Positions 1 to 54,700 are shown, counted from the stretch's first letter. The stretch is DNA of 54,700 nucleotides from Hydrogenophilaceae bacterium (GCA_013389055.1 JACAEC010000009.1:1-54700), one strand, 5' to 3'. Notes: generated by a model not told the origin, from the letters alone. Made by a program: numbers and translations.

Positions 1-87
1 AACGCCAGCGGCCTGGCGCTGCTGCACAAGCCGGTGGCACCGAGCCGGCTGCAGGCGCTGCTCGCGGCCCTGCTGCTGCGCGCCTGA
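1..87 (+). CDS. C-terminal end of a hybrid sensor histidine kinase/response regulator (truncated by window edge)
   Basis: Frame 1 reads NASGLALLHKPVAPSRLQALLAALLLRA*; the 'LLHKPVAPSRLQALL' segment resembles the end of a receiver domain (conserved Lys-Pro). Confidence 0.6.
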   Translation, partial: NASGLALLHKPVAPSRLQALLAALLLRA

Positions 88-129
88 CCGGACGCCCGGG
101 CGGCAAAGCCTCCGGCGTGGTCTAATATG

Positions 130-145
130 AAGACCGCGACGTCTT
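130..145. promoter_or_regulatory. Inverted repeat AAGAC-N6-GTCTT upstream of nifJ, just after a TAATAT -10-like hexamer
   Basis: Sequence tcTAATATgAAGACcgcgacGTCTTaaata, about 20 nt before the ATG at 165. Confidence 0.35.
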
Positions 146-164
146 AAATACCGGGGTGCTCCAT

Positions 165-3735
<3,571 letters not shown>

Positions 3736-3743
<8 letters not shown>

Positions 3744-4749
3744 CCTGTCCACCGAATATCTCGGGCTCCGGCTTAAGAACCCCTTGGTGCCCTCGGCCTC
3801 GCCATTGTCGAAGAGCCTGGGCAAGGCGCGCCAGCTGGAGGATGCCGGCGCCGCGGCCATCGTCATGTACTCGCTGTTCGAGGAAGAGCTGCGGGTGGAG
3901 GAGGCGATGGCCGAGCGCTTCCTGCTGCATCCGGAACTCGGCCACGGCGAGGCGTCCGGATTTTTGCCGAGCATGGGGCATTTCTGGAACGTCCTGGACC
4001 GCTACCTGGAGCAAATCCAGCGACTCAAGGAGAGTCTGGATATCCCGGTCATCGCCAGCCTCAACGGCATCTCGCTCGGCGGCTGGGTCGATCTCGGGAT
4101 CGAGTTGCAGCGGGCCGGCGCCGATGCCCTGGAACTCAATGTCTACCATATCGCGGCCAATGCCGAAGATTCCAGCGAGGCGGTCGAACAGCGTTATATC
4201 GAACTGCTCAAGGAATTACGCCATGCGGTGTCGCTGCCCATCGTCATGAAGTTGTCGCCGTTCTTTTCCTCTCTGCCGAATTTCATCCGGCGCCTGGAAG
4301 CGGCCGGCGCCAACGGCGTCGCCCTGTTCAACCGCTTCTACCAGGCCGACATCGACCTCGACAGCTTGGCGATGGCGGACAAGCTGCATCTGTCCACGCC
4401 CGACGACGCCTTGTTGCGCCTGCGCTGGATCGGCATCCTGCATGGTCGCACCCGCCTGAATCTGGCGGCCACCGGCGGCGTGCACGGGTCTGAGGAGGCC
4501 TTGAAGATGCTGTTGGCCGGGGCCGACGTGGTGCATCTGGCCAGTTGCCTGCTGCAGCATGGCCCGGAACGGTTGAGCGAAATCTTGCGCGGGATCGAGG
4601 CCTGGATGGTCGAGCGCGAATATGCATCGGTCAGTCAGTTGAGGGGCAGCATGAGCCAGCGGAACCTGCCCGATCCGGCCGCTTATGCCCGGGCCAGCTA
4701 TGTGCGCGTGCTCGACAGCTATTCGCCGCCGCCGGGTGTCTGGCGTTGA
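3736..4749 (+). CDS. Dihydroorotate dehydrogenase-like (FMN, TIM-barrel) protein, PFOR-associated
   Basis: 'VDLSTEYLGLRLKNPLVPSASPLSKS', 'LPIVMKLSPFF', 'AATGGVHGSEEALKMLLAGADVVHLAS'; start overlaps the nifJ stop. Confidence 0.88.
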
Positions 4750-4764
4750 ATCAGGAGACCGCTG

Positions 4765-5865
4765 CTAGTCCTTGAAGCGCTGGGCGATGCCATTGAACTG
4801 GTCGGCGATGGCGATGAAGGCATCGGCCAGGTCCGGATCGAAATGCGAGCCTTTGCTCTCGGAGATGATTTCGACCGCCTTCTCGTGTGGGAAGGCCGGC
4901 TTGTAGACCCGCTTGCTGATCAGGGCATCGTAGACGTCGGCCACGGCCATGAGCCGGGCCGAGAGCGGAATGGCGTCGCCGGAGAGTCCCAGCGGGTAGC
5001 CGCTGCCGTCCCACTTTTCATGGTGGGCATAGGCGATCTCGCGGGCCACGCGCAGGAAGGAGGTCGATGAATCGAGCTTGGCCTCGGCCGCCAGGATGGC
5101 GTCGCGGCCCAGTGTGGTATGGGTTTTCATCGTCTCGAACTCGTCGGGATCGAGCTTGCCCGGCTTGAGCAGGATATGGTCGGGGATGCCGACCTTGCCG
5201 ACATCGTGGAGCGGGGCGGACTTGTACAACAGGTTGATCTGTTCCCAAGGCAGCTGCGTCCTGAAGCGCGGCTGATCCTTGACGTGGCTGGCCAGGGCCT
5301 TGACGTAGTTCTGGGTGCGCAGGATGTGGTTGCCGGTCTCGTTGTCGCGGGTCTCGGCCAGGCTGGCCAGGTCCAGGATGGTGGTGTCTTGCGCCAGGAT
5401 GACGTCTTCCGCGAGTTTCAGCAGTTCTGCCGTGCGTTCGGCCACGCGCTGTTCGAGCAGGGTGTTCTGATTGCGTAATTGGTCGCTGGCATCCTTCAGC
5501 GACAGGTGGGTATTGAGGCGGGCTTCCAGGATCGGCGGGCTGATCGGCTTGGTGATGTAGTCCACCGCGCCCAGCTTCAGGCCATAAGTCTCGTCCTCGA
5601 TGCTGGAGCGGCCGGTCAGGAAGATGACGGGGATATGGCTGGTGCCCGGCATCGACTTCAGCCGCTGGCAGGCCTCGTAGCCGTCCATGCCGGGCATTTC
5701 CACATCGAGCAGGACCAGGTCGGGCAGATTGCCCCGCGTGATCAGTTCGAGGGCGGCCTCGGCCGACTGGGCGGACAGGACGCGGTACTGCTCGCCGAGC
5801 AGGGCGCTGATGATCTCGATGTTCTCGGCCTGATCGTCGACGATCAGGATGCTGTTCTTTGCCAT
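4765..5865 (-). CDS. Response regulator with HD-GYP output domain (RpfG-type c-di-GMP phosphodiesterase)
   Basis: REC 'ILIVDDQAENIEII...LVLLDVEMPGMDGYEAC...TKP'; HD-GYP 'LHDVGKVGIPDHIL', 'HHEKWDGSGYPLGL'. Confidence 0.94.
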   Translation of the reverse strand: MAKNSILIVDDQAENIEIISALLGEQYRVLSAQSAEAALELITRGNLPDLVLLDVEMPGMDGYEACQRLKSMPGTSHIPVIFLTGRSSIEDETYGLKLGAVDYITKPISPPILEARLNTHLSLKDASDQLRNQNTLLEQRVAERTAELLKLAEDVILAQDTTILDLASLAETRDNETGNHILRTQNYVKALASHVKDQPRFRTQLPWEQINLLYKSAPLHDVGKVGIPDHILLKPGKLDPDEFETMKTHTTLGRDAILAAEAKLDSSTSFLRVAREIAYAHHEKWDGSGYPLGLSGDAIPLSARLMAVADVYDALISKRVYKPAFPHEKAVEIISESKGSHFDPDLADAFIAIADQFNGIAQRFKD

Positions 5866-5913
5866 GGCAGTCTTGGCTCTGATGTGGGTATCGTTGGCAA
5901 GTGGCGATCGTTT

Positions 5914-7062
5914 CTAGGAGACCTTCTTCAGCCCCTCGAGTACGGACGAGAATTGCCCCTCGAAATCCAGTCCGCGCTCGAACAGCTGGAGGGCCTCTTC
6001 GACCGAGGCGTGTACGGTGTCGGCCACCGCCTTTTCCTGGCCTTCGGTCAGGCCCAGATAGACATACAGCTTATTCATGTTCTCGGTCAGGTTGTGCAGG
6101 ATGTAGCGGGTATCCGACTGTTGTTTGCGGTATTGCTCGCGCAGGTTCTCGATCGCCGACACCGTCTGTTGAGCGGCACGCTTCTGCTGGTCGACGTGAT
6201 GCATGACAGCCTCGCGCAGCATGATCGCGTTGGCGCTGGCCTCGACCCCTTCGGCGATGTAGGCGGCGTTGTCGCGGATTCGGCCGCAAAGGTCCGGGTT
6301 GTCGAGCGGCATGTTGTTCACCAGCAGCGAGGCATGCGGGTAATTGATGATCATGCGGCTCTTGAACTGGAAGATTCGGTCGAGCGAGTGGGTCTTGGCG
6401 AAGACCGAGGTCTCCAGTTCGGAGGCATGGCCCCTGGGCGCGAAGGTGTGGCAGGCGCCGGCGGTGCGGACCTGCACCAGGGCCTCCAGGCCGTATTCGT
6501 CCATGGCTTCGATGGCCATCTTGGCCAGGGACTCATAGTCGTTGCAGGTGAAGCAATTGCGCAGGAACTTGAGGACCACGCCGCTCTCGCCCAGGTTGGT
6601 GAGAAAGCTCATGGCCATCTGCTGGATGGAGTTCTTCTCCTGGGTCAACTGCTCGCGCTCGGCCTTGAGGTCGATGGCGATCTGGGCCTTGCGCAGCAGC
6701 TCTTCCGGCTCGAACGGCTTGATGATGAAGTCGACCCCGCCGACCTCATAGGCACGCATCCGCTCCTCGAGGCTGTCGTGGGAGGAGACGAAGATGACCG
6801 GCACGAAATGGACGTCCGACTGCTCTTGCAGGGCCTGGCAGGTGTCATAGCCGTCCATGCCCGACATCTCGATGTCGAGCAGGACCAGGTCGGGTTTGTA
6901 GTCGGGCACGATCTGCAGGCAGGCCTCGCCGGAGTCGGCGATCCTGACCTCGAAGTCGTCGGACAAGGCCGCCTCCAGCATGCTGGCGACGATCGGGTCG
7001 TCGTCGGTGATCAGGATCTTCTTCTTGTCGCTCGCGGCATCAAGATCGAATGTGCTGTTCAT
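5914..7062 (-). CDS. Response regulator with receiver domain and unrecognised ~250-aa C-terminal output domain
   Basis: REC 'KILITDDDPIVASML...LVLLDIEMSGMDGYDTC...FIIKPFEPEELL'; the remainder lacks recognisable HTH, HK, GGDEF, EAL or HD motifs. Confidence 0.85.
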   Translation of the reverse strand: MNSTFDLDAASDKKKILITDDDPIVASMLEAALSDDFEVRIADSGEACLQIVPDYKPDLVLLDIEMSGMDGYDTCQALQEQSDVHFVPVIFVSSHDSLEERMRAYEVGGVDFIIKPFEPEELLRKAQIAIDLKAEREQLTQEKNSIQQMAMSFLTNLGESGVVLKFLRNCFTCNDYESLAKMAIEAMDEYGLEALVQVRTAGACHTFAPRGHASELETSVFAKTHSLDRIFQFKSRMIINYPHASLLVNNMPLDNPDLCGRIRDNAAYIAEGVEASANAIMLREAVMHHVDQQKRAAQQTVSAIENLREQYRKQQSDTRYILHNLTENMNKLYVYLGLTEGQEKAVADTVHASVEEALQLFERGLDFEGQFSSVLEGLKKVS

Positions 7063-7113
7063 GTTGTAGAGCTCCCTGTTGATATATAGCGTATTTGCTT
7101 ATGAGTTCCTATG

Positions 7114-10100
7114 CTACCAGCGGCCGGCAAGCCGGTCGCGCAACATGGCGGTGATTGCGTCCAGCGCTTGTTGCAGTATGGCAAATTTGCTCTGGTAGTC
7201 ACTGGCGCCCTGCTTCAACGCGGCCTCCAGAGCGCTGGCAGCCTGATACACCTCGCTGATGCCAAGGTTGCCCGCGGCACCCTTCAGCTTGTGGGCGGCT
7301 TGCCTGGCGGCCTCGTGCTCGCCCCGCTTGAGGGCAGCGCCAATGACGCTGGCGTCCTCGCCATGGCTGTCGACGAAGGTCTTGAGCATGCGCAGATAGA
7401 AATCCGCCTTGCCGCGGACCCGCGCCAATGCGCCAGCGACGTCGATGCCCGGCAGGGCAGGCAACTCGACGCTGCTGGGCAAGGTTGCTGCGGGGTCGCT
7501 GGGCTCGCTGGCTGGGGTCTGCTTGCGCTGGCACCAGTCGACCAGGGCGGCATAAAGCTTGTCGGGCTCGACCGGCTTGGTCAGGTGGTCGTTCATGCCG
7601 GCCTGCAGGCTGCGCCGGCGCTCCTCATCCAGGGCATGGGCGGTCATCGCCAGAATCGGCAGCTTGGCATAGGCGGCCTCCTCGCGGATCCGGCTGGTCG
7701 CCTCCAGGCCGTCCATCTCGGGCATCTGGATGTCCATCAGCACGATGTCGTAATAATCGGGCGCCTGGCCGGTCACCATGGCCAAGGCCTGGACGCCGTC
7801 ATCGGCCAACTCCAAGGTGGCCCCGGTCGGCTCGATCAGGCCGCGCATGATCTCCTGGTTCAGGGCATTGTCTTCCGCCAGTAGGATGCGGCAGCCAGCC
7901 AAGCTGGGCAGGCGGCTGACCTTGCTGGTGCGGCCGATCGCCTCGTGATTGAGCGAATAGAGGTTTTCCAGGCATTCCTGCAGGTCGCTCAAGAGCAGGG
8001 GGGTCTGCAGGCAGGTGTGCCGCAGCTTGGGGCAGGCCACACACTGGGCATCCTGGGGCGAGCGATGCAGCAGGGAAACGACATGGGGTCGCATCGCGGC
8101 GACCGAGGACCTCAGCTGGTTGTCCGGCTCGGGCTGGCAACTGGGCTTGGCGATGCCGTTGTCGAGCAAGACCAGCGAATAAGGCGCCTGCCCGGCGGCC
8201 TGCAAGCTGCGCGCCGCCGCCTCGGCGCTGTCGGCACGCTCGGTGGCGAAGCCGAACTTGTTCAGGATGCGGTCGATGAAGTCGGCGGTCGTCGCATGGC
8301 TCTCCACGATCAAGGCCCGCAACCCGGCCAGATTGGCCGGCACCGAGAAGGGCTGCACTGCCCGGTTGATCTTGAGCACGGCATTGAACATGAAGGTGGT
8401 GCCTTGGCCCGGCTGGCTGTAGACGACGATGCCGCCGCCCATCATTTCCACCAGGCGCTTGCTGATGACCAAGCCGAGCCCGGTGCCGCCGTAGCGCCGG
8501 GTGGTGGAGACATCCGCCTGGGTGAAGGGCTGGAACAGATGGTTCATTTGCGCTTCGGTCATGCCGATGCCGGTGTCCCGCACGGAAAAGCGCAACTCGA
8601 TGTCATCGTTGTCCCGTAGCGCCTCGATATCGATATCCAGCTGGACCTCGCCGGTCGAGGTGAATTTGATGGCATTGCTGATCAGATTGATCAGGATCTG
8701 ATTCAGCCGCAAGGGGTCGCCGACCAGGTGCATCGGCAGATATTCGTTGTGGGTGAATACCAGTTCGAGGCCCTTTTCGCCGGCCCGGTGGCGCATCAGG
8801 GTCGACAGGTCCTCCAGCAGGTCGGAGAGGCTGAACGGGATGCTTTCCAGGGACAGCTTGCCCGCCTCGATCTTGGAAAAATCCAGGATGTCGTTGACGA
8901 TGCCGAGCAGGGAGGCGCCGGAACGGTAGATCTTCTCGACATAGTCGCGCTGCTTGGGCTCCATGGAGGATTGCAGGCAGAGGTGGGCCATGTTGAGCAC
9001 GGCGTTGAGCGGGGTGCGGATTTCATGACTCATGTTGGCCAGGAACAGGCTCTTGGCTCGGCTGGCGGTCTCGGCCGCTTCCTTGGCCAAGCGCAGATTG
9101 TCGGCGATGCGCTTCTGTTCGCGGTTGTCGGTCACGGCATGGGCGAAATAGATCGGCTGCCCTTTCTTATCCAGCATCAGCAGGACGTCGTGCCAAGTGG
9201 AGATGGTTTCGCCGTCGATATTGACCAAAGTGAGTTCACCCTGCCAACTGCCGTTCTGCAGGACCTGGGGCAGGGCGAGGGTTTCAAGCGTCTGCACCGA
9301 TTCCGGCGTCATGTGGTCGGAGAATCGGGTATTCAGGGCCTGGTCGATCCGGTGCACGCCCAGCATTTTCCGGAGCGAATCGTTAAGGTAGGCGAGTTTG
9401 AGGTCTTCGATGCGGGCCCAGCCGAAGCCGGTCAAGGAGGAGTCGGCATACCAGCGGAATATCGTCAGTTCCTTGAGGGCCTGGCCCAGGTCGTGGGTGC
9501 GCTCGTCGATCAGGGCCTGCAGGTGCTTGCGGTGCCGCTCGAGTTCCTTTTCCGCCGCAATGCGCTCGGTGATGTCGATGATGAGCGCGACGTAGGCCTG
9601 GCGGTTCTGGTAGTGCGATTTGTGCAGATGGACCTCGACATCATACAGGCTGCCGTCCTTGCGCCGATGCCGGGCCTGAAACTTGATCTTGGCACCTGCG
9701 TCGGCCTGCAGTGGTTCCAGCAGATGCTCGAAGGTCGCCTGGTCCATGCCGGGTTTGATGGCGATCGGGGTGAGCTGTTGAAACTCGGCGAGCGAATAGC
9801 CGATGTTGTCGAGGGCGCCGCGGTTGGCATAGATGAACCGGTAGGACTTGGCATCGAAGATGTAGATTTCGTTCAAGGATGATTCGATGATGCGGCTGAG
9901 GTCGACGATCTTTTCCTCGGCGGTCTTTTGCGCGGTGATGTCGACATGGGTACCGACAACACGGTAGGGCTTGCCGTCGGCATCCCTGAGCGCAAGGCCG
10001 CGGCCCAGGATCCAGAGATAGTGGCCCTGTTTGTGGCGGAATCGGTATGTCGCCTCGTAGGACGGGGTCCGGCCCTGCAGATGGGCGTCGAGGGCGGCCT

Positions 10101-11184
10101 TGGCGCTGTCGAGATCGGCCGGATGGATGCGTGCGCTCCACTCTTCCGGGGCATCGCTGATCTCGTCGGCCAGATAACCGATCATTTCCTTCCAGCGCGG
10201 CGAGTAGTAGGTCCGGCCGGCGAGAATGTCCCAGTCCCAGAGCCCGTCGGTCGAGCCGCGCATGGCCAGGTCGAAGCGCTCCTGGCTGGTGCGCAGCGCA
10301 TGTTCAGTCTGCTTGCGATCGCTGACATCGATGGCGGTGAGGATGATCCGCTGGACGACATCGTTGTCGATGACCGGCGAGAAGGAGGCGCTGTAGCTGC
10401 GCAAATGGCCTTGCGGGTCTGGGATGCTGTATTCGGTTGCCTGTGCCTGGCGGGTTGCCACAACCGCGTCGAGCAGCGACTGGATGGCGGGCTGCTGTTC
10501 CTTGGGAAACCAGTCGAGTAGACGGGTGCCGATCACCTGGCTAAAGAGCAAGCCCGGGTAGGTCCGATTGGCATATTCGATGATGCCGCCGGGCGAGATT
10601 TCATAGAGATAGACCGTAGTGTTCTCGGTGATGGCGCGTAGGCGGGCCTCGCTGCTGCGCAGTTGGTCTTGTTCCAGGCGCAGGGCATCGTTGGCGGCAT
10701 TGAGTTCCGCGATCTTGTGTTCCAGCTTGCGGGCCAGCACCTGCTGGTGCTTGCGCAGGAACTCGGTCTCGCCCTCGAGCGCCCCCGCGGCATTGGGCTC
10801 GGCCCGAGCCGGGCTTGCTTCGAGGAGCCCTTCGATGGTCCGCAGCAGGTCTTCCGGTTGTTGCGGCTTTTTCAGGTACAGCCGGGCGCCGAGGCTGAGC
10901 CCGAATTCGATGTCCTTTGCTTCGGTGTAGGTGGCGGTGTAGATGACGATCGGAATCGAGCGCAGCCTCGGGTCCCGTTGCCACTGCCGGCACAATTCGA
11001 AACCGTCCATCACCGGCATGAGCAGGTCGGTGATCAGCAGGTCGGGCGGGTGCAACCGGGCCTTCTCGATCGCCACGGCACCGTTGTCGGCGGTCTCGGT
11101 TTCATAACCGTGGCCGCTGAACAGCACCTGCAGCATGTAGCGGTTCTGGGCGACGTCGTCGACGATGAGGATGCGCGGCATCAA
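7114..11184 (-). CDS. Hybrid sensor histidine kinase: REC-PAS(x4)-HisKA-HATPase-degenerate REC-REC-HPt
   Basis: N-term REC 'RILIVDDVAQNRYML'; PAS-type blocks; 'FLANMSHEIRTPLNAVLN'; HATPase 'GTGLGLVISKRLVEMMGG'; C-term REC 'RILLAEDNALNQEIM...VLMDIQMPEMDG'; HPt 'AAHKLKGAAGNLG'. Confidence 0.94.
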   Translation of the reverse strand: MMPRILIVDDVAQNRYMLQVLFSGHGYETETADNGAVAIEKARLHPPDLLITDLLMPVMDGFELCRQWQRDPRLRSIPIVIYTATYTEAKDIEFGLSLGARLYLKKPQQPEDLLRTIEGLLEASPARAEPNAAGALEGETEFLRKHQQVLARKLEHKIAELNAANDALRLEQDQLRSSEARLRAITENTTVYLYEISPGGIIEYANRTYPGLLFSQVIGTRLLDWFPKEQQPAIQSLLDAVVATRQAQATEYSIPDPQGHLRSYSASFSPVIDNDVVQRIILTAIDVSDRKQTEHALRTSQERFDLAMRGSTDGLWDWDILAGRTYYSPRWKEMIGYLADEISDAPEEWSARIHPADLDSAKAALDAHLQGRTPSYEATYRFRHKQGHYLWILGRGLALRDADGKPYRVVGTHVDITAQKTAEEKIVDLSRIIESSLNEIYIFDAKSYRFIYANRGALDNIGYSLAEFQQLTPIAIKPGMDQATFEHLLEPLQADAGAKIKFQARHRRKDGSLYDVEVHLHKSHYQNRQAYVALIIDITERIAAEKELERHRKHLQALIDERTHDLGQALKELTIFRWYADSSLTGFGWARIEDLKLAYLNDSLRKMLGVHRIDQALNTRFSDHMTPESVQTLETLALPQVLQNGSWQGELTLVNIDGETISTWHDVLLMLDKKGQPIYFAHAVTDNREQKRIADNLRLAKEAAETASRAKSLFLANMSHEIRTPLNAVLNMAHLCLQSSMEPKQRDYVEKIYRSGASLLGIVNDILDFSKIEAGKLSLESIPFSLSDLLEDLSTLMRHRAGEKGLELVFTHNEYLPMHLVGDPLRLNQILINLISNAIKFTSTGEVQLDIDIEALRDNDDIELRFSVRDTGIGMTEAQMNHLFQPFTQADVSTTRRYGGTGLGLVISKRLVEMMGGGIVVYSQPGQGTTFMFNAVLKINRAVQPFSVPANLAGLRALIVESHATTADFIDRILNKFGFATERADSAEAAARSLQAAGQAPYSLVLLDNGIAKPSCQPEPDNQLRSSVAAMRPHVVSLLHRSPQDAQCVACPKLRHTCLQTPLLLSDLQECLENLYSLNHEAIGRTSKVSRLPSLAGCRILLAEDNALNQEIMRGLIEPTGATLELADDGVQALAMVTGQAPDYYDIVLMDIQMPEMDGLEATSRIREEAAYAKLPILAMTAHALDEERRRSLQAGMNDHLTKPVEPDKLYAALVDWCQRKQTPASEPSDPAATLPSSVELPALPGIDVAGALARVRGKADFYLRMLKTFVDSHGEDASVIGAALKRGEHEAARQAAHKLKGAAGNLGISEVYQAASALEAALKQGASDYQSKFAILQQALDAITAMLRDRLAGRW

Positions 11185-11567
11185 TCGGTCTTTCGCAAAT
11201 GCACTGGCAAATACCGCTCGATCTGGGCGACGAAGTTATCCGGGTCGACGGGCTTTTCGATGTAACCGTCACAGCCGCTGGCGAGGGCGCGCTCGCGATC
11301 GCCGACCATGGCATACGAGGTCACGGCGACGATCGGGATGGTCGCCAGGCTCGGGATTTTTTTCAGGATGCGGGCAACCTGGTAGCCGTCCATGCCGGGC
11401 AGTTGAATATCGAGCAGGATGAGGTCCGGCGGCGCCTCGGTCGCCAGCTTGATGCCTTCGCTGCCGTCCGCGGCCAGGGTCACGGCATAGCCCTCGGCCT
11501 CCAGGAGATAGCGGACGAGGTATTGGTTCTGCTCGTTGTCCTCAATGTAGAGAATCTGGGTCTTCAT
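11181..11567 (-). CDS. Single-domain response regulator (CheY-like)
   Basis: 'QILYIEDNEQNQYLVRYLLEAEGY...LILLDIQLPGMDGYQVAR...EKPVDPDNF'; 4-bp overlap with the downstream kinase. Confidence 0.92.
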   Translation of the reverse strand: MKTQILYIEDNEQNQYLVRYLLEAEGYAVTLAADGSEGIKLATEAPPDLILLDIQLPGMDGYQVARILKKIPSLATIPIVAVTSYAMVGDRERALASGCDGYIEKPVDPDNFVAQIERYLPVHLRKTD

Positions 11568-14340
11568 GGGCTTCCAGATGCCTTGGCAAGGTGAAACTGA
11601 AGGTGGATCCCTTGCCCCATTCGCTTTCGACGCTGATTTGTCCCCCCAGCAGTTCGACCAGGCGCTTGCATATCGACAGGCCGAGGCCGGTGCCTTCGTG
11701 TTTGCGGCCCAGGCCGTTGTCGATCTGCTGGAAGGGCTGAAACAGGATGCCGAGATTTTCCGGCTTGATGCCGGGGCCGGTGTCGGTCACGCTGATCCGT
11801 ATCATTTCGCCATCGACCCGGCAATGCAAGCCGACCTTGCCCTGCTCGGTGAATTTGATGGCATTGCTCAGCAGGTTGAGGGTGATCTGGTCGACCCGGC
11901 GACGATCGCTGTTGATGGTGCCGACGGCCTGATCGATCTCGACCTGGACGGCCAGGTCTTTCGCCTGGGCCAGGGCCAGGCTGATCTCCACCACATGCTC
12001 CAGGCTCGCACGCAGGTCGAAGGGCTTGCATTCGACCTTGAGCTGGCCGGCCTCGATTTTCGACAGGTCGAGGATGTCGTTGATCAGGGCGAGCAGGTGC
12101 TGGCCGCTGTCGCGGACATAACCGAGCTGCTTGGCCTGTTCCTCGTTGACCGGCCCGGCCAGGCCCATCTGCAGGGCCCCGGTGAAGCCGATGATGGAAT
12201 TGAGCGGGGTGCGCAGTTCATGCGACATGGTGGCGAGGAAGGCCGATTTCAGCTGGTCGGCCTCTTCGGCCCGTTGTCTTGCCACATGCAACTGCAGCTC
12301 CACCTGCTTGCGCAGGGTGATGTCGCGGGTGCTGCTGCGGTAACCGTGGTAGCTGCCGTCCCGGGCGTAGACGGGCTGGCCCACGTGTTCGACCCAGATG
12401 GTCCGCCCGTCCGGGCGGATGAGCCTGAATTCCAGACGGTTCACCTGGCGCTCGACGTAACAGCGCTCGAACAGGCGGCTGACGGTGGCGTGGTCGTCGG
12501 GATGCGCAATGCGTGCCAGCAGGCCGGTGTCGGCGATCAGTTCGCTGGCCTCATGGCCGGTCAGTTGCAGACAGGCGGGGGAGACGTAGCGATACTGACC
12601 ATCCTCGCCGAGCCAGGTCTCCAGGTCGTAGGTGTAGTCGGCGACCAGTCGGTATTGCTCTTCCCGGGCGGCCAGTTCGGCGGTGCGCAGGGAGACCATT
12701 TCCTCGAGATGCCGCCGGTGCCGGTCCAGCTCGATCTCGGCCGTCTTGCGGGCAGTGATGTCCTGCAACGTGCCCTGGGATAGCAGCGGCGTGCCGTCGC
12801 CGCCATAGTGGTGGGCGGCATGACAGTGGACGTGCCGGACCTTGCCGTTGGTCAGCAGCAGGCGGAAATCCATGTTGAACGGCTGGTGGTCCTTGACCGA
12901 TGACCAGAAGGCGTCGTTCAGCCGCTGGCCGTCCTCGGGGTGGATATGGCGCATGGCGCTCTCATACGTGTTGAGCGAGGCCTGGTAGGGGTCGACATCG
13001 AATAGCCGGTAGAACTCATCCGAGCAGCTGAGTTCCCTGGATGCCAGATCGAGATGCCAGTCGCCGATGGCGGCACTGCGCTGGGCCTCTTTCAGACGCG
13101 CTTCGCTTTGGCGCAAGGCCTCTTCGAAACGCTTGCGCTCGCTGATGTCGGTATGGGTGCCGCTGATGCGGATCGGCACCCCCCTCTGATCGAACAGAGC
13201 CACGCCGCGGGCCAGCACCCACAGATATTGGCCGTCTTTCCTGCGGAGGCGGAGTTCGCACTGGTAATGATCGGTCTCGCCCTTGAGGTGGGCATCCAAT
13301 GCCGTCATCGCCCTGGCCAGGTCGCTTGGATGGATGCGACTGGTGAATTCTTCGGGCGAATCGCCGACCTCATCGTCGGGATAGCCGAGCATGGATTTCC
13401 AGCGGGGCGAGTAATAGACCGTGTTCGCGGTCAGGTCGCGGTCCCAGATGCCATCGTTGCTGCCGCGCACGGCCAGATCGAAGCGCCGCTCGGCTGCCTC
13501 CAGCAGTTGTTGCGGTCGCTCGATGCGGCTGTATACCAGGGCGCGATAGATGATGCCGTAGGCGGTGACCTTGTACAGGTGGCCGAGCAGATTGTAGGTG
13601 GCGGTGACACTGGCATAGAGCGTGAAGAACAGTTCCGACATGGCCATGATCCAGACGGCCGCTGCCAGCCAGGCCGTGGTTTCGGCCCCGACTCGCCTGC
13701 GACTGGGCATGAGGAAAAACGCGAAGGTGGCCAGATGGAGGCCGGCAAGGGCATACTCGGCGCCGATCTTGAAGGTTGTCAGCCCTTGACCCGGGATGAA
13801 GGTGCGCGGCAATACGGCCTGGTGCCAGAGCACGGCCCAATAGGTCAAGCCGCCGAAGGCCAAGGCGATGATGGTAAAGATATAGCGGCTGGCTGCGTGG
13901 CGGCTTTGCTTGGTCCAGTAGATTGCCGCCAGCAGCAGGGTCACGGCGGCGACCAGACGGGCGGCCAGCCAGAAATCGATGGCCTTTTCCGGACCGCTGG
14001 GGCTGATGAAGGCCGGCATGCCCTGATAGGACAAGGCATGGGCGAGATCGATCATGCCCACCACCAACAGTCCGGGCCCGATCAGCCCTTCGCCCAGGTT
14101 CTGCGAGGCACCCGGCCGCAGGCTGATGATGAAGACCTGCAGACAGACCGCCATGGAGAAGAACTCGAGGATGGTGTGCAGAACGGCATAGCCTTCCTGG
14201 CCCATCTGGAATTGCTTGCCCGCTATGAACTGGGCGAGCAGAAAGCCCAGCGTGAAAACGGCCGCCCAGTAAAACTGCGGTGTGCGGGGCAAGCTGCTGA
14301 GTGCCAGCGTGGCGGGTGCCGGGAGTGCGAGCAGGCGCAT
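11542..14340 (-). CDS. Membrane-bound MASE3-PAS sensor histidine kinase
   Basis: Multi-TM N-terminus with 'DLAHALSYQGMPAFISPSGPEKAIDFWLAARL' (MASE3-like), PAS/PAC blocks, 'FLATMSHELRTPLNSIIGF', 'GTGLGLSICKRLVELLGG'. Confidence 0.92.
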   Translation of the reverse strand: MRLLALPAPATLALSSLPRTPQFYWAAVFTLGFLLAQFIAGKQFQMGQEGYAVLHTILEFFSMAVCLQVFIISLRPGASQNLGEGLIGPGLLVVGMIDLAHALSYQGMPAFISPSGPEKAIDFWLAARLVAAVTLLLAAIYWTKQSRHAASRYIFTIIALAFGGLTYWAVLWHQAVLPRTFIPGQGLTTFKIGAEYALAGLHLATFAFFLMPSRRRVGAETTAWLAAAVWIMAMSELFFTLYASVTATYNLLGHLYKVTAYGIIYRALVYSRIERPQQLLEAAERRFDLAVRGSNDGIWDRDLTANTVYYSPRWKSMLGYPDDEVGDSPEEFTSRIHPSDLARAMTALDAHLKGETDHYQCELRLRRKDGQYLWVLARGVALFDQRGVPIRISGTHTDISERKRFEEALRQSEARLKEAQRSAAIGDWHLDLASRELSCSDEFYRLFDVDPYQASLNTYESAMRHIHPEDGQRLNDAFWSSVKDHQPFNMDFRLLLTNGKVRHVHCHAAHHYGGDGTPLLSQGTLQDITARKTAEIELDRHRRHLEEMVSLRTAELAAREEQYRLVADYTYDLETWLGEDGQYRYVSPACLQLTGHEASELIADTGLLARIAHPDDHATVSRLFERCYVERQVNRLEFRLIRPDGRTIWVEHVGQPVYARDGSYHGYRSSTRDITLRKQVELQLHVARQRAEEADQLKSAFLATMSHELRTPLNSIIGFTGALQMGLAGPVNEEQAKQLGYVRDSGQHLLALINDILDLSKIEAGQLKVECKPFDLRASLEHVVEISLALAQAKDLAVQVEIDQAVGTINSDRRRVDQITLNLLSNAIKFTEQGKVGLHCRVDGEMIRISVTDTGPGIKPENLGILFQPFQQIDNGLGRKHEGTGLGLSICKRLVELLGGQISVESEWGKGSTFSFTLPRHLEAHEDPDSLH

Positions 14341-14683
14341 CGAAGTGTGATCAGGCCATGGCCGGGATATCGGCCGACGGCCCTTTGCCTAAGCGGGTGC
14401 TGTCGCCTGTTGCCGGGCCTTGCCCGGCGGTGTTGCCATGCATTTGGGCCTCCAGGGTTGTCTAAGGCTTTGTTCTAAGCCCCTGTTTTTCTTTCTGTAT
14501 ACCTGCTTTATACTTAATCTGTGGCGCTTATACCTAGGGCCTCTAGGCCGAATCCGGTATTGGTCGCAGGGGGCGTTGTAAAAAATTGAAAACAAGGGCG
14601 ACTCAAGCCACCGCATTCTGCCGCGCGCTCGGCTCGGATGGCGCGGCGCTCTTGTCATCATACTGACAACTGGCCTGATTAAA

Positions 14684-16555
14684 GTGCCCAGGTTTTGGTT
14701 TGACCATGGCCCGACAATCGTGAATTTATCTTACCTGCGGGTCGCCTTGTCCGGGGTACTGGAACACAAGCGCATCACCACGCTGTTCCAGCCGATCGTG
14801 GATATGAGGAATGCCAGCGTCTATGGTTACGAGGCCCTGTCGCGCGGCCCCTCCGACAGCCCCCTGCATTCACCGATGGCCCTGTTGCGCTCGGCGGACC
14901 ATATCGGCTTGGCCGCAGAGGTGGAACAGCTTTGCTTCGAGATGGCCCTGCATCAGTTCGCGGAGCGCAAGCTATCCGGCAAACTGTTTGCCAACCTGCG
15001 GCCGGCCCGCTTGGTGGAACCCTATTTCCAGCCGGCCAATCTGGCCAAGGTGCTGAAGTCCTTCGGCATCGCCCCGCAAAACCTCATCCTGGAATTGACC
15101 GAGAGCGACCCGGTCGAGGATTACGCCCAGCTGGCCGCGGCGAGTGAGGCCTTGCGCCGCATCGGCCTGAGCGTGGCCATGGACGACCTGGGCGAGGGCT
15201 TTTCCAGCCTGCGCCTGTGGTCGGAAATGAAGCCGGGTTACGTGAAGCTCGACAAGCACTTCATCTCCGGCCTGAATCAGGATCCGGTCAAGCTGCAGTT
15301 TGTCCGCTCCATGCAGCAGATCGCCGACAACGCCAATGCCCTGATCATCGCCGAGGGCGTGGAGACCGCGTCGGAACTGGCCATCGTCAGGGATCTCGGC
15401 ATCGCCTTCGTGCAGGGCTATCTGATCGGCCGGCCGGCCGCGACGCCCTCGGCCGTGCCCTCGCCGGATGTCGTGCAGAGCATCGGGCGCGTCGAGATCA
15501 GCGTGTTTCCCAGCGTGACCAACGGCGGTTCCGGCCAGCGCTGTGCCCGCCAGCTATTGATCGAGGCGCCGGTCGTCACGCCAGCCACGCCGAGCGAGCA
15601 GGTGTTGGAATTGCTGCTGAAGCATCAGGGGCTGCATGCCGTGGCGGTCGTCAAGAATGGCCTGCCGGTGGGCATGTTGACCCGGCCCTTGCTGCTCGAC
15701 CGCTTCACCCGGATCTATACCCGGGAGCTCTATGGCAAGAAGCCCTGTTCGGTGTTCATGGAAAAAGACCCCTTGGTGGTCGATATCGGCACCCAGATCG
15801 CCGACCTGTCGGAACTGGTGGTGATGAAGGGCAAGCAGGCCTTCACCGATGGTTTCATCATCACCGAGAACGGTCAGTATCGCGGCATGGGTTCCGGCTA
15901 CGACCTGATGCGAACCATCACCGAGATGCAGGTGGTGGCGGCCCGCTACGCCAACCCGCTGACCCTGCTGCCGGGCAATGTGCCCCTCCATGAGCACACT
16001 GACCGGCTGCTGGCGGCGGGGGTCGAATTCGTTGCGGCCCATTGCGATCTGGATTACTTCAAGCCCTTCAACGACGTTTACGGCTATCGCAAGGGCGATG
16101 CCATGATCCAGTTGCTCGTCCGCATCCTGTCGCAGGAATGCGACCCGAGCCTGGACTTTCTCGGTCATGTCGGCGGTGACGACTTCATCGTGCTGTTCCA
16201 AAGCCGCGATTGGCAGGTGCGCTGCCAGCGCGCCTTGGCCCGGTTCGATGCCGAGCGCATGGCCCTGTTCCAATTCGAACACGTCGCCGAGGGCGGCTAT
16301 TTCAGCGAGAACCGCCTGGGCAAGATGGTCTTTCACCCCCTGGTCAGCCTGTCGATCGGTGCCGTGCCGGTCGGACAGGAAGGCTTCTGCCAGCGCCAGG
16401 AGGTCGAGCGCGCCGCCGCCGAGGCGAAAAAGCAGGCCAAGAAGCAGGACGGCAGCAGCCTGTTCGTCGAGCGGCGCCAGTGCGGCAAAGCGGTCGATAC
16501 GCCAGTCGAAGACCAGCCCGCAGTCTCCCCCTTAGACAATGTCGCGGCGGCCTAG
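14684..16555 (+). CDS. EAL-CBS-GGDEF protein (c-di-GMP turnover)
   Basis: EAL domain 'FQPIVDMRNASVYGYEALSRGP...LILELTESD...MDDLGEGFSSLRL...KLDKHFISG...IAEGVET'; central CBS-like region; GGDEF-type 'HVGGDDFIVLF'. GTG start at 14684 uncertain. Confidence 0.92.
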   Translation: MPRFWFDHGPTIVNLSYLRVALSGVLEHKRITTLFQPIVDMRNASVYGYEALSRGPSDSPLHSPMALLRSADHIGLAAEVEQLCFEMALHQFAERKLSGKLFANLRPARLVEPYFQPANLAKVLKSFGIAPQNLILELTESDPVEDYAQLAAASEALRRIGLSVAMDDLGEGFSSLRLWSEMKPGYVKLDKHFISGLNQDPVKLQFVRSMQQIADNANALIIAEGVETASELAIVRDLGIAFVQGYLIGRPAATPSAVPSPDVVQSIGRVEISVFPSVTNGGSGQRCARQLLIEAPVVTPATPSEQVLELLLKHQGLHAVAVVKNGLPVGMLTRPLLLDRFTRIYTRELYGKKPCSVFMEKDPLVVDIGTQIADLSELVVMKGKQAFTDGFIITENGQYRGMGSGYDLMRTITEMQVVAARYANPLTLLPGNVPLHEHTDRLLAAGVEFVAAHCDLDYFKPFNDVYGYRKGDAMIQLLVRILSQECDPSLDFLGHVGGDDFIVLFQSRDWQVRCQRALARFDAERMALFQFEHVAEGGYFSENRLGKMVFHPLVSLSIGAVPVGQEGFCQRQEVERAAAEAKKQAKKQDGSSLFVERRQCGKAVDTPVEDQPAVSPLDNVAAA

Positions 16556-16609
16556 CCTTGTAACCCCCGGTTCGGCCGCTTGTATTACCATCACGCACTG
16601 CCTGGCATA

Positions 16610-16789
16610 AGAGCCTATTTCAGTAGGGCTCATGTCCCGCGTTGCAGGCGGCTCGTGGAGAGTGACTCCACTCCGCAAGGGATACCGCCCCCGGCGCTTT
16701 TGGCGCCGGGGACATATTCGCCCCCTGCGCCTTGCCCTGCATCCCGCAGGCGGGCGGCGCGGGGTATGTTCCCTACTGAAATAGGCTCT
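16610..16789. mobile_element. MITE-like palindromic element, copy 1 (180 bp)
   Basis: 19-bp perfect terminal inverted repeats AGAGCCTATTTCAGTAGGG...CCCTACTGAAATAGGCTCT; TAA on both flanks; interior homologous to copy 2 in reverse orientation plus a central extra segment. Confidence 0.85.
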
Positions 16790-16828
16790 AAGGCCATGGC
16801 GTAGTCAAAAAAGATAGCGAGGTGAGGT

Positions 16829-17434
16829 GTGCGTGAATTCTGGGATACCTTGTACGGCGACGAGGCCTATGTCTATGGCACCGAGCCGAATGCCTTTCTG
16901 GCGTCGCAAAAAAATTGGCTGAAGCCGGGCCAGGAGGTGCTGGCCATGGCCGACGGCGAAGGCCGCAACGGGGTATGGCTGGCCGAGCAGGGACTCAAGG
17001 TCCATGCGGTGGATTTTTCGCCCATCGCCCAAGCCAAGGCCGAGCACCTGGCCAAGGCCCGCGGGGTCGAGATCGCCTTCGAACAGGCCGATTTGTTGAA
17101 TTGGGATTGGGGGGCGGACCGCTACGACGTCATCGTGGCGATCTTCGTCCAGTTCGCCGACTCACGCGCACGGCCGGCCCTGTTCGCCAAGATGCGGCGG
17201 GCCTTGAGGCGCGGTGGCCTGTTGATCCTGCAGGGTTATCGGCCCGAGCAATTGAAATACGGCACCGGCGGGCCGTCAAGTGCCGACAATATGTATACCG
17301 AAGCGATCCTGCGCGAAGCTTTTGCCGAGTTCGAGATCGTGCATCTCTCCGAACACGACGATTTCATCAGCGAGGGCTACAAGCACCACGGCATGTCGGC
17401 GCTGATCGACATGGTGGCGCGCAAGCCGGCCTGA
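16829..17434 (+). CDS. Class I SAM-dependent methyltransferase (TehB/UbiE-like)
   Basis: 'REFWDTLYGDEAYVYGTEPNAFLA...VLAMADGEGRNGVWLAEQGLKVHAVDFSPIAQAKAEHLA'. Confidence 0.88.
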   Translation: MREFWDTLYGDEAYVYGTEPNAFLASQKNWLKPGQEVLAMADGEGRNGVWLAEQGLKVHAVDFSPIAQAKAEHLAKARGVEIAFEQADLLNWDWGADRYDVIVAIFVQFADSRARPALFAKMRRALRRGGLLILQGYRPEQLKYGTGGPSSADNMYTEAILREAFAEFEIVHLSEHDDFISEGYKHHGMSALIDMVARKPA

Positions 17435-17445
17435 GCGGCCGGCTT
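17423..17445. terminator. Perfect 9-bp stem, 5-nt loop at a convergent gene end (stop codon in loop)
   Basis: AAGCCGGCC-TGAGC-GGCCGGCTT; no U tract follows. Confidence 0.45.
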
Positions 17446-17453
17446 GGTGAAGC

Positions 17454-18068
17454 TTAGTTGCGTGCCGGTTCCGACTTCAGCGTGCTCAGGTGGAACAGCG
17501 GCTTGCCCGGCTTGTAGGACCAGGGCAGGCCGGCATTCTTCCAGCCGTTGACGCTGCGCTTGCCCTTGTTGGCGCCGGCATTGGCCATGTCGCCCTCAAA
17601 GCCGTCGACCACGCTCCAGACGTTCTTGTAGCCGGCCTCGCTCAGCAGGGTGACGGCCTTGGTGCTGCGGTCGCCCGAGCGGCACATGACCACGATGGCG
17701 GCGTTGCTGTCGAGGTTGCGCTCGAAAGCCAGGTTTTCCACCTGGTTGACGAAGTCGGGGTTCAACTCATTGTCGAAATCGCCGAGTTTCTCGTTCCAGC
17801 GGTCATAGCGGAAATGGACGATCGGGATGTTGGCGTCGATGCCCTGGGCGAAGCCGATCAATTGCAGCTCCTGCGGGGTGCGGACATCGATGAACAGCAC
17901 GTTCTTGTTCTGTTGGGCGATGAAGCCGGGCACGTCGGCGGCGTTGAGATACTTGGCCAACACGGTGCGCTTCTTCTCCGGCACGCTGGCGGGGTCGACA
18001 TCGCCGGCGTGGGCGGTAAGGCTGGCGGCCAGCAGGCCGGCGGCAAGGAGCTTGAGTAATGTCTTCAT
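17454..18068 (-). CDS. Secreted rhodanese-like domain protein
   Basis: Signal peptide 'MKTLLKLLAAGLLAASLTAHA'; 'VLFIDVRTPQEL', 'IVVMCRSGDRSTKAVTLLSEAGYKNVWSVVDGFEGDM'. Confidence 0.9.
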   Translation of the reverse strand: MKTLLKLLAAGLLAASLTAHAGDVDPASVPEKKRTVLAKYLNAADVPGFIAQQNKNVLFIDVRTPQELQLIGFAQGIDANIPIVHFRYDRWNEKLGDFDNELNPDFVNQVENLAFERNLDSNAAIVVMCRSGDRSTKAVTLLSEAGYKNVWSVVDGFEGDMANAGANKGKRSVNGWKNAGLPWSYKPGKPLFHLSTLKSEPARN

Positions 18069-18200
18069 AAAATTCCTTTCGAATCGTTGATACGAATGGC
18101 GCTGCAAATCGAGGCGCAGCCCGCTATGTAGAAAAGAATACAAGAATATAAGAAATTACTAATATGGTTAGTTCGTATTAGGGTGCGTCAGTAGGGATTT

Positions 18201-18218
18201 AGAGCCTATTTCAGTAGG
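18201..18218. repeat. Solo end of the same MITE-like family
   Basis: AGAGCCTATTTCAGTAGG, identical to the first 18 nt of the terminal repeats, preceded by TT(A); no partner end nearby. Confidence 0.75.
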
Positions 18219-18233
18219 CAATGTAAAGCGGGG

Positions 18234-19175
18234 CTAGGGCCGGCGGCGCCAGAGCTTCCAGGCGTCCCGGGGGCGAACTGTGCGTGTGGTCGGCAAGCTG
18301 CCGGTGGTATAGAGCCTGAGGCAGGCCAGTCGGCCCTGCTTCAGGGCCGCCAGTGCCGGCGCGAACCACCGGGTTTCGTAGCGAGCCAACGCGGCGGCGC
18401 GAGCTGAACCGTTCAAGCCTTGCAGTCCTTTAAGGATCACCACTGTCTCCGCTACGCCCGGGCCGAGTTCGGCGAGTGAGGCCGGCTCGCTTCGGGTCGC
18501 CACCGCATCGGCAGCCTCAGCCAGGGCCGCGCCGTAGATCCGTGCGGAGCGAAGCTTGCCCAAAGCGGACAAGCTGCCGCCGCCCCAGAGCCAGATGCTG
18601 TTGATCGGCGCCAGGCCACGGCCTTCGCGGGCCTGGTTGATCGGATGATCGTGCAGCAGCATCTGGGCCTCGTTGATGACGCTGCGCCAGCGCCGCGCAT
18701 CGGCGCCTTGCGGCAGATGCGGGTGGATGCCCTGGCCAATGACTTCAGACAAGGGGGTGGTCTGCATGGCGGGGGCTTGGCCGAGTTTGAGATACCAGCG
18801 GTCCGGGGCCAGCGGCAGGAACTCGAGGCCGTCCGGCAGGAAGTGCCCGTTCAAGGTGGTGGTCAGGGTTTCGGCCTCCGCTTGGCTCAGCCCCAGGCCG
18901 CGGGGATCGGTCAGGACCAGTTGGTCGATGTTGAGATGCAGATAGACCGGGTCGGCACGCAGCCAATAGGCGTTGCCGGCATCGCCGCCATCGTCGAGCA
19001 GGGAGAGCGCGGCGATCGGGCAAGCATCGACGCCAATGGCCCGGCACAGCGCTTGCGGCAGGCAGGCGGCCGGTGATGGATCGGCCTGGCCGCGTGCCAG
19101 CAAGGCCCGCAGGGCCGGTGTCAGGCTCAGGTCCGATTCGGCGCTGAGCAGTTCCGGGATGATCAAATGCAGCAT
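18234..19175 (-). CDS. Phosphoglycerate mutase-like / 'regulatory protein RpfE'-type protein
   Basis: 'MLHLIIPELL...LHLNIDQLVLTDPRGLGLSQAEAETL...INSIWLWGGGSL' typical of this family. Confidence 0.75.
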   Translation of the reverse strand: MLHLIIPELLSAESDLSLTPALRALLARGQADPSPAACLPQALCRAIGVDACPIAALSLLDDGGDAGNAYWLRADPVYLHLNIDQLVLTDPRGLGLSQAEAETLTTTLNGHFLPDGLEFLPLAPDRWYLKLGQAPAMQTTPLSEVIGQGIHPHLPQGADARRWRSVINEAQMLLHDHPINQAREGRGLAPINSIWLWGGGSLSALGKLRSARIYGAALAEAADAVATRSEPASLAELGPGVAETVVILKGLQGLNGSARAAALARYETRWFAPALAALKQGRLACLRLYTTGSLPTTRTVRPRDAWKLWRRRP

Positions 19176-19208
19176 GGGCCAAGTGTAACTTGGTCCACGT
19201 GATGCATC

Positions 19209-20285
<1,077 letters not shown>

Positions 20286-20497
20286 CGTGTTTCCCTCTCT
20301 GCTTGTTGTGGTCTCGGGCGTGGGGCATCCCAAGGGTCTCCGGTCGCTTTGTCTTTATAGACGAGCACCCCGAGTTTGGTATGGATATACCGAGCGCAGG
20401 GGTGTTGCCTTCGGCCTGGGCTGCCCCTTATGCTGGCCGGACAATAGCTGGCATAAACGGGTGAACCCCATCGCCCCCATCGTCGAGGAGGAGTGTC

Positions 20498-21283
20498 ATG
20501 AATCGTACCGCCGTCTGTCCCAATAGTCCGCACATCGCCCTGCCCTGCGTCTACCGCGTGTCCTGGCATCAGCCGTTCGCCTGGTTGCGCAGCGGCTTTA
20601 TGGATTTTGCGCGCAACTGGATGTTATCGATCTCATTAGGCATGGTGTTCTCGCTGTTCGGCTATGCCGTGGTCAGCCATTTTCTCTACAAGAGCCATCT
20701 GGCCATGGCCCTGACCGCGGGCTTCCTGTTGATCGCGCCGTTCCTGGCCATCGGTTTTTATGGAATTTCCTGCAAGCTGGAGGACAAGCAGGCCAACCAG
20801 GAGGAAGACAAGGCCTTCTCCTGCATCCGCAACAACGCGGCCTCCATCGGCCTGTTCGGCTTGCTGCTCGCCTTCATCCTGAGCGGCTGGGAGCGCATCT
20901 CCGCCATCCTGGTGGCCTTGATGCTGCAAGGCGACGTGGTCAGCCTCGGGCCATTCAGCTTCAACGTGCTCTGGGTGTCCGAGCACTGGCGGTTCATGGT
21001 CAGCTATGTCGGCTTCGGCGCCGCCCTGGCTGCCCTGGTGTTCGCCATGAGCGTGATCTCGCTGCCGATGATGATGGATCGCAAGGTCGATGTGGTCACC
21101 GCGGTCATGACCAGTCTGGTCGTGGTGCGCCAGAACCTGCCGGCCATGCTGGTCTGGGCCGCGCTCATCGTCGCCTTGAGTGCCGTGGGCATCGCCACCT
21201 TGTTCATCGGCATGATCGTCATCTTCCCCTTGCTCGGCCATGCCAGCTGGCATGCCTACCGCGATCTGGTCGAGGCCGAATAA
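20498..21283 (+). CDS. DUF2189-family integral membrane protein
   Basis: 'WLRSGFMDFARNWMLSISLGMVFSLFGYAV...FLAIGFYGISCKLE...VISLPMMMDRKVDVVTAVMTSL'; GGAGGAG RBS before ATG. Confidence 0.85.
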   Translation: MNRTAVCPNSPHIALPCVYRVSWHQPFAWLRSGFMDFARNWMLSISLGMVFSLFGYAVVSHFLYKSHLAMALTAGFLLIAPFLAIGFYGISCKLEDKQANQEEDKAFSCIRNNAASIGLFGLLLAFILSGWERISAILVALMLQGDVVSLGPFSFNVLWVSEHWRFMVSYVGFGAALAALVFAMSVISLPMMMDRKVDVVTAVMTSLVVVRQNLPAMLVWAALIVALSAVGIATLFIGMIVIFPLLGHASWHAYRDLVEAE

Positions 21284-21302
21284 GCGCCTCCGCCCCTGCA
21301 CG

Positions 21303-21327
21303 AAGCCGGCCTCGGGCCGGCTTTTTT
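21303..21327 (+). terminator. Intrinsic terminator
   Basis: AAGCCGGCC-TCG-GGCCGGCTT followed by TTTT. Confidence 0.85.
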
Positions 21328-21353
21328 GTGCGTGCGCAGTTACAATAACGCCC

Positions 21354-21773
21354 ATGCATCAGCACTCCAGCCAGTTCCAGATCAGCACCCGCGGCAAGGG
21401 GTTGTACGCCTTCACCGACCAGGTGGCCGCCTGGTTGGCCGACACCGGCCTGAACCAAGGCCTGCTCACCCTGTTCGTGCAGCACACCTCGGCCAGCCTG
21501 CTGGTCCAGGAAAACGCCGACCCGGATGTGCAGGGCGACCTTGAGCGTTTCCTCTCGCGCCTGGTGCCGGAGAACGACCCGATCTACCGCCACACCCTGG
21601 AAGGCGCCGACGACATGCCGGCCCATGTCCGCGCCGCCTTGACCCAGACCCATCTGTCCATCCCGGTCGCCGGCGGGCGCATGGCGCTCGGCACCTGGCA
21701 GGGCCTCTACCTGTTCGAGCACCGGCGCGAACCGCAGCACCGCCGGGTGGCGGCCCACTTGATAGGCGCATGA
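21354..21773 (+). CDS. YjbQ-family (secondary thiamine-phosphate synthase-type) protein
   Basis: 'HSSQFQISTRGKGLYAFTDQV...GLLTLFVQHTSASLLVQENADPDVQGDLERFL...LGTWQGLYLFEHR'. Confidence 0.92.
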   Translation: MHQHSSQFQISTRGKGLYAFTDQVAAWLADTGLNQGLLTLFVQHTSASLLVQENADPDVQGDLERFLSRLVPENDPIYRHTLEGADDMPAHVRAALTQTHLSIPVAGGRMALGTWQGLYLFEHRREPQHRRVAAHLIGA

Positions 21774-23020
21774 TGATCCGTCCCTACGAACTTTGGATCG
21801 GCCTGCGTTACACCCGGGCGAAGCGGCACAACCATTTCATCTCCTTCATCTCCATGATCTCGATGATCGGCATCGCCCTGGGCGTGGCCGCCTTGATCGT
21901 GGTGCTGTCGGTGATGAACGGCTTCCAGGAAGAGTTGCGCAACCGCATCCTGGGCGTGGCCGCGCATATGGAGATCACCGGCCCGGATGGCCGGCTGACG
22001 GATTGGCCGGCCCTGGCCGGGCAGGTGCAGGCTCACCCCGAGGTGCGCGGCTATGCGCCTTATGTCTTGAATCAGGCTCTGCTCGCCTTCGGTTCGGAGA
22101 CCAAGGGCGGTATGGTGCGCGGGGTGCTGCCTGAGCAGGAACGCCACGTGGCCGAATTCGAGGCGCACATGAAGGCGGGCCGCTTGGCGGACTTGCGGCC
22201 GGGCGCGTTCGATATCGTGCTGGGCGCCGAACTGGCGAACAGCCTGGGCGTGGGCGTGGGCGACCAGGTCACTTTGATCGCCCCGCAGGGGGTGATCACC
22301 CCGGCCGGCATGCTGCCGCGGATGAAGCAGTTCACCGTGGTCGGCCTGTTCCAGATGGGCATGTTCGAATACGACGCCGGCCTCGCCCTGATCCACATTC
22401 AGGATGCGCAGAAGCTCTACCGCCTGGGCGATGCCGTTTCCGGCCTGCGGATCAAGCTGGCCGACATGGACCGCGCACCCTGGGTGACGCGCGAACTCGC
22501 CCGGACCTTGCAGGGCGATTACTACATCAGCGACTGGACCATGAGTCACGCCAACTTCTTCCGCGCCGTGCAGATCGAGAAGCGGATGATGTTCATCATC
22601 CTCACCCTGATCGTCGCGGTGGCCGCCTTCAACATCGTCTCCACCCTGGTCATGGCGGTGACCGACAAGCAGGCCGACATCGCCATCCTGCGCACGCTCG
22701 GCGCCAGCCCCAACAGCATCATGCAGATCTTCATGGTCCAGGGCAGCCTGATCGGCGTGATCGGCACCCTGCTCGGCGTAGGCGGCGGCGTGCTCTTGGC
22801 GCTCAATGTCGAGACCGTGGTGCCGATCATCGAACGGCTGTTGCATATGGACCTGTTCCCGGCCGACGTCTATTACATCTCGGAACTGCCGTCCAAGCTG
22901 GTCTGGTCCGATGTCGCCTGGATCGGCGGCGTCGCCTTGATCCTGTCTTTCCTGGCGACGCTCTATCCCAGCCGGCGTGCGGCCAGCGTGCAGCCTGCGG
23001 AGGCGCTGCGTTATGAGTGA
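21770..23020 (+). CDS. lolC: Lipoprotein-releasing ABC transporter permease (LolC/LolE family)
   Basis: '[57 protein letters not shown]', '[24 protein letters not shown]'. Confidence 0.94.
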
Positions 23021-23714
23021 GCGGTCAGCTTCGGCACCGGTGCTGGCCTGCACCGGCCTGAACAAGAGCTACTGGCAGGGCCGGCTGGAAGTGCCGGTGC
23101 TGTCGCAGGTCGAACTGGCCATCCAGGCCGGCGAGCGGGTGGCGGTGATGGGCGCTTCCGGTGCCGGCAAGAGCACGCTGCTGCATGTGCTGGGCGGGTT
23201 GGACCGGCCCGATGCCGTCCAGGTCACCGTGCAGGGCCAGGACATCTGGGCCATGAGCGAACTGGCGCGCGGCAACCTGCGCAATCGCGCGCTCGGTTTC
23301 GTCTATCAGTTCCATCATCTGCTGCCGGAATTCACCGCCCTGGAGAATGCCGCCATGCCGCTGATCATCCGACGCGTGGAGCGAGCCGCGGCCTATGCCG
23401 AGGCCGAGCGGGTCTTGACCGAGGTCGGCCTGGGCCATCGCCTGGGTCACCGGCCGGGTGAACTGTCCGGCGGCGAGCGCCAACGGGCGGCCATTGCCCG
23501 GGCCCTGGTCACGCAACCGGCCTGCGTCTTGATGGATGAACCGACCGGCAATCTCGACCGGCATACCGCCGAGCATATCCAGGAACTGCTGCTCGGCTTG
23601 AGCGAGCGGCATGCGGTGAGCTTTCTGGTGGTGACCCACGACCCGAATTTGGCCGGGCGCATGCAACGGGTGTTGCGCCTGACCGATGGCGGGCTGGAAC
23701 CGATGACAGTTTGA
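23013..23714 (+). CDS. lolD: Lipoprotein-releasing ABC transporter ATP-binding protein
   Basis: Walker A 'GASGAGKST', '[22 protein letters not shown]', '[32 protein letters not shown]'. Confidence 0.95.
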
Positions 23715-23767
23715 ACGCCATAGTGATAAGGTGAGCCTGTGCAGGCTGACTAATAAGGGAGAGCAGC

Positions 23768-24277
23768 GTGAGCGTGGCTGAGGAAAACCAGGAGCCGATC
23801 ATCGAGGAGCAGGAACCGCCTCAGGAGGAGGCCGTGGCTGCTCCCGTCGAGGCGCCGCCTGAGCCCAAGACCGTGGTCAGGGAAGAGGCGGCCTTTCATG
23901 GACAGGCGCCCAGGATCCAGGAGCGCCGGGCCAATCCGCGCTATCTGGCGCATTGGCGGGCGGCCTTGGTGGACCCGGCGGACGGCAATGTCCGCTACCT
24001 GGGCAAGACCGACAATATCTCGATCTGCGGCGCGGCCATCATCAGCGACACCAACGTGCCGCCGAGGCAGGAATACCACGTCTATCTGGAAATTCCGCAG
24101 GTATCAGGCAAGGCCCCGCTCATTCTGGAACTGATCGGCAAGGTGGTTTATTGCAATCTGGCCAATAACGCCTTTCGGGTGGGCGTGACCTTCAAGCAAT
24201 ACCACGGCGATGCGGAAAAGGTGCTGCGCTCGATCGTGAGCAGCGGCAAGCTGAAGCAGCTATCCGACCCCGGCTGA
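23768..24277 (+). CDS. PilZ domain-containing protein
   Basis: 'QERRANPRYLAHWRAALV...GKTDNISICGAAIISDTN...FRVGVTFKQYHGD'. Confidence 0.85.
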   Translation: MSVAEENQEPIIEEQEPPQEEAVAAPVEAPPEPKTVVREEAAFHGQAPRIQERRANPRYLAHWRAALVDPADGNVRYLGKTDNISICGAAIISDTNVPPRQEYHVYLEIPQVSGKAPLILELIGKVVYCNLANNAFRVGVTFKQYHGDAEKVLRSIVSSGKLKQLSDPG

Positions 24278-24280
24278 GGC

Positions 24281-24874
24281 TTAGCTCGGAGCGGGCGGCT
24301 TGCCGATGCGCCGCTTGCGCCGCCTGATATAGGCCAGCAGATACAGCCGCCAGGCCAGTTGCACCGCGCCGTAGCCCAAGACGGACAGAATAACCCCGAG
24401 GATCAGGCTGCCGATCAGATAGGTCTCGCCCAGGCCGAGGAACCAGTGGTAGAGGCTGGGCAGAAACTGGCTCCAGTCACCGCCGGTCCAGTCGAATTCG
24501 AAGTCGGTCACGCGGCCCATGGGTTCTCCGGTCACCAGCGAGCCGATGGCATAGGCGCTCACGATCAGCGGGCCCCAGGTGATGGGATTGGTATACCAGG
24601 TGGTGACCATGGCCACCGGCAGGTTGACCCGGAAGATGATGGCCAGGATGGCGCCCATGAGCATCTGCACCGGGCCGGGGATGAGGCCGGCGAACATGCC
24701 GGCGGCGACACCGCCGGCCACCGAATTGCGGTTCAGGTGCCAGAGGTTGTGGTGCTTGAGCAGCGGCCCGAAGTGGCGCAGGTGCTTGTGTTCGCGGACG
24801 GCCTGGTGAGTCGGCAGGAATTTTCTGAAGTGTTTGCGCGGCATCGATAAATTCACAAAGGCCCCGCACAACAA
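24281..24874 (-). CDS. DUF2062 domain-containing membrane protein
   Basis: 'RNSVAGGVAAGMFAGLIPGPVQMLMGAILAIIFRVNLPVAMVTTWYTNPITWGP'. Confidence 0.9.
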   Translation of the reverse strand: MLCGAFVNLSMPRKHFRKFLPTHQAVREHKHLRHFGPLLKHHNLWHLNRNSVAGGVAAGMFAGLIPGPVQMLMGAILAIIFRVNLPVAMVTTWYTNPITWGPLIVSAYAIGSLVTGEPMGRVTDFEFDWTGGDWSQFLPSLYHWFLGLGETYLIGSLILGVILSVLGYGAVQLAWRLYLLAYIRRRKRRIGKPPAPS

Positions 24875-24909
24875 AATAGGGGCGGGTAGGGGAGGTTAGC
24901 AAAAACAGC

Positions 24910-27267
24910 GTGGTGCGTGTCATCGCCTTGGGTTTCGCCTTGGGGGCGGCATGGTTGCAGACCCTTGCCGAGCTGCCGGAGTTCCGCTGGCTTTGGGGCT
25001 TGCCCTTGCTGACCCTGCTGGTCGCCTGGCTGCCCGAGCCGGGTCGCTGGCGCTGGCTGCGCCCGCTGGCCTGGTTGTTCCTGGCGGCCTATCTCGGATT
25101 CTTCTATGCGGCCTGGCGGGCCGATCTGCGCCTTGCCGATGCCTTGGCAGCGAACTGGCAGGGCCGGGACGTCCAACTGCAAGGCCGGCTGATCGGCTTG
25201 CCCGAGGCGACGCCGCGCGGCCAGCGCTTCGTCTTTCAGGTTCAGCAGGTGCTGACACCGGCTGCCCAAGTGCCAGGCCGGGTCGTGCTCAATCAGTATG
25301 CGATTGACGCCGCCACGCCGCCTGCGCCGCTGCATGGCGGCGATTGTCTGCGCTTGACGGCGCGCTTGGCGCAGCCGCACGGCAGCATCAACCCCTCCGG
25401 TTTCGATTACGAGGCATGGTTGCTGGAGCGCGGCATCCGGGCCACCGGCCATCTGATCGGCGAGGCGGCACCGGCCGCCGGCTGCAGCGGCTTCCCGCGG
25501 GCGGCCCTGGACCGGACGCGGGAAGCTTTACGTGCGCATTTGCAGACCGCCTTGGCCGAACAAGCCTATGCCGGGGTCGCCGTGGCCCTAGCGGTGGGCG
25601 ACCAGAATGCCATCCCCGATGCCCAATGGACCTTGTTTCGCCACACCGGGGTCACCCACCTGATGTCGATCTCCGGCCTGCACGTCACCCTGTTTTCGGC
25701 CCTGGCCTACTGGCTGGTGCAGTTCGGCTGGCGCCGAGCGCCGCCTTTGGCCGTGCGCTTGCCGGCGCAGAAGGCCGGGGCCTTGTTCGGCCTGACGGCC
25801 GCCGCCGGCTATGTCGCCTTGGCCGGCTTCGGCATCCCCGCCCAACGCACCCTGTTCATGTTGGCCGCCGCCGCGCTGATGCTCTGGCTCGACCGCGCCG
25901 GCTCGGCCTCGCGCGTGCTGGCTGGCGCGCTGCTCGCCGTCGTGGTCCTCGATCCCTGGGCGGCCTTGTCGCCCGGCTTCTGGTTGTCCTTCGCCGCGGT
26001 GGCGGCGCTGTTGTTCGCGGGCCAGGGCCGCATGGGCCAGCCGGCCTCCTGGCGCAGCTGGCTGTCGGCGCAGTGGGCGGTCAGCCTCGCCCTGCTGCCG
26101 GCCTTGCTGCTGATCTTCCACGAGGTTTCGCTGGTATCGCCGATCGCCAATGCCTTCGCCATCCCCCTGATCAGTTGGCTGGCCGTGCCCTTGGTGTTGC
26201 TGGCGGCAGTGTTGCCCTGGGCATGGTTGGCGAGCTTGGCGCATGGGGTGATCGCCGTGGTCATGCAGGGCCTCACTTGGCTCGATGCCTTGCCGCAGCC
26301 GATCTGGCACGGCGCGGAGCCCAATGCCTGGGCCGTGCTGCTCGCCCTCTTGGGGGCGGCCATGCTGACCCTGCCGCGCGGTCTGCCGGCCCGCTGGTTG
26401 GGGCTGTTGCTGCTGCTGCCTTTGCTGTTCCCGCGGTTGGATCGGCCCGGCCCGGGCGAGCTCCGGCTCGATGTGCTCGACGTCGGCCAGGGTCTGGCCA
26501 TCGTCGTGCGCACCACGGGCCATGTCCTGGTCTTCGACGCCGGGCCGCGCTATGCCTCGGGCGTGGATGCCGGCGCCCGCGTCGTCGCGCCTTATCTTTA
26601 TGCCCAGGGCATCCATCGCGTGGATGGCCTGATCGTCAGCCATGACGACACCGACCACAGCGGCGGTGCCCTCAGCCTTTCCGCCAGCCACCGGCCGGAC
26701 TGGATGCTGGCCTCGTTCGCGGCCCTGCCCACCGACTGGGTCAGCCCGCAGGGTCAGGCGGTGCTGCGCCATGTGCCGAAGACTCGGCCGTGCTTGGTGG
26801 GTCAGCGCTGGATGTGGGATGGCGTGCAGTTCGAGTTGCTGCACCCGACCACGGGCCACTATCGCAATCGCCATTACCGCGACAATGACCGCGGCTGCGT
26901 GCTCAGGATCGAAAGCGCCTATGGCTCGGTCTTGATCCCGGCCGATATCGAGCGGCTGGGCGAACTGAGCCTGCTGGAACGGCTGCCGGCGCGCTTGCAT
27001 GCCGACGTGTTGCTCGCGCCGCATCACGGCAGCGGCACCTCGTCGATGCCGGCTTTTCTCGCCGCGGTGCAGCCGCGCTGGGTGGTGATCCCGGTCGGCC
27101 ACCGCAACCGCTTCGGCCATCCCAAGCCGGAGGTGCTGCGGCGTTATCTCGCTTCGGGGGCGACGGTGCTGCGCACCGATCGCGACGGTGCCGTGTCGGT
27201 GCGACTGGGAGTCGCCGGGGCTCATCTCATAGCGGCGCGGGAAACCCAGCGACGCTATTGGCATTGA
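24910..27267 (+). CDS. comEC: DNA internalization-related competence protein ComEC/Rec2
   Basis: 'FRHTGVTHLMSISGLHVTLFS', competence domain, C-terminal MBL domain 'LDVLDVGQGLAIVVRT...VSHDDTDHSGG...APHHGSGTSS'. Confidence 0.95.
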   Translation: MVRVIALGFALGAAWLQTLAELPEFRWLWGLPLLTLLVAWLPEPGRWRWLRPLAWLFLAAYLGFFYAAWRADLRLADALAANWQGRDVQLQGRLIGLPEATPRGQRFVFQVQQVLTPAAQVPGRVVLNQYAIDAATPPAPLHGGDCLRLTARLAQPHGSINPSGFDYEAWLLERGIRATGHLIGEAAPAAGCSGFPRAALDRTREALRAHLQTALAEQAYAGVAVALAVGDQNAIPDAQWTLFRHTGVTHLMSISGLHVTLFSALAYWLVQFGWRRAPPLAVRLPAQKAGALFGLTAAAGYVALAGFGIPAQRTLFMLAAAALMLWLDRAGSASRVLAGALLAVVVLDPWAALSPGFWLSFAAVAALLFAGQGRMGQPASWRSWLSAQWAVSLALLPALLLIFHEVSLVSPIANAFAIPLISWLAVPLVLLAAVLPWAWLASLAHGVIAVVMQGLTWLDALPQPIWHGAEPNAWAVLLALLGAAMLTLPRGLPARWLGLLLLLPLLFPRLDRPGPGELRLDVLDVGQGLAIVVRTTGHVLVFDAGPRYASGVDAGARVVAPYLYAQGIHRVDGLIVSHDDTDHSGGALSLSASHRPDWMLASFAALPTDWVSPQGQAVLRHVPKTRPCLVGQRWMWDGVQFELLHPTTGHYRNRHYRDNDRGCVLRIESAYGSVLIPADIERLGELSLLERLPARLHADVLLAPHHGSGTSSMPAFLAAVQPRWVVIPVGHRNRFGHPKPEVLRRYLASGATVLRTDRDGAVSVRLGVAGAHLIAARETQRRYWH

Positions 27268-27275
27268 CCGTTAGT

Positions 27276-27656
27276 CTAGGTACCGGGAATGACCTGCCTG
27301 GTCACCGCCACCGCCACGATGTAGGCAAACACCGCCAGTGCCGCGATCAGGGCCTTGATGCGGACCGCGCGGGTCTTGCCGCGTTTCAGGGCCACGGTGC
27401 CGAGACCGATGTAGGCCAAGAGGCCGACGATCTTGGCGAGCAGCCAGGGCTGGTTGAGGGGATTCACCTCGGCCACGACCAGCATGCCGATGGCGGCGGC
27501 GAGCAGGACGGTATCGTTGGCGTGCGGCACGATCTTCACCCATTTGTCCTGAAGCCGGGGCGACTCGCGCAGCATCCAATAGCCGCGCAGCAGGAACAGG
27601 CCGAGGCTGACGGCGATGGTCAAGAGGTGCAGGTTGCGCAGGGCTAAAAAATCCAT
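27276..27656 (-). CDS. SirB2-family membrane protein
   Basis: 'LHLLTIAVSLGLFLLRGYWMLRESPRLQDKWVKIVPHANDTVLLAAAIGMLV'. Confidence 0.82.
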   Translation of the reverse strand: MDFLALRNLHLLTIAVSLGLFLLRGYWMLRESPRLQDKWVKIVPHANDTVLLAAAIGMLVVAEVNPLNQPWLLAKIVGLLAYIGLGTVALKRGKTRAVRIKALIAALAVFAYIVAVAVTRQVIPGT

Positions 27657-27679
27657 GGTCGGGCGGCTCGCTTGTTAGC

Positions 27680-28507
27680 TTAGATTTGGTGCACCTGGTC
27701 GTAGACATCTTCCTCGAATGCCTGCAGCTCATTCGGCAGGATGCCGAGTTCGTCGAGCACCCGTTCGCGCTCGCCGTCCCAATCGGCATCCTCATGGCCG
27801 TTGCGGACGTTGTAGATGTGCATGGCCATTTGCAGGATGGCGACCAAGGTGGCGGCCTTGTGCTCGGCATGGACGATCTCGTGGTGATAACGCACGGCCT
27901 GGCAGACGTAGTCCGGTAGTTTCCAGTGCTTGGCCACCAGATAGCCGACCACGGCGTGATCGGTCTGGAATTTGCCGTCTTCCTTGCGGATGTCGGGCCA
28001 CTGGTAGACCCCCGCCTTCCTGAAGCACTCGTTGTATTTCTTGTTGTGCAGGGCCAGCACGGGAATGCCGCAGTCGTGGAACAGGCCGACCAGGTGGGCA
28101 TGTTCCGGCAGGACGTTGACCACGGTGCGCTGGGCCCAGGCGATGGCGGCGGCCAGCTTGGAGATCTCGGCCGAGCGTTCCCAGAACCACTCGAAAAAGG
28201 GTGAGTCGCCTGACAACACCTGACGCAGGCAGATGCTCTTCACCAGGTCGTGCAGGCTCTTCAGGCCGATCAGGGAGACGGCCTTGCCCAGGCTCTCCGG
28301 CGGCTTGCTCAGACCGTAGATCGGCGAGGCGATCTGGCGGAAGATCTGCGCCGCGACGCCGGGGTCCTGCGAGATCAACTCGGCGACGGCCGCGATGTTG
28401 ATGTCTTCTTCATCCATCAGCCGCTCCAGTTCGATGAGCAGCGTGGGCGGCGAGGGGATCAGCACGCTATCGGGGGTGATGGTAGAGCTTGGATTGGGCG
28501 TGGTCAT
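27680..28507 (-). CDS. HDOD domain-containing protein
   Basis: '[46 protein letters not shown]...[11 protein letters not shown]...[25 protein letters not shown]'. Confidence 0.9.
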
Positions 28508-30132
28508 TTCTGCAATCCCTTGTAATGGTTGATCAGGCCGTTGGTGGAGCTGTCGTGGCTGCCGACGCGGGCATTATCGGCCAACTCCGGCAGGATCGCC
28601 TTGGCCAGCTGCTTGCCCAGTTCCACGCCCCATTGGTCGAAGGAATTGATGTCCCAGATGGCACCCTGGACGAAGACCTTGTGCTCGTAGAGCGCGATCA
28701 GCCGGCCCAGGGTGTGCGGGGTGAGCTTGCGATAGAGCAGGGAGTTGGTCGGCCGGTTGCCGCTGAAGACTTTGTGCGGCACCAGTTTCCTGATCTGCGT
28801 TTTGCCCATGGCCTCGGCCGCCAGTTCGGCCTCGACCTCGGCTCGGGTCTTGCCGCGCATCAGGGCCTCGGTCTGGGCGAAGAAATTGGACAGCAGAATG
28901 GCGTGCTGGCCGTCGAGGTCGTTGTGGCTCTCGGCCGCGGCCAGGAAGTCGCAGGGGATCAGCTTGCTGCCTTGGTGGATCAGTTGGTAGAAGGCGTGCT
29001 GGCCGTTGGTGCCGGGTTCGCCGAACAGCACCGGGCCGGTGGAGACCCGGCTGGGCCGGCCGCTGCGGGTGATGGTCTTGCCGTTCGATTCCATGTCCAG
29101 TTGCTGGCAATAGGCCGGCAGGCGCGCCAGGTGCTGGTCGTAGGGCAGCATGGCCCAGCTTTGGGCGTCCCAGAAGTTGTTGTACCAGACGCCGAGCAGG
29201 CCGAGCAGCACAGGCATGTTGCGCTCCAATGGCGCGCTGCGGAAATGCTCGTCCATCTCGAAGCCGCCGGCGAGCAATTCCTCGAAGCGGTCCATGCCGA
29301 TGTAGACGGCGATGGGCAGGCCGATGGCCGACCACAGCGAATAGCGGCCGCCGACCCAGTCCCAGAACTCGAACATATTGGCCGGGTCGATGCCGAAGCG
29401 GCGCACCTCGGCCTCGTTGGTCGAGACCGCGACGAAATGCTTGGCCACGACCGATTCGTCTTGTGCCTTGTTGAGGAACCATTTGCGTGCGGCCCGCGCG
29501 TTGGAGAGCGTCTCCTGGGTGGTGAAGGTCTTGGAGGCGACGATGAACAGCGTGGTCTCGGGATCGAGCCCCTGCAGGGTGTCGTGCAGGTGGCTGGGGT
29601 CGACGTTGGAGACGAAGTGGGCGCGCAGGTCGGGCCGGCCATAGGGGGCCAGGGCCTGGCAGACCATGACCGGACCGAGGTCGGAGCCGCCGATGCCGAT
29701 GTTGACCACGTCGCTGATCGGTTTGCCGCTGTAGCCATGCCAGCGGCCCGAGCGCACGGCCTCGGAGAAACTGCGCATCTGGGCCAGCACCCGGCGCACC
29801 GCCGACATCACGTCCTGGCCGTCGACCATGATGGGCCGACCGCTGCGGTTGCGCAGTGCGGTGTGCAACACCGCGCGTTGTTCGGTGAGGTTGATCTTGT
29901 CGCCATTGAACATGGCGTCGCGCTTGGCCTCGACGCCGGCCTCGCGGGCCAGGCCCATCAGGCCGCGCAGGGTCTCTTCGGTGATCAGGTTCTTGGAGTA
30001 GTCGAGCAGCAGGTCGTCGAGCGTGAGAGAGAAGCGCTCGAAGCGCTCGGCGTCCTGCGCGAACAGTGTTCGCAGATGCAGCGTTTTCCACGCCTTGTGG
30101 TGTTGTTGCAAGGTGCGCCAGCTCGCGTGCAT
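28504..30132 (-). CDS. pgi: Glucose-6-phosphate isomerase
   Basis: '[17 protein letters not shown]', '[18 protein letters not shown]', '[17 protein letters not shown]', '[14 protein letters not shown]'. Confidence 0.97.
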
Positions 30133-30185
30133 GGTTTTCTCTCTTGGATGGCCTGGTTGCGCGCCAGTATAACGGTTACTCAATA

Positions 30186-30302
30186 AGAGCCTATTTCAGT
30201 AGGGAACATACCCCGCGCCGTTGGCCTGCGGGATGCAGGGCAACGCCGCAGACGCCGATCCTGGCTGCAACGCGGGGCATGAGCCCTACTGAAATAGGCT
30301 CT
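30186..30302. mobile_element. MITE-like palindromic element, copy 2 (117 bp, inverted relative to copy 1)
   Basis: Same 19-bp TIRs, TAA flanks; reverse complement shares left (...GGGCTCATGCCCCGCGTTGCAG) and right (TTGCCCTGCATCCCGCAGGC..CGGCGCGGGGTATGTTCCC) interiors with copy 1. Confidence 0.85.
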
Positions 30303-30337
30303 AAGCCTTTGCCAGGCCGCCATGCCGGGGATCGGGT

Positions 30338-32512
30338 TCAGTCGACGGAGAGGACGACCGCGCCCAGCGGCGGCAGGGTCAGCACCAGGGAATGGGGATA
30401 GCCCATCCAGGGCGTGTCCTCGCTGACTACGCCGGCGCCGTTGCCGATGTTGCCGCCGCCGTAAAACTCCGAATCGCTGTTGAAGATCTCGCGCCAGAAG
30501 CCGGCGGCCGGGGCACCGATGCGGTAGCCCTCGCGCGGCACCGGGGTGTAGTTGAGGGCGACGATGACGCTGCGGCCGGCACGGTCGCGGCGGATGAAGG
30601 CGAGCACCGATTGGTTGGCGTCGTGGCAGTCGATCCAGCCGAAGCCGGCGGCATCGAAGTCCAGTTCATGCAGGGCGGGCAGGTTGAGGTAGAGCCGGCC
30701 GAGGTCGCGCACCAGGGTCTGCACTCCTGCGTGCCAATGGGTCTGCAGCAGGCCCCAGTCGAGTTCGCCGCTGGTGGCCCATTCCCGGCCTTGGCCGAAT
30801 TCGTTGCCCATGAAGTTGAGCTTCTTGCCCGGCGTGGTGAACTGGTAGGTCAGCAGCAGGCGCAGGTTGGCGAACTGCTGCCAGGCGTCGCCCGGCATCT
30901 TGCCAAGCAGCGAGCGTTTGCCGTGCACCACCTCGTCGTGGGAGAAGGGCAGCACGAAGTTTTCGCTGTAGGCGTAGAGCTGGCCGAAGGTGAGGTAGTT
31001 GTGGTGGTAGCGACGATAGATCGAGTCGAGCTGGAAATAGCTCAGGGTGTCGTTCATCCAGCCCATGTTCCATTTCATGGAAAAGCCCAGGCCACCCAGG
31101 TAGACCGGGCGCGAAACCATGGGCCAGGCGGTGGATTCCTCGGCGAAGGTGAGAGCACCGGGGAAGCGCTCGTGCACCATCACGTTCATCTCGCGCAGGA
31201 AGTCGATGGCCTCCAGATTCTCGCGGCCGCCGAATTTGTTGGGCAGCCATTCGCCCGCCTTGCGCGAATAGTCCAGGTAGAGCATGGAGGCCACCGCGTC
31301 GACCCTGAGGCCGTCGATGTGGAATTCCTTCAGCCAGTAATAGGCACTGGACAGCAGAAAGCCGGCGACCTCGCGCCGGCCGTAGTTGAAGATGTGGGTG
31401 CCCCAGTCCTGGTGCATGCCGAGCCGCGGGTCTTCGTGCTCATACAGGGCGGTGCCGTCGAAGCGGGCCAGGGCCCAGTCGTCCATGGGAAAGTGGCCGG
31501 GTACCCAGTCGAGGATGACGCCGATGCCGGCCTGGTGGCACTGGTCGATCAGGTAGCGGAGGTCGTCGGCGCTGCCGAAGCGGGAACTGGCGGCGAAATA
31601 GCCGGTGGTCTGGTAGCCCCAGGACTCGTCCAGGGGATGCTCGGTCAGCGGCATGAATTCGATGTGGGTGAAGCCCAGATCGCGCGCGTAGGGGATCAGG
31701 GCATCGGCCAACTCCCGGTAGTTGTAGAAGCGGCCGTCGTAATGCCGGCGCCAGGAGCCGGCATGCACTTCATAGATGCTCATCGGGGCGTGCAGCCAAT
31801 CCCGTTTGGCCCGCTCCTGCATCCAGTCGCTGTCGCGCCACTGGTAGCTGCCGATCGGTGGCACCCTGGCCGCGGTGCCTGGCCGCAACTCATAGGCCTG
31901 GCAATAGGGGTCGCTCTTGACCCGGATCTCGCCGGTCTGGCGATTGCGGATCTCGTATTTGTAATAGTCGCCGGGCTTGAGGCCGGGAATGAACAGCTCC
32001 CAGACACCCGAACTGCCGCGCGCCCGCATGGGGTGGACCCGGCCATCCCAGCGATTGAAGCTGCCGACCACCGAAGCCCGCTCGGCATTGGGCGCCCAGA
32101 CGGCGAAATGCACCCCCTCGACGCCTTGCAGGGTGCAGGGATGTGCCCCGAGTGTGCGATAGGCCTCGAACAGACGGCCTTCGCCGAACAGGTGGAGGTC
32201 GTGTTCGCTGAGGATCGGCTCGAAGCAATAGGGATCGTATTGCTCGAAGGTCTGCCCGCCTTCGCTGAACTTCAGCCGATAGGGCTTGCCGGGCAGGGCG
32301 GTCGAGGCCTCGCCATGCCATTCGAACAGGCCGCGTGCATCGATGCGCTTGAGGGGAATCTCGCTCTGCTGGAGCATCAGGCTGACCGCATCGGCATTCG
32401 GGCGGAAGACGCGGATGAGTTGTCCGCTGCCCGATCGGTGTAAGCCGAGGACGCTGAACGGGTCATGGCAGCGGGCCGAGAATAGCCGGTCCAAGCTGGT
32501 TTGCGGGGTCAT
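30338..32512 (-). CDS. glgB: 1,4-alpha-glucan branching enzyme
   Basis: '[10 protein letters not shown]', '[25 protein letters not shown]', '[28 protein letters not shown]', '[17 protein letters not shown]', '[15 protein letters not shown]'. Confidence 0.97.
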
Positions 32513-32598
32513 GGTCTATCACGAATGCTTACTGTTTTCGAGCTATCATGATAAGTGAAGTCGATTGTTTATGTTGATATTTGCAGGGGGAGCCGGCT

Positions 32599-33879
32599 GT
32601 GCAAAGGGAATATCCGCGATTTATCAGTGTCTTGACCAAGAGCACCGTGGCCCTGATCCTGGCCGGGGGACGCGGCAGCCGACTGAAGGACCTGACCAGT
32701 TGGCGGGCCAAGCCGGCGGTGCCCTTCGGCGGCAAGTTCCGCATCATCGATTTCCCGCTGTCCAATTGCATCAATTCCGGCATCCGGCGCATCGGCGTGC
32801 TCACCCAGTACAAGGCGCATTCCCTGATCAAGCACATCCAGCGCGGCTGGGGTTTCCTGCGCGGCGAGTTCAATGAATTCATCGAGTTGCTGCCAGCCCA
32901 GCAAAGGGTGGACGAGCAGTCCTGGTACAAGGGCACGGCCGATGCCGTGTTCCAGAACCTGGACATCCTGCGCATCTACCGGCCGGAATATGTCCTGATC
33001 CTGGCCGGCGACCACATCTACAAAATGGACTACGGCGAGATGCTGGCCGATCACGTGCGCAACGAGGCGGACATGACCGTGGCCTGCATGGAACTGCCGA
33101 TCAGCGAGGCGTCAGCCTTCGGGGTCATGGATGTCGATGCCGACGGGCGGGTGGTCTCCTTCATCGAGAAACCGGCCAACCCGCCGGCCATGCCGGACAA
33201 GCCGGATATGGCCCTGTGTTCCATGGGGGTCTACGTGTTCAATGCGGCCTTTCTCTACGAGCAGTTGATCCGCGATGCCGACGACTCGCATTCCGAGCAC
33301 GATTTCGGCAACGATGTGATCCCGCATTTGCTGCGCTCGGGTTATCGGGTCTATGCCCACAGCTTCTCCGATAGCTGTGTCTACGCCGAGGGCGAGAAAC
33401 CCTATTGGCGCGACGTCGGCACGGTTGATGCCTATTGGGAGGCCAACCTCGATCTGGCGCGGGTGATTCCGGAACTCAATATCTACGACAAGGATTGGCC
33501 GATCTGGACCGATCAGCAGCAACTGCCGCCGGCGAAGTTCGTGTTCGACAACGATGACCGTCGTGGCATGGCGGTCGACTCCACCGTCTCCGGAGGCTGC
33601 ATCATCAGCGGCGCCACGGTGCGCCGCTCGGTCTTGTTCTCCAACGTGCACGTCGCCGAAGGCGCCTATCTGGAGGATGCAGTGGTGTTGCCCAGTGCGC
33701 GGATCGGCGAGGGGGCGCTGCTGAAAAGGGTGGTGATCGACCGGGGTTGCCAGATTCCCGCAGGCATGACCATCGGCGTCGATCCTGCCGAAGATGCAAG
33801 GCGCTTTTTTGTCAGCCCGCAAGGGGTGACCCTGGTGACGCCGGAGATGCTGGGCATGGATATTCATCACGTGCGTTGA
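32599..33879 (+). CDS. glgC: Glucose-1-phosphate adenylyltransferase
   Basis: '[55 protein letters not shown]', '[11 protein letters not shown]'. GTG 32599 with GGGGGAG upstream preferred to TTG 32581. Confidence 0.96.
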
Positions 33880-33921
33880 TGCTCGCAGCGCCGCCGTTTT
33901 TCAGGGTCGACCTGAGCTGAC

Positions 33922-35595
33922 ATGCTGCATCTGATCCTCTGCTGGCATTTCCATCAACCGGATTACCGAACCGAGAGCGGCGACTACCGCCTGCCTTGGA
34001 CCTATCTGCATGCCCTGAAGGACTATTCCGACATGGCGGCCCACCTCGAGGCGGCGCCCAATGTGCGGGCGGTGGTCAATTTCGTGCCCAGCCTGGTGGA
34101 GCAACTGGATGACTACGCCAGTCAGTTCGCCAGCGGCCATCCGCGCGACCCCCTGCTGGCCTGGTTGATCGAGCCGGACCTGGGACGGCTGGATGAGGCG
34201 GCCAAGGCCGAATTGATCAAGGCCTGCTTCCGCTTGAACCTCCCCACCATGGTGGAACCGTTTCCCGCCTATCGCCTGCTGCATGAATTCCAAGAGCGGC
34301 TGAAGGATGAAGCTGCCGGTTTCAGCTATCTCTCCGGCCAATATCTGGCGGACCTGGTGACTTGGTATCACCTGGCCTGGACCGGCGAGACCGTGCGCCG
34401 GGACCAGCCCCTGGTGTTGGCTTTGATGCAGAAGGGCAAGGGCTTCAGCCTGGATGATCGACAATCACTCTTTAAAATCATCGGCGAGGTGATCGGCGGC
34501 CTGATCCCGCGTTATCGCACCCTGCTGGAGCGCGGCCAGGTCGAGCTCTCCAGCACGCCCCACAGCCATCCCATGGCCCCCTTGCTGATCGACTTTCAGG
34601 CCGCCCGCGAGGCGCAGCCGAAGTCCCCCTTGCCGGCCAGCCCCGGCTATCCCGGTGGCGAAACTCGGGTGCGGGCCCACATCCAGGCGGCGTTCGATAG
34701 CCATCGCAGCCACTTCGGCCATCGTCCGGTCGGCTTCTGGCCGGCCGAGGGAGGGTTGTCCGAACCGGTGCTGCATTTGATGGCGGAGGAGGGGGTGCGC
34801 TGGGTGGCCAGTGGCGAGGGGGTGTTGCGCAACAGTCTGCAGGCCTCCGGCATCGACCTCAGCCGCAGGTCGACTTGGGCCTATCGGCCGTATCAATTGC
34901 AGGGCGTCGATACGCTGTGTTTTTTCCGGGATGATCATCTGTCGGACCTGATCGGCTTCGAGTACAAGAGCTGGTGGGCAACCGATGCGGTGCGCCATTT
35001 CCTGCATAGCCTGGAAACGATTCACCAGGAAGCAGCCGGTTCGGAGGCCGTGGTGACGGTGATCCTGGACGGCGAGAATGCCTGGGAGTACTACCCTTAC
35101 AACGGTTTCTATTTCCTGGCCGAGCTCTACAAGATCTTGGCCGATCATCCCGATATTCGCACCACCACCTTTGCGGAATATCTGGAGTTGAAGGCGAATG
35201 GCGTCGGCAAATTGCCGCAGCTGACCGCCGGCAGTTGGGTCTATGGCGACTTCACCGCCTGGATGGGCGATGCGGCCAAGAACCGGGCCTGGGACCTGCT
35301 CTGCACGGCCAAAGAGGCCTACGACCAAGCGGTCTGCGATGGTTGCCTGTCGCCGCGCGCCCGCACGGCCGCCGAGACCGTGCTGAAATCCTGCGAGAGC
35401 TCGGACTGGTTCTGGTGGTTCGGCGATTACAACCCGGCCGAGAGCGTCCAGGCCTTCGACCAGCTCTATCGCAGCAAGCTCAAGCAGCTCTATCGCCTGC
35501 TCGATCTGCCGAGCCCGGCTGCCCTGGAGGTGCCGATCAGCGGTGGCGGCGGGGCGGCCGAGGCGGGTGGGGTGATGCGCCGCGGCCAGGGCTGA
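33922..35595 (+). CDS. Glycoside hydrolase family 57 protein (alpha-amylase/amylopullulanase-like)
   Basis: 'LILCWHFHQPDYR...PWTYLHALKDYSDMAAHLE...VRAVVNFVPSLVEQL', 'FWPAEGGLSEPVL', 'VTVILDGENAWEYYPYNG'. Confidence 0.93.
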   Translation: MLHLILCWHFHQPDYRTESGDYRLPWTYLHALKDYSDMAAHLEAAPNVRAVVNFVPSLVEQLDDYASQFASGHPRDPLLAWLIEPDLGRLDEAAKAELIKACFRLNLPTMVEPFPAYRLLHEFQERLKDEAAGFSYLSGQYLADLVTWYHLAWTGETVRRDQPLVLALMQKGKGFSLDDRQSLFKIIGEVIGGLIPRYRTLLERGQVELSSTPHSHPMAPLLIDFQAAREAQPKSPLPASPGYPGGETRVRAHIQAAFDSHRSHFGHRPVGFWPAEGGLSEPVLHLMAEEGVRWVASGEGVLRNSLQASGIDLSRRSTWAYRPYQLQGVDTLCFFRDDHLSDLIGFEYKSWWATDAVRHFLHSLETIHQEAAGSEAVVTVILDGENAWEYYPYNGFYFLAELYKILADHPDIRTTTFAEYLELKANGVGKLPQLTAGSWVYGDFTAWMGDAAKNRAWDLLCTAKEAYDQAVCDGCLSPRARTAAETVLKSCESSDWFWWFGDYNPAESVQAFDQLYRSKLKQLYRLLDLPSPAALEVPISGGGGAAEAGGVMRRGQG

Positions 35596-35640
35596 GCCGG
35601 CCGGTTTTGCTAAAATGGCCTTTTTTCAGCGGAGCGCGTC

Positions 35641-36132
35641 ATGAGTGACGAGGTAGTAGGCAGGAACAAGGTCGTATTCATGACTTATTCGGTGCTGAGC
35701 CAGGATGGCCAGGTGATGGGCCAGAACGACGTGCCGACCGGCTATGTCCATGGCGCCGGCAGCGGCCTGTTCGAGAAGATCGAGCGCAGTCTCGAAGGCC
35801 ACAGGGTGGGTGATCGCATCGAGGTCAGCCTTTCGCCCGAGGAGGGCTTCGGCCCTTCCGATCCCGACCTGATCATCGTCGAGAACTTCGCCGACGTGCC
35901 GCCCTCCTTGCGCCGCCTGGGTGGCGAGGCCGAGGCCCAGAACGACAAGGGCGAGGTCATGACCTTTCGGGTGGTCAAGATCGCCGACGGCAAGGTCACA
36001 TTGGACGGCAATCATCCCCTGGCCGGCCAGAATGCGACCTGCGTGGTCGAGATTTTGTCGGTGCGGCAGGCGACGCCGGAGGAGATCAAGACCGGCTTCC
36101 CTGCCGAACAGGGGCCGCCGCAGTTGCACTGA
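35641..36132 (+). CDS. FKBP-type peptidyl-prolyl cis-trans isomerase (SlyD-like)
   Basis: 'PTGYVHGAGSGLFEKIERSLEGHRVGDRIEVSLSPEEGFGPSD...LDGNHPLAGQ'. Confidence 0.9.
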   Translation: MSDEVVGRNKVVFMTYSVLSQDGQVMGQNDVPTGYVHGAGSGLFEKIERSLEGHRVGDRIEVSLSPEEGFGPSDPDLIIVENFADVPPSLRRLGGEAEAQNDKGEVMTFRVVKIADGKVTLDGNHPLAGQNATCVVEILSVRQATPEEIKTGFPAEQGPPQLH

Positions 36133-36148
36133 TCAGTTCGGCACAAAC

Positions 36149-36175
36149 AAAAAGCCCGCAGATGCGGGCTTTTTT
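36149..36175. terminator. Bidirectional intrinsic terminator
   Basis: AAAAAGCCCGC-AGAT-GCGGGCTTTTTT between convergent genes. Confidence 0.9.
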
Positions 36176-36190
36176 GTGGCTTGCGCAGGC

Positions 36191-36703
36191 TTATTTCGCC
36201 GGGCAGGCATCGTCGCCGGGCACCTTGCCGGGCAGCAGCAGGAAGGCCTCGAACGGGCCCATCACGCTCATGGCTTCCATCTTGGGGCCGGAGAACTGTA
36301 GCCGGCCGAACATCATGGCGCGCATCGGGCCGTATTCGCCGGCACCCATTTCCCGCCAGCGCTTGGTCTCGGCATGCATGACGTAGTCGACGGCGAGGTC
36401 CAGGTTGGCGGTTTGCACCTTGCCGCCGTAGGTGCAGATGGCCTTGCCGCCCTGCGGCTGGACCTTCATCTCCACCTTGGTCGCCTCGCCGCAGTCGGTG
36501 CGGTACATCTGCATGATCTTGTAGCCACGGCCCTTGTCGTTCTTGATCCACTTGTCGGCGAGTTCGTCGGTCAGGGTGGCGGTCTTGTTCCACTGCTGGC
36601 AGGCCTGGGCGGCCCACTCGGCGGACATCAGCGGGGCGGCGAGGGCGGCCGGGGCGGCCAGGATAAGACCGCTGGCGCACAGGGCGGTGAAAAGCTTTTG
36701 CAT
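36191..36703 (-). CDS. Secreted small protein resembling SCP2 (sterol carrier/lipid-binding) domain proteins
   Basis: Signal peptide 'MQKLFTALCASGLILAAPAALA'; 'VDYVMHAETKRWREMGAGEYGPMRAMMFGRLQFSGPKMEAMSVMGPFEAFLLLPG' resembles the SCP2 C-terminal region. Confidence 0.65.
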   Translation of the reverse strand: MQKLFTALCASGLILAAPAALAAPLMSAEWAAQACQQWNKTATLTDELADKWIKNDKGRGYKIMQMYRTDCGEATKVEMKVQPQGGKAICTYGGKVQTANLDLAVDYVMHAETKRWREMGAGEYGPMRAMMFGRLQFSGPKMEAMSVMGPFEAFLLLPGKVPGDDACPAK

Positions 36704-36801
36704 TGTGTACTCCTCCATCGAATAGGGTTGGGCATCGACTGCCCGCGGCTAGGGTAGTGTGAACGTACCACCCTGTAAAGCCCCTTTGCTTTGCAGGGTT
36801 C

Positions 36802-37542
36802 TCAGGGCCGTTGCGACTGGACGGGCAGAGCGGGTTTTCCGGAGAGCACAAGCTCGATCTGCCGCTTGAGTTTCGCCAGGGCGGCACCGTCGCCGGCGGC
36901 CTCGGCCCGCTGCGCCAGGACTTGTAGCCAGGCGAGCAGGGGCCGGCGCCAGCCTTGCTCGGAAGCAGTCTGGCTGGCCAGGGCCATGGTCTCCGGCATG
37001 ATCTCGCCCCGCTTCAACAGCAGGGCGCCGGCAATGAGTCGGGCCACCGGATCGGCTATGGCCTGGGCGGTGCGGTTGCGCTGGCCGGCATCCGTGGCCT
37101 TGGCCAGTTCGGCATAGTGGCCCGGCAGCAGGTCCGCATTCAGCCCTTGCCAATCGCCGGCCAGGAAGCGGGCATAGGCCACCTCTTCGGCCGAGGCGTC
37201 GGCCGCCAGCTTTTCATATTCGACGCAGGGCGCAAAATCGAGACTGGCGATGCGGGTCCCGCAGCGAATCAGTTCGGCGCGCGCCACCAAGTCGAGCCGG
37301 CCGGTGCGGGCCAGTTCGCCGCGAGCCTTGGCGAAGTTCAGTTCCGCCGTGCGGGAATCGCCCTCGAGCCAGCGTTGCTGATAGTTCTCCAACTGACCGA
37401 CGGCATTCATCTTCCAATCAGGCGGCGGCGAACCGGCGCAGGCGACAAGCAAGAAAAGAGTGCCGAGTAGCGAGTACCGAGTGGCTCGGATCAAGTACCG
37501 AGTGACGAGTGCCGAGTACCGAGAGGCCCACCAAACAGGCAT
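36802..37542 (-). CDS. Putative lipoprotein of the MCE/Mla-like locus
   Basis: 'MPVWWASRYSALVTRYLIRATRYSLLGTLFLLVACAGSPPPDW': charged n-region, h-region, lipobox LVAC. ATG 37542; the ORF-track start 37632 runs back into mlaD. Confidence 0.65.
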   Translation of the reverse strand: MPVWWASRYSALVTRYLIRATRYSLLGTLFLLVACAGSPPPDWKMNAVGQLENYQQRWLEGDSRTAELNFAKARGELARTGRLDLVARAELIRCGTRIASLDFAPCVEYEKLAADASAEEVAYARFLAGDWQGLNADLLPGHYAELAKATDAGQRNRTAQAIADPVARLIAGALLLKRGEIMPETMALASQTASEQGWRRPLLAWLQVLAQRAEAAGDGAALAKLKRQIELVLSGKPALPVQSQRP

Positions 37543-37587
37543 AGTGGGTATCTCATTTCTCGCTACTCGGTACTCGTGACTCGTCAC
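37458..37587. repeat. Degenerate heptanucleotide repeat array in inverted arrangement
   Basis: gag-TGCCGAG-TAGCGAG-TACCGAG-(TGGCTCGGATCAAG)-TACCGAG-TGACGAG-TGCCGAG-TACCGAG, a ~35-nt spacer, then CTCGCTA-CTCGGTA-CTCGTGA-CTCGTCA. Confidence 0.85.
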
Positions 37588-37592
37588 AGATT

Positions 37593-38528
37593 TCATGGCA
37601 GCTTCACCTCCACCTCGCGGGCGAAGGGCCATTTGCGGTTGATCTCGTTGATCAGGTGATTGACCTTGCGCACGCTGTCGTCGATCTCGGCCCGCAAGAG
37701 GGTCAGGTCGGCGCTGGCCTCCTGGGCGTTGGCCAGGATGGCGTCGGCCTTCTTCAGGCTGTCCCGGGTCTGCAGCAGGATGGCGTTGACGTTGGCCAGG
37801 GCCTGGTCGGTCTGATCCATGACCCCGTTCTGGCCGAAGACCCGCTGATCCATCTTCAGCGAGAGGCCGTTGAGCGAGGTGAGCAGCTTGTCGGCCTGAT
37901 CGACCGCATCGACCACCTTCTTCGCCTTGTCGGCGCTGCCGAGCACGCCCTCGAGCATGCCATATTGCCCGGCCATGCGGCCGGTCACGGTGTTCACGTG
38001 GGTGAGGCTCTGGTCCAGGTCGGAGCCTTCATGGGTCATGCGCTCCAGATTGTCGAGCAGGTTCTTGGCGCGGGTGATCAAGAGCGGCAGTTCTTCGGTC
38101 ACGTCGCCGGTATACAGCGGCGGCACCGCATCGGCGGGCAGGGGTGGGGCACCGAGGTCGGTGCTGAAGACCCGGATATTGGCGCTGCCGACCAGGGATT
38201 TTTGCAGGGTGAACACGCTGGTCGTGCGCAGCCAGCGCAAATGCTTGGTCGGCACTTCCACTTCGATCCGGCCCTGGCCCTGCTCGGTCAGGGTGATGCG
38301 CTTGACTTGGCCGATCGGGAAGCCGGAGAAGTTGAGCGGCATGCCGATACTGACGTTGCTGACGTCCTCGGCCACCAGGGTGAGGGTGCGGGTCGATTCG
38401 AACAGGCCGCGGGCGAACAGGGTATAGACGAAGAAGCCGACGGCGAGGAACACGGTGATGCCGACCAGCAGGCTGACCTTGAGGCCCAGGTGCTTGATCA
38501 AATGGGTGGGTAGAGAGGGGCGTTCCAT
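37593..38528 (-). CDS. MlaD/MCE-domain protein (lipid-transport ABC substrate-binding component)
   Basis: 'LGLKVSLLVGITVFLAVGFFVYTLFARGLFESTRTLTLVAEDVSNVSIGMPLNFSGFPIGQVKRITL' (MCE domain), then a long helical tail. Confidence 0.92.
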   Translation of the reverse strand: MERPSLPTHLIKHLGLKVSLLVGITVFLAVGFFVYTLFARGLFESTRTLTLVAEDVSNVSIGMPLNFSGFPIGQVKRITLTEQGQGRIEVEVPTKHLRWLRTTSVFTLQKSLVGSANIRVFSTDLGAPPLPADAVPPLYTGDVTEELPLLITRAKNLLDNLERMTHEGSDLDQSLTHVNTVTGRMAGQYGMLEGVLGSADKAKKVVDAVDQADKLLTSLNGLSLKMDQRVFGQNGVMDQTDQALANVNAILLQTRDSLKKADAILANAQEASADLTLLRAEIDDSVRKVNHLINEINRKWPFAREVEVKLP

Positions 38529-38956
38529 CGATAGTCCACGATCCAGAGCGTATTGATCTCGTCTTCCAGTTTAGTCAGGCAATCGGCCAGAAAGGTCGGA
38601 TAGGGCAGGTCCGGCAACAGCAGGCCGGGGCGCTCGATCACGATTATAGAGGGCCGGCCGATCAATGCCCGCAGCAGCTTGGCGACGAAGCGCTGCTCAT
38701 AGTTCAGATCGGGGTCTCGATGGTGGGCGCAGCCGGTTTGGGCCAGCCGTTCCAGCAGGCCCCACGCCTGCTCGCTAGCCTGTTGGGGCGTTGCGTTGTC
38801 ACGATATTGCGGCACCAGGGCGATGTTTTCCAAGACCGAAAGGTTGGCGCGCAGGGGCAGTTCCGCCGAGATCTGCACGGCGTCGGGATGGGCCTCCAGC
38901 CAGGCGCGCCGTTCGGCGTCGCTGTCGACCCAGGCTACAGATAAGTGATCGCTAAT
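38498..38956 (-). CDS. Truncated, catalytically degenerate ABC-ATPase-like protein at the MlaF position
   Basis: Between mlaE and mlaD; 'VQISAELPLRANLSVLENIALVPQ', 'DLNYEQRFVAKLLRALIGRPSIIVIERPGLLL', 'LWIVDYRW' align to Q-loop, signature, Walker B and H-loop regions, with no Walker A. Start uncertain (no in-frame ATG; ATT 38956 or a downstream GTG). Confidence 0.7.
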   Translation of the reverse strand: MSDHLSVAWVDSDAERRAWLEAHPDAVQISAELPLRANLSVLENIALVPQYRDNATPQQASEQAWGLLERLAQTGCAHHRDPDLNYEQRFVAKLLRALIGRPSIIVIERPGLLLPDLPYPTFLADCLTKLEDEINTLWIVDYRWNAPLYPPI

Positions 38957-39729
38957 GATCCGACCTCGATCAGCATCAGGGCGAAGAACAGCCGTACCAT
39001 GCCTGTGTGCACGGCGATCGGCGCGAAGAACAGTTTGTGCGGGGCCTCGAGGCCGGCGGCGATGGGGATCACCGTGACCGCCAGGCCGAACATCAGGCAC
39101 TTGAGCCAGAGGCCGAGCACCTGGAGTGGCGAGAAAACCTGGCCCAGGATTTGGCTGAAGGCGGCCAAGCCGCTGGTTTCCAGGCCATACAGGCTAACAT
39201 AGGCGATCAGCATGGCGATCAGGCTGACCACTGCGGTCAGGGCCAGCACCGAGAGCACGCCGCCGATCACCCGGGGCAGAAATTCCAGGCGCAGGGCGTC
39301 GACGCCGACATCGGCCAGGGCCTGGATCTCGTTGTTGATGTTCATCAGCGCGATCTCGGCATTGATCGCCGCACCCGAGCGCAAGGCGACGAATAGGGCA
39401 GTCACCAGGGGCAGCAACTCGATCACCAGGAAGCGCAACACGACCTCGAGCGCCAAATCGCCCAGGCCGTAATTCCGTGCCGCCGTCACGGCGATCTGGA
39501 TCAGGATCAGGCTGAGCAGGGCGGCGAACAGGCTGAAGCTGCCGAGGATTTGCCAGGCGGTGAAATAGATCTGTTTTTCCACCACGGTGCGGGTGGCACT
39601 GTTGTAGAGGCGAGGCGAAAAGATGCCGGCCAGCGCGATGCCGCCGAAGCTCAGCATACGTGCCATGGGGCTGAAGCGGGCGATCAGGATGTCGCCACTT
39701 CGGGTGAGCAGTTTGATGAGCCAGCGCAT
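38935..39729 (-). CDS. MlaE-family ABC transporter permease
   Basis: 'LYNSATRTVVEKQIYFTAWQILGSF...LVTALFVALRSGAAINAEIALMNINNEIQALADVGVDALRLEFLPRVIGGVLSV'. Start 39729 or 39747; the 544-aa track ORF is over-extended. Confidence 0.92.
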   Translation of the reverse strand: MRWLIKLLTRSGDILIARFSPMARMLSFGGIALAGIFSPRLYNSATRTVVEKQIYFTAWQILGSFSLFAALLSLILIQIAVTAARNYGLGDLALEVVLRFLVIELLPLVTALFVALRSGAAINAEIALMNINNEIQALADVGVDALRLEFLPRVIGGVLSVLALTAVVSLIAMLIAYVSLYGLETSGLAAFSQILGQVFSPLQVLGLWLKCLMFGLAVTVIPIAAGLEAPHKLFFAPIAVHTGMVRLFFALMLIEVGSLAITYL

Positions 39730-39800
39730 GCTGCGATCATAATGCATCGGTATGGTGCGATGGGTATCATTGTCCAGTGAGCCAAAAGAGAGAATTCGCC

Positions 39801-40340
39801 ATGAAGATATTCCGCAGTGGGCTTGCGCTGCTTTTGCTGGTCGCGCTGCCGGCTTGGGCGGCACCCGGGGTGATGCTGCGCGACGATACCTTGCGCAACG
39901 CGCCCTCGGCGACGGCGGCGGCGGTCGGTAGCGTGACCAAGGGCCAAGCGGTCGAGGTGCTCGGCCGCCAAAGCGGCTGGAGCCGGGTACAGGCCCAGGG
40001 CAAGACCGGCTGGGTACGCCTGCTTTCGGTGCGCGGCGGCGCGGTGGCGCAGACCGATGTCGGCGGCGAACTGGCCGGTGTGCTCGCCTTGGGCGGGACC
40101 CGGCGCGACCCGGGCAAGGTGGTGGCGGTGGCCGGGGTACGCGGCCTGAGCGAGGAGGAGTTGAAGCAGGCGCGTTACGACGCCCGGCAACTGGAGCGCC
40201 TGGAAGGTTATGCCGTGACGCTGCCCGAGGCGAACCGTTTCGCCGCCGAGGCCGGCCTGGCCCGGCGTGAAGTCGCCTACCTGCCGGCGCCGCAAAGCGC
40301 ATCGGGCAGCGGCGAGACCTGGGGAGGGAACCAGCCATGA
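39801..40340 (+). CDS. Secreted SH3-domain (bacterial SH3b-like) protein
   Basis: Signal peptide 'MKIFRSGLALLLLVALPAWA'; 'LRNAPSATAAAVGSVTKGQAVEVLGRQSGWSRVQAQGKTGWVRLLSV'. Confidence 0.85.
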   Translation: MKIFRSGLALLLLVALPAWAAPGVMLRDDTLRNAPSATAAAVGSVTKGQAVEVLGRQSGWSRVQAQGKTGWVRLLSVRGGAVAQTDVGGELAGVLALGGTRRDPGKVVAVAGVRGLSEEELKQARYDARQLERLEGYAVTLPEANRFAAEAGLARREVAYLPAPQSASGSGETWGGNQP

Positions 40341-41218
40341 AGATGCGTCTGATTCTCCTTGCCTGCCTGCTGTCCGGCAGCCTCGCCCAGGCGGCCGATT
40401 TCGGCGGCCTGCTGCGCGGCGTGCTCAATGGCGGCGTACAGATCGGCCCGCAGCAGGAGACGCCGCAGGACAACAACGGCGACGCCGTAGGCAACCTGGT
40501 CGGCGCCCTGCTCAGTGGCAACACCTCGCCCGAGCAAGAACGCCTGATCGGCCAGCAAATCTCCGGCAACCTCTTGGGCGCGGCGCCGCTGGTGGGCGAC
40601 GCGGCGCTGCAGCGCTACGTCAACCGGGTCGGCCGCTGGGTGGCGAGCACCAGTGAACGGCCGGACCTGGCCTGGCGCTTCGGCGTGGTCGAGAGCGAGG
40701 ACATCAACGCCTTCGCCGCACCCGGCGGTTATGTCTTCGTCACCAAGGGTCTGTACAAGAAATTGCAGAACGAGGCGGAATTGGCTGCCGTGCTCGGCCA
40801 CGAGATCGGCCATGTCGTGCGCCAGCATCACCTCAAGCTCTTGCAGCAGTCGCAGATGGTGGCGGCCGTCGGTGGCCTGCTCGGCCAGCGGCTGGGCAAC
40901 AAGAACCAGCTTATCCAGAACCTGATCGGCAACGGCGCCGAGATCGTCGCCCGCTCGCTCGACAAGGATGCCGAGTACGAGGCCGATCGCATCGGCATGG
41001 TGCTGAGCGCGCGCGCCGGCTACGACCCCTATGCCTTGCCTGCGGTGCTGCAGGAGATCGGCCATGTGCCGGCCCAGGACAGCCGCATGGCCCTGCTCTA
41101 CAAGACCCATCCGCATCCCGAGGACCGGCTGGCCCGCTTGGGCGAGGCGGTGGAGTCGGCCGAGGCCGGCCTGCCGGAGGGGAACTTGGTGAGTAACCGC
41201 TTCTACCGCCTCAAATGA
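40337..41218 (+). CDS. M48-family metalloprotease
   Basis: Signal peptide; 'AFAAPGGYVFVTKGLYKKLQNEAELAAVLGHEIGHVVRQHH' (HExxH), 'EYEADRIGMVLSARAGYDP'. Confidence 0.94.
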   Translation: MKMRLILLACLLSGSLAQAADFGGLLRGVLNGGVQIGPQQETPQDNNGDAVGNLVGALLSGNTSPEQERLIGQQISGNLLGAAPLVGDAALQRYVNRVGRWVASTSERPDLAWRFGVVESEDINAFAAPGGYVFVTKGLYKKLQNEAELAAVLGHEIGHVVRQHHLKLLQQSQMVAAVGGLLGQRLGNKNQLIQNLIGNGAEIVARSLDKDAEYEADRIGMVLSARAGYDPYALPAVLQEIGHVPAQDSRMALLYKTHPHPEDRLARLGEAVESAEAGLPEGNLVSNRFYRLK

Positions 41219-43431
41219 CCCAGCGCAGCCGCCGATTTCTCGGGCAATTGGCGGTCAGCCTGGTTTTTCTGTTGATCCTGCTGGGCCATACCGGCGGCCT
41301 CTACAGCCTGTATTTCATCGAGAAATTCGATGCCGCCCTCTACGACCTGAAGCTGCGGCTGTTCCGCGAGCAGGGCGTCGACGACCGGGTGGTCATCGTC
41401 GACATCGACGAGAAATCGCTGCGCGAGATCGGCCGCTGGCCTTGGCCGCGGCTGCAAACGGCCAAGCTGACCGAGAACCTGTTCGATCAATACGGCGCGG
41501 CGGCGGTCGGTTTCGACATCGTCTTCGCCGAGCCCGACCAGAGCTCGGGCCTGCCTGTCCTCCAAGGCCTAGCGCGCGGGCCTCTGGCCGGAGAGGCCGG
41601 TTTTGCCCGAATGCTCGAGCGGGTCGCCCCCGGCCTCGATTACGACGCCCGCCTGGCCCATGCCCTGGCCAAGGGCCCGGTGGTGCTGGGTTATTACTTC
41701 GGCTTCGGTTCTGCGGCCGGCCGGGTCGGCGACTTGCCGCAGCCGATCCTGCCCTGTGGCCGACTCGATGGGCATGGGGTGCGGCTGCTTGTCGCGAGCG
41801 GCTACGGCGCCAACCTGCCGGCCTTGCAGGCCAAGGCGTTCGACGCCGGTTTCTTCAATGTCCAGCCCGATTTCGATGGGGTGATCCGCCGGCAGCCACT
41901 GCTGATCGAGCATCAGGGCCAGTGTTATGGCGCCTTGGCCCTGGCACTGGTGCGGGCCGGCTTGGGCCTGGGCCCGGCCGATGTCCTGGCGGCGGGCCAG
42001 GCCGGCGGGTTGGCGACCAGCCCGGCCGCCCTGTCATTCGATGGTGTCATGGCGCCGATGGATGAAAACGGCATGGTGCTGGTGCCCTACCGTACAGATC
42101 GGGCCTATCGTTACATTTCAGCCACCGATGTCATCCACGGTCGGGTGCCGGCGGCCGAACTGGAGGGCCGGCTGGTGCTGATCGGGGCGACCGCGCCCGG
42201 CATCATGGACCTGCGGGTCACCCCGACCGACAAGGCTTTCCCCGGCGTGGAGATCCACGCCAATGTGATCTCCGGCCTGCTCGACGGCAGCATCAAGTGG
42301 GAGCCGGCTCAGGCCCGGCGCTGGAACCTCGGCGCGGTGGTGCTGTTCGGCTTGCTGCTGGCGTTGTGGCTACCCTTCGCGGCCCCACTGTGGGCGGCGG
42401 CCGCAGTCGCCGGCTTGGTGATGCTGGCGATCGGTGCCGATCTCTACGCCTGGTCGGCCCTGCATCTTAGCCTGGCACCGGCCAGCCTGCTGCTCGCCCT
42501 GGCCGGTCTTTTCATCCTCAACATGAGCTACGGCTTCTTCGTCGAGGCCCGGGCCAAGCTGCAGATCACCCGGCTGTTCGGCCAGTATGTGCCACCGGAA
42601 CTGGTCGAGGAGATGGCCAGGGACCCGGCCCGCTACAGCCTGCGTGGCCAGTCGCGGGAGATGACCGTGCTGTTCTCCGACATCCGCGATTTCACCAGCA
42701 TCTCCGAAGGCCTGGAGGCGGCCGAATTGGCCGACATGCTCAACGCCTATCTATCGACCATGACCCGTGTGGTCCAAGAGCATCGCGGCACCATCGACAA
42801 ATACATCGGCGATGCGATCATGGCCTTCTGGGGTGCGCCCTTGAGCAATGACCGGCATGCCCGCGATGGCGTGCTCACGGCCCTGGCCATGCAGCAGGTG
42901 CTGGCGGAATTGAACCCGCAGTTGCAGGCGAAGGGTTGGCCGGCGGTGAAGATCGGCGTCGGCGTCAATACCGGGCGCATGAGCGTCGGCAATATGGGCT
43001 CGAGCTTCCGCATGGCCTATACGGTCATGGCCGATGCGGTGAATCTGGCCTCGCGCCTGGAAGGGCTGACCAAACAGTATGGGGTGGGGGTGCTCTGTGG
43101 CGAGGCGACCCGGGCGGCCTGCCCGGACATGGCCTTCCGCCTGATCGACCGGGTGCGGGTGAAAGGCAAGGCGCAGCCGGTGGCGATCTATGAGCCGCTC
43201 GGTCTCAAGGCCGAACTGTCCGAGGCGGCCCAGCGTGCGGCCGAGCGTTTCGAGGCGGCCCTGGCGGATTATCAGGCCCAACGCTGGGATGCTGCTGCAT
43301 CGGCGTTGCAGGCGTTGAATGCGGAAACACCGGGCAAGCTTTACACGGTATATTTAGAACGGATTGAACACTTCCGCCAACAGCCGCCGGCAGCAGATTG
43401 GGATGGCGTGTTTACCTACACAACCAAATAG
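41215..43431 (+). CDS. CHASE2-domain adenylate/guanylate cyclase
   Basis: N-terminal CHASE2 'DDRVVIVDIDEKSLREIGRWPWPR', TM helices, cyclase 'VLFSDIRDFTSISEGLEAAELADMLNAYLSTMTRVVQEHRGTIDKYIGDAIMAFWGAP'. Confidence 0.95.
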   Translation: MTQRSRRFLGQLAVSLVFLLILLGHTGGLYSLYFIEKFDAALYDLKLRLFREQGVDDRVVIVDIDEKSLREIGRWPWPRLQTAKLTENLFDQYGAAAVGFDIVFAEPDQSSGLPVLQGLARGPLAGEAGFARMLERVAPGLDYDARLAHALAKGPVVLGYYFGFGSAAGRVGDLPQPILPCGRLDGHGVRLLVASGYGANLPALQAKAFDAGFFNVQPDFDGVIRRQPLLIEHQGQCYGALALALVRAGLGLGPADVLAAGQAGGLATSPAALSFDGVMAPMDENGMVLVPYRTDRAYRYISATDVIHGRVPAAELEGRLVLIGATAPGIMDLRVTPTDKAFPGVEIHANVISGLLDGSIKWEPAQARRWNLGAVVLFGLLLALWLPFAAPLWAAAAVAGLVMLAIGADLYAWSALHLSLAPASLLLALAGLFILNMSYGFFVEARAKLQITRLFGQYVPPELVEEMARDPARYSLRGQSREMTVLFSDIRDFTSISEGLEAAELADMLNAYLSTMTRVVQEHRGTIDKYIGDAIMAFWGAPLSNDRHARDGVLTALAMQQVLAELNPQLQAKGWPAVKIGVGVNTGRMSVGNMGSSFRMAYTVMADAVNLASRLEGLTKQYGVGVLCGEATRAACPDMAFRLIDRVRVKGKAQPVAIYEPLGLKAELSEAAQRAAERFEAALADYQAQRWDAAASALQALNAETPGKLYTVYLERIEHFRQQPPAADWDGVFTYTTK

Positions 43432-43463
43432 GCTCCAAGGGGCGGGAGCAAGGAGACAGACGA

Positions 43464-44228
43464 ATGCGGATACGGGTCTTGGGTTGCAACGGGGGTATCG
43501 GCGATGGCCGCCACACCACCTCGTTCCTCATCGACGAGGACATCCTGCTCGATGCCGGCAGCGGCGTGACCCGGCTGGCTCTGGAGGCCCTGGAGAAGAT
43601 CGATCACATCTTTCTCACCCATGCCCATCTCGACCATATCCTGGCCATGCCGCCCATGCTCGACAGCGTCATCGGCCGGCGCGAGCGGCCGGTTACCCTG
43701 CATGCCATTCCCGAGGTGCTGGAGGTATTGAAAGAGCACTTGTTCAACTGGCAGATCTGGCCCGACTTCAATCGGATTCCCAGCAAAGAGGCGCCGATCC
43801 TGATCTATTCGCCGATCGCAGTAGGCCAGACAGTGCGCATGGGGGCGCGGGAGATCACGCCCATCCCGGCCAATCACGTGGTCCCGGCCGTGGGCTATCA
43901 CCTGCGCGGCGGCAAGGGCAGCCTGATCTTTTCGGGCGATACCTGCGGCCACGACGCCCTCTGGAACATCGCCGCAGAGGTCGGCGATCTCAAGCACCTG
44001 ATCGTGGAGTGTTCCTTCCCGAATTCCATGCGCGAGATCGCCGATGCCTCCAAGCATTATTGTCCGGCCACGCTGAGTGCCGATCTCGCCCGCCTGAAGT
44101 TGGGCGTGCCGATTTGGATAACGCACATGAAGCCGGGCAGCGAGGTGGACATCATCGTCGAGCTCGACGAGTTGGTGAACAGCCGGCTGGTGCAGACCCT
44201 GCGCGAAGGGCACCTGTTCGAAATCTAG
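43464..44228 (+). CDS. MBL-fold 3',5'-cyclic-nucleotide phosphodiesterase (class II-like)
   Basis: 'MRIRVLGCNGGIGDGRHTTSFLIDEDILLDAGSGV...DHIFLTHAHLDHILAMPPML...FSGDTCGHDALW...ITHMKPG'. Confidence 0.88.
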   Translation: MRIRVLGCNGGIGDGRHTTSFLIDEDILLDAGSGVTRLALEALEKIDHIFLTHAHLDHILAMPPMLDSVIGRRERPVTLHAIPEVLEVLKEHLFNWQIWPDFNRIPSKEAPILIYSPIAVGQTVRMGAREITPIPANHVVPAVGYHLRGGKGSLIFSGDTCGHDALWNIAAEVGDLKHLIVECSFPNSMREIADASKHYCPATLSADLARLKLGVPIWITHMKPGSEVDIIVELDELVNSRLVQTLREGHLFEI

Positions 44229-44250
44229 CCTGTCCGGTCGACAGGCATAA

Positions 44251-44280
44251 AAAAGGAGAGGCGATGCCTCTCCTTTTTTT
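44251..44280. terminator. Bidirectional intrinsic terminator
   Basis: AAAAGGAGAGGC-GAT-GCCTCTCCTTTTTTT; preceded by a second small hairpin CCTGTC-CGGTC-GACAGG (44229-44245). Confidence 0.88.
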
Positions 44281-44297
44281 GTTGCTGAAGCTTGAGC

Positions 44298-45563
44298 TTA
44301 GAGCGCCAGGGTATCCGCCCAGATGTTCTTCGCCCAGGACTCCATATAGTGCCACTCGAGTTCGCTCTCCTCCTTGGAGACGCCGGTCGCGCCTTTGGGG
44401 GTTTCCCACTTGCCTTCCGGATTAAGCCGCCAGACCGCTGCCACGTGAATGGCGCTGTTGGACGAAGTGGCGGAGAAGCAGGTGTTGGTGATCACCGGTG
44501 TGGACTCGGCTTGATTGCCGTTGAGCAGCTCGACGATGGCAGCGGCGCAGACCTTGCCATAGTTGTTGGCCATCGAGCCGGATTTCGGCGTGGGGGCCGA
44601 AATCGAATCGCCGATGATGTGTACGTTGGGGGCGACGTTGGACTCCAGGGTGCGGAAATCGACTTTGCACCAGTTGTCGTTGTCGTTGCGTACACCCGCC
44701 ATGGCGGTGATGCCGTGGGCGCGCATCGGTGGCACCACGTTGAGCACGTCGGCCTTGACGTCCTCGACATCGAGCGACAGGGTGCGTTTGCCGGCATCGA
44801 GGCGCACCGGCTTGCTGTTCGGCCGATACTCGATCATGCCCTCGTAGTGCTTCTTCCAGGCCGCCAGGAACAGTCCCTTCTTCGATACGATGTCGGCATT
44901 GCTGTCGAGCACCAGAATCTTGGACTTCGGCTTCTTGGCCTTGAAGTAGTTGGCTACCATGCTGACCCGCTCATAGGGTCCAGGCGGGCAGCGGTAGGGC
45001 ATGCCCGGGATGGACAGGGCATAAACGCCGCCGTCGGGCATGGCTTGCAGCTGCTTGCGCAGGGTCGCGGTCTGCGGGCCGGCCTTCCAGGCGTGCATGA
45101 TGGTCTTTTGGGCCTTGGCGTCGTAGCCCTCGATCAGGTCGAAGCGCAGATCGATGCCGCCGGACAGCACCAGACGGTCGTAGGCGAAGGTCTTGCCGCT
45201 CTTGCACTTGACCATGCGCTTGGCGGTATCGAAGCCGACTACCTCGTCTTTCACCAGCTTGACGCCAGCCTTCTTCAGGCCGTTGTAGCTGAAGGTGAGG
45301 TCATCCAGCTTGTTGATGCCGCCGAGCACGGTGTTGGAGAAGGGGCAGGAAACGAACTTGTCGTTCATCTCGATCAGGGTGACATCGATCTTCGGATCCC
45401 ACAGCTTGAGGTAACGGGCGCAGGTGGCGCCGCCGAAACCACCACCGACCACCACGACCTTGGGCTTGGCACCGGCGATGGCAAAACTGCTCAACGAACC
45501 GAGGCTGGCAGCACCGACTGCGCCGGCGGAAACCTTCAGAAAATCACGGCGATTGATTGCCAT
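44298..45563 (-). CDS. fccB: Sulfide dehydrogenase (flavocytochrome c) flavoprotein subunit, Tat-exported (FccB/SoxF family)
   Basis: Tat signal 'INRRDFLKVSAGAVGAASLGSL'; 'KVVVVGGGFGGATCARYL', 'MPYRCPPGPYERVSM'. Confidence 0.9.
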   Translation of the reverse strand: MAINRRDFLKVSAGAVGAASLGSLSSFAIAGAKPKVVVVGGGFGGATCARYLKLWDPKIDVTLIEMNDKFVSCPFSNTVLGGINKLDDLTFSYNGLKKAGVKLVKDEVVGFDTAKRMVKCKSGKTFAYDRLVLSGGIDLRFDLIEGYDAKAQKTIMHAWKAGPQTATLRKQLQAMPDGGVYALSIPGMPYRCPPGPYERVSMVANYFKAKKPKSKILVLDSNADIVSKKGLFLAAWKKHYEGMIEYRPNSKPVRLDAGKRTLSLDVEDVKADVLNVVPPMRAHGITAMAGVRNDNDNWCKVDFRTLESNVAPNVHIIGDSISAPTPKSGSMANNYGKVCAAAIVELLNGNQAESTPVITNTCFSATSSNSAIHVAAVWRLNPEGKWETPKGATGVSKEESELEWHYMESWAKNIWADTLAL

Positions 45564-45581
45564 AGTGTTGTCTCCTTTTGC

Positions 45582-45881
45582 TTATTTGACGGCGGCGAAC
45601 CAGGCTGCCAGTTTTTCGATTTCCTCATCGGTATAGCCGAGGGCGTGCTTTTGCATCACCACAGAGGGGCGGGTACCCGACTGGAAGTCCTTCATCTGCT
45701 GGACGAAGTAGCCTTTTTCCAGCCCCGCGAGCGAGGGGATGGCGCCGCGGCTCTTCCCTTCCGGGCCGTGGCAATAGGCGCAGTTCGCGGCCATGGTACG
45801 CGTGCGGCTATCAGCCTGTGCTGCGCTGACTACGCCGAGCGCACCGACAAAGAGCAAGGTATAGGCAAGTGTGTGTTTCAT
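45582..45881 (-). CDS. fccA: Monohaem cytochrome c subunit (FccA/SoxE-like)
   Basis: Signal peptide, 'ANCAYCHGPEGKSRGAIPSLAGLEKGYFVQQMKDF'; directly upstream of fccB. Confidence 0.85.
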   Translation of the reverse strand: MKHTLAYTLLFVGALGVVSAAQADSRTRTMAANCAYCHGPEGKSRGAIPSLAGLEKGYFVQQMKDFQSGTRPSVVMQKHALGYTDEEIEKLAAWFAAVK

Positions 45882-46016
45882 GTACTCCTCCAGTACGGGT
45901 GGGAAAAAAGGGCAGCGAACTGCCCAAGCTGGTTGTTGTTATTTGTAGCCTACGCTAAGTAGCTAACCTAGGCCTAAATTTACCGTGAAGTATGAAATTG
46001 TTCCCGTCTATCCGGA

Positions 46017-46030
46017 TTGACGGAGATCAA
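46017..46030. promoter_or_regulatory. FNR/ANR-type binding site upstream of fccAB
   Basis: TTGAC-GGAG-ATCAA, one mismatch from TTGAT-N4-ATCAA, about 136 bp upstream of the fccA ATG. Confidence 0.55.
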
Positions 46031-46098
46031 AGTCCATAAAGCCAGCATTGATATATTTATACCAGCCCCCGTCGGCCGTTACAAGCGGGGCAGCAGAA

Positions 46099-47199
46099 TC
46101 AGGCGCTGGCACCCAATTCGCGGGCGCGCTGCAGGCGGCGCGCGAGCAAACCGGCCTCATGCTCGGCGTTCCAATCCTGCGGCAACCAGCCACTGAGGTG
46201 ATCCAGAGCTAGGTCGCGCAGGGTCTCAATGAAGGCGGCCTGATCGTTGAGTGCCGGAATGTAGTGATATTCCCCGCCACCGGCATTGAGGAAGACGGCC
46301 TTGTTTTCCATGGCGATCTCTTCCAGCGTCTCCAGGCAGTCGGCCACGAAACCGGGGCAGACCACATCGACTCGGCGGGTCTTGCGCGCACCCAGATCGG
46401 CCAGAGTCTCCGAGGTGTAGGGTTTCAGCCATTCGGCCCGGCCGAAGCGTGACTGGAAGGTCACGCGGTATTGTTCGGCTGCCAGACCGAGGCGTTCTGC
46501 CAGAAGGCGGCCGGTCTTCTGGCATTCGCAGTGATAGGGGTCGCCCAGATCCAGGCTGCGCCGGGGCACGCCGTGGAAGCTCATGACCAACTGCTCAGGC
46601 CGGCCGTGGCTCGCCCAATGCTGTTCGATCCGCTCGGCCAGGGCGGCGATATAGCCGGGATGGTCGTGGAAATTCCGCACCACCCGCAGTTCCGGCTGGT
46701 TGCGGCTGTGCAAGAGTGTCTTATAGACGGCATCCAAGGCCGAGCCGGTGCTGCTGGCGGCATATTGCGGATAGAGCGGCAGCACCAAGAGGCGGTTGCA
46801 GCCGGCCGCCCTGAGCTTGGCGATGACCGAGGCGACCGAGGGCTGGCCGTAACGCATGGCATATTCGACCTGGATCGGGCCAGCCGCGGCCAAGGCCTCG
46901 CGCAGCAAGGCGGTCTGGCGTTCGGTGAAGACCTTCAGCGGCGAACCTTGCGGGGTCCAGATGCTGGCGTATTTTTCCGCCGACTTTCTCGGCCGGGTCT
47001 GCAGGATGATGCCGTTGAGGATCGGCCACCAGATCAGGCGGGGAATCTCGATCACCCGCGGGTCGGACAGGAACTCGCGCAGATAGGGCTTCAGTGCCTG
47101 TGCCGTGGGCGCGGCAGGGGTACCGAGGTTGATCAAGAGCACGCCGATGCTGGCCGGCTGGTCGTGGCGGAAGGCCGGTTCGGCCAGGAAACGAGGCAT
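46099..47199 (-). CDS. hemH: Ferrochelatase
   Basis: '[36 protein letters not shown]', 'MRYGQPSV', '[24 protein letters not shown]', '[15 protein letters not shown]'. Confidence 0.97.
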
Positions 47200-47208
47200 G
47201 GTATTCGC

Positions 47209-48228
47209 TCAGTGGTGGGAGAGGGCGTTGGACAGGAGTCGGGCGGTGATATCGACGATGGGGATGATCCGCTCGTAGGCCATCCGGGTCGGACCGATCA
47301 CACCGAGGGTGCCGACCACTTCGCCGTTGACCTCATAGGGCGCGGTGATCACGCTGCACTCATCGAGCGGCGCCATGCCGGATTCGGCCCCGATATAGAG
47401 TTGGACGCCCTCCGCATTCTGGCCGACGCTCAGCAGTTGCAGCAGATCGGTCTTGCTTTCGAACAGATGAAAGAGCTCGCGCAGCCGGCCCATGTCTGAC
47501 GACAGCTCCGGCGTCTTCAACAGATTGGCTTCGCCGGCGATGACATATTGCTGGCTGCCGCCCTCGAAGGCGCGGCTGCTGGTATCGATTGCCGCTTGCA
47601 TGAGCTGGCTGATGTCCGATTGGATGGCATTGAGTTCGCCCATCAGGCGCGGGCGCACCTCTTCGAAGCTCATCCCGCTGTAATGGTGGTTGAAGAAGTT
47701 GGCCGCCTGGGTCAGCTGGCTCTGGCTGTAGGCGCGGTCGGTCAGGATGATGCGGTTTTGCACCTCGCCATCGCCGCTGACCACGATGAGCAGGATGCGC
47801 TTGTCCGACAGGCTGAGGAACTCGATCTGGCGGAAGCGCTGGCTGCGCCGGTTGGGGGTGGCCACGACACCGGTGAAATGGGTCAGTTCGGCCAGGAGTT
47901 GCGAGGCGGCCGAGACCAGCCGCTGCGGATCGTCCGGCAACAGGGTGGCTTCGATCTGGATCAGTTCCGGCCGGGCCAGTGGTTGCACCGTGATCAGGCT
48001 GTCGACGAACAGCCGGTAGCCGCGTGCGGTCGGGATGCGGCCGGCCGAGGTATGCGGGCTGGCAATGAAGCCGCCTTCTTCCAGGTCGGCCATGACATTG
48101 CGGATGGTGGCCGGCGACAGGCTCAGGCCGGCATGTTTGGACAGCGTGCGCGAGCCGACGGGCTGGCCATCTTCGATATAGCGCTCAACCAGGGTCTTGA
48201 GCAGGAATCGGGCACGGTCGTTCAACAT
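47209..48228 (-). CDS. hrcA: Heat-inducible transcriptional repressor HrcA
   Basis: '[75 protein letters not shown]'. Confidence 0.97.
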
Positions 48229-48276
48229 GTTGTCACGCAGTATGCAATAGATCACTCGGCCAAAGCGGCCAATGGC

Positions 48277-48282
48277 TATAAT
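48277..48282 (+). promoter_or_regulatory. Consensus -10 box TATAAT 8 nt before the nadK ATG
   Basis: ggcTATAATttcacgtcATG; no Shine-Dalgarno visible. Confidence 0.5.
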
Positions 48283-48290
48283 TTCACGTC

Positions 48291-49163
48291 ATGGAAACCA
48301 ATTTCAAGAGCATTGCCCTGGTCGGCAAGTACAGCAGTTCCAGCGTCAGCAGTTCCATACTGCGTCTGGCCGAGTTTCTGGAGCAGCGCGGTCACGATGT
48401 CTGGACTACGGTGCATACGGCCGATAACTGCCAGATCCGAAGCATCAAGACGGCACCCCTGGTGGAATTGGCCGATCGCATGGACCTGGTCATCGTTATC
48501 GGCGGCGACGGCACCCTGCTCAACGTGGCGCGCGTGCTGGCCGATCATCCGGTTCCCATGATCGGCGTCAACCAGGGCCGCTTGGGCTTCCTGGCCGATG
48601 TCTCCGTCGACACCATGTTGACGACCTTGGACGAGATGCTGGCCGGCCAATACGTCGCCGAAGATCGCATTATGCTGGAATGTCATCTGGAGCGGCACGG
48701 CGACCTGTTCGATGCGGGCTATGCCTTCAATGATGTGGTGGTCAGCAAAGGCAGCACCGGGCGCCTGATCGAGTTCGAGGTCTATATCGACGACAAATTC
48801 GTCTACAGCCAGCGTGCGGACGGCCTGGTGCTGGCGACCCCGACCGGCTCCACCGCCTATGCCCTCTCGGCGGGCGGGCCTATTTTGCATCCCACGCTCG
48901 AGGCCTTCGTCCTCACCCCCGTGAGCGCCCATACCTTGTCGGCGCGCCCCATTGCCGTCAATAGCCGCTCGGAGATCGAGATCAACCTGATCCATGCCGT
49001 CGATGCCCGGGTCCATTTCGACGGCCAGCGGCATCAGGATTTGGTCATCGGCGACCGCGTCGTCGTACGCCGGGCCAAAAACACCATTCGCTTGCTGCAC
49101 CATTCCGAACATAACTATTACGACACCCTCAGGGAAAAGCTCCATTGGGGTGAAAAGCTGTAA
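48291..49163 (+). CDS. nadK: NAD kinase
   Basis: 'FKSIALVGKYSS', 'LVIVIGGDGTLLNVARVL', 'GVNQGRLGFLADV', 'LATPTGSTAYALSAGGPILHP'. Confidence 0.97.
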   Translation: METNFKSIALVGKYSSSSVSSSILRLAEFLEQRGHDVWTTVHTADNCQIRSIKTAPLVELADRMDLVIVIGGDGTLLNVARVLADHPVPMIGVNQGRLGFLADVSVDTMLTTLDEMLAGQYVAEDRIMLECHLERHGDLFDAGYAFNDVVVSKGSTGRLIEFEVYIDDKFVYSQRADGLVLATPTGSTAYALSAGGPILHPTLEAFVLTPVSAHTLSARPIAVNSRSEIEINLIHAVDARVHFDGQRHQDLVIGDRVVVRRAKNTIRLLHHSEHNYYDTLREKLHWGEKL

Positions 49164-49784
49164 AGCGCTGATCGCGCGACTACGTAATTACCCGTAGATT
49201 TCTGGCAATTTCTACGCAATGCCCGCTGCCAACACTCGCAATGCCCCCAATTATTTCCCGCCTGGCCTTGGCTTACAGTGCAGTCAAGCGGTTTGAACGT
49301 GCAATGTGCCGCAGGGTTGCTTGGTCAGACAATCACGACTCACTGGCCAAGGTTGCTGTAAGCCACTGTTCAGGATTGCAGGCAATCGATGAATTCAGGA
49401 CCCAGGCATATGTGTATCGTCAACGGAAGCGAATGGACTCCCACCCTATTTGCACGAAAGCTCGACGGCTGTGCAAATAGTTTTGGCCGGCGGCTGTATG
49501 GCCGTCGGCCCTCTTCTTTTCCCAGTAGGCGGGGAACCACCTGTCGGTTTCCCGCCGAATCCCATCTCAGGACAGCCGGCTACCGATATCCCTCCAGTTG
49601 CAGCCGGTTCAGCCTGGAACCCGGATACGACTGAGCTCCAGTCCCTGCCGATAAGCGGTCGCCGAACCGGTAGCCGTCAGTGGTGCGGCACGGTCTACCC
49701 CACGCACTGTTCCATCTGGCAATTCGCCGTCAGGCGCTTTATTCTCGCAGCCTTGCAATAGTCGGAATAAAGCACACTAGACGC
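49164..49784. other. ~620-bp structured non-coding interval; candidate ncRNA or long leader of recN
   Basis: No convincing ORF; palindrome CTACG-N8-CGTAG (49180-49197), sigma54-like TGGCA..GCA (49203-49218), long-range inverted repeat 49269-49278/49356-49365, hairpins 49446-49480, 49485-49510 and 49528-49556. Confidence 0.5.
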
Positions 49785-51437
49785 ATGCTGCGTTCACTCA
49801 ACATCTCGGACTTCGTCCTGGTCGACCGGCTCGAGCTTGAATTCGGGCCGGGATTTTCCGTGTTGACGGGTGAGACCGGGGCAGGCAAATCGATCTTGCT
49901 GGATGCCCTGGGTTTGGCGCTGGGCGGCCGGGCCGAGGCCGGCATGGTGCGCGCGGGTGCGGCCAAGGCCGAGGTGATCGCCGAGTTCGCTTGCGACCAG
50001 GCGCCGGACCTGCAAGCCTGGCTGGCCGAACAGGAACTGGAGGGCGACCCCGGCACCTGCCTGTTGCGGCGCACCCTCGAAGCCGGCGGCCGCTCCCGCG
50101 CCTTCATCAACGGCCGGCCGGTCACCCTGCAGCAACTCAAGGAGGCCGGCGAGTTCCTGGTCGACATCCATGGTCAGCATGCCCACTACTCCCTGCTGAA
50201 ATCAGCGCTGCAGCGGCAGATCCTCGACAGCTATGCCGCTGCCGAGAAGCAGGCCCAGGCGGTGGCTGAGGGCTACAAGGCCTGGTTGGAGGCGATGCGG
50301 CGGCGCCAGCAGGCCGAGCAGCAATCCCAGGAACGCCAGGCCGAGCGGGATCGCCTGGTCTGGGTGGTCGAGGAGTTGACCGCCTTGCGCTTCAGCGCCG
50401 AAGAATGGCAGGGCCTGCAGGAGGCCCATCAGCGCCTGGCCCATGCAGCAGACCTGCTCAGCGGTGCTCAGCAGGTCAACCTGGTCTTGGCTGGGGACGA
50501 GGTCGGTGTCCTGGCCCAAGTCAAAGCGGCGCACGGCCGCCTGGCCGGTCTGGCGGAGATCGACCCCCAATTGGCCGAGCCGCTCAAGCTGCTGGATTCG
50601 GGTCTGATCGAGCTGACCGAAGCCGCCCATGAGCTTCTGCGTTATGCAGATCGCCTCGAACTCGACCCGGCCGCCCTGGCTCAGGCCGAAGCCCGCATCG
50701 CCGCGGTGACCTCGGCCGCACACAAATTCCGGGTGAAACCTGGGGAATTGCCGGAGCTGTTGCAACGCTCGCAGGCGCAGTTGGCCGAACTGGAGCAATT
50801 GACCGACCCTGCGGCATTGGCCGAAGCGGAGCGGTCTGCCGAGGCGGCCTACCGCAAGCAGGCGGCCACTTTGACCAGCCAGCGCCAAGCGGGCGCTGAG
50901 AAATTGGCGCGGGCGGTGACCCAGGCCATGCAAGGCCTGGCCATGAAGGGCGGCCGCTTCGCTATTGAGTTGCGGGCCAGCGAGCCCAGCGCCCATGGTC
51001 TCGAGGAGATCGAGTTCCAGGTCAGTCCGCACAGCGGCCAGGGCTTGAACGCCTTGGCCAAGACCGCTTCCGGTGGTGAGCTTTCCCGCATCGGTCTCTC
51101 TCTCCAGACCGTGTTGTCGGGCGTCAGCGGCACGCCTACCTTGATTTTCGACGAAGTCGATGCCGGTATCGGCGGCGGGGTGGCCGAGATCGTCGGCCGC
51201 ATGCTGGCGGAGCTGGGTGGCAAGCGGCAGGTGCTTTGTGTCACCCATCTGCCCCAGGTGGCGGCCTGTGCCGGCAGCCATTATTCGGTGAGCAAGGCCA
51301 AGAAGGCCGGCACCGTCGTCTCCCAGGTACGGCGCTTGAGCCCGGAGGAGCGGGTCGACGAGGTAGCCCGGATGTTGGGCGGTGTGACCATCACCGAGAC
51401 GACCCGGCGGCATGCCGAGGAGATGCTCGGGGGCTAA
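49785..51437 (+). CDS. recN: DNA repair protein RecN
   Basis: '[50 protein letters not shown]', '[11 protein letters not shown]', '[17 protein letters not shown]', '[13 protein letters not shown]', 'VTHLPQVAA'. Confidence 0.97.
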
Positions 51438-51871
51438 GCTTTGCCCGACTTGGAGCGGTAAGGACAGTCCTGCTTCACGCAATCGACGTAGAGATAGAGG
51501 GAGTGCTCGTGCAGGGAAAAGCCGCGGTCGGCGGCGATCTTCTGCTGCCGGCGCTCGATCTCCGGGTCGTAGAACTCTTCGACGCGACCACATTGCAGGC
51601 AGACCAGGTGGTCGTGGTGGCCACCCTGGTTGAGCTCGTAGATGGCCTTTTCATTGTCGAAGTGATGGCGGATGAGCAGGCCGGCCTGTTCGAATTGGGT
51701 CAATACGCGATACACGGTGGCCAGGCCGACGTCGACGCCTTCCTCCTTGAGCAGGTGATAGACGTCGTCGGCCGTGAGATGCCGCTTGTCCGCGGTCTCG
51801 AACAGGTTGAGGATCTTGAGCCGGGGCAGGGTGGCCTTCAGCCCCATGGTTTTGAGTTGCTCGGTGCTCAT
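51434..51871 (-). CDS. fur: Ferric uptake regulator
   Basis: '[61 protein letters not shown]...[16 protein letters not shown]'. Confidence 0.96.
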
Positions 51872-51893
51872 GTGTGTGACGACTCGATGTGTT

Positions 51894-51912
51894 GCGCGCT
51901 ATCATAGCGCGC
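51894..51912. promoter_or_regulatory. 19-bp perfect palindrome in the fur-bamE divergent promoter region
   Basis: GCGCGCTAT-C-ATAGCGCGC. Confidence 0.6.
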
Positions 51913-51936
51913 TTAAACCATATCAACTACCCACTC

Positions 51937-54700
<2,764 letters not shown>

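Follow-up and report, generated by a model that had tools for sequence, protein, structure and literature searches.

The window, i.e., the whole stretch of 54,700 nucleotides that was analyzed, revealed a run of five genes, all on the minus strand and present where the first-pass annotation had located them. The most upstream one encodes a divergent MlaE-type permease (38935–39747; PF02405, E = 4.5e-35) of 270 amino acids, counted from the ATG at 39747, with an alternative ATG at 39729. It is followed by a gene for a P-loop-less ABC pseudo-ATPase of 152 amino acids (38498–38956), here called psATP, which was identified by a family profile, AlphaFold/Foldseek, and conservation in place, and which shares 22 nt with the 3' end of mlaE and 31 nt with the 5' end of the following gene. 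The latter (37593–38528) encodes an MCE protein of 311 amino acids with one MCE domain (PF02470, residues 46–109, E = 1.7e-6) and about 200 residues C-terminal of this domain; comparison with TIGR00996 resulted in a match over residues 19–280 (E = 5.2e-10), which is under the curated cut-off. Via an ATGA overlap, the MCE gene is joined to a lipoprotein gene (36802–37596; lipobox LLVACAG), whose product was assigned to no family. Its AlphaFold model (pLDDT 92.2) displayed 11 helices and is wholly helical past the lipobox, and a fold search gave no confident match in the PDB. Finally, after a gap of 98 nt, the size of which had been given correctly before, a gene with its own ribosome-binding site encodes a secreted protein with an SCP2 domain (36191–36703; PF02036, E = 4.2e-5). 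As already annotated, neither MlaC nor an intact MlaF is encoded near the locus within the window; both occur elsewhere in the genome. A sigma-70 scan revealed no promoter, and the 98-nt gap showed no unusual fold; neither marks a limit of the operon.

The sequence of psATP alone resulted in no Pfam match. A profile based on 30 relatives matched ABC ATPases in the PDB from just past the Walker A region, with psATP residues 24–119 corresponding to residues 78–173 of 4u00 (E = 8.9e-9), and when the profile was compared with that of the MlaF family from these genomes, residue 38 onward aligned with MlaF residue 95 onward. Foldseek analysis of the AlphaFold model (pLDDT 92.9) revealed 231 PDB matches at E ≤ 0.001, with ABC nucleotide-binding domains (NBDs) among the matches listed, e.g., those of LptB, LolD, MlaF (6xgy, 6z5u), and MceG (8fed). 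Thus, the suspected ABC-ATPase-like remnant was confirmed as an ABC homolog by both the family profile and the model. Its fold is that of an ABC NBD, but as a half-domain only and without the Walker A motif and catalytic Glu of a functional one: the stretch past the Q-loop, the helical subdomain, and the Walker B strand are retained, while the P-loop, the LSGGQ signature, and the catalytic Glu are lost. In psATP, LSGGM is changed to LNYEQ and DEP to ERP (DRP in most relatives), and Walker A/P-loop and catalytic Glu are absent from all 30 aligned psATP sequences. An invariant PLRxNL stretch is located just past the Q-loop position, and the corresponding segment of LptB presumably contacts the coupling helices. 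Searches of the open-access literature brought up no ABC subunit that lacks Walker A and is paired with an MlaE permease.

Translation of psATP almost certainly starts at an AUU codon inside the 3' end of mlaE (ATT at 38954–38956, minus strand), as judged from sequence comparison; this start is a new finding that had not been noticed in the first-pass annotation. A Shine-Dalgarno-like GAGGT, recognized by its comparative spacing, lies 6 nt 5' of the ATT (38963–38967, same strand). In most relatives, there is no ATG, GTG, or TTG near the start of psATP homology. Among the 88 loci in which mlaE and psATP are linked, 74 displayed ATT and the other 14 ATG, which is in frame and near the stop of mlaE in all 14 (Fisher p = 1.8e-12, which counts sequences rather than independent events, since the loci are related and a start-codon tree revealed about seven changes). 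ATT was found in 74 of 98 distinct loci, the mlaE stop codon invariably ending 21 nt downstream of it, and 73 of the 74 had an SD-like match at equal spacing. In the mlaE frame, the ATT demands the rare codons TCA TTR (TCA TTA in the window); in these loci, TCA makes up 2.35% of Ser codons, and TTA and TTG 0.55% and 11% of Leu codons, respectively, so that TCA TTR would be expected by chance for about 0.3% of Ser-Leu pairs. In family f47, MlaE reads Leu-Leu at this site instead of Ser-Leu, and the ATT is nonetheless retained. No standard start was detected between −30 and +12 in 56 of the 74 ATT loci, while the remaining 18 harbored another in-frame ATG, GTG, or TTG within +6 nt of the mlaE stop as a possible start. 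A GTG at 39100 was rejected as the psATP start based on in-frame stops in the same-genus relatives L083–L085.

Gene rearrangements provided natural controls. Where mlaE is unlinked, four of five copies have reverted to TCG CTG, i.e., common codons encoding the same residues. Unlinked psATP genes kept the ATT in four loci (L097, L118, L146, and L256), each with a newly placed AGGAG 7–8 nt 5' of it, while L140 displayed ATC and five others (L047, L048, L098, L131, and L147) an ATG in frame, either at the start or immediately ahead of it. The infC gene served as a positive control: in these genomes, it seems to start at ATA or ATC, and five of the eight infC genes read had no in-frame ATG, GTG, or TTG across the preceding 30 codons. 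Comparative evidence places the psATP start among conserved non-AUG start codons with a Shine-Dalgarno sequence.

Based on gene order in the relatives, the divergent MlaE, psATP, the long protein with a single MCE domain, and the helical lipoprotein form a conserved unit. From the run of five genes annotated before, these four are kept together in order, while the SCP2 gene lies outside the unit. The unit was found in Thiobacillaceae, in five more families belonging to the same order, and in one family that is distant, with its gene order kept in families f1, f24, f30, f35, f47, and f11 and in the distant genome G642. In the window's family, psATP was present in 32 of 37 genomes, a count that leaves out G021 and G035, where the matches were weak. 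When the search was widened to 398 genomes of the order, psATP was detected in five additional families, where the order MlaE-psATP-MCE-lipoprotein is retained, and a class-wide sample added one distant four-gene copy (G642), likewise without Walker A. Weak matches in families f10 and f22 from the order search had longer frames and no adjoining MlaE and were read as unrelated ABC ATPases. Named relatives were mostly Thiobacillus, Parasulfuritortus, Hydrogenophilales, and related Betaproteobacteria. The divergent MlaE was located on a separate contig from psATP in four psATP carriers (G016, G018, G023, and G025) and was missing from G011, G021, and G028, genomes without psATP; by these comparisons, the permease and psATP go together even where their genes are not linked.

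The idea of a variant MCE system with a degenerate linked ATPase was borne out, and it is conserved and under purifying selection. Outside the overlaps, psATP displayed dN/dS values of 0.10–0.36 in 12 pairs, which is of the same order as for the neighboring genes, and 19 residues are invariant among the 30 sequences. These values, the confident fold, and the retention of psATP where mlaE has moved off make it extremely improbable that psATP is the decaying remnant of a lost MlaF gene, retained merely through overlap with its neighbors, although every nucleotide-binding motif is gone and both neighbors do overlap it. Very probably, psATP is a selected, ATP-free subunit. Decay of the whole copy, proposed for the case that a complete mlaFEDCB locus exists elsewhere, has to be rejected as well: such a locus exists, yet the unit is conserved and selected. 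With respect to translation, the conserved CATTR could instead be kept for mRNA structure or rare-codon pausing, with psATP starting at an XTG codon that overlaps the mlaE stop or arising by frameshift from mlaE. A CTG or GTG overlaps the TGA stop in many relatives, but most of the window genus lacks such a codon, in L084 the psATP frame is interrupted by a stop shortly before the ATT, and in unlinked L118 it contains a stop five codons before the ATT and no ATG, GTG, or TTG. Since the new SD sequences are properly spaced from the ATT also in the absence of mlaE, and inspection by eye revealed no slippery heptamer, we regard both variants as highly improbable and retain the AUU start. The SCP2-like protein had been suggested as a periplasmic lipid carrier in place of MlaC. 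It is indeed secreted, with a signal peptide identified by eye and four invariant Cys, lies on the same strand, is adjacent in the window genus, and has a real SCP2 domain (24.3 bits versus a gathering threshold of 21.3, E = 4.2e-5), the match being partial (profile positions 46–100 of 101) and shared at E ≤ 0.1 by 23 of 24 relatives. Its distribution and linkage argue against this role: it is absent from the carriers G016 and G059 and present in G011 and G028, which lack the system, and once separated (L099, L100, L101, and L102) its gene lies directly behind two YeeE/YedE genes (PF04143). In many linked relatives, two YeeE/YedE genes are located between the SCP2 gene and the lipoprotein gene, and it looks adjacent in the window genus because they are missing there. 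With the genome's MlaC also present in mlaFEDCB, replacement of MlaC by this protein is very unlikely, and we judged it, from sequence comparison, not to be part of the four-gene unit. A role of the SCP2 protein with sulfur transport is a separate candidate lead.

A further alternative concerns the supply of ATPases. The window genome harbors three MlaE proteins and three MlaF-class ATPases: a complete mlaFEDCB, including an intact MlaF and the only MlaC of the genome, is located on contig 202, contig 52 encodes a STAS-MlaE together with MlaD, an intact ATPase, and a lipoprotein of the ABC_trans_aux type (PF03886), and contig 142 harbors an intact MlaF-like ATPase on its own. The latter was found by the genome-wide search for an orphan MlaF that had been suggested at the outset; such orphans also occur in many f1 genomes but not consistently among carriers, so that a dedicated orphan MlaF as a regular part of the system was discarded. 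The divergent MlaE shares only 22–25% identity with the canonical MlaE proteins of the same genome but retains the coupling-helix motif LMxIxNExxALxxxGVDPxRxEFxPR, which is partly shared with the genome's own canonical MlaE. An intact MlaF-class ATPase, either MlaF of the mla locus or the contig 142 orphan, could therefore power the divergent MlaE in trans, much as mycobacterial MceG serves several Mce systems, and psATP would then be only an accessory or placeholder. Besides the retained motif, this would fit the equal numbers of MlaE and MlaF-class ATPases in the window genome and the orphans in f1, while elsewhere a canonical MlaF could be shared. However, many carriers lack the orphan, its H-loop His is replaced by Tyr in the three sequences read, and MlaF is one short of MlaE in 13 carriers (G006, G009, G016, G019, G023, G034, G065, G082, G148, G155, G191, G250, and G277; the MlaE count of G023 leaves out one further MlaE fragment). 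Moreover, G248, a single incomplete genome (96% complete), encodes one MlaE, which is of the divergent type, and no MlaF-class ATPase at all. Altogether, powering in trans seems rather unlikely, and since 13 carriers have no spare MlaF-class ATPase and one has none, there is room for a transporter that is ATP-independent or otherwise powered.

The overall explanation that we favor with fair confidence is that of a four-gene MCE-type envelope transporter which is related to Mla but is not Mla. In such a transporter, psATP would likely dock on the coupling helices of MlaE at the place of MlaF and may stabilize or gate the permease without ATP hydrolysis. The MCE ring and the long C-terminal part would form a periplasmic conduit, which the lipoprotein may meet at the outer membrane; a soluble carrier of the MlaC type would then be dispensable. 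The AUU start could couple psATP synthesis to mlaE translation and, by analogy with infC, might be repressible by IF3. The driving force and direction of MCE transporters are debated, and for ATP-independent transport by the unit, which we infer from these features, we see at best an even chance. The combined proposal of an MlaE-type permease with a permanently ATP-free half-NBD as its sole cognate NBD-like subunit, working without ATP, and with an IF3-sensitive AUU start, conserved in several betaproteobacterial families, that meters psATP, is put forward tentatively.

With regard to known systems, infC of E. coli starts with ATT, and the GTC start of Streptomyces sigR is repressed by IF3 (PMC5472188). 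For non-canonical starts in infC fidelity mutants, increases of 3- to 15-fold have been published (PMC5472188). The AUU of psATP resembles both as a conserved non-AUG start of the IF3-repressed kind (PMC5472188), but in this case the gene encodes a transporter subunit and overlaps its upstream gene, and IF3 control is putative. It would extend conserved non-AUG initiation beyond infC and suggests possible control of a lipid transporter at the level of IF3. Start-codon prediction tools assume ATG, GTG, or TTG and therefore miss such AUU starts.

A 'true Mla' system has been defined by, e.g., under about 50 residues past the MCE domain (PMC7790496). The locus encodes a permease of the MlaE family (PF02405, E = 4.5e-35), but it is not a 'true Mla' by the criteria of that study because no intact MlaF (Walker A, signature, Walker B, H-loop) is encoded with MlaE, no MlaC partner is present in the operon, and the MCE protein has a long C-terminus (domain at residues 46–109 of 311). 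With MlaFEDB of E. coli and A. baumannii (plus MlaC and MlaA), the unit shares an MlaE-type permease beside an MCE protein, the coupling-helix motif, and a predicted cytoplasmic partner with an NBD-type fold. Unlike MlaFEDB, it lacks intact MlaF, MlaB, and MlaC, includes a lipoprotein, and has an MCE protein with about 200 instead of under about 50 residues past the domain (PMC7790496). The STAS-MlaE/MlaF/MlaD/ABC_trans_aux (PqiC-type) system on contig 52 displays the same order of permease, ATPase, MCE protein, and lipoprotein as well as a long MCE protein; its ATPase carries GGSGSGKT and LSGG, its permease a STAS-like domain, and its lipoprotein belongs to PF03886, while that of the unit is all-helical and assigned to no family. 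Mycobacterial Mce1 with MceG likewise has long MCE proteins and MlaE-like permeases, and in mycobacterial Mce systems the ATPase is not always encoded beside the permease. MceG is an intact ATPase, whereas psATP has no P-loop (Foldseek TM of 0.67 over the query to 8fed_H). The locus may nevertheless work like an MCE lipid conduit, and if its ATPase site was discarded but the NBD-like subunit kept, it would separate the structural role of an NBD from its role in energy supply.

The repeat array in the lipoprotein gene (36802-37596, minus strand) consists of short units of the GAGTACCGAGTGACGAGTACC type, occupies 37458-37576 within the 5' end of the gene and lengthens the N-terminus of the protein ahead of its lipobox. 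Six matches to the unit were found in the window against 0.12 expected, all six within this array.

Across most of the Thiobacillaceae, the four-gene unit was found to adjoin the same divergent block (39777-44228). The block encodes an SH3-domain protein, an M48 peptidase and two proteins identified by eye, one cyclase-like and the other metallo-beta-lactamase-like. In many members of the family (L099, L100, L101, L102, L087, L091), a YeeE/YedE pair is directly followed by the secreted SCP2-domain protein, which is possibly a periplasmic partner in the handling of sulphur compounds.

The orphan MlaF-like ATPase (L305, contig 142:930-1724 of the window genome; L306:8597-9406; L307:8478-9365) retains Walker A, the signature motif and Walker B in intact form, but its H-loop reads TYD instead of THD in all three genomes, representing two genera.

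The IF3 gene infC, with which the ATT start of psATP was compared, seems itself to begin at ATA or ATC, not ATT, in the Thiobacillaceae and in families related to them (L319-L323, L325-L327).
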